Below, piece by piece: positions 1 to 64,000 of a stretch of DNA of 64,000 bases. Below the pieces are notes generated by a model. It was not told the origin of the DNA. It did not search any database and worked only from the letters and a program-made list of their open reading frames with translations. The DNA is from Oscillospiraceae bacterium (GTDB taxonomy: Bacteria > Bacillota > Clostridia > Oscillospirales > Ruminococcaceae), in the NCBI GenBank assembly GCA_014799395.1, contig JAAVID010000081.1, positions 1 to 64,000 on the forward strand, in the 5' to 3' direction. The translations under genes and the position numbers were made by a program. The stretch's first letter is position 1. Each line of letters starts with the position of its first letter.

Positions 1-18
1 AGAGGGGAAGGTAATCGG

Positions 19-111
19 AAGAGGAAACCCGTAGGGAGAGAGGGGCGCCATGTAATGTGTCCGCTATTTGTCACGATGTCCAGCGCCCTCTCTCCCGAAG
101 GGTGTCCTCTT
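19..111. other. Long imperfect inverted repeat, possible structured RNA
   Basis: Positions 34-48 pair with 83-96 over 14 base pairs with one bulged G. The stem extends outward through 28-30/100-102 and 19-25/105-111, separated by small internal loops, around a 34-base apical loop. A T-tract does not follow the right arm, so it is not a simple terminator. The window begins here, so any promoter or upstream part is not visible. I could not match it to a known RNA family. Confidence 0.4.
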
Positions 112-324
112 GCACCGTGAGACGACATAGAAATTAAAAGAAACAAAACCACAGCGGTCAACATAGAAAACTTAACAAACTACAACGTTACCAAGAAAAA
201 TTCTAATTTACCGCGATATTACACGATACCAAAAAATGTATATTTTACTTTATTCAGTCAAAAATACAAATATCTCCCAAACTCTTGGGGCGATCCATAA
301 ACGTTTTGGAAAGGAAATGTGCTT
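112..324. other. AT-rich spacer without a gene
   Basis: This AT-rich stretch between the inverted repeat and the M23 peptidase gene shows no convincing open reading frame. It presumably carries the promoter of the peptidase gene, but I see no good -35/-10 pair. An AAGGA ribosome site lies at 311-315. Confidence 0.4.
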
Positions 325-1035
325 ATGAAAAAAAGAAACAAGGACAGTCAGAACGGAAAGGCGCTCGCCGTCGCTTCCGCACTGGGAATAGCGGCTGTCG
401 TCGTGTCGGTGTTCGCCGCGTACAATACCGCAATGAAGCGGCTCGTTCCCACGGATACAAGCTCCGAAAGCTCGTGGGTCTACTCAAACAGCAGCTCCGA
501 CGTTCCCGTGCAGAATAACGTCACGGGTATCCCTATCGAAAGCAGTAAGCCCTCGTCAACCACAAAGCCGGCTTCAAGCGAACCCGCCGAGGAAGTCAAC
601 AAGCCCATCGTCGCAGTCGACATCGGCAACGTCCTCCCCGTAACCGGCGAGGTCTCTAATCCGTTCAGCAACGGCGAACTGGTGAAATCGGAGACCCTCG
701 GTGTCTGGAAGACCCACGATGGCTGCGACATCCTCTGCGACCTCGGCACCGACGTAAAATCTATGTCCGAGGGCACCGTCAAGGAGATCAAGGACGACCC
801 GCTCTGGGGCGTGTATGTTATCGTAGAGCAGAGCAACGGTCTCGAGGTGCACTATTGCGGGCTCGCAAAGGAGCTTAACATCAAGGCGGGTCAGCAGGTG
901 AACCAAGGTGAGATCATCGGAAAAACAGGCGAGACCAACCAGTGCGAGGTGCTTCAGCAGCCGCACCTTCATCTCGGCGTAAAACGCGGCGGAGACTGGG
1001 TCGACCCGATGTCGGTCATCAACGCGGCATCTTAA
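325..1035 (+). CDS. M23 family metallopeptidase, SpoIIQ-like
   Basis: Membrane-anchored LytM/M23 endopeptidase-type protein of about 236 residues. A single N-terminal membrane segment (about residues 17-33) is followed by a Ser/Thr/Pro-rich linker and a C-terminal LytM domain. The zinc ligands are visible: His121 and Asp125 in THDGCD, and HLH at 214-216. This is the layout of clostridial SpoIIQ, the forespore-side partner of SpoIIIAH in the engulfment channel; clostridial versions keep an intact zinc site, unlike Bacillus SpoIIQ. The dipicolinate genes nearby support a sporulation role, but the gene is not in the usual spoIID context, so the SpoIIQ name is inferred. ATG at 325 is chosen over an in-frame GTG at 319 because AAGGA at 311-315 is better spaced for it. 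Confidence 0.85.
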   Translation: MKKRNKDSQNGKALAVASALGIAAVVVSVFAAYNTAMKRLVPTDTSSESSWVYSNSSSDVPVQNNVTGIPIESSKPSSTTKPASSEPAEEVNKPIVAVDIGNVLPVTGEVSNPFSNGELVKSETLGVWKTHDGCDILCDLGTDVKSMSEGTVKEIKDDPLWGVYVIVEQSNGLEVHYCGLAKELNIKAGQQVNQGEIIGKTGETNQCEVLQQPHLHLGVKRGGDWVDPMSVINAAS

Positions 1036-1043
1036 TCTTACAG

Positions 1044-1081
1044 GCTGTCGAAAAATTTTCGGCAGCGCTACATATTTTTTT
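1044..1081 (+). terminator. Probable terminator after the M23 gene
   Basis: An 11-base-pair stem with one mismatch (1044-1054 with 1056-1066) is followed after a short gap by a run of seven T residues at 1075-1081. The gap makes it weaker than the other terminators in the window. Confidence 0.4.
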
Positions 1082-1192
1082 CGCGTTTAACGTAAATTAC
1101 CACAAAAAAATATTAAAAACCATTTGACAAATCACCAAAAATATGAGACAATATATATATAAGACAAAAAATTATCCGATAATAAGGATGTG

Positions 1193-2617
1193 GTGCAAAT
1201 CAAACTGTTAAAAAGGCTCGCGGGGCTGTTGCTTGCCGCGGCGCTCGCGTTCGGCTGTACGGCGTATGCCGCGCCGTCTCCGGCGGTCGCCGCCGAAAAC
1301 GTCCGTCCAAACGCGCAGAGCGCCGTGCGGTGGAACGGCAGTACCACCCCCTCTGCGAACAGAAATTATTACATAGACAGAACGGTAAAAATATCAAAAG
1401 GCACAACGGTAACTTTCCCCGCGGGAAGCACGTTGGAGCTTCGCGAGGGCGCGGAGCTTCAGATCTACGTCGGAAGTACGCTTGTAATTCGCGGAGGTCT
1501 GACCGTTCAGCCGAAAGCGAAGCTGTCCGTTTCGGGAACATTAACGTTGGCGGAAGGCGGCTCGCTCGAAAACAGCGGAAGTATTTCAACCTCAAAAAGC
1601 TCTGCGCTGAGAATATCCTCCGCGTTCACGACAACGGAAAGCGGCACGGCGGTGCTCGGCGGCGAAGTAATGGTTTACAGCTCGGGAGAGTACAAGAGCA
1701 GCGGCAGAACGACCCTTTCTCCGTCCTCGGACGTTAAAATAACGGGCAGTTGGGAAACGTTGGACAATGGTCAGCTGTTCGCGAAAGGCAAGCTCTCGGT
1801 CACGCTGAGCGGAAAAATAGTCCAGTCGGGCGACCTTTGCCTGTACAGCAGGCTCGTGAACAGCGGAACGGTCACGCTGAACTACGGCTCAAAGTATATG
1901 AGATCGCAGAACGCTACACTCGCGCTCACCAAAAGCGGACGTGTAGTCGACAACCGAAACGCGCCCCCCGCCGAGACCCCGCGTCCCGAACCTCCCCCTC
2001 TCGGCGATAACGTCAAGCTGAGGGGCATAGACGTTTCAAGCTGGCAGGACATAATCGACTGGAAGCGCGTAAAGAGCGCGGGCGTTGATTTCGCGATACT
2101 CCGCTCCTCGTTCTACGTCCGCAAGGATAAGACCTTTGACTACAATATAGTCGAAGCGCAGAAAGCGGGCGTAATGGTGGGCGTTTACCATTACTGCTAC
2201 GCGACGACGGTTCAGGAAGCCCGCGAGGAAGCAAGGTATTTCCTTAGCGTGATAGAACCCTACGAGCTTGATTTCCCCGTAATACTCGACTTTGAGGATC
2301 CCTCGCAGGAGGATCTCGGAAAGACCCGTCTCACCGCGATAGCAAAAGCTTTTTTGGACGAGCTGAGAGACGCGGGATATTACGCTATGCTCTACGCCAA
2401 CAAGCACTGGCTCACAACGCTGTTGGATACGAACAGGCTGTCGGAGTACGATCTTTGGCTCGCCGAATGGCGAACCTCTCCGACGTACAGCGAGGATTTC
2501 GGCGTATGGCAGTTCTCAAGCGAGGGCAAAGTATCGGGAATACGCGGCGAAGTCGATCTGAACCTCTGCTACCGCGACTATTACAAGATAATCAGCGACG
2601 GCGGTTATAAGAGATAA
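1193..2617 (+). CDS. Secreted GH25 muramidase with repetitive N-terminal region
   Basis: Exported cell-wall hydrolase of about 474 residues. It has a signal peptide ending near AYAAPS, then about 220 residues of short repetitive strands rich in Gly, Ser and Thr (patterns such as LTLAEGGSLENSGSIS) that look like a beta-solenoid. After a Pro-rich linker comes a C-terminal glycoside hydrolase family 25 domain. GH25 hallmarks are the starting LRGIDVSSWQ, the acidic VILDFED strand and the late GEVDLNLCY. GH25 enzymes cleave the MurNAc-GlcNAc bond of peptidoglycan. Two adjacent GTG codons (1190 and 1193) fit the AAGGA at 1184-1188; the second has the better spacing. A TTGACA at 1124 may be its -35 box. 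The target, own wall remodelling or other bacteria, cannot be told from the sequence. Confidence 0.88.
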   Translation: MQIKLLKRLAGLLLAAALAFGCTAYAAPSPAVAAENVRPNAQSAVRWNGSTTPSANRNYYIDRTVKISKGTTVTFPAGSTLELREGAELQIYVGSTLVIRGGLTVQPKAKLSVSGTLTLAEGGSLENSGSISTSKSSALRISSAFTTTESGTAVLGGEVMVYSSGEYKSSGRTTLSPSSDVKITGSWETLDNGQLFAKGKLSVTLSGKIVQSGDLCLYSRLVNSGTVTLNYGSKYMRSQNATLALTKSGRVVDNRNAPPAETPRPEPPPLGDNVKLRGIDVSSWQDIIDWKRVKSAGVDFAILRSSFYVRKDKTFDYNIVEAQKAGVMVGVYHYCYATTVQEAREEARYFLSVIEPYELDFPVILDFEDPSQEDLGKTRLTAIAKAFLDELRDAGYYAMLYANKHWLTTLLDTNRLSEYDLWLAEWRTSPTYSEDFGVWQFSSEGKVSGIRGEVDLNLCYRDYYKIISDGGYKR

Positions 2618-2622
2618 AACAC

Positions 2623-2658
2623 AAGTCTCCCAAAGGAAGATTTCTTGGGAGACTTTTT
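2623..2658 (+). terminator. Intrinsic terminator after the GH25 gene
   Basis: A perfect 11-base-pair stem (2623-2633 with 2645-2655) is closed by a short loop and followed by a run of T residues. It separates the muramidase gene from dpaA. Confidence 0.9.
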
Positions 2659-2725
2659 CTATTCACGAAAACCCGCTTAGCCGCATACAATGTGTCATAA
2701 CACGGCATATTCGGGAGGGGAGCTT

Positions 2726-3526
2726 ATGAAAATACTGTTTATCGGCGGCGACAAGCGTATGGATCACGCGGCGGAAAAATTATCGGCGGAGCATGAGGTC
2801 GAACGGTTCGGCAAAGAGACCCGCGGACTGTTCGGCGCAATAGTTCTTCCGCTTCCGCTGACGAAAAACGGCAGGGAGATACTCGCGCCGCTTTCCGACA
2901 GTCCGCTCGAATTCGGTATAGTAACACGGTTCGCCGACGAAAATACCGTGATATTCGCGGGCGGAGAATGCCCCGCGCTGACTGAGCTATGCGGCAAAAA
3001 CGGCTATACGCTCGTCAACTATTTCGCCGAGGAAGCATTGACCTTGAAAAACGCCGCGCTCACCGCCGAAGCCGCCTGTGCGCTTCTCTCGCAAAGCACC
3101 GACGGCGCGCTTTTAGGCTCGCGTTCATTGATAACGGGCTACGGCAGGATAAGCAGAATGCTCGCGTACAGACTTGCGGCAAACGGCTCGTCCGTCACGA
3201 TAGCCGCGCGCCGCGCCGAGCAGCGCACGTCCGCGGAGCTCGACGGCTTCTCGGCGGTCGGCATTTCGGATATAGTTCCCGAAGATGTTGACTTCATTGC
3301 GAACACCGTTCCTCACGCGCTTTTTACAGCCGAACACTTTTCGACAATGAAAAACAGCGCCGTGTTTATAGAGCTCGCCACTCTCCCCGAACAGCCCGCA
3401 AAGCCGCTTGCCGAAAGCTGCGGCATACAATATATCTGCGCCTCGGGACTTCCCGGAAAACACTCCCCGAAAGCGGCGGGAGAGGCTATCGCCGAAATAA
3501 TTTCGGCAAGGCTTACCGAAAAATGA
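2726..3526 (+). CDS. dpaA: Dipicolinate synthase subunit A
   Basis: Subunit A of dipicolinate synthase (SpoVFA), the NAD(P)-binding Rossmann partner that works with DpaB to make dipicolinic acid from 4-hydroxy-tetrahydrodipicolinate in the mother cell for loading into spores. The 266-residue protein starts MKILFIGGDKRM, and its central nucleotide-binding loop is GYGRISR followed by a short-dehydrogenase-like fold. Length and order with dpaB fit the family. ATG at 2726 has GGGAGGGG just upstream, so an in-frame ATG at 2690 is not needed. With dpaB it marks the organism as an endospore former or a recent descendant of one. Confidence 0.92.
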   Translation: MKILFIGGDKRMDHAAEKLSAEHEVERFGKETRGLFGAIVLPLPLTKNGREILAPLSDSPLEFGIVTRFADENTVIFAGGECPALTELCGKNGYTLVNYFAEEALTLKNAALTAEAACALLSQSTDGALLGSRSLITGYGRISRMLAYRLAANGSSVTIAARRAEQRTSAELDGFSAVGISDIVPEDVDFIANTVPHALFTAEHFSTMKNSAVFIELATLPEQPAKPLAESCGIQYICASGLPGKHSPKAAGEAIAEIISARLTEK

Positions 3527-3601
3527 TCGCTCAAAATCAAAGAAATACCGCGCAATTTTGCGCGCCCAAACAATAGTTACACGACAGTGAAAGGATAGAT
3601 C

Positions 3602-4204
3602 ATGAGCGATATAGAGAAGCTTTCGGGACTGCGTGTGGGATTTGCGGTCTGCGGTTCGTTCTGTACGTTCGCCAAGGCTTTCGAGGTGCTCGAGGAGCTT
3701 GTCTCCCTCGGCTGCGAAGTCACCCCGATAATGTCCCACAACGCATATACGCTTGACACGCGTTTCGGCACTGCGCAGCAGCACGCCGCGCGTATGTACG
3801 AGATCACGGGCAGGACGGTCCTCCACGACATCACCGCCGCCGAGCCCATAGGTCCAAAAAAGATGTTTGACGTTCTGGTTATCGCGCCGTGCACAGGCAA
3901 TACCCTCGCGAAGCTGGCGCTCGGTATAACCGACAGCCCCGTATGTATGGCGGTAAAAAGCCACCTGCGCAATCAGCGCCCCGTGGTGATAGCGGTGTCG
4001 ACAAACGACGCGCTTTCCGCCTCCGCAAAGAACATAGGAACACTCCGCAACTACAAAAACTTCTACTTTGTGCCGATGTTCCAGGACGACTGCCGCGGCA
4101 AGCCCTTTTCAATGATCGCGGATTTCAAGAAGATACCGCAGACCATTCTCGAAGCGCTTGACGGCAGACAGATACAGCCTATGTATTCCGCCGAAGCGGA
4201 ATAA
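3602..4204 (+). CDS. dpaB: Dipicolinate synthase subunit B
   Basis: Flavoprotein-type subunit B of dipicolinate synthase (SpoVFB), 200 residues. It has the HFCD flavoprotein fold seen in Dfp/UbiX relatives: VGFAVCGSFC near the start, MSHNA in the middle, and APCTGNTLAKLALGITDSP typical of DpaB. It acts with DpaA in the mother cell during sporulation. The gene lies 75 bases after dpaA on the same strand, preceded by GAAAGGAT, and is closed by a strong terminator, so the pair is a dedicated two-gene operon. Confidence 0.93.
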   Translation: MSDIEKLSGLRVGFAVCGSFCTFAKAFEVLEELVSLGCEVTPIMSHNAYTLDTRFGTAQQHAARMYEITGRTVLHDITAAEPIGPKKMFDVLVIAPCTGNTLAKLALGITDSPVCMAVKSHLRNQRPVVIAVSTNDALSASAKNIGTLRNYKNFYFVPMFQDDCRGKPFSMIADFKKIPQTILEALDGRQIQPMYSAEAE

Positions 4205-4206
4205 GC

Positions 4207-4241
4207 AAAACGCGCTCTGTCATACACGGAGCGCGTTTTTA
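4207..4241. terminator. Bidirectional terminator between dpaB and the flavoprotein gene
   Basis: A stem of AAAACGCGCTC with GAGCGCGTTTTT serves the plus-strand dpaB transcript. Its A-rich left flank lets it also end the converging minus-strand operon, whose last gene stops at 4250. Confidence 0.85.
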
Positions 4242-4249
4242 TTAACTGT

Positions 4250-4960
4250 TTATTTGGATTTCATTTCCCAGTGCGCCAGAGTGATAGCCTCAAAGCCCTG
4301 CGGCGAGAGTATCGGCTTGGAAACGCGCTCCATCGTTTCGGGGGAGAGCCTGCGGTTTTTCGCGAACTCCGCGCCCGCCTTTTTAATATCGGCGAGATAA
4401 CCCTCGCGTTGGCGCTTAGCCTTTTCCGCGATGAACAGCTCGCCCTCGGGACACATTATCGCGGTGTAGTGACCGTCTCCGCAGATGAGGTCGTACTCCT
4501 TTAGCAGCGCGGGGTACATCGGCTTTGCGTCGACATAGCCGCAGGTCGTGATGACGACAAGGCGCTTTTCGTGCATACTCTCGTCGCGAAGCTCGTGGAA
4601 CGAAGCGTTCTTATCCTCAACAAGATTTCCCATATACGGAAGCATAAACGGCAGACATCTGTCCGTCATTGCCTTTAGCTGGCTCGGCATTCCGAAAAAG
4701 TACAGCGGAAAGCTCTCGATAATAATATCCGCCGCCTCTATTTTGCCGTAAAGCTCCTGCATATCGTCTTGGATAACGCACTTGCCCTGCGTTTTGCTCC
4801 AGCAGGAGAAGCACCCCACGCACGGCTTTATGTTCAGCTTGTACAAATTAACATACTCGGTCTCTGTGCCCTCGGGAAAGCCCTCCAGAAATGCCTTTGT
4901 TATGTTGAGCGTGTTGGAGCGCTCCGCTTTTGGACTGCCGTTTAATACCAGAACCTTCAT
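4250..4960 (-). CDS. Flavodoxin-fold NAD(P)H-dependent FMN oxidoreductase
   Basis: A 236-residue flavoprotein of the NADPH-dependent FMN reductase / iron-sulfur flavoprotein type. The FMN phosphate loop is LNGSPKAERSNT at residues 6-17, the second flavin contact is the SFPLYFFGMP region, and a Cys-rich motif CVGCFSCW...GKC lies between them. The last could bind an Fe-S cluster or form disulfides. It is the last gene of the minus-strand ACP/ketosynthase operon and starts directly after the stop codon of the phosphopantetheinyl transferase gene. In this setting it may modify the assembled acyl chain, for example by reducing or desaturating it, or it may supply electrons. That role is inferred only from position. 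Confidence 0.8.
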   Translation of the reverse strand: MKVLVLNGSPKAERSNTLNITKAFLEGFPEGTETEYVNLYKLNIKPCVGCFSCWSKTQGKCVIQDDMQELYGKIEAADIIIESFPLYFFGMPSQLKAMTDRCLPFMLPYMGNLVEDKNASFHELRDESMHEKRLVVITTCGYVDAKPMYPALLKEYDLICGDGHYTAIMCPEGELFIAEKAKRQREGYLADIKKAGAEFAKNRRLSPETMERVSKPILSPQGFEAITLAHWEMKSK

Positions 4961-5608
4961 TTATTCTCCCCTTTCCTCCTCGTCGGGGAACAAGTCCTCG
5001 CGGCGGGCGTTTATGCTGTAATAATACCGCCGTCCGCAGGCGGTGATAATTCCCTCGCGGAAGCTCTCGGCGCTGAGATCGGCGCATTTCAGGTTGTCGA
5101 AAATATCCGAGCCTATGCGCTTTACATAGGACTCGCGCCTTGTCCACGCCGTGAAGAACTCGGCAGGCTTGTGCTCCGAATTGCGGAACTCCGCAAGCTC
5201 GCGCTCGGTCATGAACGCCTTGGCAAGCTCGTCCATCTTCGCGTCGGAATACGGACGTTCACGCTGAACGTCAACGCCGATATTCGCGCCCTCGCCTATC
5301 TCGATAACGCACATCGCGCAGCCCTCGCTGTGGGAAATGCTGAAATCCAGATCCGAACGGTTTGTGTGAGGACGTCCTCTCTCGTCAAGCGTAATAACAA
5401 GCCCCGAGCGGTCTACCCTGTTCTTCTGAAGCAGATTGTCCAGAAGCAAGAACCCGCACGCGGAGTCGCAGAACGCGTTGCCGCGCTTGGACAGTATATC
5501 CGCGAAATATCCGCGGCACCCGTCGTTGTAGAACGCCGCCGCGTTTTCAATACGGGCGCGCAGAACGCTGCCGCCCGTTACTATCGAAGCCGAAAAATCA
5601 ATTATCAT
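4961..5608 (-). CDS. 4'-phosphopantetheinyl transferase of the ACP operon
   Basis: An Sfp-type enzyme that transfers phosphopantetheine from CoA to the serine of a carrier protein. The family signatures are present in order: FSISHSEG, then IGVDVQRERP (the Mg-binding acidic GVD motif), then FFTAWTRRESYVKR in the place of the usual WxxKE-A-x-K. An arginine stands where the lysine of the WxxKE motif is usual. ATG at 5608 overlaps the end of the dehydratase gene by 11 bases; an upstream GTG at 5620 is possible but unlikely. Position in the same operon as an ACP makes that ACP the probable substrate. A second, unrelated-locus transferase lies at 58448-59077. Confidence 0.87.
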   Translation of the reverse strand: MIIDFSASIVTGGSVLRARIENAAAFYNDGCRGYFADILSKRGNAFCDSACGFLLLDNLLQKNRVDRSGLVITLDERGRPHTNRSDLDFSISHSEGCAMCVIEIGEGANIGVDVQRERPYSDAKMDELAKAFMTERELAEFRNSEHKPAEFFTAWTRRESYVKRIGSDIFDNLKCADLSAESFREGIITACGRRYYYSINARREDLFPDEEERGE

Positions 5609-6053
5609 TATACACCGCACTTCTGTCCATCGAGGTAAACAGCATACTGCCCTTAGCCTTTACAGTGCCGTCCACCGAGATCACTGCCGAAAACTCATAT
5701 GCTCCCGCGCCCGACATCGTGCATTTCACGTCTATCGTCAGCGTGTCGCCGGGGATAACGGGCTTCAAAAACTTAAAATCCTTGACCTTTAAGAGAACGT
5801 ACAGCTTTCCCTCATCGTCAGCCGCGCTGTCGGGCGCTATAACGAGACTGCAAAGCTGCGCCGCGCTCTCGATAAGCAGCACGCCCGGCATTATCGGCGC
5901 TTCGGGGAAGTGCCCGATAAAATACGGCTCGTTGACCGATACGTTCTTGATACCTTTTGCGGAAACGTTCGGCTCTAATTCGAGCACGCGCTCTATCATC
6001 TGGAACGGCGGGCGCTGTTTAATGCGCTTGTTTATCTCAAGCAAATTCATCAT
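5598..6053 (-). CDS. FabZ-like 3-hydroxyacyl-ACP dehydratase
   Basis: A single hot-dog-fold dehydratase of 151 residues. The FabZ signature is clear: YFIGHFPEAPIMPGVLLIESAAQ contains the catalytic His and, further along, the acidic helix residue. It removes water from 3-hydroxyacyl-ACP to give trans-2-enoyl-ACP. Its start overlaps the stop of the ketoreductase gene by four bases (ATGA), indicating translational coupling. Because it sits with a specialised ketosynthase pair and not with accA-D, fabD and fabK, it is probably a paralogue dedicated to this operon; I therefore leave the symbol empty. Confidence 0.9.
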   Translation of the reverse strand: MMNLLEINKRIKQRPPFQMIERVLELEPNVSAKGIKNVSVNEPYFIGHFPEAPIMPGVLLIESAAQLCSLVIAPDSAADDEGKLYVLLKVKDFKFLKPVIPGDTLTIDVKCTMSGAGAYEFSAVISVDGTVKAKGSMLFTSMDRSAVYNDN

Positions 6054-6778
6054 AAGCTAAGTCCTCCGTCAAGAACTATTACTTGCCCGGTCACATAATC
6101 AAACGCCTCGGAGCATAGCGCCGCGACGGTGTTTGCCACGTCCTTTGCGCTTCCGAATTTCCCCATCGGGATAGCCTTTATGTATTCGGCTTTTTTGTCC
6201 TCCGGGATAGCGTCCATCATTTCGGTCTCGATAAATCCCGGCGCGACAGCGTTTACGGTAATGCCACGCGGCGCAAGCTCCTTTGCTAAAGTCGCGGTCA
6301 TCGAGTTTACCGCGCCCTTTGTCGCAGAGTAAACGCCCTGACCCTCCACCGCGAGAATAGAGCTCACCGACGAGATATTGATTATCTTGCCGTGCTTTTT
6401 CGTCATCATTTTTAGAGCCGCCTGCTGAGCGCAGTGGAAGTAGCCCTTGATGTTTATGTCGAGACTGCGCGACAGCGAGTCCTCGTTTATCATAAGCAGA
6501 TACGCGTCGTCGACCACGCCCGCGTTGTTTACCAGCACGTCAAGCTGCCCGAACTCTTTCTGTACCTCGCGGAACATACCTTGAACCGCCTTTAAGTCCG
6601 CCGTATCCGCCTTATACGCGACCGCTTTCCGCCCGAGCTTTTCTATCTCGGCGACAACTTCCGCCGCCTTTGCCTCATTGGAGTTGTAGTTCACGGCTAC
6701 GTCATAGCCGCATTCCGCGAGTTTTATTGCGCAAGCTCTGCCTATTCCCCGGGAAGCTCCCGTTACTAATGCGACCAT
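6050..6778 (-). CDS. FabG-like 3-oxoacyl-ACP reductase
   Basis: A short-chain dehydrogenase of 242 residues that would reduce the 3-keto group of the growing acyl-ACP with NADPH. Visible motifs are the TGASRGIG cofactor loop at 6-13, NNAG near residue 87, the catalytic Ser in INISSVSS and the YSATKG catalytic Tyr-Lys pair, ending in GQVIVLDGGLSL. All catalytic residues are present. The gene lies three bases after the double ketosynthase gene and overlaps the dehydratase gene by four bases, in the core of the operon. Confidence 0.92.
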   Translation of the reverse strand: MVALVTGASRGIGRACAIKLAECGYDVAVNYNSNEAKAAEVVAEIEKLGRKAVAYKADTADLKAVQGMFREVQKEFGQLDVLVNNAGVVDDAYLLMINEDSLSRSLDINIKGYFHCAQQAALKMMTKKHGKIINISSVSSILAVEGQGVYSATKGAVNSMTATLAKELAPRGITVNAVAPGFIETEMMDAIPEDKKAEYIKAIPMGKFGSAKDVANTVAALCSEAFDYVTGQVIVLDGGLSL

Positions 6779-6781
6779 AAT

Positions 6782-9073
6782 TTACTCCCCTTTTAACAGA
6801 TCTAAAAGACTGGTGGTCTTGTCATTTTCCGCGGACGCACCGTGCACTCTCTTCAAGACGACAGCCGAATAGGAGCCGCCCACGCCGAATCCCGCCGCGA
6901 GAACGCACTCCATATTGCGCCATCCCTTTGAGATGTATTTTGCAGCCGCGGCAGCCTGCCCCGCAGCCGTAGCCGCGCGAGCCTCGCCGAGGTCATCTCT
7001 CACTTGAACTATATCCGCTTTGCCGCCGAAAAGCTCCCCGTAGACCTTGCTTTCAAGCTCGTCTACCTCGGGGATACGGTTTGCAAAGCCGAATACTCCG
7101 TCAATGTCCGCCGTCGTTACTCCCGCAGCCTTGCAAGCGTCCTCGATAGCCGTTTTCAACGCGCTTTCCGAACCCTTGACCGTGCCGAATTCAACGGACT
7201 TATGCGCCGTTGCCCAGCCCGCCAGCTCGGCGTATATCTTAGCGCCGCGCTCACTCGCGCTGCGCTCATTCTCGAGTATCAGCGATACCGAGCCCTCTCC
7301 GAGATTATCCTTCAGCAGCCCGAGCTTGCCGTACAAAAATTCCGTTGTATCGGTGTTTTCGTCCGTACCCGAAGCGACCATGATCTTCTCGTCGCCGTTC
7401 CTGATAACGTCGGCAGCATAGCAAAGGCTCTGCAAGCCCGCCTGTATGCCGTTCGCGTTTGTGACGTTGTAGCCCTTTATCCCCGCGAAAATGCTGAAAT
7501 AGCCGCCCGCCGCGTTGTACACGGTATTCGGGAACGAGAACGCCGAGCCGCTTGCCGTACCGTTCTCGATAACGTTCTTCTGGAAACCGACGATCTCGGT
7601 CATAGGACCGTCTGCCGTGCCGATGATTATGCCGATGTCCTTTTCGTTATCCTCGGAGATAGTGATGTTCGCGTCCGCAAGCGCCTGCATACCGCTAAGC
7701 AGCTGTAACTGCGAAAAACGGTCGAGCTTGCGGTAAAACGCCATTTTAATGCCATAAGCCTTGTAATCGTCGGAGCTTATTTCAACGTGACCCTTGCGTA
7801 CAAATCCGCCGATACCCGTGATGTATATCTTGTCCTTGTTGGTGCGGTCGGGTATCTCGCGCGGCTCTTTCGCGAACACGATAGAAGCGTTGTTTCCGCC
7901 GAACGCAAACGAGTTTGAAGCTGCGAAATTTATCGTTTTCTCACGCTTGGTATTCGGCACGAAGTCGATAGCGCCCGCCTTTTCCTTAAGCGTTTCGAGG
8001 TTCTCCTCGGTGTAGCCGATAGTCGGCGGAACGGTATTTTCGCACACCGCCTTGACCGTCAGCACCGCCTCGATAGAGCCCGCCGCGCCCAGACAGTGAC
8101 CCGTCATAGACTTGGTGGAGCTTACCGACAAGTGATCGTTGCCGTCAAAAATAGTGTGCAGCGACAGGAACTCCGCCTCGTCGTTCTTTGCCGTGCCCGT
8201 GCCGTGCGCGTTGATGTAGTCAATGTCGTTCGGAGTAAGTCCCGAATTCGCGATAGCGCGGTTTATCGCCAGCATCTGCCCCTTTCCCTCGGGGTCGGGA
8301 GCGGTTATGTGGTGGGCGTCGGAGGAAACTCCGCTTCCCAGTACCTCGCAGTAGATCTTAGCGCCGCGAGCCTTTGCGTGCTCGTAGCTTTCGATTATCA
8401 GAACTCCCGCGCCCTCGCCGAGAGTAATTCCTCCCGAACGGTTGAACGGAGAGCACCCGTTTTCGTCCAGAGCGTGCAAAGCGTGAAATCCCGCGAACGC
8501 GAGCGAAGAAAAGCTGTCCGAGCCCCCCGCGACGAACGCGTCCGCCTTGCCCGCGCGGATAAGATCGGCAGCGTAGGACAGCGAGATAGTACCCGCCGCG
8601 CACGCGTTTACGATATTCGCGGTAGTGCCGTTCAGTCCAAAGTGCTTAGCGACGTTGTTCGCGATAGCCGCCGCGGGCATTTTCAGAATATCGTCTTTAT
8701 TTCCGCCGCCGTTTTTCATCTCGTCGGTGAAATATTTGTCGATACTCGCCGCGCCGCCAACGCAGTTGCCAACGATAACGCCTATCCTGTCGGAACTGTC
8801 GTCGGTTATCGTATAACCCGAGTCCGCAAGCGCCTCCCCCGCCGCTTTAATGCAAAGCAGCGACGAGCGGTCGTAGTCCTCGCCGGACAGCTCCGAGGAA
8901 GCCGCGGAGACCTCCGCGCCGACGTTCGCGTAGCAGTTGTCGGTATTGACGGACTTCACCTCGCGGATACCCGTCACACCGTTCACCGCCGCGCTCCAGC
9001 ATTTCTCGGTGTTGTCGCCGAGCGCGCATACCAGTCCCAGACCCGTAATGACAACTCTTCTGTTATCGCTCAT
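6782..9073 (-). CDS. Fused double ketosynthase: active KS plus degenerate KS-like domain
   Basis: A 763-residue fusion of two FabF-type ketosynthase domains. The first (about 1-405) keeps the condensing triad: Cys158 in VNACAAG, His290 in NAHGTGT and His326 in TGHCLGAAGS. The second (about 412-745) has the same fold landmarks, but Asn541 (in TNANGIQ) replaces the nucleophilic Cys and both His motifs are lost. This resembles the KS-alpha/KS-beta (chain length factor) pairs of type II polyketide and aryl polyene systems, here joined in one chain. An inactive partner domain there shapes the chain-length pocket; that role is inferred here. Start ATG at 9073 is preceded by GGGGTGAG inside the end of the ACP gene, only one base after the ACP stop codon. 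Confidence 0.9.
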   Translation of the reverse strand: MSDNRRVVITGLGLVCALGDNTEKCWSAAVNGVTGIREVKSVNTDNCYANVGAEVSAASSELSGEDYDRSSLLCIKAAGEALADSGYTITDDSSDRIGVIVGNCVGGAASIDKYFTDEMKNGGGNKDDILKMPAAAIANNVAKHFGLNGTTANIVNACAAGTISLSYAADLIRAGKADAFVAGGSDSFSSLAFAGFHALHALDENGCSPFNRSGGITLGEGAGVLIIESYEHAKARGAKIYCEVLGSGVSSDAHHITAPDPEGKGQMLAINRAIANSGLTPNDIDYINAHGTGTAKNDEAEFLSLHTIFDGNDHLSVSSTKSMTGHCLGAAGSIEAVLTVKAVCENTVPPTIGYTEENLETLKEKAGAIDFVPNTKREKTINFAASNSFAFGGNNASIVFAKEPREIPDRTNKDKIYITGIGGFVRKGHVEISSDDYKAYGIKMAFYRKLDRFSQLQLLSGMQALADANITISEDNEKDIGIIIGTADGPMTEIVGFQKNVIENGTASGSAFSFPNTVYNAAGGYFSIFAGIKGYNVTNANGIQAGLQSLCYAADVIRNGDEKIMVASGTDENTDTTEFLYGKLGLLKDNLGEGSVSLILENERSASERGAKIYAELAGWATAHKSVEFGTVKGSESALKTAIEDACKAAGVTTADIDGVFGFANRIPEVDELESKVYGELFGGKADIVQVRDDLGEARAATAAGQAAAAAKYISKGWRNMECVLAAGFGVGGSYSAVVLKRVHGASAENDKTTSLLDLLKGE

Positions 9074-9074
9074 A

Positions 9075-9323
9075 TTACTCACCCCGGTGTTCCTCAACAA
9101 ACTTCGCAAGCGTCTCGATAGACTTGAAGTTCTCTCTTGCCGCGCCCGTCATCTGAACGCCGAAAAGGCTGTCGATACCCGCGATTATCTCGATAGAGTC
9201 GATAGAATCCAGTCCTATATCGTCGCCGAAAAGCTCCGAATCAAACTCCAGCTCATCCTCGGGAATTCTCAGATTTTCCACCAGCATACCCTTGATCTTC
9301 TCGCAAATTTCCTGATTAGCCAT
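9075..9323 (-). CDS. Acyl carrier protein of the KS-KS operon
   Basis: An 82-residue acidic acyl carrier protein. The phosphopantetheine attachment serine is in the motif DDIGLDSIDSIEI around residue 40. The motif reads DSID instead of the DSLD/DSVE common in the housekeeping AcpP, and the protein has an extended FDSELFGDD segment before it, which is the style of carrier proteins in secondary lipid clusters. It is followed directly by the double ketosynthase gene and preceded by the acyltransferase gene. Translation likely starts at ATG 9323 behind AAAGGAG. Confidence 0.92.
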   Translation of the reverse strand: MANQEICEKIKGMLVENLRIPEDELEFDSELFGDDIGLDSIDSIEIIAGIDSLFGVQMTGAARENFKSIETLAKFVEEHRGE

Positions 9324-9400
9324 AATTTTTCTCCTTTAATTTTTTTATGGAAACGCAATTAAACAGGCGCTTCCTTATGTTTTCGGCTTTTCGCCGTTGT

Positions 9401-10066
9401 TTACTTGTGATATTGTCCGCAGTCTCCGTAGCGCTCGACCATTTGAGCGTACAGCTCCCGAACCGATTGTTCCGCCTCGGCGATAAGCGTCCGCGCGTAT
9501 TTGCTGTGGCGCATATTCTCGGGGCACTTGCTCTCAATAGGCTCGCCGACGAGCATTTTCTGCCTCATTCCGAACACGGACGAATATGTACCGTATATCG
9601 CGCAGGGTACTATCGGCACGCCCTTTTTCGCCGATAACAGCGCCGCCCCGGGCTTGAATTCGTGAATTTCCCCGTCCCGCGAAAGTCCGCCCTCGGGGAA
9701 TATCATAAGCGTACCGCCGTTGTCCACGACCTCTTCCGCCGCCGCGAACCACGAGCCGTCCGCCTCGTCGAGATTTATCGGAATACTTCTGCACCACGAG
9801 ATCATTTTCCCCGTGCGCTTTTTCTCGTACCATTGCTTCTTAACAAGAATATACGGCTTATATCTCCACAAAACAGCGGGAGCGTATGCCCCGTCAAAGT
9901 GGTGCGTATGGTTGCCGACGAACACGCAGGGCATACCTTTAAGACGTTTTTTCAGTGTTTTATCGGTGAATATCACCTTTGGACGAAACAGAAAATACAC
10001 CGTCCACGTTATTAGCACCTGAAAAAATCTGCCCCACAGCGTCTGCTTTTTAACGTTATTGTTCAC
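9401..10066 (-). CDS. Lysophospholipid-type acyltransferase (PlsC/LPLAT family)
   Basis: A 221-residue membrane-associated acyltransferase. The catalytic HX4D motif is NHTHHFDG at about residues 52-59, and the second family motif is FPEGGLSRDGE. A hydrophobic segment near residues 14-27 probably holds it to the membrane. These enzymes move an acyl group from acyl-ACP or acyl-CoA to a lipid hydroxyl. As the first gene of the operon, directly upstream of the ACP, it is the likely release step, placing the assembled chain on a lipid or glycolipid. No thioesterase is present to compete. The acceptor cannot be told. Confidence 0.88.
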   Translation of the reverse strand: MNNNVKKQTLWGRFFQVLITWTVYFLFRPKVIFTDKTLKKRLKGMPCVFVGNHTHHFDGAYAPAVLWRYKPYILVKKQWYEKKRTGKMISWCRSIPINLDEADGSWFAAAEEVVDNGGTLMIFPEGGLSRDGEIHEFKPGAALLSAKKGVPIVPCAIYGTYSSVFGMRQKMLVGEPIESKCPENMRHSKYARTLIAEAEQSVRELYAQMVERYGDCGQYHK

Positions 10067-10151
10067 GATACAATACCGCTCCCTTAATATTTCATTCGAT
10101 TTTCCTGCCGAGAGCGTGGAAAACCGCCATTAAATCGGTGTTTACTTAAAT

Positions 10152-10180
10152 ATTATAACCGCCGAACGCGTTTTTTTCAA
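10152..10180 (-). promoter_or_regulatory. Promoter of the ACP/ketosynthase operon
   Basis: On the minus strand, TTGAAA (10175-10180) and TATAAT (10152-10157) are separated by exactly 17 bases, upstream of the acyltransferase gene. The promoter lies inside the left part of a nested palindrome (10155-10251), so it may be regulated. Confidence 0.75.
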
Positions 10181-10251
10181 TGGGCAATTCCGCGACAGCA
10201 AGACCCAAAAGGGTCAACCTGTCGCGGAATTGTAGCGTATCGGCGGTTTTT
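10155..10251. repeat. Nested palindrome overlapping the operon promoter
   Basis: Three nested arm pairs share one centre: an outer ACCGCCGA-type pair near 10157-10165 and 10240-10248, a perfect 14-base pair at 10185-10198 with 10219-10232, and an inner GACCC/GGGTC at 10202-10206 and 10211-10215. There is no T-tract after the inner stem on either strand. It could be a regulator site or a cruciform-forming repeat. Confidence 0.6.
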
Positions 10252-10334
10252 CTGCTATTTAAACAAATCACGGATAAATTTCGTCCGAGACTGTTGGCGT
10301 AATAGACAACAAACATTAACTTTTGTTAATATTG

Positions 10335-10630
10335 AACCTGTCCACATAGCCCGAAATGCTTGGATTGCGCCAGAATTGCGAAGCAATTCTTTGCAAATTT
10401 TTTCGAGTACAAGGACGCATTATGCGCTGTGCGCAAAACGCTGCGACGCAGGCGTACTTAATGTACGCATTATGCGCTGCGCGCAAAACGCTCAAGGAGC
10501 TTTGACGCAGTACTCGGAAAAATTTGCCGCAAGGCACGATGCCTTAAGGTGAACGCCCCGGCGCGACACGATGTCGCGCATTAAAGGCGTTCACACTAAG
10601 ACAAGCGTTGAGCGGCTATGCGGACAGGTT
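10335..10630. repeat. Palindromic MITE-like element, family A copy 1
   Basis: The ends form an imperfect inverted repeat: AACCTGTCCACATAGCC at the left and its near complement at the right, extending to GCTTG. Inside are two direct copies of a GCATTATGCGCTG-GCGCAAAACGCT block and smaller palindromes. The same end sequences and a shared AGGAGCTTTGACGCAGTACTCG core recur at 59860-60022. No coding potential. The right end abuts the stop codon of the BofC-like gene. Confidence 0.75.
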
Positions 10631-10631
10631 C

Positions 10632-10913
10632 TTACTCCAAGTCAAGGTCCTCAATAAGTTTCGAGACCTCCGCGCGGTTTTTCAGCCGTATCCCCTCGCG
10701 CAGCAGCTCCGCGTCCGCGGGGTAGAGCGAGCTTATCGGCGTTTTGTATACGGCGATAGGCTCCGCGCTGCCCTCCTCCATAAGCGCTATTTTCCCGTTG
10801 TACTCGCATAGTATGAAATACACCGCGTCCGCGGAAGCCCCCGCAAGCGTTATCGTCTGCGAGGCGAGGCAAAACGCCGCCGCAAGCACCGCGTTTCTTC
10901 CGAATTTCGACAT
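10632..10913 (-). CDS. Small exported protein resembling the BofC C-terminal domain
   Basis: A 93-residue protein with an N-terminal hydrophobic signal-type segment (residues 7-25) followed by YFILCEYNGKIALMEEGS..P..V.KTPISSLYPADAELLREGI and an acidic ending LIEDLDLE. This pattern matches the small BofC-C-terminal-domain proteins common in clostridia; in Bacillus, BofC inhibits the SpoIVB signalling protease between the spore membranes. Function here is inferred. The AAAGGAG ribosome site lies within the 3' arm of a hairpin (10921-10966) after the chemoreceptor gene. Confidence 0.7.
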   Translation of the reverse strand: MSKFGRNAVLAAAFCLASQTITLAGASADAVYFILCEYNGKIALMEEGSAEPIAVYKTPISSLYPADAELLREGIRLKNRAEVSKLIEDLDLE

Positions 10914-10920
10914 AAAAACA

Positions 10921-10966
10921 ACTCCTTTGCAAATGATACCGATATAGGTATTATCTGCAAAGGAGT
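10921..10966 (-). terminator. Hairpin that is both terminator and RBS-sequestering stem
   Basis: Perfect 11-base arms (10921-10931 and 10956-10966) with an inner ATACC/GGTAT pair. Read on the minus strand the stem is followed by TTGTTTTT, so it can end the chemoreceptor transcript. Its 3' arm is also the AAAGGAG ribosome site of the BofC-like gene, so readthrough RNA would be poorly translated. Confidence 0.7.
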
Positions 10967-10982
10967 GCGAATTATGTAATGA

Positions 10983-12887
10983 TTATACTTTGAGCTTTTC
11001 TATCTGCTCCTCAAGCATAGCGGACTGACCGCTCAGCTCCTCGCAGGAAGCGGCTGTCTGCTCCGCAGTCGCGGAATTCTGCTGTACAACGGTAGAGATC
11101 TGGTCGATACCGATCTTGATCTGCTCGATAGAATCCGCCTGATCGTCCGCGGCAGTGGAGATCTCGCCGATGTAGCTGTTGGTGCGGTCCGCAAGCTCGG
11201 TAACTTCCTTCATTATCTCCGCGGTGCTCTGCGCGATTACCGTGCCCTTGTCTACCGCCGCGATAGTCGCGTTGATAAGCTCGCCCGTCTGAGCCGCGGA
11301 TTCCGCGCTCTTTGCCGCGAGGTTGCGAACCTCGTCCGCAACGACTGCGAAGCCCTTGCCCGCCGCGCCCGCGCGAGCCGCCTCGATAGCGGCGTTCAGC
11401 GCGAGGATATTGGTCTGGAACGCAATATCGTCGATAGCCTTGATGATATTCTGGATCTGATCGGACTTTTCCTTGATCTCTTCCATAGCCGCCAGCATAT
11501 TCTTGACCTCGTTGTCCTGACGGGTGATCTTCTCGGCGCTCTGAACGGAAACATTGCTCGCTTCCGAAGCGTTGTGCGCGCTCTGCTGAACCTTATTCGC
11601 TATCTCGTTGATAGAAGCCGAAAGCTCCTCGATAGCCGCCGCCTGACGGGTAGTGCCGTCCGCGAGTACCTGCGAACCCTCCGCGATCTGATCCGATCCG
11701 TTCTTTACGTCCTTGGAGGACTGCGCGATATTGCCGATGATCTCATTAAGCGCCGATTCGATCTGCTCAAAAGATTCGCTGATCTGAATGAAGTCGCCGA
11801 GATATTTAACCTTGGGCTTTACGGTAAAGTCGCCCGTAGCCATCTGTGAAAGAACATCGTTAATGTCCGCGACATACGAGTTAAGTTCCTTTTTGGTGAA
11901 TTCGAGCTTACGCACAAAGTCGCCAAGCTCATCGTTGCCGAACTTATAGTCGGAATTCGGTTCGTTAAGCGCTCCGCGGCTCATGCTGTCCGCCAACTTC
12001 TCCGCTTCCTGAATGGGACGGAGAATGGTCTTGATCGCATAAAACCCGATAACGACCAGCATAATACCGCCAACAACGACCGCAATTATCGTCGAAACAA
12101 GAATAAGCTGAACTTTGAGTTCCTCCGACTCGGCAGCCGAGAAGCCCGCGAAATACGCGCCGACCACCTTATTGTTTATATCATACATCGGACGGTAGAA
12201 AACATAATGATTCTGACCGAGTATGTCAATGGTACTTTCAACCGTATTACCGCCGTTGAGGGTCTGTGAGGTGCTCGCGGCGATCTCCGTGCCGACCGCT
12301 CTCTGACCGCCGTTGATGATGGTCGTCGCTATACGGGTACTGCCGTCTATGATCGTGATCTCGGCACTGCTCTGCTCCTTTACATCGTCTATCCAGCTTG
12401 TCTCGGTGAGGTACATACCCGAAACGGCAGCTCCGCCGTCATCGGTAGTCATAGCCGACTGAAGCGCAAGTCCGCTGTTGGAATCGCTTACAACGCCCGT
12501 ATATCCCGTTCTCGCACTTGCCAGGCTGAAGTCGGCAAGCCGGAAGTTATCCGTTTTCCAGACGATATTGCCGTTTGGATCCATAACAGCCGCAAAATCG
12601 CTTTCGGTTTTCTTCTTTGAGGCAAAAAATGCATTGAGTTCCTCCGCAGGCGCGTCGGATCTAAGCAACCCGCTGTATTCCATATCGGAGAGTACATCCG
12701 CGATCCTGCTCAGCTGCGTCTCCTTGGCAGCAACAAGAGTGTTCATACCGGTCGCAGTCTGCGTTTTCATAAGCTGATCGTTGCTGTTTCCCGAAAGATG
12801 TACGGTAAATATGTTTACCACGAGAACCGTCAGTACCATACAGATAATGATCGACAAAAGAAGTTTTCGTCCAATCCTAGAATTCAT
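10983..12887 (-). CDS. Methyl-accepting chemotaxis protein with a Cache-type sensor
   Basis: A 634-residue transmembrane chemoreceptor. TM1 is at about 10-30, and a periplasm-facing single Cache-like sensor follows (about 35-250), with [12 protein letters not shown] and [13 protein letters not shown] as ligand-domain landmarks. TM2 is near 260-285, then a HAMP region, then a long coiled-coil signalling domain with the invariant hairpin tip containing [19 protein letters not shown]. It would control the CheA kinase. The ligand is unknown; sensors of this Cache type often bind small organic acids. It has its own promoter at 12969-12997 and no chemotaxis genes beside it. Confidence 0.93.
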
Positions 12888-12968
12888 AAACTTCGTTCCT
12901 TTCCTTTATTGGTTACGCGCTGATTGCTTTTAAACAAAAACGCACTTTTTGTAGAATATCCCACTTTT

Positions 12969-12997
12969 ATTATAGCAAATCAAACAGACTTTGTCAA
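12969..12997 (-). promoter_or_regulatory. Promoter of the chemoreceptor gene
   Basis: Minus-strand TTGACA (12992-12997) and TATAAT (12969-12974) with a 17-base spacer, divergent from the secA promoter. The sequence fits the vegetative sigma factor, not a SigD-type flagellar promoter. Confidence 0.8.
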
Positions 12998-13111
12998 GTC
13001 TTTATCAATAAGAGGCAATTGGTGAATTTCAACAAAAAAAGAAAGATAATTTCGGCGCGGGTCATTGCTCTGCCATTTGCCGAATATTTTAAAGACCTTT
13101 GTTTATTACTA

Positions 13112-13140
13112 TTGACAAAACCGCCTTTTGGGTGTATAAT
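13112..13140 (+). promoter_or_regulatory. Promoter of secA
   Basis: TTGACA at 13112-13117 and TATAAT at 13135-13140 with a 17-base spacer, 55 bases before the secA start. Confidence 0.85.
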
Positions 13141-13195
13141 ATAAATTGTATATTTGTTTATATTTTTATGTGTGCCAAAGGAAAGGTAAAATATA

Positions 13196-15880
13196 ATGGG
13201 TATTATGAAATCTATCTTCGGAACTTATTCTTCACGCGAACTCAAGCGTATCGAGCCGATAAAGCAGGCAGTTCTCGACCTCGAGGACAAATATAAGGCT
13301 ATGTCCGACAAGGAGCTCAAGGCTCAGACGGGTATCCTTAAAGAGCGCCTTGCCAACGGCGAGACCCTCGACGATATTCTGCCCGACGCGTTTGCCGCCT
13401 GCCGCGAGGCTTCCGACCGCGTTATCGGGATACGTCACTATCCCGTGCAGATAATCGGCGGCATAGTCCTCCACCAAGGACGTATCGCGGAGATGAGAAC
13501 GGGCGAGGGCAAAACGTTCGTAGCGTGTCTCCCGTCCTATCTTAACGCGCTTACGGGCAAGGGCGTGCATATCGTTACCGTCAACGACTACCTCGCAAAG
13601 CGCGACAGCGAGCTTATGGCTAAGGTGCACCGCTTTATGGGGCTCACCGTCGGGCTTATCACTCACGAGCTCAACAACGACCAGCGCCGCGCCGCGTATG
13701 CCTGCGACATCACCTACGCCACCAACAACGAGCTCGGTTTTGACTACCTGCGCGACAATATGTGTATCTACAAGAAAGACCTTGTACAGCGCGAGCCGAA
13801 CTTCGCGGTAGTAGACGAGGTCGACTCCATTCTCATAGACGAGGCGAGAACGCCGCTTATCATTTCGGGTCAGGGCGAAAAGTCCAGCGACCTGTACGAA
13901 AAAGCGGACAGATTTGCCAAGACCCTCAAAATGGATAAGGTCGTTGAGATAGACACCAAGGAGGAGTACGACAAGGACTTCGACGGCGATTATCTTGTCG
14001 ACGAAAAGGAAAAGACCTGCAACCTCCTGCCCGCGGGCGTTGCCAAGGCAGAGCAGTATTTCAACGTCGAGAACCTTATGGACCCCGAGAATATGACCCT
14101 GCTCCACCACATCAACCAGGCTATCCGCGCGAACGGTATTATGAAGCTGGACGTTGATTACGTCATCAAGGACGGCGAGATCGTCATCGTCGACGAGCAC
14201 ACAGGCCGTCTTATGTTCGGACGCCGTTATAATCAGGGTCTGCACCAGGCTATCGAGGCTAAGGAGGGCGTAAAGGTAAACCACGAGAGCAAAACCCTCG
14301 CCACCATTACGTTCCAGAACTTCTTCCGTCTCTATAACAAACTGTCGGGTATGACGGGTACGGCTATGACCGAGGAGGACGAGTTCAGACAGATATACTC
14401 GCTCGACGTTATCGAGATACCCACCAACAAGCCCGTTATCCGTGTGGATAATCACGATAAAATTTACAAGAACGTTCAAGGCAAGCTGAGAGCCGTATGC
14501 GACCAGGTTGAGGAATGTCATAAAAAGGGTCAGCCCGTGCTTGTCGGCACGGTAACTATCGAGAAGTCCGAGCAGCTGTCCAAGCTGTTCAAGGCGCGCG
14601 GTATCAAGCACGAGGTGCTTAACGCGAAAAACCACGAGCGCGAGGCTGAGATAGTAGCGCAGGCGGGCAAAAAGGACGCGGTAACTATCGCGACGAATAT
14701 GGCGGGACGCGGAACGGATATTAAGCTCGGCGGTAACGCGGAGTATCTTGCGCTTGCCGAAATGAGAAAGCTCGATTATTCCGAACAGCTTATCCAGGAA
14801 GCAACCGGCTTTGCCGAGACGGACGACGAGGAAATAATCGCGGCGCGTCAAAAATATCAGGAGCTTATCGCGAAATTCGATGAGAAGATAAAGCCCGAGG
14901 CGGAGGAAGTCCGCAAGCTGGGCGGATTGTTTATCATAGGCACGGAGCGCCACGAGTCAAGACGTATCGACAATCAGCTCCGCGGACGTGCGGGTCGTCA
15001 GGGAGACCCCGGCGAGAGCTGCTTCTACATCTCCCTTGAGGACGACCTTATGCGCTTGTTCGGCGGCGACCGCGTACAGCGCCTTATGGAGACTATGAAC
15101 TTCGACGAGGACATTCCGATAGAGGCGGGCTTCCTCTCCAAGGCTATCGAGTCGGCACAGATGAAGATAGAGGGCAACAACTTCTCTATTCGTAAGCACG
15201 TCCTCGATTTCGACGACGTTATGTCCAGTATGCGCCAGACCATTTATTCCCAGAGAAGAAAGGTTCTCGACGGCGAGGATATTCACGACAACGTTGTGCA
15301 GATGATGACGCAGGACATCGAGGAGACCGTAAAGATGTACTGCTCGGATACCGTCGCGGAAAACTGGAATCTGGACGGTCTGCGTTCTCACTATATGAAT
15401 TTGTATCTTATGGATACCGATCTGAGATATGACATCACAGACCTTAACGATATTTCACAGAACGACGTCTCCGAGTTTGTCAAGAAGCGCGGCGAGCTTA
15501 TGTACAAGCTCCGCGAGGAGGATCTCGGCGAGGAGAGTATGCGCGAAATAGAGCGCGTATGTCTGCTGAAAACGGTAGACCGCCACTGGATGGATCATAT
15601 CGACGCAATGGACGAGCTGAAAAACGGTATCGGTCTGCGCGGCTACGCACAGCGCAACCCCGTTGACGAGTACCGCTTCGAGGGCTTTGCGATGTTCGAC
15701 GAAATGGTAGCGGCTATCCGCGAGGAGACGGTAAAGCTCGTGCTTACCATTCCCGTGCGTATGCAGGCGCCCATTCAGCGCGAGCAGGTAATGCGCCCCG
15801 ACGCTCCCAACGCGGGAGGACCTCAGACCCCGTACAGAAGTGAAAAACGCGCCGAGAAGAAAAAGAAAGGCAAAAAGTAA
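13196..15880 (+). CDS. secA: Preprotein translocase ATPase SecA
   Basis: The motor ATPase that drives proteins through SecYEG, 894 residues. It has the DEAD-type motor with Walker A MRTGEGKT near residue 100, the DEVDSILIDEARTPL motif, the preprotein cross-linking region, and the second motor half with ATNMAGRGTDIKLGG and LRGRAGRQGDPG. The C-terminus ends in a Lys-rich tail (KRAEKKKKGKK) with no CxCxS...CC zinc motif, so the SecB-type metal-binding tail is absent, as in many Firmicutes. ATG at 13196 follows AAAGGAAAGG; an in-frame ATG at 13205 is an alternative. Confidence 0.97.
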   Translation: MGIMKSIFGTYSSRELKRIEPIKQAVLDLEDKYKAMSDKELKAQTGILKERLANGETLDDILPDAFAACREASDRVIGIRHYPVQIIGGIVLHQGRIAEMRTGEGKTFVACLPSYLNALTGKGVHIVTVNDYLAKRDSELMAKVHRFMGLTVGLITHELNNDQRRAAYACDITYATNNELGFDYLRDNMCIYKKDLVQREPNFAVVDEVDSILIDEARTPLIISGQGEKSSDLYEKADRFAKTLKMDKVVEIDTKEEYDKDFDGDYLVDEKEKTCNLLPAGVAKAEQYFNVENLMDPENMTLLHHINQAIRANGIMKLDVDYVIKDGEIVIVDEHTGRLMFGRRYNQGLHQAIEAKEGVKVNHESKTLATITFQNFFRLYNKLSGMTGTAMTEEDEFRQIYSLDVIEIPTNKPVIRVDNHDKIYKNVQGKLRAVCDQVEECHKKGQPVLVGTVTIEKSEQLSKLFKARGIKHEVLNAKNHEREAEIVAQAGKKDAVTIATNMAGRGTDIKLGGNAEYLALAEMRKLDYSEQLIQEATGFAETDDEEIIAARQKYQELIAKFDEKIKPEAEEVRKLGGLFIIGTERHESRRIDNQLRGRAGRQGDPGESCFYISLEDDLMRLFGGDRVQRLMETMNFDEDIPIEAGFLSKAIESAQMKIEGNNFSIRKHVLDFDDVMSSMRQTIYSQRRKVLDGEDIHDNVVQMMTQDIEETVKMYCSDTVAENWNLDGLRSHYMNLYLMDTDLRYDITDLNDISQNDVSEFVKKRGELMYKLREEDLGEESMREIERVCLLKTVDRHWMDHIDAMDELKNGIGLRGYAQRNPVDEYRFEGFAMFDEMVAAIREETVKLVLTIPVRMQAPIQREQVMRPDAPNAGGPQTPYRSEKRAEKKKKGKK

Positions 15881-15881
15881 T

Positions 15882-16019
15882 ATGTCACGATTTGCGCTTT
15901 TGACTTTGCTTTTATCAATAAAAGCTTTGCTTGACGGCGGCAATACCGACAGCGCCAAAACGCTGATTGAAGAGGTAATTGCCGAAGCTAAAAGACCCGA
16001 CGCGGACTTGTCATTTTAA
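15882..16019 (+). CDS. Small protein downstream of secA (45 residues)
   Basis: A short reading frame starting one base after the secA stop codon. It reads MSRFALLTLLLSIKALLDGG and ends with an amphipathic, charged helix-like tail. A purine-rich AAAGAAAGG lies about 10 bases upstream within the secA end, so coupling to secA is possible. I do not recognise a family. It could be spurious, but the uninterrupted fit between secA and the epimerase gene and the plausible protein composition favour a real small gene. Confidence 0.45.
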   Translation: MSRFALLTLLLSIKALLDGGNTDSAKTLIEEVIAEAKRPDADLSF

Positions 16020-16047
16020 TTTTCGATTTTGAAAGGACAGACAGCAA

Positions 16048-17217
16048 ATGATGTTAGACGAAATAAAAAGCGAGCTTACGGAGCACATTATCCCTTTCTG
16101 GAATGATCTGCGCGACGACGAATTCGGCGGCTGGTACGGCGAGGTCGACAGCTCGCTGAACGTCAACAAGAAAGCCGAAAAAGGCGTTATTCTCCACTCG
16201 CGCATTTTGTGGTTCTATTCCAACGCGTATATGGCGCTTAAAGACCCCAAGCTGCTGGATAACGCAAAGCACGCTTATGAATTCCTCACCGAAAAGTGCT
16301 ATGACCGAGAGTACGGCGGCGTTTACTGGATGGTGAATTACGACGGTACTCCCGCCGACGATATGAAGCACAGCTACTGTCAGGCTTTCTTTATCTACGC
16401 ACTGGCGAGTTATTACCGCGCAAGCGGCGACAAGGGCGCTCTCGACATCGCGTACAAGGTATTTGAGCTTATCGAGAACGCTCACGCGGACGATATAGCC
16501 TACCGCGAAAAGCTCTCCCGCGACCTCACAAAGGAGCTCGCGAACGATGAGCTTTCCGAAAACGGCTTAATGGCGGACAAGACTATGAACACCACGCTCC
16601 ACCTTATGGAGGCGTATACCGAGCTGTATCTCGCGGATAAAAACGAAAAGGTTCTCGAACGCCTGAAGTTCCAGATGAACCTCACCTACGACAAGATATT
16701 CGACAAGAACGGCAATAAGCTGATGGTGTTCTTTGACAGGGATATGAAAGAGATAGGCGACGTTCACAGCTACGGTCACGATATTGAAGCAACGTGGCTT
16801 ATCGACCGCGCCGCGGACGTTATTGGCGATGAGGAATTCGCGAAAAAGTTCCGCGAAATGAACAGCAAAATAGCCGCGAATATCGCCAGGATAGCCTACG
16901 ATAAAGAGAGCGGTTCGCTTCTCAACGAGGTCGATAAGGGAGTTGTAAACCGCACGCGCGTATGGTGGGTACAGGCGGAGAGCGTAGTCGGCTTCCTTAA
17001 CGCTCATCAGCGCGGCTACGGAGATTATCTCGCGCTCTCGGAGAATATCTGGAGCTACATCAAGAAATATTTTGTCGACAAGCGCGGCGAATGGCAGTCG
17101 GAGCTCGACGATAACGGCACACCCAACCCGAAGAAAAACATAGTCGACCCGTGGAAGTGCCCGTACCACAACGGCAGAATGTGTTTTGAAGTTATAAGAC
17201 GGCTCGAAAATAAGTAA
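16048..17217 (+). CDS. Cellobiose 2-epimerase (AGE family)
   Basis: An (alpha/alpha)6-barrel epimerase of 389 residues, the same length as the Ruminococcus albus cellobiose 2-epimerase and sharing long stretches in its style (GVILHSRILWFYSNAYM, YGHDIEATWL, TRVWWVQAE). It converts the reducing-end glucose of cellobiose to mannose, giving glucosyl-mannose for a mannosylglucose phosphorylase route. Catalytic histidines are expected in HSYGHDIEATW and near the C-terminus in CPYHNGRMC; both are present. RBS GAAAGGA precedes ATG 16048. It lies between secA and a convergent LacI regulator, not in a beta-mannan operon, so its partner enzymes must be elsewhere. Confidence 0.88.
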   Translation: MMLDEIKSELTEHIIPFWNDLRDDEFGGWYGEVDSSLNVNKKAEKGVILHSRILWFYSNAYMALKDPKLLDNAKHAYEFLTEKCYDREYGGVYWMVNYDGTPADDMKHSYCQAFFIYALASYYRASGDKGALDIAYKVFELIENAHADDIAYREKLSRDLTKELANDELSENGLMADKTMNTTLHLMEAYTELYLADKNEKVLERLKFQMNLTYDKIFDKNGNKLMVFFDRDMKEIGDVHSYGHDIEATWLIDRAADVIGDEEFAKKFREMNSKIAANIARIAYDKESGSLLNEVDKGVVNRTRVWWVQAESVVGFLNAHQRGYGDYLALSENIWSYIKKYFVDKRGEWQSELDDNGTPNPKKNIVDPWKCPYHNGRMCFEVIRRLENK

Positions 17218-17222
17218 ACAAC

Positions 17223-17255
17223 AAGCGGCTAAGAAAACCTTAGCCGCTTTTTTTT
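17223..17255. terminator. Terminator between the epimerase and lacI-type genes
   Basis: Perfect 11-base stem (17223-17233 with 17239-17249) followed by eight T residues on the plus strand. It lies between two convergent genes. Confidence 0.9.
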
Positions 17256-18258
17256 ATTTGATTGAACGCGTGGACTCCTTGACGACGAGTTTTCCGGTGA
17301 GGATACGCGTTTTCTTTGGGCGTGAGGGATTTTCAACGCGCTCGAACAACGCGTTCAGCGCTTCTCCCGCCATTTCCTCCGAGTCGACTTGTATCGTTGT
17401 AATGGGAGGGTCGGATATTTCGGATATGAGATAGTTGTCGTAGCCGACAACGGAGATGTCGCGCGGCACGGAAATGCCTCTCGACTTCAAGTCGCGTATC
17501 GCGGAGAACGCGGTCTCATCGCAGTTGCAGACAAACGCGGTCGGGAGCTTTTCGGGAAACTCCAGCCGCTCGAAGCGTTCTCCGTTAGGCATTCGGTCGG
17601 GTATCAGCCAGTCGGGATCTACGGGAAGATCGTTCTCCAGCATTGCCTTTAAATAGCCCATAAATCTGTCGAAAATGCTTGTGGTCGCTTTTCGCGTACC
17701 GATAAAGCCTATCTCCCTGTGACCGAGCGAAATAAGATGATCGGTCAGCTTATATCCGCCGAAATAGCCGTTCGTTATCACGCAGTCAAGCTCCGCGTCG
17801 GGAACATAATAGTCCAGCAACACCAGATTGTTGGTATGATTTTTCAGCATTTGAAGATACGGAACGCTGAGCTGTCCAAGCGAGATAACGCCCGTAACTC
17901 GGTTGTTCGAGAACAAATTCGGCACGGTAAGCGAGCTCTCCTCCTCCGCGCCGATGTTCTCCTGTATGCAGGAGATACCCGAGCTTTTCAGGAGCTTTAA
18001 AATATCGTTATACAGCGCCCAGTAAAACGAGCCGTTCGGGTTGATAAACTTGTTTGGGATAAGAACGCCGATAACCCCGTCAAACTTGTTGGAAACGGAT
18101 TTCGTGGAAACGTAGCCCATTTTGTCGGCGGTCTCGCGTATCTTCGCGCGAACCTCCTCGCTTACGCCGCTCCGTCCGCATAGCGCCTTGGATACGGTCA
18201 CTGTGCTCGTGCCGCACACCTTCGCGATGTCCGCTATCGTAACCTGTTTTCTCGGCAT
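17254..18258 (-). CDS. LacI family transcriptional regulator
   Basis: A 334-residue sugar-responsive repressor. The N-terminal helix-turn-helix reads TIADIAKVCGTSTVTVSKAL, with the hinge helix after it, and the rest is a periplasmic-binding-protein-like ligand domain with GVIGVLIPN, TGVISLG and VVGYDNYLISEISDPPITTIQ. It is convergent with the cellobiose 2-epimerase gene. The upstream spacer carries two copies of TTAACATATTTT (18294-18305 and 18329-18340), which may be part of an operator. The effector sugar and target genes are unknown; control of the epimerase is possible but not shown by the arrangement. Confidence 0.9.
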   Translation of the reverse strand: MPRKQVTIADIAKVCGTSTVTVSKALCGRSGVSEEVRAKIRETADKMGYVSTKSVSNKFDGVIGVLIPNKFINPNGSFYWALYNDILKLLKSSGISCIQENIGAEEESSLTVPNLFSNNRVTGVISLGQLSVPYLQMLKNHTNNLVLLDYYVPDAELDCVITNGYFGGYKLTDHLISLGHREIGFIGTRKATTSIFDRFMGYLKAMLENDLPVDPDWLIPDRMPNGERFERLEFPEKLPTAFVCNCDETAFSAIRDLKSRGISVPRDISVVGYDNYLISEISDPPITTIQVDSEEMAGEALNALFERVENPSRPKKTRILTGKLVVKESTRSIK

Positions 18259-18384
18259 TATCCGTACCTCCCCTATTTATACAGTTAAATATTAACATAT
18301 TTTTTCAATGTTCTATAAAGTAATTTTAACATATTTTAGGTAAAAAGTCAAGCGCCCGTAAAAAATTTGTCGTCCTGCCGTTAC

Positions 18385-18413
18385 TTGACAATGGGCACGG
18401 GATATGGTAAAAT
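18385..18413 (+). promoter_or_regulatory. Promoter of the helix-hairpin-helix / SIR2 gene pair
   Basis: TTGACA at 18385-18390 and TAAAAT at 18408-18413 with a 17-base spacer. It overlaps the first codons of the longer in-frame reading of the next gene, which supports the later start at 18452. Confidence 0.75.
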
Positions 18414-18451
18414 TTAATTATAAGAAATTTGTCAAATTCGGGGGTCGAATT

Positions 18452-19150
18452 ATGAAAACAGAAAAAATCGCTGCCGCCGCAAAGTACACGGCAATTGCTC
18501 TTGCGGGGTGCGCGGTCGTTGCTGTCGCGGTGGAGAATTTATCACCGAACCGTAAAAACGACGCGCCTTTGCTTACCGCGACCTCCATAAGCTCCTCAAC
18601 GCACAGCGAGAACAGCACGGCTTCGTCAACCCGGACGGTTTCGACGTCGGTAAGTTCGACTGTAACGGCGCAGTCAAGCACCTCGGTCGCATCAGAGACC
18701 TCCGAAGCTCCCGAGCCCGCGATAAGCGAAAGCGAGCCGCATATTGACGAACCAGACGACCCCTACTTTACATACGAACCCGCCACCGAGGAGCCGACCT
18801 ACGAACCCGAACCGTCCTCGGAGACCTCGGAGGAATTCACCGGCGAAACGAGCGAACCCGATACCTCCGAAATCACTCCGCCGACAAGCGAAGCCGCGTC
18901 AAGCGAACCGCCGATTACGAGCAGCGAGCCGCCCGTTCTCCCCGAAATTCCCGAGTTTGTTATCGTCAACCTGAACACCGCGACAGTCGCCGAGCTTACG
19001 CAGCTTGACGGCATAGGCGAGGAAAGGGCGCTCGCGATAATCGCTTTCCGCGAGCAATTCGGCGGATTTACAAGCATTTACGAGGTTCGCGACGTAGACG
19101 GCATAGGCGACGCTACGTTTGAAAAAATACGCGACTTTATAGTTATCTGA
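18452..19150 (+). CDS. Exported ComEA-like helix-hairpin-helix protein
   Basis: A 232-residue protein with an N-terminal membrane anchor (about residues 10-30), a long low-complexity stalk rich in Ser, Thr, Glu and Pro, and a C-terminal double helix-hairpin-helix domain: VNLNTATVAELTQLDGIGEERALAI and YEVRDVDGIGDATFEKI. That domain binds DNA in ComEA, the DNA receptor of natural competence. Stalk plus HhH matches ComEA layout, though no comEC or comF is next to it. Start ATG 18452 is behind a GGGGGT. The SIR2-domain gene follows after 13 bases. Confidence 0.8.
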   Translation: MKTEKIAAAAKYTAIALAGCAVVAVAVENLSPNRKNDAPLLTATSISSSTHSENSTASSTRTVSTSVSSTVTAQSSTSVASETSEAPEPAISESEPHIDEPDDPYFTYEPATEEPTYEPEPSSETSEEFTGETSEPDTSEITPPTSEAASSEPPITSSEPPVLPEIPEFVIVNLNTATVAELTQLDGIGEERALAIIAFREQFGGFTSIYEVRDVDGIGDATFEKIRDFIVI

Positions 19151-19163
19151 AAGGAGCGGCAAA

Positions 19164-20069
19164 ATGAAAAACGGAAAACCGCAGATACTTCTGCTTGGAA
19201 ACGGCATAAACAGAGCGTTCAACAGCGACTCGTGGGATCAGCTCCTTAATTCAATGGCGGAGGAATACGGCGTTAAAAACGCGGACGAGTACATCTGCCC
19301 CGAAACGCTGAAAGCGATCTTAGTCACGGGCGACAGAGTTGACGAGGCGCTCGGCAGGAAAAAAGACAGTCTCGGAAATCTCGGCACGGAAAAGCCGCCC
19401 AAGCAAATGGAGCTTTTAAGGCGGCTGTTGGCTATGAACTTCGACCATATATTAACGACCAATTACAGCTACGAGCTTGAGACCGCGGCGCTCGGCGAGG
19501 ACAAGATATGCGAGAGCGCCCTTAAAAAAATGCAGCGCCACACGGACGAGGTCAGCCGCTGCGAGGCGAGCCTTATGCTCCACACCTACAACAGCGCGGA
19601 ATATCACGGTAAAGAGCATAAAATATGGCACGTCCACGGCGAGGCGCGCAAAGCCGACTCAATGGTTCTCGGTCATTATTATTACGGTCTGCTGCTCGGG
19701 AAAATGCTCACGTTCAACAAAAAGCGCGGCGTGTACTATTCCATCGCGAGGGGAAGCGGCGAGCCGCCCGAGATAAAAAGCTGGACAGAGGCGTTTATCT
19801 TCGGCGACGTATACGTCCTCGGCTACGGCTTCGGCTTTGCGGAAAGCGATATGTGGTGGCTTCTCAACCGCAAAAAGCGCGAGCTTTCCGATGTTGGAAA
19901 GACCGTGTTTTTCGAGCTTAATCCGCCAAATCACCACAACCCCGCAAAGCTCGACCTGCTTCGGCTTATGAACGTTGAGATAGTACAAAAAACCGTCGAA
20001 AACAACAACTGGACAGGGCTTTACGAGCAAGCGATCGCCGAAATAGAAACGCGAATAAACAACACATAA
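19164..20069 (+). CDS. SIR2-domain protein, candidate NAD-consuming effector
   Basis: A 301-residue stand-alone SIR2_2-type protein. It shows the NAD-binding LLLGNGINR at 9-17, LTTNYSYELE near 98, the HVHGE motif at 156-160 that holds the catalytic histidine, and VLGYGFGFAESDMWW near the C-terminus. No zinc-binding cysteine quartet of protein deacetylases is evident, which puts it with bacterial SIR2-like NADases found in phage defence and stress systems. Whether it acts in defence is inference: no helicase, Argonaute or prophage-sensor gene is adjacent. It shares an operon with the exported HhH protein and starts behind AAAGGAG. Confidence 0.8.
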   Translation: MKNGKPQILLLGNGINRAFNSDSWDQLLNSMAEEYGVKNADEYICPETLKAILVTGDRVDEALGRKKDSLGNLGTEKPPKQMELLRRLLAMNFDHILTTNYSYELETAALGEDKICESALKKMQRHTDEVSRCEASLMLHTYNSAEYHGKEHKIWHVHGEARKADSMVLGHYYYGLLLGKMLTFNKKRGVYYSIARGSGEPPEIKSWTEAFIFGDVYVLGYGFGFAESDMWWLLNRKKRELSDVGKTVFFELNPPNHHNPAKLDLLRLMNVEIVQKTVENNNWTGLYEQAIAEIETRINNT

Positions 20070-20070
20070 A

Positions 20071-20101
20071 AAATCCCGTTCCTCGTGGAACGGGATTTTT
20101 T
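20071..20101 (+). terminator. Terminator after the SIR2 gene
   Basis: Perfect 12-base stem AAATCCCGTTCC with its complement around a TCGT loop and a following T-run. The same 12-base stem is reused at 21601-21628. Confidence 0.9.
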
Positions 20102-20106
20102 GATGG

Positions 20107-21438
20107 TTACTGAATAGTGTAGCTTACCGTGTTGCTGATAGGTACATATTGCCCCTGCACAAAAGCGTTGAGGTAGATCTCATACTCGCCGGGTGCGGTG
20201 TAGAAATAGGTGTAGCTAAGCTCGTTTTCGGCGTTTCTGTCCAATACCTGTTCGCCGTTATAAATAACCACCCAGCCGAGGTTCCTATACCCCTCCACTT
20301 CAGGTCGGGTTACTGTGTGATTATCGTCAATCGTGATTTCCACAGGATTTTCAATCACAATCTCGCTCTTTTCCTTATCGTTGAAGCTCAAAAAATCGAA
20401 TTTCTCGCCGTTCACCAGAACATCGGCAGTACAGTTCTTTTTTGTGCAGTTAGCGTCCCAGCCAAGCATACTGCCCGCGCTGCTGCCGTTCACCTCGCCG
20501 CTAACCTGTACATTCTCATACGTTCCGCCTATCGCTTGACCCGCCGCAATGCCCGCCATACCGCCCTGTACCTTAGCGTCCGCAAACGAAATATTTCCAA
20601 GATAGCAAAAGGTTTCCCACCCGATAAATCCGCTGTCCGAAAATCCGGCTATCTTCATATTGCTGATAGTATGCCCCGCGCCGTCCACCATTCCGTTGAA
20701 CGGGTGGTCGCCCGCCCATCCCATTGGCGCCCAGTCATAACCCTCAAGGTCGATATCCGCCGTAAGCTGCATAAACGCAATAACGCACTCCTGCGTGTTG
20801 ACATACCAACAAAAGCTTGCAAGCTCCTGCGGCGTACTCACCAAAAATACGCCCTGTGCCGCCGACCGCTCTATATAATCTGCGTCCGCCAACAGCGGAA
20901 TATCGCCGCAGTCAAATTGCTTTGTCCAGCCGTCATTATCGGGGTAGCGCGCAAAAAGCTCGGCGCACTCTGTTTCATACAGTCTTTGCTTTTCTGTTTC
21001 GCGAAACTCCGCGCTGTCTGCCGCCAGCAGCGTGATTTTCTCGTCGCCGAACTGAAATGCTATCTTATCACAACCGCCGTAAAAGTCGTCGATATAGCAC
21101 CGTTCTCCGTCGATCCTTATATAGAACTTCTTCCGCATCAGGCTGCGCCCCGCCGAAAAATTATGAGCCGTGCCGTCGATAACAACAATGCCGTCCTCCG
21201 AGAAAACCCACTCTTCCGACAAATTCTCGCTGTTGTACCACACACCGACCAAGCTTTTTCCCTCTCGCGAGAGCTTTACCGTGCTTTCTTCGCTTTCCGC
21301 CAAACTTTCAGGGCTGTCCGCAATATCAAGATCATCCGCGGCGTTGTTAGGCAAAAGCTCCGACACACTCTCCCTACGTTCAGCACACCCGCAAAGAAAA
21401 ACCGCCAGCACGAGCGATAAAATCAATGTTTTTTTCAT
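20107..21438 (-). CDS. Lipoprotein with GLUG-like repeats
   Basis: A 443-residue secreted lipoprotein. The signal peptide ends in a lipobox (FLCGC), then a Ser/Glu-rich linker, a small beta-rich domain (about 50-130), and a central region with DIDLEGYDWAPMGW, FNGMVDGAGHTISNM and GSAGSMLGWDANC. This is the style of GLUG-type surface-protein repeats. The C-terminus resembles a bacterial Ig-like fold. Function is unknown, probably surface adhesion or substrate contact. Start ATG 21438 follows GGAGGGTTC; a longer frame is excluded because the promoter at 21490-21518 lies within it. Confidence 0.8.
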   Translation of the reverse strand: MKKTLILSLVLAVFLCGCAERRESVSELLPNNAADDLDIADSPESLAESEESTVKLSREGKSLVGVWYNSENLSEEWVFSEDGIVVIDGTAHNFSAGRSLMRKKFYIRIDGERCYIDDFYGGCDKIAFQFGDEKITLLAADSAEFRETEKQRLYETECAELFARYPDNDGWTKQFDCGDIPLLADADYIERSAAQGVFLVSTPQELASFCWYVNTQECVIAFMQLTADIDLEGYDWAPMGWAGDHPFNGMVDGAGHTISNMKIAGFSDSGFIGWETFCYLGNISFADAKVQGGMAGIAAGQAIGGTYENVQVSGEVNGSSAGSMLGWDANCTKKNCTADVLVNGEKFDFLSFNDKEKSEIVIENPVEITIDDNHTVTRPEVEGYRNLGWVVIYNGEQVLDRNAENELSYTYFYTAPGEYEIYLNAFVQGQYVPISNTVSYTIQ

Positions 21439-21489
21439 AGTGAACCCTCCTATTTCCGCCCCCAAGATCCGATTTAAAATTCTATCCAC

Positions 21490-21518
21490 ATTATACAACG
21501 ATATTCACGATTTGTCAA
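21490..21518 (-). promoter_or_regulatory. Promoter of the GLUG-like lipoprotein gene
   Basis: Minus-strand TTGACA (21513-21518), 17-base spacer, TATAAT (21490-21495), 52 bases before the start codon. Confidence 0.85.
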
Positions 21519-21600
21519 CCCACACCGTTTTATCATTTCGGCAGCTTGACCGCGATCCCGCCCAACTTATCGAGCAGCGCATAAGAAGGATAAATATAAA

Positions 21601-21628
21601 AAATCCCGTTCCGAAAGGAACGGGATTT
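21601..21628 (-). terminator. Terminator of the rplM-rpsI operon
   Basis: A 12-base stem identical to the one after the SIR2 gene; on the minus strand it is followed by a T-run (A-run at 21595-21600 on the plus strand). It lies about 110 bases downstream of rpsI. Confidence 0.85.
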
Positions 21629-21644
21629 CGTATTGCAAGAAATA

Positions 21645-21756
21645 ATTATCTCTTCGAGAACTGCGGGCGGCAGGCTGCCGCTCCCAATTCGACTCAAGTA
21701 ATCGCTGTCGAAGAGCCATAGCAATATCGCACAGATTATCTCTTCGAGAACTGCGG
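21645..21756. repeat. 22-base direct repeats duplicating the rpsI 3' end
   Basis: ATTATCTCTTCGAGAACTGC and the next two bases occur exactly at 21645-21666 and 21735-21756. The second copy is the last six codons and stop of rpsI. The 68 bases between them have no gene. This is how the two attachment sites of an element integrated at the end of rpsI would look after most of it was lost. Confidence 0.7.
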
Positions 21757-22134
21757 TGCGCGACGTGCAGCCTTGAGACCGTACTTCTTTCTTTCCTTCA
21801 TTCTCGGGTCACGAGTGAGGAAGCCTGCCTTCTTGAGTACGGGACGGAGCTCGTCGGAGTACTGGAGCAGCGCTCTGGACAGACCGTGACGGATAGCGCC
21901 CGCCTGACCCGTAACACCGCCGCCTGCGACCGTGCAGATAATATCGAACTTGTCAACCAGATCGGTGAGTGCGAGGGGCTGACGAACGATGAGCTTCAGC
22001 GTATCGAGACCGAAATAATCATCGATAGTTCTTCCGTTAATGGTAATGGAACCGCTGCCGGGGTACACTCTTACGCGAGCGACGGAGTGCTTTCTTCTGC
22101 CTGTTCCATAGTAGTAAGGTTTAGATTCGTACAT
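21736..22134 (-). CDS. rpsI: 30S ribosomal protein S9
   Basis: Ribosomal protein uS9, 132 residues, with the typical [14 protein letters not shown] start, the central GLSRALLQ segment and the conserved C-terminal tail ending in FSKR, which reaches the P-site tRNA. It follows rplM by 12 bases in the standard rplM-rpsI operon. Confidence 0.98.
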
Positions 22135-22146
22135 AAAAAGCCCTCC

Positions 22147-22575
22147 TTAAAACTTGTAATCAACGGGCTTCTGAGCCGCGTTCTTATGCTCTGCACCTGC
22201 GTAGCAGCGAAGTCTTGTGAGAGCTTTTCTTCCGAGAGTATTGTTCGGCAGCATACCGTTTACGGCAAGTGTCATAGCCTTTTCGGGCTTCTCCGACATA
22301 AGCTTGTCGTAGCCGACCTCTTTGAGGTGACCGATCCAGCCGGTGTGCCATCTGTAAACCTTGTTCTGGAGCTTCTTACCCGTGAGTACTGCCTTGGAGC
22401 AGTTGATGATGATTACATGATCGCCACAGTCCACATGGGGAGTGAACGTGGGCTTATGCTTGCCTCTGAGCAGGTGAGCCGCGGTTGCTGCTACACGACC
22501 GAGGGGCTTGTCTGCCGCGTCGATAACATACCAGGTGCGCTCAACTTCTGCGGGCTTAGCCATATAAGTTGACAT
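22147..22575 (-). CDS. rplM: 50S ribosomal protein L13
   Basis: Ribosomal protein uL13, 142 residues, with the conserved [16 protein letters not shown] start, the [11 protein letters not shown] segment and [10 protein letters not shown] near residue 105. First gene of the rplM-rpsI operon, with RBS AAGGAGG upstream. Confidence 0.98.
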
Positions 22576-22620
22576 ATCTTTTCCTCCTTAAATTCATATA
22601 GATAATTCACAACATTAGTT

Positions 22621-22649
22621 ATTTTACCACGCTTTTCCGCTTTTGTCAA
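22621..22649 (-). promoter_or_regulatory. Promoter of rplM-rpsI
   Basis: Minus-strand TTGACA (22644-22649), 17-base spacer, TAAAAT (22621-22626). Confidence 0.8.
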
Positions 22650-22810
22650 GGCTTTTTCGGCTCAAATTTGAAATATATCCCGATTTCTTTCCAATTCTCT
22701 GCAAATCTCTCTGTTTTTCTCATTATCTTGAAATTCATTTCATTTTTATACCATATATTAAAATCAAGAGTATACGCTAGTTTTAAATAAAATAATTGAG
22801 TATACGCGTG

Positions 22811-23029
22811 CTATTTATTTATTTCGGGATTATCCGTCCTCCCGAACAGATAGTCAAGCGATACGTTGAAGTAGTCCGCGAACGCCAGAAGCGTTCTGTA
22901 ATCGGCTTCGCGCGTGCCGTTTTCATAGCGGCTTATCGAGTTCTGGTTGAGGTCAAGCTCTATCGCCAGCCGCACCTGCGAGAGCTTCCGCTTCTCGCGC
23001 AGTTCTTTTAATCTGAAAATTTTCAACAC
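22811..23029 (-). CDS. Small XRE-family DNA-binding regulator
   Basis: A 72-residue single-domain HTH_3 protein: LKELREKRKLSQVRLAIELDLNQNSISRYENG, followed by the typical FADYFNVSLDYLFGRTDNP ending. It has no effector domain. Translation starts at GTG 23029 or TTG 23026 behind AAGGGGG. The upstream spacer has a 17-base palindrome that overlaps a divergent promoter, so it is likely an autoregulator and a repressor of the rightward transcript. Confidence 0.85.
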   Translation of the reverse strand: MLKIFRLKELREKRKLSQVRLAIELDLNQNSISRYENGTREADYRTLLAFADYFNVSLDYLFGRTDNPEINK

Positions 23030-23033
23030 CCCC

Positions 23034-23062
23034 TTGACAAAACTATACCATAATGGTATAAT
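23034..23062 (+). promoter_or_regulatory. Rightward promoter with overlapping palindromic operator
   Basis: TTGACA at 23034-23039 and TATAAT at 23057-23062 with 17 bases between. The spacer and -10 box overlap a perfect palindrome TATACCATAATGGTATA (23044-23060). A related near-palindrome lies at 23069-23084. The promoter is divergent to the XRE gene. Confidence 0.7.
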
Positions 23063-23120
23063 AAAAATATCCCAATTTGGTATTATGCGTCCGATTTACC
23101 CGAAAATGCAGGATAAAAAG

Positions 23121-23230
23121 CGTTTTTGGATAAATTAAGTCCGTTGTGCGGAAGCGCTGTTGTAATTTGATCTCGTAAGTCTCGGCAATTTTTAGTATGC
23201 CGCACAGCGGGCTTAATTTATCCCGAAACG
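23121..23230. repeat. Long inverted repeat in the XRE-downstream spacer
   Basis: Arms of 31 bases (23121-23151 and 23200-23230) match at about 27 positions around a 48-base loop. A separate hairpin with a CCCGAAAG/CTTTCGGG stem at 23240-23262 has its T-run on the minus strand. The region has no convincing gene, only a 17-codon frame at 23085 without a ribosome site. Confidence 0.65.
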
Positions 23231-23287
23231 CAAAAAAATCCCGAAAGTTTTCAGCTTTCGGGAATTGCATTTTAACCGCAATATCTA

Positions 23288-23316
23288 TTGACATAGACAG
23301 CGATTTGTTATAAAAT
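23288..23316 (+). promoter_or_regulatory. Promoter of the small membrane / transglutaminase pair
   Basis: TTGACA at 23288-23293 and TAAAAT at 23311-23316 with a 17-base spacer, shortly before the RBS GGGAGG. Confidence 0.75.
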
Positions 23317-23342
23317 ATAAATAAAGAGGGAGGTATGACTTT

Positions 23343-23537
23343 ATGAATAAATTACGTCTCGCCGGAATTATTCTCGGCATTGTCGCGATAATCGCATTTA
23401 TACCGCTGACCATAGAAATATTCGGGGATATGAACACGGATATTATCACCGTCTCCGCGCTGTTTGTCGGGGTCGGATTGATTGGGAGCTGTATCTGCTC
23501 ATTTATCAGAGGAATGCTTGAATATAAAAAGAAATGA
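23343..23537 (+). CDS. Small two-helix membrane protein
   Basis: A 64-residue protein consisting of two hydrophobic helices (about 5-25 and 37-57) with a short acidic connector and a basic LEYKKK end. GGGAGG precedes the ATG. Its last four bases overlap the start of the transglutaminase-like gene (ATGA), so the two are translationally coupled. I do not recognise a family; it may help anchor or export its partner. Confidence 0.7.
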   Translation: MNKLRLAGIILGIVAIIAFIPLTIEIFGDMNTDIITVSALFVGVGLIGSCICSFIRGMLEYKKK

Positions 23538-24646
23538 CTGCGCAAATGAAAATCGGAATATTCATCGCGCTGTTCGCGGTCTTGAGCGTAATTTTTTCTC
23601 CCGTCACCGCATACGCCGAAAGCACGGAGATCGTAAAACCCTCGGCTATCCCCGAAAAGTATCTCGACGAACAGGAGACCGAGCTGTACCGCCAAGTACT
23701 TAAGAACTTCGTCGCCATCTCCGAGGGCAGGCAAAGCGCCGAGACCTTTTACATAGACCTCCCCGCGCCGTTCCCGAGCAAGAAAAAGTACGAGGACGCC
23801 GTCGAAAAGGTTATGTACCTCATTCGGCGTTACACTCCCGAATACAATTTCTGGGAAGACAGCAGCGGGTATCTTGTATACAGCACGACAAGGTGCGGGA
23901 TAGTTTACGGTATCTCGCCCATATATCAGGCGCAGGGAAACGCAAACCGCATAGACCCCGCCAAACTTAACGAAGCGAAAAAAGCGCTCGCGAACGCGCA
24001 GGCGATCGCCGATAAATACAAAAACAAGAGCGCCTACGATAAAATAATCGGCTACGTCGACGAGATATGCGCGCTGAACACCTACAACGACGAAGCGGTC
24101 GACACAGACGGCTATTCGCTGTACGACATCACCCCGTGGCGCATTATCAGCGTATTTGACGGCGACCCCTCAACAAACGCGGTCTGCGCCGGCTATGCCT
24201 GGGCGTTCCAGTATCTTTGCGCTCTGGGGGGAATTGAGTGCCATTATGTATCGGGCACAGTCAGCGAATCCCACGCGTGGAATATCGTAGAGCTCGACGG
24301 CAAGAGCTATTTTGTCGACGTAACATTCTGCGACGGCTTCCCCGAGGAGGACATCAAGCGTTATCACCCCTATGTGCTCGACAGCGTGGTCTCAAACGCG
24401 CAGGACGGTTTCTCGACATACTTTCCGTACGTCGGCAGGCTCTCCGCCGATATGGAGACCTACAAATACGACGACGGCGCAATGAAATATCTCCCCGAAA
24501 GTCTGCGCACGCTCAGCACGGGCGCATACCGCAAACCCGGGCTTCGCTTTGAGTGGTGGCATTTGCCGTTGATAATACTTGTCGTCGTCGCGGTCGTCCG
24601 ATTTGTTAAAAGGAGACGAGCAAATCACGACAGCGAGGATTACTGA
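23534..24646 (+). CDS. Secreted, membrane-anchored transglutaminase-like protein
   Basis: A 370-residue protein with an N-terminal signal peptide (cleavage near AYAES), a helical region, and a transglutaminase-core domain carrying the triad motif set: Cys in AVCAGYAWAF, His in SESHAWNIV and Asp in YFVDVTFCD. A C-terminal membrane helix (about 340-358) is followed by a basic RRRRANHD-type tail. Such exported proteins are usually thiol proteases or peptidoglycan/peptide modifiers. It is coupled to the small membrane protein upstream. The substrate is unknown. Confidence 0.82.
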   Translation: MTAQMKIGIFIALFAVLSVIFSPVTAYAESTEIVKPSAIPEKYLDEQETELYRQVLKNFVAISEGRQSAETFYIDLPAPFPSKKKYEDAVEKVMYLIRRYTPEYNFWEDSSGYLVYSTTRCGIVYGISPIYQAQGNANRIDPAKLNEAKKALANAQAIADKYKNKSAYDKIIGYVDEICALNTYNDEAVDTDGYSLYDITPWRIISVFDGDPSTNAVCAGYAWAFQYLCALGGIECHYVSGTVSESHAWNIVELDGKSYFVDVTFCDGFPEEDIKRYHPYVLDSVVSNAQDGFSTYFPYVGRLSADMETYKYDDGAMKYLPESLRTLSTGAYRKPGLRFEWWHLPLIILVVVAVVRFVKRRRANHDSEDY

Positions 24647-24688
24647 TTTTCAGTCTGTATAAAAAGTATTTTTTTACTCGCATTTCCC

Positions 24689-24817
24689 AGACTGGCGAGA
24701 AACACTCGCAGACGAGGAAAAGCCCTAACGGCTAGGCTTTATGCCTGCCGTTAGGGCTTTGACGAAGTAAGCGCCGCCGCTTTGCGGCGGCGCGGTGCGA
24801 GGGTTTATCGACAGTCT
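24689..24817. repeat. Palindromic element, family C, carrying a terminator
   Basis: Outer arms starting AGACTGGCGAGAAACACTCGCA (24689-24710 region) pair with the complement at 24796-24817. Within are a perfect 14-base stem (24718-24731 with 24747-24760) and a GC-rich 10-base stem at 24771-24793. It fills the space between two convergent genes. The inner stem can act as a terminator for the transglutaminase transcript. Confidence 0.65.
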
Positions 24818-24844
24818 AAAGCGCCTGTTGTGTGCAGGCGCTTT
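24818..24844 (-). terminator. Terminator of the GH13 gene
   Basis: Ten-base stem AAAGCGCCTG with CAGGCGCTTT just downstream of the minus-strand GH13 stop codon. The T-run is short. Confidence 0.65.
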
Positions 24845-24851
24845 AATTATT

Positions 24852-26738
24852 TTATACCTTACAGTAAACCACCGCATAATCAAACGGCGCAACTGTTATC
24901 TTGTTATCGCGTATACCCCTGTTGTAGCGGTCAAACGCGGGTATAAAGTCGTAAAACATCTCGGTCTGCTCGGTTCTTACCTCGAACGTGCGTCCCTTTG
25001 TGGACTTGTTGAGGAAGATGATCGCCGCGTGACGGGTTATCTTGTCCGAGCGCGAGAACACGCAGACGTTGTCGTCCACATGAATAAACTTCAGCTCGCC
25101 CTGCTCGAACGCGCGAGTACCCATACGCACCGCCGAGAGCTGTTTCGTGAACTCGATAAGCTCCAAATTTTCCTGCCCCCACGGATAGCAGCGGCGGTTG
25201 AACGGGTCGCGGTAGCCCTCCATACCCGCCTCGTCGCCGTAGTATACGGACGGTATACCGGGCAGGAAGAATTGCAGGACCATCGCGCATTTCAGCAGCG
25301 AAATGCCGTACAGATACTGAGGTCCGTCAAGATGTCGCTCGCACTGCCAGTCCTTGTCGTGCCAGCCGACCTCCTCGCCGCCGAGACGTGTCAGCGCGCG
25401 CTCGGTGTCGTGAGTTGACAGAAAGTTCATCAGCATATCGATAGCGGGCTTGGGGTAGTGGTCGAGAATAGTCAGAACGCTGTCGGTGAACGCCTTTGCA
25501 TCCGCGTACTTGACGTAGTTCAGAATAGCCTCCTTGAACGGGTAGTTCATAACGCTGTCGAGCTGTCCGCCGATAAGGTAGCGGCGGCGAACGCCGTAGC
25601 TCTCCTTGTTGGACGCGTCCTCCCAGACCTCGCCGTAAATTATCTTGTCGTCGCCCATTTTCTTGACCGCCTTGTTGAGATTGTCAAGGAAGTCGTCGGG
25701 GAGCTCGTCGGCAACGTCAAGTCTCCAGCCCCTTGCGCCGAGCTTTATCCACTTCTGCAAAATTCCGCCGTCGCCGCAGATGTACTCGGTGTAAGCGGGA
25801 TTGTTCTCGTCGACGTTCGGAAGAGTTGTAATTCCCCACCAGCTGTCATAACGGTCGGGATAGCCGATAAACGAGTACCACGAGAAGTAGGGGCTGTTTC
25901 TGTCGCGGTATGCGCCCGTATGGTCGCCGTAGCGTCCGAATTTGTTAAAGTATATCGAATCCGCGCCCGTATGCGAGAAAACGCCGTCCAGAATAATGTC
26001 GATACCAAGCTCGTGAGCCTTGCTGCAAAGCTCGACAAAGTCCTCCTCCGTACCGAGCAGCGGGTCTATTTTCTCGTAATTCGCGGTGTTGTAGCGGTGG
26101 TTTTCGTGCGACTCGAAAATAGGGTTGAGGTAAATAATGGTAACGCCCAGGTCCTTGATGTACGGGAGCTTTTCGATTATTCCGCGCAGGTCTCCGCCAA
26201 AATAGTCGTTGTTGCGGACTATTCCCTTTTCGTCGGGACGGTAAAGCGGAGTGCCGTACCAGTCGTCGCGGATAATTCTGTCGGTCGGAACGTTTTCGTG
26301 CTTAACGCCGCTCTTCGCAAAACGGTCGGGGAATATCTGATACATAATTCCGCCGCGGACGAACGTGGGTGTGTACAGATTTTCGTCGAACACGGTAAGC
26401 TGAAACAGATCCTCCCCCTCAAACACGCCGATATTCGCGCCGCGCCGCTTTATGTAGCGGCGGCGTCCGTCCAGTATACAGGTGAAGTAGTAGTGGTGCA
26501 GTCCCGTATTGTTCGGCGTAAATACGCAGGAAAAAATGTTGTCCTCGCCGCTCTCGTCCTGGAGGTCAAGCTCGATAAAGCGCTCCTTGTAGCCCGGGCG
26601 GAACATTACCAGCGTAAGCCCCGAGACCTGCATATGCTTCGGGATACGGACGTTGAACATAGACGGCTGACCGCGGCGCAGCGCACCGAACGGGTGCTTG
26701 TACTGCGTGTCAAAGCAATCGAAAATCGGCATACTCAT
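24852..26738 (-). CDS. GH13 alpha-glucan hydrolase (neopullulanase/cyclomaltodextrinase type)
   Basis: A 628-residue intracellular enzyme without a signal peptide. An N-terminal CBM34-like beta domain (about 1-120) is followed by a GH13 barrel with the four classic regions: DGVFSHTG, GWRLDVADE (nucleophile Asp), GEVWED (acid/base Glu) and FLSTHDTER (Asp). A small beta-sandwich closes the protein. Such enzymes cut maltodextrins, cyclodextrins or pullulan. It follows the glycogen phosphorylase gene on the same strand, so both probably serve glycogen or imported maltodextrin breakdown. ATG 26738 has GGGGAG upstream; an upstream in-frame extension would run into a palindromic repeat and is rejected. 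Confidence 0.9.
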   Translation of the reverse strand: MSMPIFDCFDTQYKHPFGALRRGQPSMFNVRIPKHMQVSGLTLVMFRPGYKERFIELDLQDESGEDNIFSCVFTPNNTGLHHYYFTCILDGRRRYIKRRGANIGVFEGEDLFQLTVFDENLYTPTFVRGGIMYQIFPDRFAKSGVKHENVPTDRIIRDDWYGTPLYRPDEKGIVRNNDYFGGDLRGIIEKLPYIKDLGVTIIYLNPIFESHENHRYNTANYEKIDPLLGTEEDFVELCSKAHELGIDIILDGVFSHTGADSIYFNKFGRYGDHTGAYRDRNSPYFSWYSFIGYPDRYDSWWGITTLPNVDENNPAYTEYICGDGGILQKWIKLGARGWRLDVADELPDDFLDNLNKAVKKMGDDKIIYGEVWEDASNKESYGVRRRYLIGGQLDSVMNYPFKEAILNYVKYADAKAFTDSVLTILDHYPKPAIDMLMNFLSTHDTERALTRLGGEEVGWHDKDWQCERHLDGPQYLYGISLLKCAMVLQFFLPGIPSVYYGDEAGMEGYRDPFNRRCYPWGQENLELIEFTKQLSAVRMGTRAFEQGELKFIHVDDNVCVFSRSDKITRHAAIIFLNKSTKGRTFEVRTEQTEMFYDFIPAFDRYNRGIRDNKITVAPFDYAVVYCKV

Positions 26739-26761
26739 TATTTCAATTCTCCCCTTATTTT

Positions 26762-26934
26762 GGCAATACCTCACAATTACCGCCCTTCGGGCTTTGTCGG
26801 TGTTTGCTTGCATATTTTTCATCATATCGCACAATTCGTCCTAGCAAGGCATACAGCCTTGCGTCGTCCTCATTGTACGATCTGATGAAAAATCTGACTG
26901 CGCAACCACTCGACAATAATTGTGCAGTATTGCC
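26762..26934. repeat. Palindromic MITE-like element, family B copy 1
   Basis: Terminal inverted repeats of 18 bases with two mismatches: GGCAATACCTCACAATTA at 26762-26779 and the complement at 26917-26934. The right half, including GACTGCGCAACCACTCGACA, recurs at 55010-55059. It sits between glycogen phosphorylase and the GH13 gene and has no coding potential. Confidence 0.75.
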
Positions 26935-26984
26935 TAATAACATTCCGTCGGCATTTATCGCCGACGGAATGCCGAATATTTTAA

Positions 26985-29381
26985 TTATCTCAAATTCCAG
27001 ATGTCACGCGCATAATCCTGAACCGCTCTGTCAGCGGAGAAGATACCCGCGCCCGCGATGTTCATCAAAGACTTCTTGTTCCAGTCAAGCTGATTCTTGT
27101 AGACCTGGCTGATATAGTCCTGTGTGCCGCGGTAGCTGTCGAAGTCCGCAAGCGCCATATAGAAGTCCTTGTTCTTAATGGAATCCGCAAGCTCGTTAAA
27201 CGTTGCGCCGTTGATACCGTTGTACATTCTCTGCATAACGTTCTGGAGTACGGGGCTCTGGTCGATAAAGGACTGAGGATTGTAGCCTCTCATACGCATT
27301 TCGTTCACCTCGGGAGTTCTCATACCGAAGATGAAGATGTTGTCCGTGCCGACTGCCTCGTGAATTTCAACGTTTGCGCCGTCGTAAGTTCCGAGGGTGA
27401 GCGCGCCGTTCAGCATAAGCTTCATATTACCCGTACCCGAAGCCTCTGTACCCGCAAGCGAGATCTGCTCGGAGACCTCCGCGGCAGGCATAAGGATCTC
27501 GGAAAGCGTTACGCGGTAATCCTCAAGGAATACGACCGACAGCTTTTCACGGAGAATGGGATCGTGCTTTATCTCCTCGCCTATGCACCAGATCATCTTG
27601 ATGATCTGCTTTGCGATATAGTAGCCGGGCGCCGCCTTGGAAGCGAAAATGTAGGTCTTGGGAACGAACGGAGCGTTCGGGTTCTGCTTAAGGTAGTTAT
27701 AGTCCGCGAGAATGTTCATCGCGTTGAGCTGCTGACGCTTGTACTCGTGCAGACGCTTTACCTGAACGTCGAAAATGCTGTCAAGGTTGAGCTTAACGCC
27801 CGCCGACTTCTCAACGAACTGCGCAAAGCGCTCCTTGTTCTCGCGCTTGATCTTGCCCAATTTTTCGAGAACGGACTTGTCGTTCGCGAATACCTGGAAC
27901 TTGATAAGCTCCGAAGCGTCTTTCTTGAAGCCGTCGCCAATGCACTCGGTAAGCAGGTCGGTAAGACCCTTGTTGCTCTGGAGCAGCCAGCGGCGGTATG
28001 CGATACCGTTGGTAACGTTCTTGAACTGATGAGGCTTGTCGAGATACTGGAGACGGAAAACGTCGTCCTTGATTATCTGCGAGTGCAGCTTGGAAACGCC
28101 GTTTACGCTGTGCGAAGCCGCAACGCAAAGGCTCGCCATGTGAATTTTACCGTCCCGAACGATAGACATCTTAGCGACCTTGTCCTCGTCTCCCGTTCTG
28201 TTGCGAATATCCTCGCAGTAGCGGCGGTTGATCTCGCAGATGAGCTGATAAATTCTCGGAAGGATCTTCTCTACCAGACCCTGATCCCACTTCTCGAGAG
28301 CCTCCGCCATAACGGTGTGGTTGGTGTAAGCAAACGTATTTGTAACGATATGCCAAGCCTGATCCCAGCCGTAGCCGCACTCGTCGAGCAGTATTCTCAT
28401 AAGCTCGGGAATAGCCAGAGTGGGGTGAGTATCGTTGATGTGGATAGCAACCTTCTCGTGGAAATTGTTAAGATTGCCGTAAACCTTCATATGGCGCATT
28501 ACAATATCGCCGATAGAAGCCGCGCACATAAAGTACTGCTGTCTCAGACGGAGCGCCTTGCCCTCCGCGTGGTTGTCGTTGGGGTAGAGCACCTTGGAAA
28601 TGGAGTGCGCGATGTTGTTCGCGCCGAGAGCGTTTGCGTAGTCGCCCGTGTTGAACGACGCCATATCGAACGACATACTCTCCGCGCTCCACAGACGGAG
28701 CTTGGATACTCCCTTGCTGTCGTAGCCCGAAACGTACATATCATAAGGCACAGCGTTTACGCTGTTGTAGTTTACATATTCGAGACTGTGGTAGTTTTCG
28801 TCCCACTTCTCCTGAATCTGACCGTCAAAGCGAACCTCGACAGCCTGATCGGGAACGGGCACGAGCCACGCGCCGCCGCCGGGAAGCCAGTTATCGGGGA
28901 ACTCTGTCTGCCAGCCGTCAATGATCTTCTGCTTGAAGATGCCGTACTCGTAACGGATAGAGTAACCGGTAGCGGGATAATCACAGGTAGCCAGACCGTC
29001 CATATAGCAAGCCGCCAGACGACCCAGACCGCCGTTTCCGAGACCCGCATCGGGCTCTTCCTCATAAATGCGGTCGATCTTTATTCCGATCTCCTCAAGC
29101 GCCTTTTCGGCCTCGTCCTGCAAACCGAGATTGTACAGCGAGGTCTTGAGCGAACGTCCCATAAGGAACTCCATCGACAGGTAATAAACCTGCTTTCTGC
29201 CCTTGGAGTTGCAGTCGTGCATAAAGTTATGGCGCTTCTCCTTCATGTAATTTACCACGATCGTAGACAACGCGCGGTATATCTGCGTGTCGGAAGCATT
29301 CTTGGCGTCTGTGCGGTAGTCGTACTCCAGTATGGTTTTGAGCTGTTTGAGCAGCTCGTCCTTAGAAATCGGTGATTTCAT
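26985..29381 (-). CDS. glgP: Glycogen/maltodextrin phosphorylase
   Basis: A 798-residue GT35 phosphorylase that releases glucose-1-phosphate from alpha-1,4-glucan ends. Landmarks include MEFLMGRSL and the GNGGLGRLAACY phosphate-site region near the start, VKRLHEYKRQQLN in the C-terminal half, and EASGTGNMKLMLNGALTLGTYDGANVE, which holds the lysine that binds pyridoxal phosphate. Length is normal for the family. It has its own promoter (29430-29458) and is followed by a repeat element and the GH13 gene. Confidence 0.96.
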   Translation of the reverse strand: MKSPISKDELLKQLKTILEYDYRTDAKNASDTQIYRALSTIVVNYMKEKRHNFMHDCNSKGRKQVYYLSMEFLMGRSLKTSLYNLGLQDEAEKALEEIGIKIDRIYEEEPDAGLGNGGLGRLAACYMDGLATCDYPATGYSIRYEYGIFKQKIIDGWQTEFPDNWLPGGGAWLVPVPDQAVEVRFDGQIQEKWDENYHSLEYVNYNSVNAVPYDMYVSGYDSKGVSKLRLWSAESMSFDMASFNTGDYANALGANNIAHSISKVLYPNDNHAEGKALRLRQQYFMCAASIGDIVMRHMKVYGNLNNFHEKVAIHINDTHPTLAIPELMRILLDECGYGWDQAWHIVTNTFAYTNHTVMAEALEKWDQGLVEKILPRIYQLICEINRRYCEDIRNRTGDEDKVAKMSIVRDGKIHMASLCVAASHSVNGVSKLHSQIIKDDVFRLQYLDKPHQFKNVTNGIAYRRWLLQSNKGLTDLLTECIGDGFKKDASELIKFQVFANDKSVLEKLGKIKRENKERFAQFVEKSAGVKLNLDSIFDVQVKRLHEYKRQQLNAMNILADYNYLKQNPNAPFVPKTYIFASKAAPGYYIAKQIIKMIWCIGEEIKHDPILREKLSVVFLEDYRVTLSEILMPAAEVSEQISLAGTEASGTGNMKLMLNGALTLGTYDGANVEIHEAVGTDNIFIFGMRTPEVNEMRMRGYNPQSFIDQSPVLQNVMQRMYNGINGATFNELADSIKNKDFYMALADFDSYRGTQDYISQVYKNQLDWNKKSLMNIAGAGIFSADRAVQDYARDIWNLR

Positions 29382-29429
29382 AAATATTTATACCCCCTTC
29401 ATGGTATCTGCTCATAAAAATACATCTAT

Positions 29430-29458
29430 ATTATACACTTTTTCGGCAGAAATTTCAA
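29430..29458 (-). promoter_or_regulatory. Promoter of glgP
   Basis: Minus-strand TTGAAA (29453-29458), 17-base spacer, TATAAT (29430-29435). Confidence 0.75.
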
Positions 29459-29591
29459 GTCTAAATGGCGATTACTGTAAGATGAAACAAAAAACACGCC
29501 CAATATTCGTGATTTTGCACAACTCACGCCGATTATTTTTTTGCTTTGTGATTAACTTGCATAACATTTTAAAAGAAAACACGAAACCTGT

Positions 29592-29765
29592 CTATTGTTT
29601 TTTGGCGAGATAATAATCGTCGTCGCGCTCGTAGTACGGGCAATCGTAGTTTGTGCCCTGCAAAAAGCGGTACATCTCGTCCTCGTCCAGATTGACGAGA
29701 CAGGTATAGTAGCCGCAGTCCTCGTCGTATACATAATTTACGCATTCATCGCAATTCGTTGTCAA
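29592..29765 (-). CDS. Small Cys-rich acidic protein (DUF6472-like)
   Basis: A 57-residue protein starting at TTG 29765 behind AAAGGAGAG. It has Cys pairs in NCDECVNYVYDEDCGYYTC and a later YDCPYYERDDDYYL, a pattern found in small clostridial proteins of the DUF6472 type. The cysteines could bind a metal. It lies 22 bases after the toroid/DUF4430 gene and may be a third gene of the cobalamin-controlled operon. Function unknown. A longer in-frame reading upstream of the TTG would overlap that gene and lacks a ribosome site. Confidence 0.65.
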   Translation of the reverse strand: MTTNCDECVNYVYDEDCGYYTCLVNLDEDEMYRFLQGTNYDCPYYERDDDYYLAKKQ

Positions 29766-29787
29766 AGTGCTCTCTCCTTTCACGCGC

Positions 29788-31395
29788 TTATTCGGCATAC
29801 CCCAATTCACAGGTGTATATGAACTCCACCAAATCGCCCTCCGACAGCTCATACGCCCCCGCGGACATCTGCGGGACCGCGCCGTTTACGCGGTAAGTCC
29901 AGCCGCTTTCACTGCCGAAGCCGAACTCGTAAACAAACCCTATCCCGCGCACATAAATGCCGTAGGACGAACCGACATAGTCCACCCGAACACGCTTTGC
30001 CCTAGCCGCCTCGATAAGCGCGTCAAACGCGGTCGCGCCCTCGCGGAGCGAAACCTCGTCAAGCGGCAGTATTATGCCGTCCTCGGGTATCACCGACAGC
30101 GGATTTACGCTCTCGTCAATGTCGCCGAGACGGTCGAGCACACCCGCGCAGTCCGCCCCGACGCGCACGGTTATCCCGTTTTCGGGAGCTTGCGCGTAAT
30201 ATTCCTCGGGCGTTCTGATGTTCAGCAGCCACACCGCTCCCGACAAAACGAGAATAATAAGCCCCGATATTGCCAAGCCCTTTCCGCGCCTAACAACAGC
30301 CGTTATCAGCGCCGCAATGCCGATAACGCCGAGCCCCGCCGAAATTATCAGCTTGATGCGAAAACCCGTTATAACGCCGGTTTCTTCCGTTTGGAAAGTG
30401 ACGGAAGAAACGGGAAAATTTTCGGAAATTTCCTCGGACGTCCCGGAAATACTTTCGTGATCTTCGTCCGTATCGGCGGCGACCTTCGGCTTGTCAAACA
30501 GCGCCTCGCCGCGCTCTTTAAGGCTCAGCGCGGTGAATGCCTGCAACGCTTGGACCGTCGCCATTTTGTTGGTTTTGCCATTGAGCTCGTGAGCGAAACC
30601 TCCGTCCTCGCGGCGAAATCGGAGCAGCGCGGAGACCGCGTTATCAAGGCGTTCGTCGTCAATACCCGCCGCCGTGAACGCCAGCACCGCCTGCGCGGTG
30701 CTCTCGCTCGTCTCGTTCCCCAACGAGAGAAATCCCCCGTTATCAAGCTGAAGCTCCGAAAGCGCGCAAACGGCTTTGTCAAGCGCATTGCGGACGTTCT
30801 CATCATCCGCAAGAGGAGCAAGCGCGGTTATCGCCGAGGCGGTAATATCAACGTCGGCGGAGCTGCCGCGAAGCGCAAATCCGCCGTCGCCGAGCTGCCG
30901 CCCGATTATCTCCTCGGCGAGCTGCAAGCGCGTATAGACCGCGCCGTTGTCGGGTTCGAGACCGCTGCAATTCGCCGCGGCGAGCGCCCATATCCACGCG
31001 TTCAGCCCCTGCCTGTCGAGGTTCGTATTGCAGTACGCCGCGGCGTTTATCAGCTCGCGCGGACACTCGCCGAACGCCGCAAGCACTATCGCCGTGCGCT
31101 GAAGCTCGGTCGGCGTTACAAAGCCGTCGGAATTTATAAGCTCCGAACGAAGCGCGTTTTCAACGAACTCCGCGGAATTTTCCGCGCCATACAGCCGAGC
31201 ACGGCAAAGCACCGTCCAGTCGGCGCTTCCGAGCTGCAAGCCGTCGTAAAAATCATTAACGCCGCGCTCGTTCATATTCAGCGCAAAAAGCTCGCGGATA
31301 ATATCGGCGTTATCCGCGGCGTGCGCCGTTATGCAGAATACGGTTTGCACCGCGATAATTACCGCAATGCAAACCGCCTTGATCATTTTCTTCAT
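29788..31395 (-). CDS. Membrane protein with alpha/alpha toroid and transcobalamin-like (DUF4430) domain
   Basis: A 535-residue surface protein. The signal peptide covers residues 1-26. Residues about 30-295 form helical repeats with QLGDGGF, QLDNGGF and RREDGGF turns at about 167, 216 and 261, typical of the prenyltransferase/terpenoid-cyclase alpha/alpha toroid. Two membrane helices (about 346-368 and 374-392) follow a Ser/Glu linker. Residues about 405-530 are a DUF4430 domain, the family of the transcobalamin C-terminal domain, with SESGWTYRVNG and YELSEGDLVEFIY. Mammalian intrinsic factor and transcobalamin combine the same two folds to clasp cobalamin. It is the second gene behind a cobalamin riboswitch, so corrinoid capture at the cell surface is a strong inference. 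Confidence 0.85.
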   Translation of the reverse strand: MKKMIKAVCIAVIIAVQTVFCITAHAADNADIIRELFALNMNERGVNDFYDGLQLGSADWTVLCRARLYGAENSAEFVENALRSELINSDGFVTPTELQRTAIVLAAFGECPRELINAAAYCNTNLDRQGLNAWIWALAAANCSGLEPDNGAVYTRLQLAEEIIGRQLGDGGFALRGSSADVDITASAITALAPLADDENVRNALDKAVCALSELQLDNGGFLSLGNETSESTAQAVLAFTAAGIDDERLDNAVSALLRFRREDGGFAHELNGKTNKMATVQALQAFTALSLKERGEALFDKPKVAADTDEDHESISGTSEEISENFPVSSVTFQTEETGVITGFRIKLIISAGLGVIGIAALITAVVRRGKGLAISGLIILVLSGAVWLLNIRTPEEYYAQAPENGITVRVGADCAGVLDRLGDIDESVNPLSVIPEDGIILPLDEVSLREGATAFDALIEAARAKRVRVDYVGSSYGIYVRGIGFVYEFGFGSESGWTYRVNGAVPQMSAGAYELSEGDLVEFIYTCELGYAE

Positions 31396-31401
31396 TTGTT
31401 A

Positions 31402-32229
31402 TTATCCGCGCTTGCGGGAAACTGCCAGCATGCCCGCCGCGATCACTGCCGCGCCGAATACCGCCGCAACGCTTTCAACGCCCGTATCAACGTTTGTCGG
31501 AGCTTCGGGGGTGTTCGCGGGTGTTTCGGTCGTCTCGGGAGCGGGCTGAGCCGCGTTTTTAAGCGCGTTTGCCGCCTCGTCAAGCTCGCTCTGAGCCGCG
31601 CCGAACTTGCCGAGCGTCTCGACCGCCGCTTTGTATTCGGGCAAGGACTTGTCCGCCAGTGCCGCGGTCTTTATCAGCTCCGCCGCGTTGACCGCGGGAA
31701 CGAGAGCCTCCGCGCCGCCCCAGCTCGAATTGTCCTGACCGAGATCCGAGCCGTATCCGTAGACCGTAAATCTGTACTCCACAACGTCGCCGTCGGCAGG
31801 CTCGTAGCTGCTTATGCCAACCTGCGCGTACTCGCCGTTAAGGAAGTAGCTCCAGCCGCTTTCGGGCGTGTAATCCAGCGCCGTAAGCTGTCCCTCGGTG
31901 CTTCTGCCCGTCATTTCGGGGCAGACCACCTTGATCTCCTCCGGCACGTCCGCGCCGTTGTCCGCGTCCTTGAACGCGGTGATGTAGTCGCCGTATTCGC
32001 TTTCCACAACCGTCACATCAGCCGCGCGCTTTACAATGTCGATACCGCTGTCGCCCTCGTAAAACGGTACGGCCACGGGCTCAACGCAAACGCCCTGCCC
32101 GATCGTCGACTTTACCGCCGCAAAGTAGACCGTTCCCTTTTCCGCAGGCTGCGCGAACACGCACAGCGAGGTCGCCGCAGCAGTCGCCGCAGCGGCGAAT
32201 ACTGCAAGAATTTTTGCCTTTTTCATCAT
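31402..32229 (-). CDS. Cell-surface DUF4430 (transcobalamin-like) protein with C-terminal anchor
   Basis: A 275-residue exported protein, first gene after the cobalamin riboswitch. It has a signal peptide (cleavage near VFAQP) and a DUF4430 domain (about 35-165) with YEGDSGIDIVKRA, ESGWSYFLNG and YEPADGDVVEYRF. A helical region and a Pro/Thr-rich stalk follow. The C-terminus has NVDTGVESV, a hydrophobic helix and SRKRG, which resembles a sortase sorting signal with a non-LPXTG motif. It probably displays the binding domain away from the membrane. It is separated from the next gene by six bases, so the two are co-expressed. GGAGGAATAATG gives the start at 32229. Confidence 0.87.
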   Translation of the reverse strand: MMKKAKILAVFAAAATAAATSLCVFAQPAEKGTVYFAAVKSTIGQGVCVEPVAVPFYEGDSGIDIVKRAADVTVVESEYGDYITAFKDADNGADVPEEIKVVCPEMTGRSTEGQLTALDYTPESGWSYFLNGEYAQVGISSYEPADGDVVEYRFTVYGYGSDLGQDNSSWGGAEALVPAVNAAELIKTAALADKSLPEYKAAVETLGKFGAAQSELDEAANALKNAAQPAPETTETPANTPEAPTNVDTGVESVAAVFGAAVIAAGMLAVSRKRG

Positions 32230-32244
32230 TATTCCTCCGATAAT

Positions 32245-32466
32245 ATTTTTTTCGGCGGTCTCGACTGACAGGTCTTCCGACTTACGGCTTATACTAAAAA
32301 GGGGTAAGTATCGCGCTTTATGCCAAGCCTTCCCACAGCTTTCGCCTCAGTGACCCGGGCTTTCGCCCTATGACATAAACGCAGCCGTTTACGGCAGCGG
32401 GGACTGTCACGGATTTTCACCGTGTTCCGTGATTTTGCATCACATTGCCGCGCCGAGTTTTCCGCC
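32245..32466 (-). promoter_or_regulatory. Cobalamin riboswitch
   Basis: Minus-strand leader of the DUF4430 operon with the parts of a B12-sensing RNA: GGTGAAAATCCGTGACAGTC followed by CCCGCTGCCG, the GGGTCACTGAGGCGAAAGC region, and the 3' B12 box AAGTCGGAAGACCTGTCA, closed by GGCGG/CCGCC base pairing (P1). The leader begins about seven bases after the promoter -10 box and ends 15 bases before the first start codon. No intrinsic terminator follows, so control is probably at translation initiation: P1 and the 3' flank lie close to the GGAGG ribosome site. Confidence 0.93.
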
Positions 32467-32473
32467 AAAATAT

Positions 32474-32502
32474 ATTATAGTATTTTTTTCCGCGATTGTC
32501 AA
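32474..32502 (-). promoter_or_regulatory. Promoter of the cobalamin-riboswitch operon
   Basis: Minus-strand TTGACA (32497-32502), 17-base spacer, TATAAT (32474-32479), directly after the end of the CDF gene. Confidence 0.85.
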
Positions 32503-32506
32503 TAGC

Positions 32507-33694
32507 TTAATCTTCGTCCGACGACTTCGGTATGCTTGCGTAGCCGCTGTCGAACGTTATTATACAGCGGCAGTTCGGGTGATTTATCCGCAGAAAGCGC
32601 GTTATCTCCTCGGTGAGCGTCCTTTCCTCAAGTCCGCTGTCGGGCGGAAGAACGCAGTCGAAGATCACCTTTTCACCGTCGGGGCAGCGAACAACGCGCA
32701 GATCGTGAACGGAAACACGCTCGTCTATCCTCCCGACGATCTCGTGAAGCTCGGCGTTGAAGCGCCCCGCGGATCCGCCCGAGACTATCGGGTCGGGGTG
32801 TACGAGCAAATTCATTCCCTCGCGGAGGAAGTCGCGCTCTATGCGGTCAATTATCTCGTGACATCTCAAAAGAGACATTTCGGCAGGCACCTCAACGTGC
32901 GCGGAAGCGAACTGCCGACCCGGACCGTAGTCGTGTATCATCAGATCGTGAGTGCCCAGAACTCCGTCGTAGGACAGTATTTTTTCGCGTATTCTCTCGA
33001 CCAGCTCCGCGCTCGGGGCTTTGCCAAGCAACGGGTCAAGCGCGTCGCGTACAAGGCATATCCCGCTGTACAGGATAAACACCGCCACCGCCGCGCCCAT
33101 TATGCCGTCAAGCTCTATGCTGCAAAAATGCGAGATCACCAGCGCGATAAGCACGGCGGACGTGGATATAACGTCGTTACGGCTGTCGGCAGCTGTGGCG
33201 ATAAGCGTTTCGGAGTTTATCGTTTTGCCCATTTTTCGGTTGAACGCCATCATCCAGAGTTTGACGAGTATCGAAACGACAAGCACCGCAAGCGGAACAA
33301 CGCCGAATTCGACTTCGGTGGGCTCTATTATCTTTACTATACTGTCACGCAGCAGCTCCGCGCCAATGACCATTATCAGCGCGGCGACGATAAAGCCCGC
33401 GAGGTATTCGTAGCGCCCGTGACCGTAGGGGTGTTCCGCGTCGGCGGACTTTTCGGAGAGCTTGAACCCGATAAGGCTTATAATGCTTGAGGACGCGTCG
33501 GAGAGGTTATTCACGGCGTCGGCGGTCACGGAAAGGCTGCCCGAGACTATCCCGGCGATAAACTTTCCGATACAGAGCATTAAATTGCAGAATATGCCGA
33601 CCTTACCCGCAAGCTTGCCGTATGCTGAACGGACGGCGGGAGTTTCAATTCTGCCGCCGTCCTTTATAAATAATTTTATCAGAAATTCGGTCAT
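32507..33694 (-). CDS. Cation diffusion facilitator family transporter
   Basis: A 395-residue CDF exporter with six predicted membrane helices and a C-terminal cytoplasmic domain. Metal-site motifs are DAVNNLSDASSS in helix 2 and DSRNDVIST in helix 5, and HPYGHGRYEY lies after helix 2. The Asn/Asp arrangement (D-x3-N/D) is of the kind often seen in Mn/Fe-type members, but the metal cannot be fixed from this. The C-terminal domain has HVEVP and HPDP. ATG 33694 lies behind GGGGGAT; an in-frame upstream start is less likely. It closes a four-gene run with ychF, racemase and NERD genes. Confidence 0.92.
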   Translation of the reverse strand: MTEFLIKLFIKDGGRIETPAVRSAYGKLAGKVGIFCNLMLCIGKFIAGIVSGSLSVTADAVNNLSDASSSIISLIGFKLSEKSADAEHPYGHGRYEYLAGFIVAALIMVIGAELLRDSIVKIIEPTEVEFGVVPLAVLVVSILVKLWMMAFNRKMGKTINSETLIATAADSRNDVISTSAVLIALVISHFCSIELDGIMGAAVAVFILYSGICLVRDALDPLLGKAPSAELVERIREKILSYDGVLGTHDLMIHDYGPGRQFASAHVEVPAEMSLLRCHEIIDRIERDFLREGMNLLVHPDPIVSGGSAGRFNAELHEIVGRIDERVSVHDLRVVRCPDGEKVIFDCVLPPDSGLEERTLTEEITRFLRINHPNCRCIITFDSGYASIPKSSDED

Positions 33695-33739
33695 AAAAAT
33701 ATCCCCCGAATCGGAATTTACCATATTGTATGCGGCTGC

Positions 33740-34480
33740 TTATATATTCGCTCTCGCCTCGTTGAGTATCCTCGCGTACTTCTCCATCTGCACGCGCGAA
33801 ACTATCACGTTGCGGTCATAGCTCTCGAGAAAATGCAGCAGCTCCTTGCTGCCGAGACAAACATAGTCGCTCTCGCGGAGGTTGAGCTTGAGCTTTGCAT
33901 TGCAGCTCGAAAAATACAGCACGGTATCTATCCACACGTCCTCTCCCGCCGCGTTGAGTATGCTCTTGACTATATCGCGCTGACGGCGCATTTGCTTTAT
34001 CGGATTGTCCATTTCCTGCGAGGTGTTCTTTCCGCCGCGGTAGTACTTTCGCTGCTCCCACTTGTCGGCTTTCCAGCTTCCCTGAATAGTTCCCGAGTGG
34101 TTTTTTACCTCAACGATAATTAACCCTTTGTGACTGATTATCAGCATATCAAGCTCCGAGCGCCCGCGCTTGTAGCGCACGGGGAGATTGCAGAAAATTA
34201 TGTTGTTTCCGCTAAGGTGACGGACGGTCTTGTACAGGTCGCGCTCGCCGCGCCTGCCGCTGTTTAAGACGTTATACCGCCGCGCGAGGAGCATATATCC
34301 CGCGTTGCACAAAAAAATAAGCCCGATAGCCACTATCGCGGTTATCTTCGTCTCGTACAGTTTCAGCAGCACGAACGCCGCAAGCAGAATCACGGGCATA
34401 ACGCCGCACACCACCTGCGATATAAGCAGACCGACGATCTTCTTATTATTGGTGTTTTTGCACCGAATGACCTTATTCAT
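33740..34480 (-). CDS. Membrane-anchored NERD (nuclease-related) domain protein
   Basis: A 246-residue protein with two N-terminal membrane helices (about 18-40 and 46-66) and a NERD domain: GRRGERDLYKTV, SELDMLIISHKGLIIVEVKNHSG, and later DNPIKQMRRQ. NERD is related to restriction-endonuclease folds; the E-D-EVK core is present, so metal-dependent nuclease activity is possible, but the role of such membrane NERD proteins is unknown. The start overlaps the racemase gene end by eight bases. Confidence 0.85.
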   Translation of the reverse strand: MNKVIRCKNTNNKKIVGLLISQVVCGVMPVILLAAFVLLKLYETKITAIVAIGLIFLCNAGYMLLARRYNVLNSGRRGERDLYKTVRHLSGNNIIFCNLPVRYKRGRSELDMLIISHKGLIIVEVKNHSGTIQGSWKADKWEQRKYYRGGKNTSQEMDNPIKQMRRQRDIVKSILNAAGEDVWIDTVLYFSSCNAKLKLNLRESDYVCLGSKELLHFLESYDRNVIVSRVQMEKYARILNEARANI

Positions 34481-35186
34481 TTAAACATCTCCGTTTGCCG
34501 ACCGAAAAAAGCGCGGCTTTTTCGGCGTGAATTAACGTCGTATCGAACACGGGCAGCGGCGAACAGTCCGCGTTTATCAGCAGTCCTATTTCCGTGCAGC
34601 CGAGAATTACGCCCTCCGCTCCCCTTTGCTTTAAGCCGGCGATTATACGCACATATTCGTCTCGCGACGACGGCGAAATTATTCCGCGGCAAAGCTCGTC
34701 GTATATAACATTATTTACGATCTCAACGTCATTATCGTCGGGAATAAGCGCGTTTATCCCGCGCGCGGTAAGGCGTTCCTTGTAGAAATCCTGCTTCATC
34801 GTGTATTTCGTGCCGAGCAGCGCCGCCGTTTTTACCTCCGCGGCGATCAAAGCGTCAGCCGTCGCGTCTGCGATGTGCATTATCGGGATATTTATCCTCT
34901 CCGATATTTCGGGAACGACCTTGTGCATAGTATTGGTACAGATAACGATAAAGTCCGCGCCCGCTTTCTGTAAATTCAGCGCCGCCGCGCCGAGTATTTC
35001 CGCGCTTTTCGCCCAATCTCCGCTTGACTGACACTCCTCTATCTCCGCGAAATCCACGCTGTACATAAGTATCTTTGCCGAGTGCAGACCGCCCAGCTCG
35101 CGGCTCACCGTTTCGTTGATTATTTGATAATACGTGACGGTGCTCTCCCAGCTCATACCGCCTATCAAGCCTATCGTTTTCATCAT
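34473..35186 (-). CDS. Aspartate/glutamate racemase family protein
   Basis: A 237-residue PLP-independent racemase of the aspartate racemase (RacX/YgeA) group. The start IGLIGGMSWEST and the two catalytic cysteines, in ICTNTMH and LGCTEIGLL, are visible. It would interconvert L- and D-amino acids, often aspartate or a broader set. Its ATG overlaps the stop codon of ychF (ATGATGA), so it is coupled to it. The first of two Met codons (35186) is used. Confidence 0.9.
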   Translation of the reverse strand: MMKTIGLIGGMSWESTVTYYQIINETVSRELGGLHSAKILMYSVDFAEIEECQSSGDWAKSAEILGAAALNLQKAGADFIVICTNTMHKVVPEISERINIPIMHIADATADALIAAEVKTAALLGTKYTMKQDFYKERLTARGINALIPDDNDVEIVNNVIYDELCRGIISPSSRDEYVRIIAGLKQRGAEGVILGCTEIGLLINADCSPLPVFDTTLIHAEKAALFSVGKRRCLNE

Positions 35187-36277
35187 ACGTTGAACCTGAA
35201 CAGCGTAACGTCGCCGTCCTGCATTACATATTCCTTACCCTCAAGCCGCACCAAGCCCTTTTCCTTAGCCGCCGCCATAGAACCGCAGTTCATAAGGTCG
35301 TCAAAGGAGACAATCTCGGCGCGGATAAAGCCCTTTTCAAAGTCGGTGTGTATCTTGCCTGCCGCCTGCGGAGCCTTCGTGCCCTTTGTTATAGTCCACG
35401 CGCGAACCTCGGGAGTACCCGCGGTGAGGAACGAAATAAGCCCAAGCAGACGATACCCCGTCTTGATGATACGCGCCAGTCCCGAGCTTTCGAGGTGCAT
35501 ATCCGCCAGGAACATCTCCTTGTCCTCGTCGGGCATATCGGCGATCTCCGCTTCGATCTGCGCGCATATCGGCAGCACCTCGGCGTTCTCCTCCTTGGCA
35601 ACGGCGCAGACAGCCTTGTATTCATCGTTGTTCTCGATATCGCCCGTGAAATCCGCCTCGGACAAATTCGCCGCGTAGATAACGGGCTTGTTTGAGAGCA
35701 GGGGCGTATCGCGGAGCATAGAGCGCTCCTCGTCCGAAAAGTCGTAGCTTCTCGCGGACTTGCCGTTTTCGAGGTGAGCTTTCAGGCTCTCAAAGAAATC
35801 GACCTCCGCCTGTACGGACTTGTCGCCCTTAAGCGCCTTTTTCGCGCGGTCGATACGGCGCTCGAGTATCTCTAAATCGGAAAAGATAAGCTCAAGATTT
35901 ATCGTTTCGATGTCGCGCGCCGCGCCTATGCTTCCGTCGACGTGGATAATGTTGTCGTCCTTAAAGCAGCGTACAACGTGCACGATAGCGTCCACCTCGC
36001 GTATGTTCGACAGGAACTTGTTGCCCAGACCCTCGCCTTTTGAAGCGCCCTTGACGAGCCCCGCAATGTCAACGAACTCCAGCGTCGCGGGGGTGAACTT
36101 CTCGGGGGTGTACATCTTCGCCAGAGCGTCCAGCCGCTCATCGGGCACGGAAACGATACCGACGTTCGGCTCGATAGTGCAGAACGGATAATTCGCGGAC
36201 TCAGCGCCCGCGTTTGTAAGCGCGTTAAAAAGGGTGCTTTTGCCGACGTTCGGCAGACCCACCATTCCAAGTTTCAT
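35183..36277 (-). CDS. ychF: Redox-regulated ATPase YchF
   Basis: An Obg-related P-loop protein of 364 residues that hydrolyses ATP in preference to GTP and binds ribosomes. It shows the G1 loop GLPNVGKST at the start, DIAGLVKGASKGEGLGN, a coiled helical insertion, and the C-terminal TGS domain with AWTITKGTKAPQAAGKIHTDFEKGFIRAE. NxxE replaces NKxD (AANLSEAD), as expected for the ATP-preferring YchF. ATG 36277 is behind AAGGAAGG; the upstream in-frame extension contains the promoter. Confidence 0.96.
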   Translation of the reverse strand: MKLGMVGLPNVGKSTLFNALTNAGAESANYPFCTIEPNVGIVSVPDERLDALAKMYTPEKFTPATLEFVDIAGLVKGASKGEGLGNKFLSNIREVDAIVHVVRCFKDDNIIHVDGSIGAARDIETINLELIFSDLEILERRIDRAKKALKGDKSVQAEVDFFESLKAHLENGKSARSYDFSDEERSMLRDTPLLSNKPVIYAANLSEADFTGDIENNDEYKAVCAVAKEENAEVLPICAQIEAEIADMPDEDKEMFLADMHLESSGLARIIKTGYRLLGLISFLTAGTPEVRAWTITKGTKAPQAAGKIHTDFEKGFIRAEIVSFDDLMNCGSMAAAKEKGLVRLEGKEYVMQDGDVTLFRFNV

Positions 36278-36314
36278 ATATTTCAGCCTTCCTTTATTTT
36301 TATCATATTTTATT

Positions 36315-36343
36315 ATTATACCATATCGCCGTTGAAATTTCAA
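36315..36343 (-). promoter_or_regulatory. Promoter of ychF and downstream genes
   Basis: Minus-strand TTGAAA (36338-36343), 17-base spacer, TATAAT (36315-36320). Confidence 0.75.
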
Positions 36344-36378
36344 GGGGGAGGCTCGGCATAATTTGCAAAATATTAAAA

Positions 36379-36407
36379 GTGCGGCTATTCATAACGAACA
36401 GCCGCAC
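36379..36407 (-). terminator. Terminator of the DUF2339 gene
   Basis: Twelve-base stem with one mismatch (36379-36390 with 36396-36407) directly downstream of the DUF2339 stop codon. It is flanked by T-runs in both directions. Confidence 0.8.
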
Positions 36408-36414
36408 CGATTTT

Positions 36415-38460
36415 TTATTTCCCGCCGCGCTCTTTCAGCCGCTTTTCCGCAATTCCGTAGCCAAACGCAATGCACAACAGCGTAACGCCAAATCCGATAA
36501 ACAGGAGCGTTCTTCCCATATTGCCGATACCGCGGAAGTCGAACAGAAACAGCTTTGCCGACGACAGCAGCGCAAGCGCCAGCCCGAACCGTCTGAGCAG
36601 GGCGTTTGAGCGCTTAAAGCCGATAATTATCCACACAGCCGCCGCGACGATATAGATTATGCTTATGATAAAGCTCGTGAACGTCACATAATTGTTTGTG
36701 CCGAGTATCGTAGTCAATGACAAGAGCGAGTATGCCGAAACGACCAGCCCGACCGCCTTGGAGAACTTCGGCGACTTTCCGCTTATCTGTATCGCCATAT
36801 CCAACACGGGAAGCACCGAAGCGGCGTTTACCGCGATAGTCGCGATAATTCCCGCGATACCGAGCTCGTGGCTTTTTATCGAACGGTTGATCGACTCCAC
36901 GCCGTTCGCGAACAGCAGATTAAGCAGTCCGATTATATACAGAGTAAACGAAGCCGACATCGCCCAGCCGCGCATATATTTCAGCTTCCCGACCACAAAG
37001 CCCAGCACGAGCCACGGCACGGTGCACAACAGCGCCGAAAACGCCGCCTTTGAAGCGGGATTTATCCACGTCTCCACCACATCGAACATATCCACAAGAT
37101 AACGTATTATCATATCCGAGCAGAGCAGCCCCGCGTTGAGGAACGCCGCAAAGGTGTACGCGCGGAACAGGTTGTTTTGGTGCTTTTTCTTGACGATAAA
37201 CACCACCATAATACCGAACCAGAGAACAAGGTTCACGCATATCGAAACAAGCCGCTGAGGTGTGTTTTCATTTAACAGCAGAACGCCGAAGAAGTGTATC
37301 TCCGCAAGCGCCGTAAGCGAAAATCCCCAGCCGCGGAAAAGTCGGCGGTCGAAGATAAGCCCCGCGATGATGACCGCCGCCGCGAGTATATGGAGCAGGA
37401 TATAGCGGACAAACAACGCCCCCGCAATGTCCATAAGCGCTATCGTCACCGCTATCAGCATAAAGTTGAACAGTATGTTCGTCGCCTTGCAGTCGTCGCC
37501 GAAATTCAGCGAGAAGATCACCGCCAGCACCGTAAAGATGACCGTCAGCACCAGCAGCGCGATCCCCGCCGCCGTCGGGCTTACCACCCAGTGGAAAATA
37601 TCCTCGGTATAAAGCAGAACCGCGGTGAATATTATGCATATCAGCGCGCTTTCCGAGGAAGTCGTCTTTCCGAATTCCTGCGCCGCGTTGAGGAGCAGTC
37701 CGCCCGCGTAGCATACGGCACAGCAAATAACAAACAGCACTATGACAAACGCGCAGACGGCGTCGTCTATGTCTGTACCCGAGACGGGAATAAAAAGCGA
37801 AAGCGTCTCGATGACCGACAATACTATTCCTATAATATATGCCGCGTCATATCGGCTCTTTCGCGAGATGACCGCGTTTGCGGCGTGTACTGCGACCAGA
37901 TATATCACCGCTCCGAAGAACGCCGACGCGCCGAGACCGCTGAATATCGGCAGCGCCGAAAACAGCACGGTCACGATAAGCAAGCCCTGCGACCTGTACC
38001 TCGCCGAAAGCAGAAAACCCACCGCCGCCGCTCCGAGCCCTACGCCGACCGAGCCGCCGCCGCTAAGTATATGAAAGCCGTAATGTCCGATAAGCGAGCA
38101 GATAAACAGCTCCGCCACGCCGCCGAATATAAGCGCGTTCGCGAATACGGGCGAGCCCTTGCGGTAGAACAGCTCCCCCGCGCCGAGCATAAGAAGCCCC
38201 AGCGCTATCACCAGCGCCAGCCTCACCCCGACGTGCAGAAAGCCCTCGGAAGCCGCCGAAAACGCGATAATGCCTATTATAATGAATACCACGCCGATCT
38301 TGCTCAGCAGGTTTATCCCGACAAACATCTCCCCGCCCGTCACCGCGCCCTTGGACTGCGGCGGCTGTTGATAATTTTGAGTTGATTGAGAATATTGAAG
38401 ATCCTGCCGTAAATATTGCGGATTACCTTGTCCGTTATTGTTGTTATTTGAGTCGTTCAT
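36415..38460 (-). CDS. DUF2339 multi-spanning membrane protein
   Basis: A 681-residue protein with an Asn/Gln-rich N-terminal tail (about 1-38) and then nearly continuous hydrophobic helices, about 18 or more. It begins with the family landmark GINLLSKIGVVFIIIGIIAF and GVRLALVIALGLLMLGAGELFYRKG. This matches DUF2339, whose function is unknown; members are large inner-membrane proteins of many bacteria. It stands alone between the ychF promoter and secDF. Confidence 0.85.
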   Translation of the reverse strand: MNDSNNNNNGQGNPQYLRQDLQYSQSTQNYQQPPQSKGAVTGGEMFVGINLLSKIGVVFIIIGIIAFSAASEGFLHVGVRLALVIALGLLMLGAGELFYRKGSPVFANALIFGGVAELFICSLIGHYGFHILSGGGSVGVGLGAAAVGFLLSARYRSQGLLIVTVLFSALPIFSGLGASAFFGAVIYLVAVHAANAVISRKSRYDAAYIIGIVLSVIETLSLFIPVSGTDIDDAVCAFVIVLFVICCAVCYAGGLLLNAAQEFGKTTSSESALICIIFTAVLLYTEDIFHWVVSPTAAGIALLVLTVIFTVLAVIFSLNFGDDCKATNILFNFMLIAVTIALMDIAGALFVRYILLHILAAAVIIAGLIFDRRLFRGWGFSLTALAEIHFFGVLLLNENTPQRLVSICVNLVLWFGIMVVFIVKKKHQNNLFRAYTFAAFLNAGLLCSDMIIRYLVDMFDVVETWINPASKAAFSALLCTVPWLVLGFVVGKLKYMRGWAMSASFTLYIIGLLNLLFANGVESINRSIKSHELGIAGIIATIAVNAASVLPVLDMAIQISGKSPKFSKAVGLVVSAYSLLSLTTILGTNNYVTFTSFIISIIYIVAAAVWIIIGFKRSNALLRRFGLALALLSSAKLFLFDFRGIGNMGRTLLFIGFGVTLLCIAFGYGIAEKRLKERGGK

Positions 38461-38583
38461 AAAAGCTCCTTTTCATGTAAAAATACAAACCTATTCATTT
38501 TAATTATAACATACATTGCCGTATAAATCAAGCAAAAAGTATACATTTTCATAAAAAATACATATTAAAAATATAAATAGCAC

Positions 38584-38612
38584 TTGACTAATTCGGAATT
38601 TTGTATTATAAT
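38584..38612 (+). promoter_or_regulatory. Promoter of secDF
   Basis: TTGACT at 38584-38589 and TATAAT at 38607-38612, 17-base spacer. Confidence 0.8.
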
Positions 38613-38694
38613 AGATAAATGTAGATTATAAAATGGCAGGGTATGCCTGCTCAACTCAAAAAAATTCAGAAAAACAGAACGGAGTGAAAAACAT

Positions 38695-41064
38695 TTGAAG
38701 AGCAAGATCACAAAGCCCGTGTTTTTTATCGTCTTTTTCCTGATAGTCGTATTCACGTTGCTTTCGACAATGGGTATACGCACCTATTACGGCGATATAA
38801 AAACAGCTTGGGTGTGGGGAATTGACGATATCAGATGGGGAATCGATATCCGCGGCGGCGTAAACGTAACGTTTAAAGCCCCCGAAGATTATGAAAGTGA
38901 AAACACCATCACCGAGGACGACCTCAACGGCGCGAAGTCTATGATAGAGCAGCGTCTTGTCAGCAAGAACATAAACGACTACGAGGTATATGTGGACGCG
39001 GCTACCAAGTCCATAATCGTGCAGTTCCCGTGGCAGAGCGACGATACGTCGTTCGATCCCGAGCAGGCGGTCCGCGAGATAGGCGAGACCGCATTGCTGA
39101 CGTTCCGCGAAAAGCACGAGCTCGACGAAAACGGACTTCCCGCGGGCGATACCAAGGACAAGATAGTCCTCACGGGCGCGGACGTTGAAAAGGCTTCCGT
39201 ATGGTATAACAGCCAGGAAAAGGAGCAGGTAGTCCGCCTTGAGCTCAAGGAAAGCGGCAAGGAGGCGTTTGCCGAGGCAACGGAGCGCTTAAATGGCGAC
39301 ATTATCTCCATCTGGATGGACGATACCTGTATCAGTTATCCGAAAGTAAACGATAAGATAAACGACGGCGTTGCGTATATTTCGGGCAGCTTTACCGGCG
39401 CTGAAGCTACCGAGCTCGCGAATAAGATAAACGGCGGCGCGCTGCCGTTCAAGCTGGAGATCGACACCTTGTCGACTATCTCTCCTATCCTCGGCATCGG
39501 CGCTCGCGACGCTATGGCGCTTGCCGGACTTATCGCGTTTATCCTTATCGCAATATTTATGATCGTTTACTACCGTTTACCCGGATTTGTCGCGGTAGTT
39601 GCGCTTACGGGTCAGGTCGCGGGTATGTTCGCGGCTATCACGGGCTTCTTCGGCTTCAATAACGCTTCGTCGCTCACGCTGCCGGGTATCGCGGGTATTA
39701 TCCTGTCGATCGGTATGGGCGTTGACGCAAACGTTATCTCGGCGGAGCGTATCAAGGAAGAGCTGAAAGCGGGACGCACCATAGACGGCGCCGTCAAGAA
39801 CGGCTTCCAGCGCGGCTTTACGGCTATTCTCGACTCCAACCTCACGGTCATTATCGTGGCGCTTATCCTTATGGCGGTGTTCGGCACCTGGTTCGGCGCT
39901 ACCACCGAGGGTACGGTATACTCGTTCGGTTACACACTGCTCGCGGGCGTTATCATGAACTTCATTATGGCTTGCTGGGCTACCCGTCTTATGACCGTTT
40001 CGCTCTCGAAGTTCAAGTGCTTCAGAAAGCCCGCGCTGTTCGGCGTATCCAAGGCGGAGCTTACGGGCGACGCGGAAACCGGCAAGGATACCGTTCAGAA
40101 TATCAACGTTAAGGCAAAGACCGACATTGATTTCGTAGGCAGAAGAAAGATATTCGTTATCATCTCCGCGGCACTTATCGCGCTGACCGTGCTCTGCACG
40201 TTCATTATCGGCGTAAACGTTGACATTCGTTTCAAGGGCGGTACTATCCTGACCTACTCCTACTCGGGAACGATCGATACTAACGACGTAAAATCGACCG
40301 TCGAGGCGCTCGGCACTCCCCGCGCTACCGTAACGACGGGTACGAGCTTTACGGGCAGTCTTAACACGATAGTTATATCCTTCGCGCAGGACGAGAAAAT
40401 GGACGACGATATGCTGCAAAAAGTCACCTCGGGACTTATCGAGACCTATCCCGACAACAATATCGACAGCGTAGACACTACAAACGTTTCCGCGTCCTCG
40501 GGCTCGCAGTTCTTTGTTTCCTGCCTGATCGCGGTAATCGTGGCGTTTGTGCTGCTGGTTGTCTATATCGCGTTCCGTTTCAAGAAGATCGGCGGCTGGA
40601 GCGCGGGTATCATCGCGATATGCTGTCTGCTCCACGATGTAATACTCACCTACGCGGTGTATGTATTCACGGGTATGGCGCTCGACTCCAACTTTATGGC
40701 GGTTATCCTTACGCTGCTCGGCTACTCGATCAACAACACGATCATCATCTACGACAGACTTCGTGAAAACCGCGCAAAGCACGGCGGAAAGATGTCCGAT
40801 CACGAGCTTGTAAACCTCTCGATAAACCAGACGCTCTCGCGTTCGATAATCACCACGGCAACCACCGTAACGGCAATGATCTCGATAGCGATCGTCTGCT
40901 CGATAATGGGCGTTACCTCGATCCTCTCCTTTGCTATACCGCTTGCTATCGGTATGCTGGTGGGCTTCTATTCGTCGCTCTGCATTGCGGGTCCGATGTG
41001 GATCTGGTGGCAGGAGCGCAAGACCGCAAAGGGCGCGCCCGCAGCTAAATCGGCTAAAGCATAA
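38695..41064 (+). CDS. secDF: Fused protein translocase subunit SecDF
   Basis: A 789-residue fusion of SecD and SecF, RND-type subunits that use the proton gradient to pull exported proteins across the membrane. SecD begins with a membrane helix and WGIDIRGGVNVTFK and has its second set of helices near residues 270-430 (GMGVDANVISAERIKEE). SecF starts near 480 with FVGRRKIF and VDIRFKGGTILTY, and ends with LGYSINNTIIIYDRLRENR. Fusion is common in Firmicutes. The start is TTG 38695 with GGAGTG nine bases upstream; no in-frame ATG fits. Together with secA in this window it covers export energetics. Confidence 0.95.
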   Translation: MKSKITKPVFFIVFFLIVVFTLLSTMGIRTYYGDIKTAWVWGIDDIRWGIDIRGGVNVTFKAPEDYESENTITEDDLNGAKSMIEQRLVSKNINDYEVYVDAATKSIIVQFPWQSDDTSFDPEQAVREIGETALLTFREKHELDENGLPAGDTKDKIVLTGADVEKASVWYNSQEKEQVVRLELKESGKEAFAEATERLNGDIISIWMDDTCISYPKVNDKINDGVAYISGSFTGAEATELANKINGGALPFKLEIDTLSTISPILGIGARDAMALAGLIAFILIAIFMIVYYRLPGFVAVVALTGQVAGMFAAITGFFGFNNASSLTLPGIAGIILSIGMGVDANVISAERIKEELKAGRTIDGAVKNGFQRGFTAILDSNLTVIIVALILMAVFGTWFGATTEGTVYSFGYTLLAGVIMNFIMACWATRLMTVSLSKFKCFRKPALFGVSKAELTGDAETGKDTVQNINVKAKTDIDFVGRRKIFVIISAALIALTVLCTFIIGVNVDIRFKGGTILTYSYSGTIDTNDVKSTVEALGTPRATVTTGTSFTGSLNTIVISFAQDEKMDDDMLQKVTSGLIETYPDNNIDSVDTTNVSASSGSQFFVSCLIAVIVAFVLLVVYIAFRFKKIGGWSAGIIAICCLLHDVILTYAVYVFTGMALDSNFMAVILTLLGYSINNTIIIYDRLRENRAKHGGKMSDHELVNLSINQTLSRSIITTATTVTAMISIAIVCSIMGVTSILSFAIPLAIGMLVGFYSSLCIAGPMWIWWQERKTAKGAPAAKSAKA

Positions 41065-41077
41065 ACTTATATAACTT

Positions 41078-41110
41078 AACCCGCTGTCCTCTTGGACAGC
41101 GGGTTATTTT
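41078..41110 (+). terminator. Terminator of secDF
   Basis: Perfect 12-base stem (41078-41089 with 41094-41105) followed by ATTTTT. Confidence 0.9.
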
Positions 41111-41116
41111 TGCGAT

Positions 41117-41276
41117 AAAAAAGCCGCCCGATCTCTCGGGCGGCTTTAAGCTCGGCTGTTTGGCAGGCGTCCCATTCTCCTGCATCTCTCAAATCAACAA
41201 AGACTGCTGATTTTGTCAAGCCCTCGGCGTGTGGACGGGGACGAAATCCTCCACCTCAAACAGCCACTATTAGCCT
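41117..41276 (-). ncRNA. Stand-alone small RNA gene, possibly 6S RNA
   Basis: A minus-strand transcription unit of about 160 nt bounded by a good promoter (41283-41311) and a strong terminator (41117-41147). It has no reading frame. Near its ends GGCTGTTTG pairs with CAAACAGCC as a closing stem, and CGTCCC pairs with GGGACG further in, with unpaired stretches between and an AAATCA/TGATTT apical hairpin. Length and a closing stem, bubble and apical stem layout fit 6S RNA, which binds the vegetative RNA polymerase, but I cannot confirm the family by eye. Confidence 0.6.
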
Positions 41277-41282
41277 ACTGTT

Positions 41283-41311
41283 ATTATAGCATAATTATTC
41301 ACGTTTGTAAA
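41283..41311 (-). promoter_or_regulatory. Promoter of the small RNA gene
   Basis: Minus-strand TTTACA (41306-41311), 17-base spacer, TATAAT (41283-41288). Confidence 0.8.
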
Positions 41312-41330
41312 GAAATCTCCCTCAAAAAGT

Positions 41331-41359
41331 TTGCATTTTACCCGAAAATATGGTAAAAT
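41331..41359 (+). promoter_or_regulatory. Promoter of the HAD phosphatase gene
   Basis: TTGCAT at 41331-41336 and TAAAAT at 41354-41359, 17-base spacer, 51 bases before the gene. Confidence 0.65.
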
Positions 41360-41409
41360 AAATTGTTAAGCCCACGCTTAACGCAAAAATTCACAAACGA
41401 GGTACATCA

Positions 41410-42033
41410 ATGATAAACAACATAATTTTCGATATGGACGGCACGCTCTGGGACAGCTCGGCGAACGTTGCCGCTTCGTGGAACGCTGCGGTCGAGGGTC
41501 TGTCCGACAAGCGCTTCACCGCCGAGGACATACAAAGCGTAATGGGTCTGCCTATGGACAAGATCGCCGAGAAGTTCTTCGACGCGGAGACGGAGGAGAC
41601 GCGGCTGAAAATAATGGAGCGCTGCTGCGACGGAGAGAACGACTACCTCCGCGAGCACGGCGGAAATATTTATCCCGACACCGTTCCCGTGTTCGAGGAG
41701 CTGTCGAAGTCCTGCCGGCTGTTTATCGTCAGCAATTGTCAGTCGGGATATATCGAAGCGTTCCTCGACTATTACGGGCTGCGGGAGTATATAACCGACC
41801 GAGTTTGCTGGGGCGACAACGGACTGCCGAAATCGGAAAATATCCGCCTTATAATGCAAAGAAACGGTATGGAAAACGCCCTCTACGTCGGCGACACGCA
41901 GACCGACTGCGACAGCACATACGCGGCGGGAGCGCGGTTCGCGTTCGCCGCTTACGGATTCGGAACTGCCGACCGTTACGACCTCAAGCTGAACAGACTT
42001 TCGGAGCTTCCCGAAAAATTAAAAAAATTGTAA
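41410..42033 (+). CDS. HAD superfamily phosphatase
   Basis: A 207-residue haloacid-dehalogenase-like hydrolase with a helical cap. Motif I FDMDGTLWDS is at residues 7-16, motif II is IVSNCQSG, the motif III lysine is in GLPKSENI, and motif IV is YVGDTQTDC. This is the phosphoglycolate phosphatase/beta-phosphoglucomutase-like group; the actual phosphate ester substrate cannot be told. It has its own promoter, and the next gene has another. Confidence 0.9.
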   Translation: MINNIIFDMDGTLWDSSANVAASWNAAVEGLSDKRFTAEDIQSVMGLPMDKIAEKFFDAETEETRLKIMERCCDGENDYLREHGGNIYPDTVPVFEELSKSCRLFIVSNCQSGYIEAFLDYYGLREYITDRVCWGDNGLPKSENIRLIMQRNGMENALYVGDTQTDCDSTYAAGARFAFAAYGFGTADRYDLKLNRLSELPEKLKKL

Positions 42034-42041
42034 GAATGACA

Positions 42042-42070
42042 TTGACAATCCCAAGGTAATATTGTATAAT
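42042..42070 (+). promoter_or_regulatory. Promoter of the GT4 gene
   Basis: TTGACA at 42042-42047 and TATAAT at 42065-42070, 17-base spacer. Confidence 0.85.
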
Positions 42071-42117
42071 AAATATGTATGTGGCTTATTTTTTTAACAT
42101 TAACATCGGAGGTCAAA

Positions 42118-43137
42118 GTGAAGGTTTACATCTACTCGGAAATGCAAAAAAAGATAGCCAAAAGCGGAGTCGGACGCGCGATATATCATCAGAAAAAGGC
42201 GCTATCCGACTGCGGAGTAACACTTGTCGACAGCGCGGAGGAAGCGGACGTTGTGCATATCAACACCGTGCTGCCGAATTCGTATCAGCTGGCGAAAAAA
42301 CTGCGCAAGGCAGGCAAGCCGCTGGTATATCACGCACATTCAACAAAGGAGGATTTCCGCAATTCCTATATCGGCTCAAACCTTGTCGCGGGATTGTTCA
42401 AGCGGTGGGTAATAAGCTGTTACACCAAGGGCGACGTTATCGTCACGCCAAGCGAGTATTCCAAAAGCCTGTTAAAGGGCTACGGAATAAAAAAAGACAT
42501 TTTCGCCATTTCCAACGGCATAGACCTTGAGGACTACCGCCGCGACGAACAGGCAGGCAAGGAGTTCCGCAGGAAGTACGGCTTTTCCGACGAGGACAAG
42601 GTCATAGTTTCGGCGGGAATGCTGATAAAACGCAAGGGCGTGCAGGATTTCACGGAGATCGCGCGGCAGCTTCCGCAGTATAAATTTATCTGGTTCGGCG
42701 CGACAAATCTTAACCTTGTCGGTCACGAGGCAAGAAATGCCGTAAAGAAAGCTCCGAAAAATGTCATATTCGCGGGTTATGTGGACAAGCCCATGTTACA
42801 GGCGGCGCTTTCGGGCGGAGACCTGTTTATGTTCCCGTCGTATGAGGAGAACGAGGGTATAGTCGTGCTTGAAGCGCTGGCGATGAAGATACCCGCGCTG
42901 TTAAGGAACATTCCCGTGTTCAAAAGCTGGGTATCGTCGGAGGGCGCATACATGGCCAATAATACGGACGAGTTTGTTCGTCTCACCGAGGACATCATTG
43001 AGGGGCGCGTGCCGTCGCGCGTGGAAAACGGATACGAGGTCGTCCGCTCGCGCAGCTTCGCCCAAACCGGCAGACAGCTCGCCGAAGCATACGAACAGGC
43101 AATACGGGTATGTAACGCGCGGAAAAATTCAAAATAA
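42118..43137 (+). CDS. GT4 glycosyltransferase, diglucosyl-diacylglycerol synthase-like
   Basis: A 339-residue GT-B retaining glycosyltransferase. The N-terminus MKVYIYSEMQKKIAKSGVGRAIYHQKKAL resembles the Gram-positive enzymes that add the second glucose to glucosyl-diacylglycerol, the glycolipid anchor of lipoteichoic acid. Other GT4 marks are SNGIDLEDY, the central GMLIKRKGVQDF, and the nucleotide-sugar motif ENEGIVVLEALA. Start is GTG 42118 behind GGAGG. The lipid acceptor is inferred from the N-terminal pattern. The gene is closed by a terminator. Confidence 0.82.
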   Translation: MKVYIYSEMQKKIAKSGVGRAIYHQKKALSDCGVTLVDSAEEADVVHINTVLPNSYQLAKKLRKAGKPLVYHAHSTKEDFRNSYIGSNLVAGLFKRWVISCYTKGDVIVTPSEYSKSLLKGYGIKKDIFAISNGIDLEDYRRDEQAGKEFRRKYGFSDEDKVIVSAGMLIKRKGVQDFTEIARQLPQYKFIWFGATNLNLVGHEARNAVKKAPKNVIFAGYVDKPMLQAALSGGDLFMFPSYEENEGIVVLEALAMKIPALLRNIPVFKSWVSSEGAYMANNTDEFVRLTEDIIEGRVPSRVENGYEVVRSRSFAQTGRQLAEAYEQAIRVCNARKNSK

Positions 43138-43147
43138 CATAAAATTG

Positions 43148-43177
43148 CAAAGGCAATATCTTATGATATTGCCTTTG
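43148..43177 (+). terminator. Terminator of the GT4 gene
   Basis: Thirteen-base stem (43148-43160 with 43165-43177) with a TTAT loop. The following T-run is short, so termination may be partial and the MATE gene may be expressed by readthrough. Confidence 0.7.
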
Positions 43178-43199
43178 ATTTGGGAGAGAAAAAGAGAAA

Positions 43200-44582
43200 A
43201 TGGACGTTAAAGAAAACAAAATGGGCACAATGCCCGTGCCAAAGTTATTGATAACGATGTCGCTGCCGATGGTAATATCGATGTTCGTGCAGGCGATGTA
43301 CAATCTTATCGACAGCATTTTCGTGGCGCAGATAAATCAGAACGCGCTTACGGCAGTGAATATGGCGTTCCCTATGCAGTCGCTGATGATAGCGTTTCAG
43401 ACCGGTCTGGGCGTCGGTATGAACGCGCTTGTCTCAAGACTTCTCGGCGAGAAAAAGCCTAAGGAAGCGGGCAGGGCGGCAGTCCACGGATTGCTGCTCA
43501 CGCTGGTGAATTATCTGATATTCCTTACCGCGGGGCTTACGCTGCTGCCGCTCTTCTTTAACGCGCAGAGCAACGTCGCCGCGGTCGTGGATTACGGCGT
43601 GGAATATCTCTCGGTAATATGCTGTTTCTCTTTCGGATTGTTTTTCCAGATATGCTTTGAGAGGTTTTTGCAGGCTACGGGCAAGACCGTGTACTCTATG
43701 ATAATGCAGGGCGTGGGCGCGGTCGTCAATATCATTCTTGACCCTGTATTTATTTTCGGAGTGGATATGCTCGGCATACCCGCAATGGGCGTGCGCGGCG
43801 CGGCTATCGCAACGGTTCTCGGACAGTGCGTTTCCTGCGCTATCGGTGCGTTTTTGCATTTCGGACTTAATCATGACCTGAAGCTGGAATTCAAGGGCTT
43901 CAGACCCGAAACGTCTATGATAAAGAAAATTTACGCGGTCGGTATCCCGTCTATCGTAATGAGCGCGCTTATGTCGGTTATGACTTACTGTATGAATATG
44001 ATACTTAAAGGCTACGAGGAAGTGGCGGCAACGGCGTTCGGCGTTTACTTCAAGCTCCAGAGCTTTGTAATAATGCCCGTTTTCGGTATGAATAACGGAA
44101 TAGTGCCCATAATAGCATATAACTACGGAGCGCGCAAGGGCGAGCGAATAACCAAAACGATAAAGCTCGGCATAATCTACGCGACGGCGACTATGCTTGT
44201 CGGACTGCTTCTGTTTCAGCTTCTGCCCGAGTTCTTCCTTTCGTTCTTCAAGCCCGACGAGGAGCTTGTGCGGGTAGGTGTTCCCGCGCTGAGAACGCTG
44301 TCGTTCTCGTTCCTGTTTGTCGGCGCTTCGATAGTTATGACGTCGGCGTTTCAAGCGCTCGGAAACGGCGTGTGGAGCCTTGCCGTGTTTGTGGTGAGGC
44401 TGCTCGTGCCCGCGCTTCCGCTGGCGGCGGTCCTCGGAATGATAGGCGGAACGTCCGCGCTCTGGGCGGCTCTCCCGATAAGCGACCTTTGCGGAGTTGT
44501 CCTCTCAGCGGTGCTCATGAGGAGAATGTACAGAAAAACCATCAGACCGATGACGGAAAATTCGACGGAAAAGAGTATATAA
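43200..44582 (+). CDS. MATE family efflux transporter
   Basis: A 460-residue, 12-helix multi-antimicrobial extrusion transporter. It has the two-lobe MATE pattern: LITMSLPMVISMFVQAMYNLIDSIFVAQI at the start, NIILDPVFIFG at the end of the first half, and a second half opening near 245 (VGIPSIVMSALMSV). It exports drugs or metabolites using Na+ or H+. A thioredoxin gene follows 10 bases after its stop codon. Confidence 0.92.
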   Translation: MDVKENKMGTMPVPKLLITMSLPMVISMFVQAMYNLIDSIFVAQINQNALTAVNMAFPMQSLMIAFQTGLGVGMNALVSRLLGEKKPKEAGRAAVHGLLLTLVNYLIFLTAGLTLLPLFFNAQSNVAAVVDYGVEYLSVICCFSFGLFFQICFERFLQATGKTVYSMIMQGVGAVVNIILDPVFIFGVDMLGIPAMGVRGAAIATVLGQCVSCAIGAFLHFGLNHDLKLEFKGFRPETSMIKKIYAVGIPSIVMSALMSVMTYCMNMILKGYEEVAATAFGVYFKLQSFVIMPVFGMNNGIVPIIAYNYGARKGERITKTIKLGIIYATATMLVGLLLFQLLPEFFLSFFKPDEELVRVGVPALRTLSFSFLFVGASIVMTSAFQALGNGVWSLAVFVVRLLVPALPLAAVLGMIGGTSALWAALPISDLCGVVLSAVLMRRMYRKTIRPMTENSTEKSI

Positions 44583-44592
44583 GGAGGTTATT

Positions 44593-44901
44593 ATGGCAGT
44601 ATTGACGATAACGGCGGAAAATTTCAAAACGGAGGTGCTTGGCAGCGCAAAGCCCGTGCTGTTGGATTTCTGGGCGACGTGGTGCCCGCCCTGTATGATG
44701 CAGTCTCCGATAGTCGACGAGCTCGCGGAGGAGCGCTCCGACATAGTAGTCGGAAAAGTAAACACCGACGAACAGCCCGAGCTTTCGGCGGCGTTTGAGG
44801 TCGAGAATATCCCCACGCTCGTGATAATGCGCGGCGGCAAGGTAAGCGCACGCTTAGTCGGGCTTCACAGTAAGGAGCAAATTCTCGAAGAATTAAAGTA
44901 A
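44593..44901 (+). CDS. Thioredoxin-like protein with a CPPC active site
   Basis: A 102-residue single-domain thioredoxin fold: LLDFWATWCPPCMMQSPIVDEL, then KVNTDEQPELSAAFEVENIPTLVIMRGG with the cis-Pro loop. The redox motif is CPPC instead of the canonical CGPC of TrxA, which in related folds shifts the redox potential. It is co-transcribed with the MATE transporter and starts behind AAGGAGG. It may be a second thioredoxin; the partner reductase is not in the window. Confidence 0.9.
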   Translation: MAVLTITAENFKTEVLGSAKPVLLDFWATWCPPCMMQSPIVDELAEERSDIVVGKVNTDEQPELSAAFEVENIPTLVIMRGGKVSARLVGLHSKEQILEELK

Positions 44902-44907
44902 AAATAA

Positions 44908-44945
44908 GCGTCGAACGATTTTCCGTTCGACGCCGATTTTTTTAT
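44908..44945. terminator. Bidirectional terminator after the thioredoxin gene
   Basis: Ten-base stem (44908-44917 with 44924-44933) followed by CGATTTTTTT on the plus strand, and by an A-run at the other side for the convergent TIR gene. Confidence 0.85.
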
Positions 44946-46969
44946 TTATACGTTCTCTGCGCCGCAGCCAGACAATCGTTGATAAGCTCCTTAGTCATCT
45001 CCTTGTTCGCGAACGCCTCGGCAATATCATTTTCACGCGCGTTCCTCATCTCGTCGAGGAGCTTGTCAAGCCGTTTATTGTCGCGGTAATAATGCCGTAT
45101 CCTTGAAGCCTTGCTGCAATACAGCGCGATAGTCAGCACCGCTATCGCAATCAGCAGCAGTCCAACGATAATTGTCCAGACCGACGCCGTGTCCGCGCCG
45201 AACTTTTTCTCAAGCACCGACAGCCCCAAGGAAAGCACGACCAAATATCCTACGCTCAACGCCACTATGCCGCCCAAATATCCGCCCGAAAAGCAGTCTC
45301 TCGCAACGCTGTTGGCGATACCCGCGATGATCATAGACACGAACGGCGACCCAATTGCGATAAGCGACAACACCAAATTGTTGTCGGTGTGCAGTGACAA
45401 AATCATACATATCCCGAACGCAATAAGCCCGATACCGAGCGGTATCAGCCACACGTTCAGAAGTGTGGGTTTCCACGGCTGAGGCACCTCGCCGCCGCTG
45501 AAGCTCGGATAGGTTTTCTTTATACCCTCGGACGCGTCGAGTACCTTATTGAGTGCCATGGCGTTTGTGCGCTCCGTAGACGCGTCGTAGCTTCTGAATA
45601 TGTCGCGGAAGCTCTCGGTCAGCTCGTCCGCTTCGGCAAGCCTTGCAGCGCACTCCTCCAGCTTTTCGGCGCTGTCGTTGTAGCGCGCCACGCGTTCAAA
45701 ATACGTTTTTGCTTGTTTAAGGCTTGCATAGCTCCCGCCCTCGGCAAGCAGCTTGCAGGCTTTGTTGTAGACGGCTTTTGTGCTTTGCTCTTCAAGGTCG
45801 ACTCCGAAATGTACGGCGTTTTTGTAATTTGAGGATTCCGTTATGTCAATGCTCAGATTGCCAAGCTCCTCCTCGCGCCGACAGTTGAACTCCGAAAGCA
45901 GCTTTCCGAGATACGCTCTGCCGCATTTCGGGTCGAGGTCGAGCACCTTTTCGCAGTACTGGTCAGCGTTCTCCCATTCGTTGCTGCCGAGGAACAAAAA
46001 CGCGCGTTCGAGCAGCGGCTCGACAGCCTGTCCTCCGCTGATCTGCACAACAGCCGCGCCGCCCTGCGCCCCGCCTTTCGGGATTATCTTTCCGATACCG
46101 CGCACAAGATCCTGCAAAAAACCGACCTTGCCCATATCCTGCCCTTGAAGATGCTTGAATTCGGAGGGCATATCGTATGGATCTATGTCGCAGTAGCAAG
46201 GTATAAGCGTCCTGCTGCGGTCGTTTTTCATCAGCGCGAGAAATCTGCTCCACTCGTTCTTTACCCACACCGCGTTAAAATGCTCAAAGCTCGTTCCGAC
46301 GGCAAGCATTATCTTCGCGGAATTCAGCGCGGCAAATATGTACGGCTCGTAGTCCTTGCCGAGAATATCCTCAAGCGTTATTCTCGAGAAGAAAACCTTG
46401 TAGCCCTTTGCCGTAAGCTCGTCGTATATGTCCTGCGCCAGAACGGAGTCCTTTGTGCGCTGACCATCCTCGGCGGTCTCCTTGTAGCTTATGAAAATAT
46501 CGAACGGCTCCTCGTTCCTCGCGATCTCGAGTATGCCCTTTTGCAGACGGTCTATCTCTTTGGCCTCGGCGCGGTAGACGGTAAGCGCCGCACTGTCGGC
46601 GCAGGAGCAGGCGCGTTCAAAATCATCGTCGTCGAATATGCTGTCAAATGCCGTTCTGCGGCAGGTCGGAACTTTTTTGCCGGTCGCGGGGTCGTCGACG
46701 TATTCAATGCCGAACTTGCACAAACACAGCCCCCAGAACGCCTCCGCCTCCTCGGGAAACTCGGCGACTATGTTCTCGTAAATGCCCGCCGCCTTGTCGA
46801 ACTCGCAGTCGCTTCTCAGACGGTTCGCGCGGTTGAACAGGTTGACCTTTTTCTCTCCGCTGTCCGAAGGAACGGTCTGTTGTGTTCCGCAGTAATCACA
46901 TTCGCAGACGGTGTTTCCCTCGATAACGTTAAGGTTGCCGTTGCACATTTTACACTTGAAAATAGCCAT
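44942..46969 (-). CDS. Zinc-ribbon, TIR, TPR and membrane-helix protein
   Basis: A 675-residue multidomain protein. An N-terminal zinc ribbon (C6, C9, C24, C27) and a short TPR-like region (about 42-85) are followed by a TIR domain (about 155-285) with FDIFISYKET, KVFFSRITLED and AVGTSFEHFNAVWVKNEW. Glu208 aligns with the catalytic Glu of NAD-cleaving TIR domains. Further TPR-like helices (about 320-470) lead to four membrane helices (about 505-640) and a charged tail. Such proteins are recurrent in Firmicutes, and their function is unproven. NADase signalling or defence is possible. No partner gene is adjacent. Confidence 0.85.
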   Translation of the reverse strand: MAIFKCKMCNGNLNVIEGNTVCECDYCGTQQTVPSDSGEKKVNLFNRANRLRSDCEFDKAAGIYENIVAEFPEEAEAFWGLCLCKFGIEYVDDPATGKKVPTCRRTAFDSIFDDDDFERACSCADSAALTVYRAEAKEIDRLQKGILEIARNEEPFDIFISYKETAEDGQRTKDSVLAQDIYDELTAKGYKVFFSRITLEDILGKDYEPYIFAALNSAKIMLAVGTSFEHFNAVWVKNEWSRFLALMKNDRSRTLIPCYCDIDPYDMPSEFKHLQGQDMGKVGFLQDLVRGIGKIIPKGGAQGGAAVVQISGGQAVEPLLERAFLFLGSNEWENADQYCEKVLDLDPKCGRAYLGKLLSEFNCRREEELGNLSIDITESSNYKNAVHFGVDLEEQSTKAVYNKACKLLAEGGSYASLKQAKTYFERVARYNDSAEKLEECAARLAEADELTESFRDIFRSYDASTERTNAMALNKVLDASEGIKKTYPSFSGGEVPQPWKPTLLNVWLIPLGIGLIAFGICMILSLHTDNNLVLSLIAIGSPFVSMIIAGIANSVARDCFSGGYLGGIVALSVGYLVVLSLGLSVLEKKFGADTASVWTIIVGLLLIAIAVLTIALYCSKASRIRHYYRDNKRLDKLLDEMRNARENDIAEAFANKEMTKELINDCLAAAQRTYK

Positions 46970-47047
46970 AATTACCTCCCATTATTTATACCTCAATTAT
47001 ACCATATACTAAAATATATTGTCAATACGTTTTTTCGAGCCCGTCTC

Positions 47048-47076
47048 TTGACACCAAAGGTAAAATATGCTATAAT
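47048..47076 (+). promoter_or_regulatory. Promoter of the ParB-like gene
   Basis: TTGACA at 47048-47053 and TATAAT at 47071-47076, 17-base spacer. Confidence 0.85.
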
Positions 47077-47112
47077 AAGTTAAACATCTGTTCGGCGGGA
47101 GGAAACAGCGGC

Positions 47113-47712
47113 GTGAACTTTTTAAGAGCAAGCTCCGAGGACGAAATGATTCTGGAATATTTAAACGCGGAATACCGTTCCGAGAGATTTTCGGAGCAAA
47201 TCAAAAAAGCCTTAAAAACGCTTATGCTTGACGAGAGCGTAATACTATCCGCAAACTTGAATAACGCCGCCGAAAACACCTCAAGAAAAAAGTTGCTCGG
47301 AGAATTTCGGGGCTACGGCTTGAACCGCGAGTTATTCGAGAATTTTCCGAGCGAGATCCAATGGAGCGTATGCGGCTTCACAAGCGGCGATTTGAAAAAT
47401 ATCAGATATATCGATTACAGCTACTGGAACGAATTGTCGCGGGGAACACATTCGCCGCTGACCGCCGCCGAGACCGTTCGCAGCGGAATTGAGATTTATA
47501 ATTTGAGCAACGAGGGTTTTCTTAAAGCCGCGGAATTTATAAAAAACGGCGGAAAATTTTTCAGACCGATCTTATTAACGTCCGATTTTGAACGTTTCGT
47601 TATCGTCGAGGGGCATTTCAGAATAACGGCTTACGCACTGGTTCCCGAATACTTTGACAATGTGGAATGTTTCGTCGGAAAATGCGGCGGCGACTTGAAA
47701 AAGTGGCTCTGA
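47113..47712 (+). CDS. Uncharacterised protein with a ParB-like C-terminal motif
   Basis: A 199-residue soluble protein starting at GTG 47113 behind GGGAGG. I do not recognise the N-terminal part, which is helical and charged (about 1-100). The C-terminus, FFRPILLTSDFERFVIVEGHFRITAYALVP, has the EGHxRxxA pattern of the ParB/sulfiredoxin-like fold used in nucleotide or DNA processing. The gene stands alone with its own promoter and a terminator, between the divergent TIR gene and pnuC. It could be a small regulatory or nucleotide-binding protein. Confidence 0.7.
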   Translation: MNFLRASSEDEMILEYLNAEYRSERFSEQIKKALKTLMLDESVILSANLNNAAENTSRKKLLGEFRGYGLNRELFENFPSEIQWSVCGFTSGDLKNIRYIDYSYWNELSRGTHSPLTAAETVRSGIEIYNLSNEGFLKAAEFIKNGGKFFRPILLTSDFERFVIVEGHFRITAYALVPEYFDNVECFVGKCGGDLKKWL

Positions 47713-47751
47713 AATTCAATAAAATGTTGCCGCCGGGTAACGGCGTATCCA

Positions 47752-47804
47752 CGCCATACGCACATCGTTAGGTCTTTGAAGATGCGCGTATGGCGCTTTG
47801 TTTT
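47752..47804 (+). terminator. Terminator ahead of pnuC
   Basis: Fifteen-base stem with one mismatch (47752-47766 with 47781-47795) followed by TTTGTTTT. It lies 22 bases ahead of the pnuC start codon, so it may also act as a regulated leader hairpin. Confidence 0.7.
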
Positions 47805-47816
47805 AGGAGTAATAAA

Positions 47817-48518
47817 ATGAAAAAGCACTATTTCACGAAAACGGAAACGGCGCTGTGGTGCGCGTCCGTTCTGCTGATAACGGCGGCGTTTCTGCTGTTT
47901 GACAGGGGGAATTATCTCACGCTAGCCGCTTCGCTTATCGGGGTGACTTCGCTGATATTCAGCGCCAAGGGCAATCCCATAGGGCAGGTGCTTATCATTA
48001 TTTTCAGCGTGCTGTACGGGATAATTTCGTTCGGCTTCGCGTACTACGGCGAGATGATGACCTACCTCGGAATGACCGCGCCGATGTCGGTTTTCGCGCT
48101 GGTATCGTGGCTGAAAAATCCCTACGGAGAGAGCCGCGCGGAGGTAAAAGTAAACCGTATCCACCGCCGCGAGGTCGTTTTTATGTTCGCGCTGTCGGCG
48201 GTCGTGACGGTCGGGTTTTACTTTATCCTGAAAGCGTTCGGCACGGCAAACCCGATCCCGAGCACGCTCTCCGTAACGACCAGCTTTCTCGCGGTGTACC
48301 TCACGTTTCGGCGGTGCGCGTTCTTCGCGCTGGCATACGCCTCCAACGACCTCGTGCTGATAGTGCTCTGGGCGCTCGCGGCTATGAAAAATACGTCGTA
48401 CATATCGGTCACGGTCTGCTTTATTATCTTTTTGGTTAATGACATTTACGGCTTTGTGAACTGGTCAAAAATATACAAACGGCAGAACGAACGGGGTCAA
48501 GGCAACGCCGCACATTAA
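47817..48518 (+). CDS. pnuC: Nicotinamide riboside transporter PnuC
   Basis: A 233-residue PnuC-family facilitator with seven or eight membrane helices. Characteristic features are the GNPIGQVLIIIFSVLYGIISF segment, WLKNP after helix 3, and the C-terminal NDIYGFVNWSKI. PnuC-family proteins take up nicotinamide riboside or related vitamins. ATG 47817 follows TTTAGGAG. It is just upstream of the ECF-type vitamin operon, and a role in NAD precursor salvage is expected. Confidence 0.88.
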   Translation: MKKHYFTKTETALWCASVLLITAAFLLFDRGNYLTLAASLIGVTSLIFSAKGNPIGQVLIIIFSVLYGIISFGFAYYGEMMTYLGMTAPMSVFALVSWLKNPYGESRAEVKVNRIHRREVVFMFALSAVVTVGFYFILKAFGTANPIPSTLSVTTSFLAVYLTFRRCAFFALAYASNDLVLIVLWALAAMKNTSYISVTVCFIIFLVNDIYGFVNWSKIYKRQNERGQGNAAH

Positions 48519-48614
48519 CATTTGGGTATAATGCTATTAACCAAAAGTTTCTTCCAAATAACTTCCATTTACATTATAATAAGTATTATAGGGCAATCGG
48601 AAAGAAGGGAAACA

Positions 48615-49715
48615 ATGAAAAAAAGATTATCGGCGCTTCTCGCGGCGGTTGTACTGCTGACAGGGTGCAATAATTCGCAGGGCTCGGGCAGTTCGACAGT
48701 TATCGGAGGACAGGTCATCAGCCGACCCGAAAGCACTTCAACGTCCGAAAAGAACAACTCGGACAGCTCGGAAAATACGGACAATGAGAGCAATACGGAG
48801 AGCCTTCCCGAAAGCGGTACGCCAACGGAGAACGTTCCGCAGGACGGCAAGCCCGTCGTATATATGACGACCGACATCTCGCCCGAGGGCTTACAGGCGG
48901 TCTATGACGCGCTTGGTTGGTCTCCGACGGGCAAACTCGCGGTCAAGCTGTCTACCGGCGAACCTCCCGCAAGCAACTATCTCCGCCCCGAGCTTATCGG
49001 AGACTTGGTAAAATCTCTCGGCGGAACTATCGTTGAATGCAACACCGCATACGGCGGCTCGCGCGCCGAGACCGCAATGCATTATCAAGTCGCAAAGGAC
49101 CACGGCTTCACCGACATCGCAGAGTTCCAAATTCTCGACGAGGACGGCTCGATGACCCTCCCCGTGACGGGCGGCGCGCAGCTTTCGGAAAACTACGTCG
49201 GCGCGCACTTCGGCGATTACGACAGCTATCTCGTGCTCTCTCACTTTAAGGGTCACGCTATGGCGGGCTTTGGCGGAGCTATCAAAAACATCTCGATAGG
49301 TCTCGGCTCAAGCGAGGGCAAAAGCTGGATACACAGCGCGGGCAGCAGCCGCACAAACCCGTGGGGAGGGGCGCAGGATCCGTTCCTCGAATCGATGGCG
49401 GAGGCGGGAAAATCCGTCTCGGACTACCTCGGAAACGGCGAGCGCATAGTTTATATCAACGTAATGAACAGGCTCTCGGTGGACTGCGACTGCGACGGAA
49501 ATCCCTCCGAGCCCGATATGCACGACATCGGCATACTCGCCTCGACAGACCCCGTAGCGGTCGACCAGGCGTGCATTGACCTCGTATATTCGGCGGAGGA
49601 CGGCGCTTCGCTTATCAAGCGCATAGAGTCGCGCAACGGTCTGCACACGCTCGAACACGCCGCGGAAATAGGTCTCGGCAGCAGAGAATACAGCTTGGTA
49701 TCGGTAGATCAATAA
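48615..49715 (+). CDS. DUF362-domain lipoprotein
   Basis: A 366-residue lipoprotein: lipobox LLTGC, a Ser/Glu-rich linker and a DUF362 domain with YLRPELIGDLVKSLGGTIVECNTAYGG, HFKGHAMAGFGGAIKNISIG and ILASTDPVAVDQACIDLV. DUF362 proteins are often ferredoxin-linked in the cytoplasm; an exported lipid-anchored version without 4Fe-4S motifs is unusual. It heads a four-gene run with an ECF S component, a kinase and a permease. Start ATG 48615 lies after AGAAGGGA; upstream in-frame Met residues precede a region without a ribosome site. Confidence 0.85.
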   Translation: MKKRLSALLAAVVLLTGCNNSQGSGSSTVIGGQVISRPESTSTSEKNNSDSSENTDNESNTESLPESGTPTENVPQDGKPVVYMTTDISPEGLQAVYDALGWSPTGKLAVKLSTGEPPASNYLRPELIGDLVKSLGGTIVECNTAYGGSRAETAMHYQVAKDHGFTDIAEFQILDEDGSMTLPVTGGAQLSENYVGAHFGDYDSYLVLSHFKGHAMAGFGGAIKNISIGLGSSEGKSWIHSAGSSRTNPWGGAQDPFLESMAEAGKSVSDYLGNGERIVYINVMNRLSVDCDCDGNPSEPDMHDIGILASTDPVAVDQACIDLVYSAEDGASLIKRIESRNGLHTLEHAAEIGLGSREYSLVSVDQ

Positions 49716-49727
49716 GGAGAGATATGA

Positions 49728-50327
49728 ATGGACAACATGAATAAAACCGAAAAAACAACAAAAATCAGACCCGTACTGAACCTCACGCTTGCGGCAATGT
49801 TCCTCGCGGTGGGGTTGCTGCTGCCGTTCCTTACGGGGCAGATAAAGCAGATAGGCAATATGCTGCTGCCCATGCACATTCCCGTTATTATGTGCGGACT
49901 GATATGCGGCTGGAAATACGGACTTGGCGTGGGGTTTGTGACCCCGATACTCCGCTACTTCCTTTGGGGTATGCCCGTGCTTTACCCGAACGGTATCGCA
50001 ATGGCTTTCGAGCTTGCGACTTACGGACTGGTGGTCGGTCTGCTGTATGCGCATTCACGCTGGAAGTGCATTATCTCGCTTTACCGCAGTATGATAATCG
50101 CGATGATCGCAGGACGTATCGTCTGGGGCGTCGCGGAAATTTTCCTGCTCGGTTTCGGCGAAAACCACTTCACGTGGGAGATGTTTATCGCGGGCGCATT
50201 TCTGAACGCGTTCCCGGGCATTATTTTGCAGCTTATCTTCATTCCCGCTATGATGCTGGTGCTTAACAAAACGGGGCTTGTGAAGTTTTCCAAGCATCAC
50301 AAACACATTAAAAATTCCGAGGGTTAA
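49728..50327 (+). CDS. ECF transporter S component
   Basis: A 199-residue substrate-binding membrane subunit of an energy-coupling-factor vitamin transporter: about six helices, the AAMFLAVGLLLPF start and LPMHIPVIMCGLICGWKYGLGVGF, which matches the ECF S family. The ATPase and T subunits are not in the window, so it would share a housekeeping EcfAA'T module. It follows the DUF362 lipoprotein by 12 bases and precedes the kinase by two bases. The vitamin is unknown; a substrate trapped by phosphorylation is one possibility given the kinase. Confidence 0.85.
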   Translation: MDNMNKTEKTTKIRPVLNLTLAAMFLAVGLLLPFLTGQIKQIGNMLLPMHIPVIMCGLICGWKYGLGVGFVTPILRYFLWGMPVLYPNGIAMAFELATYGLVVGLLYAHSRWKCIISLYRSMIIAMIAGRIVWGVAEIFLLGFGENHFTWEMFIAGAFLNAFPGIILQLIFIPAMMLVLNKTGLVKFSKHHKHIKNSEG

Positions 50328-50329
50328 TT

Positions 50330-50896
50330 ATGAACAACGCCGTTTCCGTTATCGCCGAGGAGATAAAAAAACGCGAAAAGCCGCTGCTCGTCGCAATCGA
50401 CGGGCGCTGCGCCGCAGGCAAGACAACGCTTTCGGAGCAGCTCCGCGAAATGCTCGGCTGCAATGTTATTCACGCCGACAGCTTTTTTCCGCGCCCCGAA
50501 CAGCGCACCGCCGAACGCCTTAACGAGCCCGGCGGAAATCTCGACTATGAACGGCTTCTCGAAGAGGTGATCCTTCCGCTGAAGCGCGGAGGAGCGTTTT
50601 CCTACCGCCCGTTCAGCTGCAAAACGCAGAGCCTTGTCGGGGAAATTCACGTTGAGCCGAACGACATAACGATAATCGAGGGCTCATACAGCTGTCACCC
50701 CGCGCTTTGGGAATATTACGACCTGCGCGTGTTCCTCACCGTCGACCCCGAGGAGCAGCTTCGGCGTATAGAGCGCCGCAACGGTATGGACGCGCTGACG
50801 GTGTTCCGCGGGCGCTGGATACCGTTAGAGGAAAAATACTTCGCCGCGCTGAATGTCGCGGAAAAATGCGATCTTATTCTTGACACACGGGAGTAA
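50330..50896 (+). CDS. Uridine-kinase-like P-loop kinase
   Basis: A 188-residue nucleoside/vitamin kinase of the uridine kinase and nicotinamide riboside kinase-like group. Walker A is DGRCAAGKTT near residue 25, the substrate Asp is in HADSFFPRPEQR, and the lid has RRIERRNG. It begins two bases after the ECF S component stop codon. The neighbourhood suggests that it phosphorylates the imported compound, but the substrate is not determined. Confidence 0.82.
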   Translation: MNNAVSVIAEEIKKREKPLLVAIDGRCAAGKTTLSEQLREMLGCNVIHADSFFPRPEQRTAERLNEPGGNLDYERLLEEVILPLKRGGAFSYRPFSCKTQSLVGEIHVEPNDITIIEGSYSCHPALWEYYDLRVFLTVDPEEQLRRIERRNGMDALTVFRGRWIPLEEKYFAALNVAEKCDLILDTRE

Positions 50897-50898
50897 TT

Positions 50899-51798
50899 AT
50901 GGAAATAATTCGGCGCGAGGCGGTCTATCTTTGGTATTATTTCACGCTCCAGCTGCGGCAGATATTCCCGTACTGGGTGTTGGGAATGGTGATAGGCTCG
51001 GTAATTTCCGTGTTCGTCAAGGAGAAAATCCACGGCGTTTTCCGCTTGCTCGGCGATAAAAAGCTCGGCGTTTTCGGGATATTTATCGCGAGCGCTCTCG
51101 GTATCGCCTCGCCGCTTTGTATGTACGGCACGATACCGATAGCCGCGTCGTTCTCCAAAAGCGGCATACGCGACGACTGGCTGGCGGCGTTTATGATGTC
51201 CTCAATTCTCTTGAACCCTCAGCTTATCATTTACAGCGCGGCGCTCGGCACGACCGCCCTCACCGTCCGTATCGTCTCCTCGTTTATATGCGGAGCGGCG
51301 GCGGGGCTGCTTATACGGCTGTTTTGCAAGGACGGATTTTTTAATTTCGACGGCTTTTCCGAGCCGAAAAACCGCGACGTCGACAAAAATTTGTTCCTGC
51401 GGTTTCTCAAAAACCTCGGCAGAAACGTCAAGGCTACGGGGCTGTATTTTCTCGTCGGAGTTGCGTTGTCGGCGCTGTTTCAGCGGTATGTACCGTCCGA
51501 GTGGGTAAGCGCGGTGTTCGGCGGAAACGAAGCGTGGGGCGTGCTTATGGCGGCGACGATAGGCGTTCCGCTGTACGCGTGCGGCGGAGGAACTATCCCG
51601 CTTCTGCAAATGTGGCTCGCGGACGGAATGAGCCTCGGCAGCGCGGCGGCGTTTATGATAACGGGACCCGCCACAAAGATAACCAACCTCGGCGCGGTAA
51701 AAATCGTGCTGGGAATAAAGCGTTTTCTGCTGTATATCGCGTTTACCGCGCTGTCCGCGTGTTTATGCGGACTTACGGTCAATTTATTTGTTACTTAA
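50899..51798 (+). CDS. DUF318/ArsP-like permease
   Basis: A 299-residue, eight-to-ten-helix permease of the DUF318 (PF03773) family, the group that includes ArsP and metal/metalloid exporters. Key motifs are ASPLCMYGTIPIA, CGGGTIPLLQMW and MITGPATKITNLGAVK. It follows the kinase by two bases, so the four genes are one operon. Its 3' end is duplicated downstream at 52649-52735 and again, partly, at 53692-53748. Confidence 0.87.
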   Translation: MEIIRREAVYLWYYFTLQLRQIFPYWVLGMVIGSVISVFVKEKIHGVFRLLGDKKLGVFGIFIASALGIASPLCMYGTIPIAASFSKSGIRDDWLAAFMMSSILLNPQLIIYSAALGTTALTVRIVSSFICGAAAGLLIRLFCKDGFFNFDGFSEPKNRDVDKNLFLRFLKNLGRNVKATGLYFLVGVALSALFQRYVPSEWVSAVFGGNEAWGVLMAATIGVPLYACGGGTIPLLQMWLADGMSLGSAAAFMITGPATKITNLGAVKIVLGIKRFLLYIAFTALSACLCGLTVNLFVT

Positions 51799-52022
51799 GG
51801 CAGCATTTGCTCATGAAAGGTCGTTTCCGCGGCTTAGCTAAGAAAGGTTTGCAAAATGAAAAGAATTATTGCGGCTATAATGATATTGGTGCTGGCAGTG
51901 ACCCTGTCCGGGTGCAAAGAAGTGCCGAGCTTTATGCCAAGCTATTGGGACGGGCTTACCAAGGCGGGAGCGCGGGCATATATCCAAAACGCGCTCCGGG
52001 ATAAGTATGGCGAGGAGTTTGT
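51712..52022 (+). repeat. Direct repeat unit A: permease 3' end plus lipoprotein 5' end
   Basis: This 311-base block covers the last 29 codons of the permease, the spacer and about 56 codons of the first lipoprotein. It recurs at 52649-52959, offset 937 bases, with scattered mismatches and no indel. Confidence 0.9.
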
Positions 52023-52644
52023 CGTTAAAGAGCTTGCCAAAAGGTCGGGATATTACTTTACTGATTTGTTGGCTGATTGCTCGCCGAGTTCTGATGAAAG
52101 TCTTGTGTTTCAGGTTGAATGTTGGAATTTCAAAAACCATGACCGGGAATTGATTGATACATATATTCAATCAATTGTTGGCAGGGAGATGAGAAACAAG
52201 GCTGAAAACGTTTTATCAAAGTATTGTGAAAATTTTGCAGTAGAAGTATATGTATATGGTTTAGCAAGTGACTATGACTCTAAAATACAGTCGGCTGATA
52301 TGGCAACGATTGAAAATTTCACAAATGCATTACCCGATGATAATCTAAGTGTCGTTTGGATAGCTTTTGATGAAAATGAGATTGGTGATAAATACGATGA
52401 GACAATAAAATATATTGAAGAAATTGTTAAAGATTTCGGTTTGTCAAATTGTTATATAGACTGCTACTTTGTTTCCTTAGATATTGTTAATCAGTGTAAC
52501 GAGAAAATAATGTCGTGTCATTCTGGATACAACTATCAAATTACAGCTGATATGGATACTACTTTAAGTAGTCAACGTCCTATTTATAGGTATGTTTATA
52601 CAGGTGGCGATTGTGATCTGGCATTAAACAAAATATTGAACTAA
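51856..52644 (+). CDS. Lipoprotein of a tandem duplicated pair, copy 1
   Basis: A 262-residue lipoprotein: lipobox LSGCK, then SYWDGLTKAGARAYIQNALRDKYGEEF that is nearly identical to copy 2 through about residue 56. The rest diverges strongly. The body downstream of the shared part is visibly more AT-rich than the surrounding genes, suggesting separate ancestry. The family is not recognised; the ALRDKYGEEF pattern resembles small surface lipoproteins of gut clostridia that are predicted to sense or bind. AAAGG lies ahead of the ATG in both copies. Confidence 0.8.
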   Translation: MKRIIAAIMILVLAVTLSGCKEVPSFMPSYWDGLTKAGARAYIQNALRDKYGEEFVVKELAKRSGYYFTDLLADCSPSSDESLVFQVECWNFKNHDRELIDTYIQSIVGREMRNKAENVLSKYCENFAVEVYVYGLASDYDSKIQSADMATIENFTNALPDDNLSVVWIAFDENEIGDKYDETIKYIEEIVKDFGLSNCYIDCYFVSLDIVNQCNEKIMSCHSGYNYQITADMDTTLSSQRPIYRYVYTGGDCDLALNKILN

Positions 52645-52648
52645 TATT

Positions 52649-52959
52649 GGAATAAAGCGTTTTCTGCTGTATATCGCGTTTACCGCGCTGTTCGCGTGTT
52701 TATGCGGACTTACGGTCAATCTATTCGTTACTTAATGCAGCATTGGCTCATGAAAGGTCGTTTCCGCGGCTTAGCTAAGAAAGGTTGGCAAAATGAAAAG
52801 AATTATTGCGGCTATAATGGTATTGGTGCTGGCAGTGCCCCTGTCCGGGTGCAAAGAAGTGCCGAGCTTTATGCCAAGCTATTGGGACGGGCTTACCAAG
52901 TCGGGAGCGCGGGAATATATCCAAAACACGCTCCGGGAGAAGTATGGCGAGGAGTTTGA
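52649..52959 (+). repeat. Direct repeat unit B: permease 3' end plus lipoprotein 5' end
   Basis: Second copy of the 311-base block. The permease end is here an orphan fragment: it reads through to the same stop codon but has no start. Confidence 0.9.
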
Positions 52960-53578
52960 GGTTATTTCAATGGGTATTCGTTCCGGGCAGTATTATAGGG
53001 AATTGGTTGCAGACTGCTCACCAAAATCCGATGAAAATATAGTTTTTCAGATTGAAGTCAATCATTTTGGTGAAAGTCGAACAGTGAAAGACGACTATAT
53101 TCGTAATATTGTACGAAAACTGATTAAACGTAACATAGATGATATTTTGTCAAAATATTATGAGACATTTGCTGTGGAAGTTAATGTGATGGGTTTAGAT
53201 CCATTCTATGATTTAGGAATACAATCAGCTGATGAGGTAAGTGTTAAAACTTTTTCCGAGTCGTTTTCTGACGATGAAAAAAATGAGGTCGCTGTTTGGA
53301 TAATACTTGATAAAGAAGAAATAGAAAATCAAGAAATTATTAATAAAGCCTTAAGAGAGACATCAAAGGAGTATTTTTCTTTAAATGTTTACATTGATTG
53401 TTTTTATGCAAATCAGGAGGACATTGATGTTGGAAATGAAACTGCACAAAGCATAAACACTAATCGATGGAGATTTTTATCAAATGCTTTAAGTGGAAAT
53501 TTTCCTAAAATTGGTTTTGTTTATCACAGCGATGGTAGCGGATTGGTTCAGGTAGAGCCTGTAAAAAACGAACAGTAA
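52793..53578 (+). CDS. Lipoprotein of a tandem duplicated pair, copy 2
   Basis: A 261-residue paralogue of copy 1: residues 1 to about 56 nearly identical, including the lipobox LSGCK and SYWDGLTKSGAREYIQN, and the remainder with only patchy resemblance (similar spacing of AVEV segments and QSAD near residue 145). The body is AT-rich, as in copy 1. Conserved head with a divergent tail indicates that a shared export and N-terminal module is recombined with different tails. Confidence 0.8.
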   Translation: MKRIIAAIMVLVLAVPLSGCKEVPSFMPSYWDGLTKSGAREYIQNTLREKYGEEFEVISMGIRSGQYYRELVADCSPKSDENIVFQIEVNHFGESRTVKDDYIRNIVRKLIKRNIDDILSKYYETFAVEVNVMGLDPFYDLGIQSADEVSVKTFSESFSDDEKNEVAVWIILDKEEIENQEIINKALRETSKEYFSLNVYIDCFYANQEDIDVGNETAQSINTNRWRFLSNALSGNFPKIGFVYHSDGSGLVQVEPVKNEQ

Positions 53579-53599
53579 TCTTCGGTGGAGGTATAAAAT

Positions 53600-53674
53600 A
53601 TGAACTACACAGATAAGGAATTAATTAGGGCGTCGCAGATTGCGTATTTCAAGGAGGATCTGCGCACGGGCTGA
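53600..53674 (+). pseudogene. Truncated 24-codon gene start between repeat copies
   Basis: A convincing gene start (RBS GGAGG, ATG 53600) reads MNYTDKELIRASQIAYFKE and stops after 24 codons at TGA 53672, just where the partial permease 3' repeat begins (53692). It looks like the head of a longer gene cut off by the recombination that formed the repeats. I cannot name the parent family with confidence. Confidence 0.5.
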
Positions 53675-53691
53675 CATTCTGTCAACACTAT

Positions 53692-53748
53692 GCTGTCCGC
53701 GTGTTTATGCGGACCGGCGGTCAATTTATTCGTTACTTAAGGCAGCAC
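53692..53748 (+). repeat. Partial third copy of the permease 3' end
   Basis: Matches 51751-51805 (CTGTCCGCGTGTTTATGCGG and the following stop region) with a few changes, ending in GGCAGCA. It lies directly upstream of the aldo/keto reductase leader. Confidence 0.85.
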
Positions 53749-53801
53749 CAGACAAAGCGCGGTCTTTGTGCGGTGTCGCCAATAAAAATCAGGAGGATAA
53801 T

Positions 53802-54929
53802 ATGGAAAAATATTTCGGTGAAAGCACCCCCAAGCTCGGGTTCGGACTTATGCGTCTGCCTAAGGACGGCGCGGGCAAGATAGACATCGAGCACACCAAG
53901 AAAATGGTGGATATGTTTATGGAAGCGGGACTTACTTATTTCGACACGGCTTACGTTTACGACCAGGGCGATTCGGAGCTTGCGGCAAAGGCGGCGCTTG
54001 TCGAGCGCTATCCCCGCGAGAGCTTTACGCTGGCGACCAAGCTGTGCGCTTGGCAGAGCGCTCACGACGCGGAAAGCGCGAAACAGCAGTTCTTCACCAG
54101 TCTGGAGCGCACCGGCGCGGGCTATTTCGACTACTATCTGTTACACGCTTTGCAGGCGGGGAACTACAAAAAGTACGACGAATACGGCATATGGGATTTC
54201 GTCCGCGAGCAGAAAGCCAAAGGGCTTATAAAGCACTGGGGCTTTTCGTTCCACGCGTCTCCCGAGATACTTGACGAGATACTTACCGATCACCCCGACG
54301 CGGAGTTTGTGCAGTTACAGCTCAACTACGCCGACTGGGAAAATCCCGACGTCGCTTCGAGAGCGAATTACGAGGTCGCGAGAAAGCACGGGAAGTCGAT
54401 AATCGTAATGGAGCCCGTTAAGGGCGGCGCTCTCGCGAACCCTCCCGAGCCCGTACGCAAGATATTCGACAACGCCGACAAGAACGCTTCTTACGCTTCG
54501 TGGGCGATACGCTATGTCGCTTCTCTGGAGGGAATTATCACCGTGCTTTCGGGAATGTCCAACGTTGAGCAAATGGCGGATAACCTGTCGTATATGAAGA
54601 ACTTCAAGCCCCTCGACGAGCGCGAGCAAGCCGCGATAAGATCCGCGCAGGAGGCGATAAACGGTATAAAGTCGATACCTTGTACCGCGTGTCATTACTG
54701 CACAAGCGGCTGTCCGCAGAATATCCCGATACCCGAGATATTCGCGGCGCGCAACAAGCAGCTCGTATGGGGTCAGCTCGAACAGGGCAGAAACGACTAC
54801 GCGAGGGTTACGGCAAACGGCGGAAAGGCTTCCGACTGTATCAAATGCGGACAATGCGAAAGCGCTTGTCCTCAACAGTTAAAGGCGATCTCGCTGTTAG
54901 AGGAATGTGCGGCGGCGTTCGATAAATAA
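53802..54929 (+). CDS. Aldo/keto reductase with C-terminal 2x[4Fe-4S] domain
   Basis: A 375-residue oxidoreductase. The AKR barrel (about 1-270) starts GESTPKLGFGLMRLP and contains YFDTAYVYDQGDSE with the catalytic Tyr, the Lys in ATKL and the DYYLLHAL segment. The C-terminal extension carries two ferredoxin-like clusters: CTACHYCTSGCPQNIPIP and CIKCGQCESACPQQL. These Fe-S AKRs are common in anaerobes; the clusters probably pass electrons to or from the barrel cofactor. ATG 53802 follows AGGAGG; upstream in-frame codons run through the repeat and are excluded. Confidence 0.92.
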   Translation: MEKYFGESTPKLGFGLMRLPKDGAGKIDIEHTKKMVDMFMEAGLTYFDTAYVYDQGDSELAAKAALVERYPRESFTLATKLCAWQSAHDAESAKQQFFTSLERTGAGYFDYYLLHALQAGNYKKYDEYGIWDFVREQKAKGLIKHWGFSFHASPEILDEILTDHPDAEFVQLQLNYADWENPDVASRANYEVARKHGKSIIVMEPVKGGALANPPEPVRKIFDNADKNASYASWAIRYVASLEGIITVLSGMSNVEQMADNLSYMKNFKPLDEREQAAIRSAQEAINGIKSIPCTACHYCTSGCPQNIPIPEIFAARNKQLVWGQLEQGRNDYARVTANGGKASDCIKCGQCESACPQQLKAISLLEECAAAFDK

Positions 54930-55059
54930 TACCGCCATTCGGGATTTGCCGACTGCTGCCTTTTGCGGCGGTTGATTGCGTATTTCCGTTATCTTGCATA
55001 ATGCGCTGACAGAAAAATCCGACTGCGCAGCCGCTCGACAATAATTGTGCGGCGTTGCC
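54928..55059. repeat. MITE-like element, family B copy 2 (left end lost)
   Basis: Its right half matches copy 1 at 26886-26934 (GACTGCGCAGCCGCTCGACA and onward). Its left half matches the inner left part of copy 1 (ACCGCC-TTCGGG) but the outer 15 or so bases are missing, where it meets the aldo/keto reductase stop codon. Confidence 0.6.
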
Positions 55060-55786
55060 CAAATTACAGGGGAGGGGAAAACCTTGCCTTGTAATATATA
55101 CCGTTGAATTCCCCTGCCTTTGGCGGGGGAATTACTTGTAAAATACCCATTTTAAATATTCAATTTTCCAAGGAACTTTTCCCATTTCCGTTAGCCACAA
55201 TTTGTTTTAAACATTTCGCCGAGACGATCCCATAAGGGTTTATAACGCTGCGGTGAAGAGTATCCGAAAAGACTTTCCCCCTCATTCGAGGTTCACTGAC
55301 GTGCCGCGATTGGTGAGACCCGTTGAAATTGTCTTATCAAGACGGTCTGTCCGAGTTGCTCTCACATCCGAATCGGGGCGAGGTCGCCGTTTCAAGAACG
55401 GTAGCCTTTGCGGTTTCCTTTTGCGGTTCACTTGATGCTGAATAAAGATTATCATACCGGGAACTGCAAATTACTGCAAGTTTTTCACGGTCAATAGTGC
55501 GGTTGACGAAGCAGATGATGTGCAGCGGCAATATGGGGCAGGGGGCTCTCTGCCTTTTGGTTTGTCTGCATAAATTGCTTGTTGTGATTTTGTGTATCTT
55601 TAACAAAAATGAAAAAATTGAAAAATTTCCCGTCAGAAAATCCTCAAAACGGAAACTTAATATATAGGAGCGCAAAGGTGTGAGGGCGGGAAATTTTTGT
55701 TGTTCCTTTTTCGTTTATTTCTCCCGATAAGCGCCGCCCTCGGACCTGTGCGCTTCGCAATAAAAAATTTTCTGGAGGAAATCACA
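55060..55786. other. Long spacer without a convincing gene
   Basis: About 730 bases between the aldo/keto reductase and the next lipoprotein. It contains a CCCCTGCC/GGCGGGGG hairpin near 55115-55130. Short frames occur on both strands (for example about 110 codons, minus strand, 55337-55675), but they lack ribosome sites and have a composition rich in Arg, Ser and Cys. It may be remains of a decayed gene. Confidence 0.4.
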
Positions 55787-56839
55787 ATGAAAAAAATCAC
55801 ATCTGCAATTATTATCGCCGCGCTTTTGACAACGCTTACCGCGTGCGGCGATACGGGAAATTCAAGCTCGACAACTCTGCCGACTTATAACACGCCGTCC
55901 GAAAGCTCGGACAATGTTACCCCGTCAAGTTCGGACAATGAAAGCACAACTCAAAGCTCCGAGGAGAGCGCTCCCGAAAGCGCTCCGACCGTTCCGCGGG
56001 GCGAGCCCACTTTCCTTATCGGGCTTGACGGAAAGCCGATACTCACAAGCGAGATAACAAGCCTCGAAAACACGGACAAAACCGCCGAAACGCTCACCCC
56101 CGAGGACGACTACGCTCTCGTGTACTGCGAGGGGTTTACTTACCTTAAAGAGCCAACGGGCATAGCGTTCAACAGCTACAAGAACCCCGAGTTATTTGAC
56201 GACTGTTATTTAATTGACGAAAGCCCGGAAAACACAAACGAGTGGAAGCGCGTCAATGTCGGCGACGAGATCTGCGGGCTTACCGTTTCCAAAGCCATTG
56301 CCGCTTTTGAGGTCAACACCTCGTACTGCTCCGCACATTTCCCCGAGCAATATTGCATTCCAAAGGCATACGACGAGCAAGGCAATATTATGAGTATGTG
56401 CGAATTTGACGGCTCGATAACAATGGAGGGATTTCTTACCATAAATCAGCTCGACTTGTATTCCGATGACGGCGAAATGGTATTCACTCCCACCGAGAAT
56501 AAGCTCCCTATTATTTTACAGCAAGACCCGAGAGCCTTTGACGAGGATCAGGTCTTTTCAACACGGCATTACGGAACGGGATTTGTAGGCGACGACATTT
56601 ACTTTACCAGCAACGAAACATCGCAGATAACGTTTCAGAATTTCTTAGACGCAACGTGCGATATGGACGGACTGACAAAGGGCGATACCGCGTATGTCCG
56701 CGCGACGTTCAGCAATATAAAATACTTTTATACTTGGCCGCTTATCGAGGCTCAGCTTGATGAGGTCGAGGTTCTTTCGGATATTCTTGAGCATAAGGAG
56801 CCTGTGGAGGAGATACGGGGACCGGCGCCTACTCTCTGA
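55787..56839 (+). CDS. Uncharacterised lipoprotein
   Basis: A 350-residue secreted lipoprotein with lipobox LTACG, a Ser/Glu-rich spacer (about 22-65) and a folded domain (about 70-340) that I do not recognise. It contains AGVEDDYALVYCEG-like strands, conserved-looking aromatic residues and CSAHFPEQYC. ATG 55787 is behind GGAGG. It stands alone and is one of four single lipoproteins of this stretch. Confidence 0.75.
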   Translation: MKKITSAIIIAALLTTLTACGDTGNSSSTTLPTYNTPSESSDNVTPSSSDNESTTQSSEESAPESAPTVPRGEPTFLIGLDGKPILTSEITSLENTDKTAETLTPEDDYALVYCEGFTYLKEPTGIAFNSYKNPELFDDCYLIDESPENTNEWKRVNVGDEICGLTVSKAIAAFEVNTSYCSAHFPEQYCIPKAYDEQGNIMSMCEFDGSITMEGFLTINQLDLYSDDGEMVFTPTENKLPIILQQDPRAFDEDQVFSTRHYGTGFVGDDIYFTSNETSQITFQNFLDATCDMDGLTKGDTAYVRATFSNIKYFYTWPLIEAQLDEVEVLSDILEHKEPVEEIRGPAPTL

Positions 56840-56877
56840 AGAACGAATATCAACAATTTTCGCGGCGAATAAACAAA

Positions 56878-56904
56878 ACGGAGAAGTCCTTGCGGCTTCT
56901 CCGT
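56878..56904 (-). terminator. Terminator of the 72-residue protein gene
   Basis: Nine-base stem ACGGAGAAG with CTTCTCCGT. On the minus strand it is followed by TTTTGTTT. It also lies just after the convergent lipoprotein gene. Confidence 0.75.
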
Positions 56905-56908
56905 AAAC

Positions 56909-57127
56909 TTATTCGTCCTCGTCGTTTTTCTCAAGCAAAACAAAAGAAACATAGGATTCTTTATGCTTTATCTGATCCGGATCGTTTACCAACACATCGT
57001 GCGTCATATGTGCGACATTCCAACCTTGCTCTAACAGACCGTTGATGTAAGTGAAATATTTGTTTTCGTTGATGTTACCCTGCTCGGTGTAATCTCTGCT
57101 GTTGCTCAAATAGACTAATTTCTGCAT
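56909..57127 (-). CDS. Small uncharacterised protein (72 residues)
   Basis: A soluble 72-residue protein MQKLVYLSNSRDYTEQGNIN with a strand-helix-strand pattern (KYFTYINGLLEQGWNVAHM, then SYVSFVLLEKN) that resembles a small DUF4177-type ferredoxin-like fold. ATG 57127 sits behind GAGGTGAT. It is located downstream of the tRNA-Ser gene and may be transcribed by readthrough from the tRNA promoter, limited by the hairpin at 57156-57187. Function unknown. Confidence 0.6.
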   Translation of the reverse strand: MQKLVYLSNSRDYTEQGNINENKYFTYINGLLEQGWNVAHMTHDVLVNDPDQIKHKESYVSFVLLEKNDEDE

Positions 57128-57155
57128 TTTATGTATCACCTCAAATATTGCAAAA

Positions 57156-57187
57156 TTGCTTCACGGCTAAACCCGTGAAGCAATTCT
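57156..57187 (-). terminator. Terminator after tRNA-Ser
   Basis: Thirteen-base stem (57156-57168 with 57175-57187) directly following the tRNA gene on the minus strand, followed by TTTTG. Confidence 0.75.
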
Positions 57188-57194
57188 GATTCTC

Positions 57195-57284
57195 TGGCGG
57201 AGAACGAGGGATTTGAACCCTCGCGCCGGTCACCCGACCTACTCCCTTAGCAGGGGAGCCCCTTCACCACTTGGGTAGTTCTCC
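57195..57284 (-). tRNA. tRNA-Ser (anticodon GCU)
   Basis: A 90-base class II tRNA on the minus strand. The acceptor arm GGAGAAC pairs with GTTCTCC, followed by G and an encoded CCA. The anticodon loop CTGCTAA gives GCU, and a long variable arm (GTCGGGTGACCGGC) and GGTTCAAATCC T-arm mark it as serine-specific. It reads AGC/AGU codons. Confidence 0.96.
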
Positions 57285-57317
57285 AAATGCTGACTTGAAA
57301 TATCAATCGCATATAAT

Positions 57318-57346
57318 ATTATATCACACTGTATTTGATTTGTCAA
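57318..57346 (-). promoter_or_regulatory. Promoter of tRNA-Ser
   Basis: Minus-strand TTGACA (57341-57346), 17-base spacer, TATAAT (57318-57323). Confidence 0.85.
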
Positions 57347-57403
57347 GCACTTTTTGAATTTTTTTCACGGCGGCGGAAAATGTCAAAAACCGGCGGCAAA
57401 ACC

Positions 57404-57432
57404 TTGACAAGGTATTTTCGTTTTAGTATAAT
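57404..57432 (+). promoter_or_regulatory. Promoter of the Rsm22-like gene
   Basis: TTGACA at 57404-57409 and TATAAT at 57427-57432, 17-base spacer, divergent to the tRNA. Confidence 0.85.
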
Positions 57433-57487
57433 GTATTTATGAACGCCGTTTGCGCGATAGATTATCTCAAATGTTTAAGGTGAGGAT

Positions 57488-58429
57488 ATGGAATTTCCCG
57501 TTCAGCTCCGTAATAGAATAAATTCGCTTACCGAAAGCGAGGACATAAAGGCGCTTGCGAAAGCCGCGGAGACGCTCTCCGAACGCTACCGCGACGAGCG
57601 CGGCGACGGCAAGCGCTCCGCCTCCGAGCGCCGCGACATTCTCGCGTACGCGGCGGTGAGAATGCCCGCGACGTTCGCCGCCGTGAGCCGCGCGCTGGAG
57701 CTCGCCTTGGAGTGCTTTGACGGCGAGATACGCTCGGTGCTTGACGTTGGCGCGGGGACGGGCGCGGGGGCTATCGCCGCGGCTATGCTCACGGACTGCG
57801 AAAAAATCACCTGCATTGAGCGCGAGCCGAATATGATAACGCTCGGACGTGAATTTTTCGACTGTATGGACATTCGGGGCGAATGGATACGGCGCGATAT
57901 TTCCGCGGGAATTAACGAAAAGGCGGATCTGGTCATCTGCTCGTACTGCCTTAATGAGCTTACGGCGGCGCAGAGGAAGTCCGCCGTCGCGGAGCTTGCC
58001 GCCGCCGCGGACGGGCTTTTGCTTATCGTTGAGCCGGGGACTCCGAACGCGTTTTCGGGTATCGGGCAAATGCGCGGGCAGCTTATGGAGGGCGGAATGA
58101 CTATCGCCGCGCCTTGTCCGAATGTCAGAGAATGTCCGCTCCCGGAGGGCGACTGGTGTCACTTCTCGGCGAGGGCGGCGCGCTCGCGTATTCACAAGCA
58201 GTTAAAGGGCGCGGACGTTCCGTATGAGGACGAAAAGTTCTGCTTTCTCGCCGCGACAAGGGAAAACGCGCAGCCCTGCACGGGCAGAATTCTCCGCCGC
58301 CCGTTTATAGAGACGGGGAAAGTTACGCTTGTGTTATGCTCGGAAAACGCGGTCTCAACGCGGTTAGTCACGAAAAAAGACCCGCGGTTCAAGTCGGCGA
58401 GAAAAGCCGAGACGGGGGATAAATTTTAA
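57488..58429 (+). CDS. Rsm22-family SAM-dependent methyltransferase
   Basis: A 313-residue methyltransferase of the ribosomal small-subunit Rsm22 family. The SAM site VLDVGAGTGAGAIAA is at about residues 84-98 and ICSYCLNEL follows. The C-terminal part carries CP..C PLPEGDWCHFSARAARSRIHKQLKG and DEKFCFLA, the Cys/His pattern of the family thought to bind an iron-sulfur cluster. Relatives assist assembly of the small ribosomal subunit in bacteria and mitochondria. It is followed by a phosphopantetheinyl transferase gene 18 bases on. Confidence 0.88.
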   Translation: MEFPVQLRNRINSLTESEDIKALAKAAETLSERYRDERGDGKRSASERRDILAYAAVRMPATFAAVSRALELALECFDGEIRSVLDVGAGTGAGAIAAAMLTDCEKITCIEREPNMITLGREFFDCMDIRGEWIRRDISAGINEKADLVICSYCLNELTAAQRKSAVAELAAAADGLLLIVEPGTPNAFSGIGQMRGQLMEGGMTIAAPCPNVRECPLPEGDWCHFSARAARSRIHKQLKGADVPYEDEKFCFLAATRENAQPCTGRILRRPFIETGKVTLVLCSENAVSTRLVTKKDPRFKSARKAETGDKF

Positions 58430-58447
58430 TAATAGGGGTGAATTATT

Positions 58448-59077
58448 TTGGATATTCTTTTATTACAAGTCGATGAAAATTTAACGTGGCGCGAGCTGGA
58501 GGGGTATATGGGCTGTCTGTCGGGCGCTCGCCGGCGCGGGATAATGAAGAAGAAAAGCGACGGCGACAGGATAAACGCCTTGCTTTCGCAATTGCTGATA
58601 CTGTCGGAGCTGTCGAGACGGACAAAGCTTCCGTTGAAAAAACTGAAATTTGAGCTTGGCGCTCACGGAAAGCCTTATCTCAAGGAGGGGGAGGTGCAGT
58701 TTTCGCTGTCGCATACGCGCGGCGCAATTTGCGCGGCGTTCTCGGATAAGGAGGAGATCGGCGTTGACATTGAGCGCAAGGACAGGCGCGTAAACGAGGG
58801 AATGTACAAGCGCGTGCTGTCGGACGAGGAGATGTTCCACCTTACCTCAAACGGCGATTTCCTGCGGTTCTGGGTGCAGAAGGAGGCGTTTCTGAAACGT
58901 CTCGGTATCGGCATAACGCGCGATCTGCGCGGCGTGAATTCGCTTGAACTGCCCGATACCACCGCGGCGGAGTTCGGGGATTATTTCGTCGGCGCTTCGG
59001 GAAAGGGGGCGCTTGACGCGGCGGTGAGGGAGATCTCTCTTAAAGAACTGTTGAGCAGGTATGTTCTTGAGGTTTGA
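58448..59077 (+). CDS. Second 4'-phosphopantetheinyl transferase
   Basis: A 209-residue Sfp-type enzyme with FSLSHTRGAICAAF, GVDIERKDRR and FWVQKEAFLKRLG, the standard WxxKE motif. The start is TTG 58448 behind AGGGGTG. It is separate in sequence from the enzyme at 4961-5608, which has an atypical last motif; the two probably serve different carrier proteins. No carrier protein gene is adjacent. It follows the Rsm22-like gene and probably shares its promoter. Confidence 0.88.
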   Translation: MDILLLQVDENLTWRELEGYMGCLSGARRRGIMKKKSDGDRINALLSQLLILSELSRRTKLPLKKLKFELGAHGKPYLKEGEVQFSLSHTRGAICAAFSDKEEIGVDIERKDRRVNEGMYKRVLSDEEMFHLTSNGDFLRFWVQKEAFLKRLGIGITRDLRGVNSLELPDTTAAEFGDYFVGASGKGALDAAVREISLKELLSRYVLEV

Positions 59078-59096
59078 ATATTCATAAATCTTTTGC

Positions 59097-59125
59097 TTGA
59101 CATTTACGTTGCAATATGATATAAT
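59097..59125 (+). promoter_or_regulatory. Promoter of the leader peptide and GNAT gene
   Basis: TTGACA at 59097-59102 and TATAAT at 59120-59125, 17-base spacer. The leader RNA starts about 59132. Confidence 0.85.
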
Positions 59126-59155
59126 TTAGTCAATAATGAAAGAGAGGTGAATGAC

Positions 59156-59212
59156 ATGAAGAAATATTATAGTCCTATTCGGGAATATCTGTCATTCACA
59201 TCTGCGGCTTAA
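59156..59212 (+). CDS. Leader peptide (18 residues) of the GNAT gene
   Basis: A short frame MKKYYSPIREYLSFTSAA with a strong ribosome site (AGAGAGGTG) and TAA at 59210-59212. Its stop codon overlaps the left arm (59211-59219) of a stem whose partner (59278-59286) lies just after a terminator and next to the GNAT ribosome site. This is the architecture of ribosome-sensing attenuators that control antibiotic-resistance genes in Firmicutes. Confidence 0.75.
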   Translation: MKKYYSPIREYLSFTSAA

Positions 59213-59286
59213 TGCGGTCGGGTCTGCTGTGTGATACGGAAATTTCGGCGTTCTCGTTTGGGGGAACGCCGTTTTTTGACCGCATT
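59211..59286 (+). promoter_or_regulatory. Attenuator stem around the GNAT-gene terminator
   Basis: AATGCGGTC (59211-59219) pairs perfectly with GACCGCATT (59278-59286), enclosing an intrinsic terminator at 59246-59277. Translation of the leader peptide through its stop codon would disturb the outer stem, so ribosome position can influence the structure and the access to the downstream AAGGAG. Confidence 0.7.
59246..59277 (+). terminator. Leader terminator ahead of the GNAT gene
   Basis: Perfect eight-base CGGCGTTC/GAACGCCG stem (59246-59253 with 59264-59271) with a ten-base loop and a six-T run, located between the leader peptide and the acetyltransferase gene. Confidence 0.85.
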
Positions 59287-59298
59287 AAGGAGAATTAT

Positions 59299-59805
59299 AT
59301 GCAGGAGAATTATTTCAATCACTGCCGGCAACCGTATACGGTAGTTCCCGTGACGGAAGGAGCGGCTCTGTATATTTGCGAAATATGCGAAAAATGTGCC
59401 GAACCTCTGCATATCGGGGAGATAACGTACCCCGAATTTTATAATGAAATCGTACAAATGCGGAATGATACCGATGAGAAAAATTTCTTGATCTATCGGG
59501 GCGCGTTTCCCTGCGCGTGGCTGAAGCTGAACGGCTTCACCGACGACACGGGTTGGCTGTCAATGCTTGCCGTTATGCCGTCTTTTCAGCGGCGCGGCGT
59601 TGGGGAATTCGCGGTCGGGTTCGCCGAAAAATATCTGACGGATAAAGGCATAAGGTATATCAGAATGCACACAGACGAGGACAATGCTCCGGCAAGGGCG
59701 CTGTACGAAAAATGCGGATACGCGCTTGTTGACCGCCGCCGTACTTCGGAGCGCACGACCCTTACATTTGAAAAGACATTGACAAACTTACGGCAATTCC
59801 GTTAA
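59299..59805 (+). CDS. GNAT family N-acetyltransferase
   Basis: A 168-residue GCN5-type acetyltransferase. The acetyl-CoA motif A is LAVMPSFQRRGVGEFAVGFA (R/QxxGxG/A), with NAPARALYEKCGYALV as motif B. The N-terminal part has FPCAWLKLNGF before motif A. ATG 59299 is behind AAGGAG, directly after the attenuator. The substrate is unknown; control by a leader peptide and terminator suggests resistance to a ribosome-targeting compound or self-protection, because such genes are induced by stalled ribosomes. Confidence 0.87.
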   Translation: MQENYFNHCRQPYTVVPVTEGAALYICEICEKCAEPLHIGEITYPEFYNEIVQMRNDTDEKNFLIYRGAFPCAWLKLNGFTDDTGWLSMLAVMPSFQRRGVGEFAVGFAEKYLTDKGIRYIRMHTDEDNAPARALYEKCGYALVDRRRTSERTTLTFEKTLTNLRQFR

Positions 59806-59811
59806 AGAATA

Positions 59812-59841
59812 TTGACAACCCCGCGCCGAATATGCTATAAT
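59812..59841 (+). promoter_or_regulatory. Promoter of glmM
   Basis: TTGACA at 59812-59817 and TATAAT at 59836-59841 with an 18-base spacer. The family A palindromic element then occupies most of the glmM leader. Confidence 0.75.
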
Positions 59842-59859
59842 ATACAAGTATGCAACTTA

Positions 59860-60022
59860 GAACTTGTTCTCATAGACCGAAATGCTTGGATTGCAAAGCA
59901 AATTTTTTTCGAGGACAAGGAAAAGCGACGACGGCGTACTGTATGTACGCCTAGGAGCTTTGACGCAGTACTCGAAAAAATTTGCTGCAAGACAAGCGTT
60001 GAGCGTCTATGAGAACGAGTTC
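59860..60022. repeat. Palindromic MITE-like element, family A copy 2
   Basis: Terminal repeats GAACTTGTTCTCATAGAC and the near complement at 60004-60022. It shares ends, the ATGCTTGGATTGC start and the AGGAGCTTTGACGCAGTACTCG core with the element at 10335-10630 but is shorter by the duplicated inner block. It lies between the glmM promoter and gene. Confidence 0.8.
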
Positions 60023-60042
60023 CTATGAAAAGAGGCTTTGTT

Positions 60043-61389
60043 ATGGCAAAATATTTCGGCACGGACGGTTTTCGCGGTGAGGCTAACGTTGGGCTTACCG
60101 TTGAGCACGCTTTTAAAATCGGGCGGTTTATCGGATATTATTACGGCAAGGACCACCGCTGTCAGGTGGTTATCGGAAAGGACACGCGCCGCAGCTCGTA
60201 TATGTTTGAGTACGCGCTCACGGCGGGGCTTACCGCTTCGGGAGCGGACGCGTATCTGCTGCACGTTACGACTACTCCGAGCGTTTCTTATGTCGTGCGC
60301 ACGGACGATTTCGACTGCGGCATTATGATCTCCGCCTCGCACAATCCATATTACGACAACGGTATCAAGCTGTTCAATTCCAAGGGCGAAAAAATGGACG
60401 AGGATTTTATTGACGAGGTGGAAAAATACCTTGACGGCGAGATTCCCGAGCTGCCTTTGTCGCAGGGGGAGGAGATAGGGCGCGCCTCGGATTATTCCGC
60501 GGGGCGCAACCGCTATATCGGCTATCTGATCTCATTGGCTACTCATTCGTTCAAGGGCAAGCGCATAGGGCTTGACTGCGCAAACGGCTCGGCGTTCACG
60601 ATCGCGAAAAGCGTTTTTGACGCGCTCGGAGCGAAAACCTATGTTGTGAGCAACAAGCCCGACGGATTTAATATCAACACAAACTGCGGTTCAACGCATA
60701 TCGAGAATTTGATAAAGCTCGTTGAGGAGGAGCAGCTCGACTGCGGCTTCGCGTTCGACGGCGACGCCGACCGCTGCCTCGCGGTGGATGAAAAAGCTCA
60801 GCTCGTTGACGGCGACAAAATTCTGTACATATACGGAAGCTATCTCAAGGAGCGCGGAAAGCTCGAGGGAAATACCGTTGTTACCACCGTTATGTCAAAT
60901 ATCGGGCTGTACAAAGCGTTTGACGAGCTTGGTATCGCCTATGAAAAGACCGATGTCGGCGATAAGTACGTTTACGAGTGTATGAACGAAAAGGGGTACA
61001 TTCTCGGCGGAGAGAACAGCGGGCATATCATTTTCAGCAAGTACGCGAATACGGGAGACGGCATTCTGACGGCGCTGAAAATTATGCAGGTCATCTGCGC
61101 GAAAAAGACCACGCTTTCCGAGCTCGCAAAGGGAATGACGGTGTATCCGCAGATCTTGAAGAACGTGCGCGTTACCGATAAGAACACCGTGCTGAACGAT
61201 ACCGACGTACAGGCGGCGGTAAAGGCGGCGGAAAACGCTCTCGGCGCTGACGGCAGAGTGCTTGTCCGCCCGAGCGGAACGGAGCCGCTTCTCCGCATAA
61301 TGACCGAGGCGAAGTCAAAGGATATTTGCGCAAGGCATATCGCGGATATTGAGAAAGTCGTCCGCGATAAGGGTTACGCGGTCGATTAA
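60043..61389 (+). CDS. glmM: Phosphoglucosamine mutase
   Basis: A 448-residue alpha-D-phosphohexomutase that converts glucosamine-6-phosphate to glucosamine-1-phosphate for UDP-GlcNAc and peptidoglycan. The start AKYFGTDGFRGEAN is typical of GlmM, the phosphoserine loop is ISASHNPYYDNGIK, the Mg site is DGDADRCL, and GGENSGHI and RPSGTEPLLR follow. ATG 60043 is used because family members begin at this point; an ATG 18 bases upstream is in frame. Its leader contains a palindromic repeat. Confidence 0.95.
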   Translation: MAKYFGTDGFRGEANVGLTVEHAFKIGRFIGYYYGKDHRCQVVIGKDTRRSSYMFEYALTAGLTASGADAYLLHVTTTPSVSYVVRTDDFDCGIMISASHNPYYDNGIKLFNSKGEKMDEDFIDEVEKYLDGEIPELPLSQGEEIGRASDYSAGRNRYIGYLISLATHSFKGKRIGLDCANGSAFTIAKSVFDALGAKTYVVSNKPDGFNINTNCGSTHIENLIKLVEEEQLDCGFAFDGDADRCLAVDEKAQLVDGDKILYIYGSYLKERGKLEGNTVVTTVMSNIGLYKAFDELGIAYEKTDVGDKYVYECMNEKGYILGGENSGHIIFSKYANTGDGILTALKIMQVICAKKTTLSELAKGMTVYPQILKNVRVTDKNTVLNDTDVQAAVKAAENALGADGRVLVRPSGTEPLLRIMTEAKSKDICARHIADIEKVVRDKGYAVD

Positions 61390-61393
61390 AAAT

Positions 61394-61425
61394 TTTCCCC
61401 CTGTATTCGGCAGGGGGAAATTTTT
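61394..61425. terminator. Terminator between glmM and the MATE gene
   Basis: Ten-base stem (61394-61403 with 61411-61420) with T-runs on both strands, between two convergent genes. Confidence 0.9.
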
Positions 61426-62757
61426 AGTAACCGTATTTTTTCCGTTTTGTGATAATGAATATCAGCGTTATGACGAACGCGGCAAGCTCGGCGACAACAA
61501 CGGAAGCCCATATGCCGTCGACCTTGAATATAAGCGGCAGGATAAGCACAGACGAGATCTGAAAAACGAGCGTTCTCAAAAACGAGATGAGCGCGGAGAT
61601 AAGCCCGTTGTTGAGCGCGGTGAACATCGACGAGCCGAAAATATTCACGCCCGCGAACAGGAACAAAAACGAGAAAATTCTGAACCCGTGTACCGTCAAT
61701 TCGAGAAGCTCCGCGTCGTAGCCGACGAATATCCCCGCGAGCGGCGAGGCGAGCAGCTGCGAGGCGGCGAACATCGTGAGCGATGCGCAGCCGATTATCT
61801 TGAAGCTCTTTTTGCGGAGACTTTTCAGCTCGTCGGTGTTTTTCGCGCCGAAATTGAAACCGATTATAGGCGCGGTGCCTATGCTGTAACCGATAAATAT
61901 CGCGAGAAATACGAGGTTTACATACATCATAACGCCGTAAGCCGCAACTCCGTCGTCGCCCGCGAAGTGCTTAAGCTGGGTGTTGTACAGCATATTTACG
62001 ACCGACATTGAGCTTTGCGAAACGAACTCCGAAGAGCCGTTCGAGCAAGCCTTGCCGATAGCGCGGAGGTCGAATTCCGCTTTACCGAGACGGAGCAGGC
62101 TCTTGTTTTGGCGGAAGAAGTAGATCAGCGGAACGCAGCCGCCGACCACCTGGCTCAGCGCGGTAGCAAGCGCCGCGCCCGCTATTCCCCACTTGAACGC
62201 CCACATAAACAGCGCATCGAGTATCATATTCAGCACGCCCGAAGCGACTGTTACGGCAAGTCCGAGCTTGGGTTTTTCGGCGGTGATGAACAGGCTCTGG
62301 AACTCCATTTGGAGCATAAACATCGGCATTGCGGAAACGACTATACGTCCGTATATGACGCAGTTTTTCAGCAGTTCGCCGTCTGCGCCGAGCGCCGAGG
62401 CTATAACGGGCATAAGCGCAAACCCCGTCACGGCGAGCACAACGCCGAGTCCCGCCGAAACGTAGACCAGCAGCGAAAACAGGCTGTTCGCCTTTTCGCG
62501 CCTGCCCTCGCCGAGGGTCTTGGAGACCAGCGCGCTTCCGCCCGCGCCGAACATAAAGCCTACCGAGCCCGTTATCATCAGCACGGGCATTATAAAGTTT
62601 ACGGCGGTAAACTCGGCTTTTCCGACGATATTCGACACGAAAAGCCCGTCTACCACGCCGTATATCGACGTAAAGATCATCATCGCTTCGACGGCAGGGT
62701 AAAGCGGAAGAGCTTGCCGTAATCGAAATGCTCCGATAACGCTATTGCTTTTTTCAT
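61424..62757 (-). pseudogene. MATE transporter gene with an N-terminal frameshift
   Basis: A MATE-family efflux transporter in two frames. From ATG 62757 (behind AGAGGTG) the reading MKKAIALSEHFDYGKLFRFT continues for about 25 codons, then stops at a TGA near 62682. The remaining about 420 residues (AMMIFTSIYGVVDGLFVSN onward, NMILDALFMWAF, IGTAPIIGFNFGAKN) continue in the neighbouring frame. A single missing base near 62684-62691 explains it. A strain-level mutation or an assembly error are both possible; internal start at 62683 would give a protein lacking the first 25 residues. It lies 15 bases after the MarR gene in the same operon. Confidence 0.75.
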
Positions 62758-62772
62758 TGTTTTGTTCACCTC

Positions 62773-63210
62773 TTAAAGTTTGTCTATCTCGGCGCGGAAC
62801 GCGTTCAGATAATTCTGCGTAAGGCGGATATATTCCGTGCGCTCGCGCTCCGTCCACGAGTCGAAAATGCGGTTTTCCGCGGAAATAATTTTTGATACCG
62901 TATGCTCGGCAAGCGTTCTGCCCTTGTCGGTGAGGGCGGCGGATTTTTGTTTTCCGTCGACCGCTTCGAGCCGTATAACGCCGCTGTTTTCGAGCTTGCG
63001 GAGCGCGGAGTTCGCCGTCTGCTTGCTCAATCCCGCAAGGCGGCAGATAAGGCTTAACGGGCAGGGCTTGCCCTCGCCGCATATCGTGTACAGCACCGCC
63101 ATTTCGCTGTCGGATAATCCCAGCTTCAGCGCGGCTTCGTGATATACTTGGTCTATTCCGCCGACAAGGTAATTGAACCTCCGAAGCTCCTCCGTTAATT
63201 TATTTTCCAT
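62773..63210 (-). CDS. MarR family transcriptional regulator
   Basis: A 145-residue winged-helix repressor: LSLICRLAGLSKQTANSALRKLENSGVIRLE with the wing VDGKQKSAALTDKGRTLAE. It controls its own operon with the MATE pump through a perfect palindrome at the promoter (63243-63288). Ligand binding would release the pump genes. ATG 63210 lies behind GGGGAGG. Confidence 0.9.
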   Translation of the reverse strand: MENKLTEELRRFNYLVGGIDQVYHEAALKLGLSDSEMAVLYTICGEGKPCPLSLICRLAGLSKQTANSALRKLENSGVIRLEAVDGKQKSAALTDKGRTLAEHTVSKIISAENRIFDSWTERERTEYIRLTQNYLNAFRAEIDKL

Positions 63211-63242
63211 TTTTCCTCCCCAAACGTTCAAATACGCTCAAA

Positions 63243-63294
63243 AACGTCCGAAATCGTACCTTACTATTATAGTACGATTTCGGACGTTTGTCAA
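63243..63294 (-). promoter_or_regulatory. MarR operator and promoter of the MarR-MATE operon
   Basis: On the minus strand TTGACA (63289-63294) and TATAAT (63266-63271) are separated by 17 bases. A perfect inverted repeat of two 17-base arms (AACGTCCGAAATCGTAC at 63243-63259, and its complement at 63272-63288) flanks the -10 box: one arm is the whole spacer, the other follows the -10. A bound dimer pair would block polymerase. Confidence 0.9.
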
Positions 63295-63355
63295 TAGTAC
63301 GCGAGAGATTTTCGTTAGAAAAAGAAGATATTCAAGTAAAATTATTTGTGGAATA

Positions 63356-63384
63356 TTGACAATAATTCTCGAATATGGTATTAT
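63356..63384 (+). promoter_or_regulatory. Promoter of the TauE/SafE gene
   Basis: TTGACA at 63356-63361 and TATTAT at 63379-63384, 17-base spacer, 21 bases before the start codon. Confidence 0.8.
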
Positions 63385-63404
63385 TTAATGTGAGGAGTGA
63401 GGGA

Positions 63405-64000
63405 ATGTTTTCATTTATAATATGCTTTATCGCCGGGATAGGCGCGGGGCTTGGCACGGGGTTTGCGGGAATGAGCGCGGCGGCGGTCATTTCGCCTATG
63501 CTTATAACGTTTCTTGATATGCCCGCCTATGACGCGGTCGGCATCGCGCTGGCGAGCGACGTTCTGGCAAGCGCGGTCTCGGCGTATACGTATGGGAAAA
63601 ACAAAAATCTCGACATAAAAAACGGGCTTGTGATGATGTCGGCGGTGCTTGTGTTTACGCTTGTCGGGAGCTGGCTTGCGAAGCTGGTGCCGAACGAGAC
63701 TATGGGCGGATTTTCCGTTGTTATGACGTTTTTCCTCGGCATTAAGTTTATCGTCAAGCCCGTGATGACCACCAAGGAAAGTATGGGCGCGGTATCGGCG
63801 AAAAAGCGCGTTGCGCAGTCGATAATATGCGGCACGCTGATAGGGCTTATCTGCGGATTTGTCGGCGCGGGCGGCGGTATGATGATGCTGTTGATACTGA
63901 CGAGCGTTCTCGGCTACGAGCTGAAAACCGCTGTCGGGACATCGGTTTTTATTATGACGTTCACGGCGCTGACGGGAGCGGTGAGCCATTTCGCGATAGG
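63405..64000 (+). CDS. TauE/SafE family sulfite/organic-anion exporter (partial)
   Basis: An ATG at 63405 behind GTGAGGAG opens a frame that runs off the window end, so only the first 198 codons are seen. The protein begins with a hydrophobic helix MFSFIICFIAGIGAGLGTGFAG and continues with further helices and DMPAYDAVGIALASD, then CGFVGAGGGMMMLLILTSVLGYELKTAVGTSVFIMTFTA. These are the repeated GAGGG/P-type motifs of the TauE/SafE (DUF81) family of anion exporters. The substrate is unknown. Confidence 0.88.
   Translation, partial: MFSFIICFIAGIGAGLGTGFAGMSAAAVISPMLITFLDMPAYDAVGIALASDVLASAVSAYTYGKNKNLDIKNGLVMMSAVLVFTLVGSWLAKLVPNETMGGFSVVMTFFLGIKFIVKPVMTTKESMGAVSAKKRVAQSIICGTLIGLICGFVGAGGGMMMLLILTSVLGYELKTAVGTSVFIMTFTALTGAVSHFAI

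Follow-up and report, generated by a model that had tools for sequence, protein, structure and literature searches.

A cobalamin-riboswitch operon for two DUF4430 surface proteins in an Oscillospiraceae bacterium, probably the corrinoid-capture part of an ECF-type B12 uptake system

In passages of Burroughs et al. 2007 (PMC1796856), bacterial toroid-SLBB fusions are described, with Gram-positive anchors, paralogous pairs encoded in one operon and CbiO/CbiQ neighbours, and they are proposed to scavenge B12 or its precursors. On the transporter side, sections of Santos et al. 2018 (PMC5997447) show that ECF-CbrT (6FNP) transports cobalamin and cobinamide, and place cbrS beside cbrT. In Bacteroides, btuH loci are reported, in parts of two further papers, to carry cobamide-responsive riboswitches (PMC6977713, PMC8941943). 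Our literature searches, which covered titles and the beginnings of abstracts, returned no experimental study of a bacterial toroid-DUF4430 protein. Since its core idea was already predicted in those passages of Burroughs et al. (PMC1796856), the operon reported here is less novel than the preliminary description of this DNA implied: its detached two-binder layout is a variant of that idea, and what is new is the likely transporter, namely a CbrT-like S-component family tied to the toroid operon.

The stretch of DNA that we analyzed, referred to as the window, comprises 64,000 nucleotides from a gut bacterium, and the operon, from promoter to gene B, spans positions 32502-29788 on its minus strand (Table 1). 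Judging from sequence, we give a probability of roughly three in four to the reading that the operon, under riboswitch control, serves corrinoid capture for a B12 uptake system of the ECF type whose transporter parts are encoded elsewhere in the genome. The clear riboswitch of the preliminary description is confirmed: it stands directly before the gene pair and exceeds the RF00174 gathering score of 31.5 bits, with the full model covered. A genome-wide search with the RF00174 class alone finds one match in 2.76 Mb, that of this operon. The end of the promoter directly precedes the riboswitch; for the sigma-70-like consensus, 4 sites are observed compared with a shuffle mean of 1.7. With respect to the candidate expression platform, an A/T-rich stem of varying sequence around CGGAGGA is possible in 8 of the 11 riboswitch tails compared, and the hairpin is not chosen in minimum-energy folds of the window's own tail or of the operon's 280-base leader. 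Genes under this riboswitch class are usually switched off by plentiful corrinoid. The present operon would likewise be off when corrinoid is plentiful; when it is scarce, the wall would display gene A and the membrane gene B.

Table 1. Features of the operon and its downstream neighbour, in window coordinates.
Feature	Position	Strand	Basis
Sigma-70-like promoter, TTGACA-N17-TATAAT	32474..32502	-	Consensus match alone, 12/12 positions
Cobalamin riboswitch aptamer (RF00174)	32246..32472	-	58.2 bits, model positions 1-189 of 189
Candidate expression platform: possible hairpin ATTAT-CGGAGGA-ATAAT, ribosome-binding site in loop	32228..32244	-	By eye
Gene A (275 aa): DUF4430 behind a signal peptide, then a linker and the C-terminus NVDTG-helix-RKRG, likely a wall anchor	31402..32229	-	Pfam, family alignment A4
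Gene B (535 aa): signal peptide, then an alpha/alpha toroid at about 125-290, two helices (350-368, 373-391) and DUF4430 at 453-528	29788..31395	-	
DUF6472 small Cys-rich protein, TTG start behind AAGGAGAG (start by eye)	29592..29765	-	PF20076, 78.8 bits

Both genes under the riboswitch carry DUF4430 (PF14478; cut-off 23.8 bits), gene B with 48.5 bits and gene A with 34.6 bits in a partial match to profile positions 35-70 of 72. No other DUF4430 match occurs in the genome, and gene A aligns to DUF4430 of the gene B type with an hhalign probability of 97.5. The N-terminal toroid of gene B is under the Pfam cut-off as a single sequence (Prenyltrans, 24.6 vs. 26.5 bits) and clear by family profile, which matches squalene-hopene-cyclase-type chains of the PDB (best E 1.8e-18). 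In all 17 aligned proteins, among them that of the window, two helices separate the toroid from DUF4430; because the loop between these helices is basic in every one, both domains lie outside. The observation with which the preliminary description began, that is, a riboswitch with paired surface proteins, the larger of which combines an intrinsic-factor-like toroid and DUF4430 with two helices between them, is therefore confirmed. Joined by the hairpin, the two outside domains may close on a corrinoid in the way that the two domains of transcobalamin do. PF01122, which we take to be the eukaryotic cobalamin-binding protein family, matches neither gene A nor gene B in Pfam (E up to 1), and no transcobalamin or intrinsic-factor chain of the PDB is matched by the DUF4430 profile A5 to E 10, or by profiles A3 and A4 to E 1. 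As the DUF4430 profile matches no such PDB chain, the link to the animal proteins rests on family naming and the literature. These negative results count against the main reading.

A sortase-like wall anchor, also part of the initial proposal, is plausible for gene A, which is the paralogous and probably anchored partner of gene B: it ends in NVDTG-helix-RKRG, 10 of the 13 remaining rows of alignment A4 show SPxTG, and sortases have four matches in the genome, of which one passes the cut-off only with frame neighbours included. PF00746 is unmatched in gene A in the Pfam scan. Two features of this protein count against the main reading, namely the lack of a toroid and an anchor motif, NVDTG, without the usual proline. 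In the relay that we envisage, a corrinoid would pass from gene A on the wall to the membrane receptor gene B and from there to the transporter.

A putative antisense ORF of 833 aa overlaps genes A and B. Downstream of the operon, the tiny Cys-rich protein once considered as the product of a third gene is a real DUF6472 protein, yet no specific member of the operon: exactly one such gene is present in 36 of the 37 genus genomes, with or without the toroid operon, and it adjoins the operon in only 6 of those. DUF6472 was therefore rejected as a third component. For a membrane protein of about 519 aa that follows the operon in relatives, no family was found (one member scanned).

The genome contains one CbrT-like S-component, which is solitary on contig C79 and scores 49.1 bits with PF07155 (cut-off 26.7) and 21.8 bits with PF12822 (below the cut-off of 30.7). 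The single protein matches 6fnp_A with E 1.4e-9. The profile of its family (A2) has the same chain as its best PDB match, with E 3.6e-20, and matches 3p5n, a riboflavin uptake protein, with E 5.4e-5; chain A of 6FNP (182 residues) is, we infer, CbrT itself. A dual ATPase and EcfT are encoded on contig C50, and a MetH-like protein on contig C102. Around the S-component, in the stretch on C79, no riboswitch was found, a point against the main reading. FecCD permeases (PF01032) have no match in the genome, in a search that was positive in 13 of 14 controls, and BtuFCD was rejected as the partner here on that ground. The expectation of a transporter elsewhere in the genome thus fits the S-component on C79 and the ECF module on C50, and the transporter is likely a CbrT-like ECF S-component, not BtuFCD. 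Gene B would deliver the corrinoid to this S-component, which may share the EcfAA'-EcfT module on C50, and the MetH-like enzyme is a likely consumer. A second candidate transporter, the S-component that belongs to the small-DUF4430 system, was rejected because its profile, A1, has no match in this genome. Among relatives, clustering places BtuF-, BtuC- and BtuD-type genes behind the same riboswitch class at loci L041, L056-L063 and L067; by Pfam, one protein of the BtuF type and one of the BtuC type were named, each from L056.

The preliminary description called for a search for co-occurrence with ECF transporters, and such linkage is found both across genomes and within loci. Among 61 genomes, the S-component is present in 23 of 25 toroid carriers vs. 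2 of 36 others (Fisher p 2e-12), at cut-offs for the toroid carrier (E < 1e-20) and the S-component (E < 1e-40) that were both picked after the lists had been seen. At the default of E <= 0.001, the counts are 26 of 28 and 6 of 33 (p 2.6e-9). It should be noted that 37 of the 61 genomes are the window's own and those of its genus, and are thus not independent; with one genome per family, the S-component is found in 5 of 5 toroid carriers vs. 1 of 19 others (p 1.4e-4). G020 and G027, both genomes with the layout of the window, have no strong S-component match, which counts against the main reading. Ruminococcus flavefaciens is a cultured relative in which the operon occurs.

For the analysis of loci, 68 (L106-L173) from the best 80 of 520 matches in the collection were taken as outside the genus, and L094-L105 were set aside as a genus-type group by similarity and operon layout. 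L110 is the contig of G057, so this locus is in both the 68-locus and the 61-genome sets. In 64 of these 68 loci from the best 80 matches, EcfT, the dual ATPase and one S-component family are encoded somewhere in the fetched stretch on the same strand as the toroid gene; in 7 of them (L112, L128, L145, L156, L163, L169 and L171) the ECF genes come before the toroid gene. One of the 68, L136, has no ECF gene in a stretch of 8000 bases upstream and 2491 downstream and counts against the main reading. Toroid-like, DUF4430 and ECF genes are also carried by two lactobacillus plasmid loci, with the toroid-like and DUF4430 proteins encoded separately; the window genome's S-component is 30% identical to a plasmid homologue over 192 aligned positions. 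That no riboswitch was found at these two loci is a further point against.

Of the 46 RF00174 matches in the 61 genomes, 27 are followed within 9 kb by DUF4430 on their own strand, 2 are preceded by it on that strand and none has it on the opposite strand; 0.11 of 46 such neighbourhoods would be expected by chance if placement were random and independent. Counting against the main reading, RF00174 lies upstream on the same contig in only 16 of the 25 toroid carriers. A contig break accounts for 2 carriers (G029, G035), and in 7 no RF00174 was seen upstream (G002, the contig of which ends early, G004, G012, G015, G039, G053 and G057), one underlying search having used stricter filters. An nhmmer model was built from the 46 matches, all of which it recovers by construction; on reversed sequence it gives one match, with E 0.13. 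Of the 68 loci from the best 80 of 520 matches, 51 have 4 kb or more of upstream sequence, and this model has an upstream match in 31 of them. Covariance models, run on 17 of the 68, confirm 9 of 9 nhmmer-positive loci (7 RF00174, 2 RF01689) and find RF01689 in 1 of 8 nhmmer-negative ones, again among the best 80 of 520 matches. A relaxed search gave L116, also one of the 8, an RF01689 match below the threshold (34.1 vs. 36.5).

The preferred ligand of the same machine could be something other than cobalamin itself, either a precursor of B12 or a different corrinoid (cobinamide, or a cobamide whose lower ligand differs). We consider this rather unlikely, and it overlaps with the main reading. 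MetH requires a complete cobamide, so the MetH-like protein of this genome speaks against it, whereas the riboswitch does not name the cargo. The transport of both cobalamin and cobinamide by ECF-CbrT (PMC5997447) and the wording "B12 or its precursors" in the passage of Burroughs et al. (PMC1796856) are in its favour.

A smaller chance is given to the toroid-DUF4430 protein being a structural ECF partner that keeps hold of the wall binder or the S-component, the latter alone being responsible for binding. This would be consistent with the toroid's PDB matches, which are cyclase and prenyltransferase folds and not B12 binders, with the separate toroid-like and DUF4430 proteins of the lactobacillus plasmids, and with L. 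delbrueckii CbrT, for which the sections of PMC5997447 concerned describe binding and transport of B12 and name no partner of this kind. Against it stands the sandwiching of B12 in transcobalamin by a toroid and a DUF4430-type domain, as given in PMC1796856. The two domains also occur together both fused and split, a further point against it. Glug, Big_3 and MucBP are kinds of domain found in surface adhesion proteins, and the first two are present in one large toroid relative and MucBP in one from a lactobacillus. It is nevertheless very improbable that the surface proteins are adhesins or wall proteins that bind a polymer or other metabolite, with B12 as a regulator only, given the linkage of EcfT, ATPase and CbrT-like S-component in 64 of the 68 loci from the best 80 of 520 matches.

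In ECF importers, the membrane S-component binds the substrate itself; a dedicated extracellular clasp would therefore be a new step in ECF import. If the corrinoid-capture reading is true, the operon provides a bacterial counterpart of the animal B12-absorption proteins with defined, testable genes, and the toroid-DUF4430 protein together with the S-component family could serve as an annotation marker for B12 uptake in rumen and gut Clostridia. More tentatively, and at somewhat less than even odds, the intrinsic-factor-like receptor may be a standard subunit of ECF B12 importers in many Clostridia, a membrane-anchored clasp that shuts around the corrinoid outside the cell and opens on docking to the S-component. 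The window's genus would then have a detached two-binder relay with its own riboswitch and a lone S-component on a housekeeping ECF motor, and the intrinsic factor of animals would descend from the receptor or be its cousin, in soluble form.

Compared with the SLBB/DUF4430 proteins in the passages of Burroughs et al. (PMC1796856), the present system shares the toroid-DUF4430-type fusion, signal peptides, wall anchors, paralogous pairs in an operon, CbiO/CbiQ neighbours and the proposed role in scavenging B12, and differs in that the window's operon is detached from its transporter and that the toroid and DUF4430 flank a two-helix hairpin. It is also tied to a riboswitch, which those passages do not include, and to a named S-component family. 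ECF-CbrT is the closest solved S-component by profile and likewise has several S-components per ECF module, with no toroid or DUF4430 receptor named in the sections of PMC5997447 concerned, unlike the system described here. Unlike animal intrinsic factor and transcobalamin, gene B has no sequence match to them in the PDB and is membrane-anchored between its domains; like them, it combines an N-terminal toroid and a C-terminal beta-grasp domain of the DUF4430 type in one extracellular protein. BtuG and BtuH of Bacteroides have other folds (BtuG is a beta-propeller), reside at the outer membrane and depend on BtuB, and the likeness is one of analogy only; according to the parts of PMC6977713 and PMC8941943 concerned, they work alike, by capturing B12 at the surface ahead of a transporter.

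The operon lies on the minus strand of the window, and, in agreement with the preliminary description, a cobalamin riboswitch precedes two genes that both carry DUF4430 (see the table). The riboswitch is the single RF00174 match in the assembly, which comprises 2.76 Mb in 112 contigs with a listed completeness of 97.75%, and DUF4430 is matched in the whole genome in gene A and gene B only. Elsewhere in the window are an Rfam 'skipping-rope' sRNA and a TIR_2 protein, possibly a defence or signalling protein, which gives weak matches only against PADLOC (best 20.4 bits).

Features of the operon and of two other sites in the window
Feature	Position	Strand	Details
Sigma-70-consensus promoter	32502-32474	minus	12/12 consensus positions matched; riboswitch directly after
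Cobalamin riboswitch RF00174	32472-32246	minus	58.2 bits
Gene A	32229-31402	minus	275 aa; starts sixteen bases past riboswitch
Gene B	31395-29788	minus	535 aa; starts six bases past gene A
DUF6472 gene	downstream of gene B		
'Skipping-rope' sRNA	41155-41264	minus	44.4 bits against 36.7
TIR_2 protein	44942-46969	minus	675 aa; PF13676, 43.8 bits

Pfam places the toroid of gene B at about residues 125-290 and DUF4430 at 453-528. The toroid alone falls below the Pfam cut-off; a profile of 17 aligned proteins of this type matches squalene-hopene-cyclase-type chains in the PDB (best E 1.8e-18). The two membrane helices previously proposed to separate toroid and DUF4430 are seen in all 17, the window's protein included; in two of these proteins there is, besides, a weak peak of hydrophobicity within the toroid. 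Since the interhelix loop holds three or four basic and zero acidic residues in 17/17, it is predicted by the positive-inside rule to be cytoplasmic, which would put both domains outside, on the same side of the membrane, as they must be if they are to face each other; this sidedness does not by itself establish that they close on each other. The DUF4430 domain of gene A matches the profile of gene B-type DUF4430 (hhalign probability 97.5). The tail of the gene A protein reads NVDTG, helix, RKRG, whereas its family alignment has 13 further rows, of which 10 show SPxTG. Sortases are matched four times in the genome, all on one contig.

In order to find the associated transporter, we examined 68 loci, taken as outside the window's genus, from the best 80 of 520 matches. 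At 64 of them the toroid gene's strand also encodes EcfT, a dual ATPase and an S-component of one and the same family, the prevailing order being toroid-EcfT-ATPase-S, with the ECF genes first in 7. Among the remaining four, L139 has EcfT and ATPase and then the contig ends, while L141 and L155 have just 331 and 692 bases downstream. L136 may be a true exception, because 8000 bases upstream and 2491 downstream contain no ECF gene. One S-component scanned matches PF07155 and PF12822, and a five-protein profile finds 6fnp_A as its best PDB match (E 3.6e-20), with a riboflavin uptake protein behind (5.4e-5). 6FNP is ECF-CbrT, a transporter of cobalamin and cobinamide (PMC5997447).

The transporter had been expected elsewhere in the window's genome, and its candidate parts are indeed found there. 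A profile search gives one member of this S-component family, on contig C79 (E 7.6e-74; by itself against 6fnp_A, 1.4e-9), with neither EcfT nor ECF ATPase in the surrounding stretch. The sole EcfT match lies on contig C50, between a fused dual ATPase upstream and a gene judged TruA-like by eye downstream, an arrangement typical of a housekeeping ECF module. No FecCD permease was found in this genome. A 795-aa protein with a B12-binding domain and, by eye, homocysteine- and pterin-type regions looks like MetH.

Of 61 genomes, 25 carry the toroid (E < 1e-20), and 23 of these also have the CbrT-like S-component (E < 1e-40), vs. 2 of the 36 others; with 24 order-level genomes, one per family, the counts are 5/5 vs. 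1/19 (p 1.4e-4). The gene A-gene B layout of the window is present in 15 genomes, 13 of them with the S-component (G020 and G027 lack a strong match). In 11 of the 13 it lies apart from EcfT and dual ATPase within the stretch fetched, several contigs being short; near it in G012 an ordinary ABC ATPase is matched at 63 bits. The S-component is fused to an ATPase with EcfT adjoining in G021, and tail to tail with EcfT and ATPase in G029. These genomes have 46 riboswitches: 27 are followed within 9 kb by DUF4430 in the same orientation, 2 have a same-strand DUF4430 upstream instead, and 0 have one on the opposite strand. Counting against the pattern, no more than 16 of the 25 toroid carriers have RF00174 on the contig of the toroid gene and upstream of it; in G029 and G035 the contig is broken, and none was seen at the toroid operon in G002, G004, G012, G015, G039, G053 and G057. 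BtuF/BtuC/BtuD-type clusters occur at ten fetched riboswitch loci (L041, L056-L063, L067). Three Ruminococcus toroid-ECF operons (L125, L126, L129) have an AdoCbl-II-type riboswitch, RF01689, which is below threshold at L116; RF00174 was not reported at these four loci.

On two lactobacillus plasmids, separate adjoining genes encode EcfT, ATPase and S-component, together with a secreted protein that is toroid-like and a DUF4430 protein anchored in the membrane; thus, toroid and DUF4430 are fused in some cases and split in others beside the same kind of transporter. Because Pfam named no toroid in either lactobacillus protein, this identity was judged from the repeats by eye; one of the two has a true LPXTG anchor (PF00746). 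Neither plasmid locus has RF00174 at gathering score, which also counts against the riboswitch pattern. A compact relative at seven loci (L052, L055, L083, L085-L088) has a riboswitch, a membrane-anchored DUF4430 protein of about 150 aa and, after it, a CbrT-like S-component, whose profile has its best PDB match in 6FNP (E 5.9e-24); the one scanned, from L052, has no Pfam family at E 0.1 and no NCBIfam family at E 0.01.

This riboswitch class is usually OFF with ligand. The search for terminators reported none with a U-tract in the stretch from the aptamer to gene A, so that translational control is likelier than transcriptional. Inspection by eye shows that CGGAGGA, the ribosome-binding site, can occupy the loop of a short hairpin, and this loop is closable in 8 of the 11 riboswitch tails viewed by stems of differing sequence (ATTAT/ATAAT, TTTTGT/ACAAAA, TTTAC/GTAAA); G003 and G022 have no hairpin in the stretch viewed, and the second G027 match is at a contig end. 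Both minimum-energy folds count against this hairpin: in the window's 100-base tail the site pairs with the 3' strand of the aptamer closing stem, and in the 280-base leader it is unpaired.

The tiny Cys-rich protein once offered as a third operon gene is judged not to be a specific part of the operon. It is a DUF6472 protein: of 37 genus genomes, 36 have exactly one copy, and it adjoins the toroid operon in six (G000, the window's own, G003, G014, G020, G030, G035). It is a lineage gene, here located downstream. In eight relatives (L010, L040, L042, L043, L073-L076) a polytopic membrane protein of about 519 aa takes its place after gene A-gene B; it has no Pfam match in the one member scanned, and could be an unrecognised partner.

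Taken together, riboswitch-controlled corrinoid capture feeding CbrT-like ECF import is well supported by context as the predicted function; the literature searched contained no experimental study of a bacterial toroid-DUF4430 protein. Toroid fusions, anchors, paralogues within an operon and neighbouring CbiO/CbiQ genes were already reported by Burroughs et al. 2007 (PMC1796856), who proposed scavenging of B12 or its precursors as the role of such proteins. To this we add the link to a riboswitch, the naming of the S-component family and its co-occurrence when unlinked, the predicted topology of the fused protein, and the layout particular to the window's genus, detached and with two putative binders.
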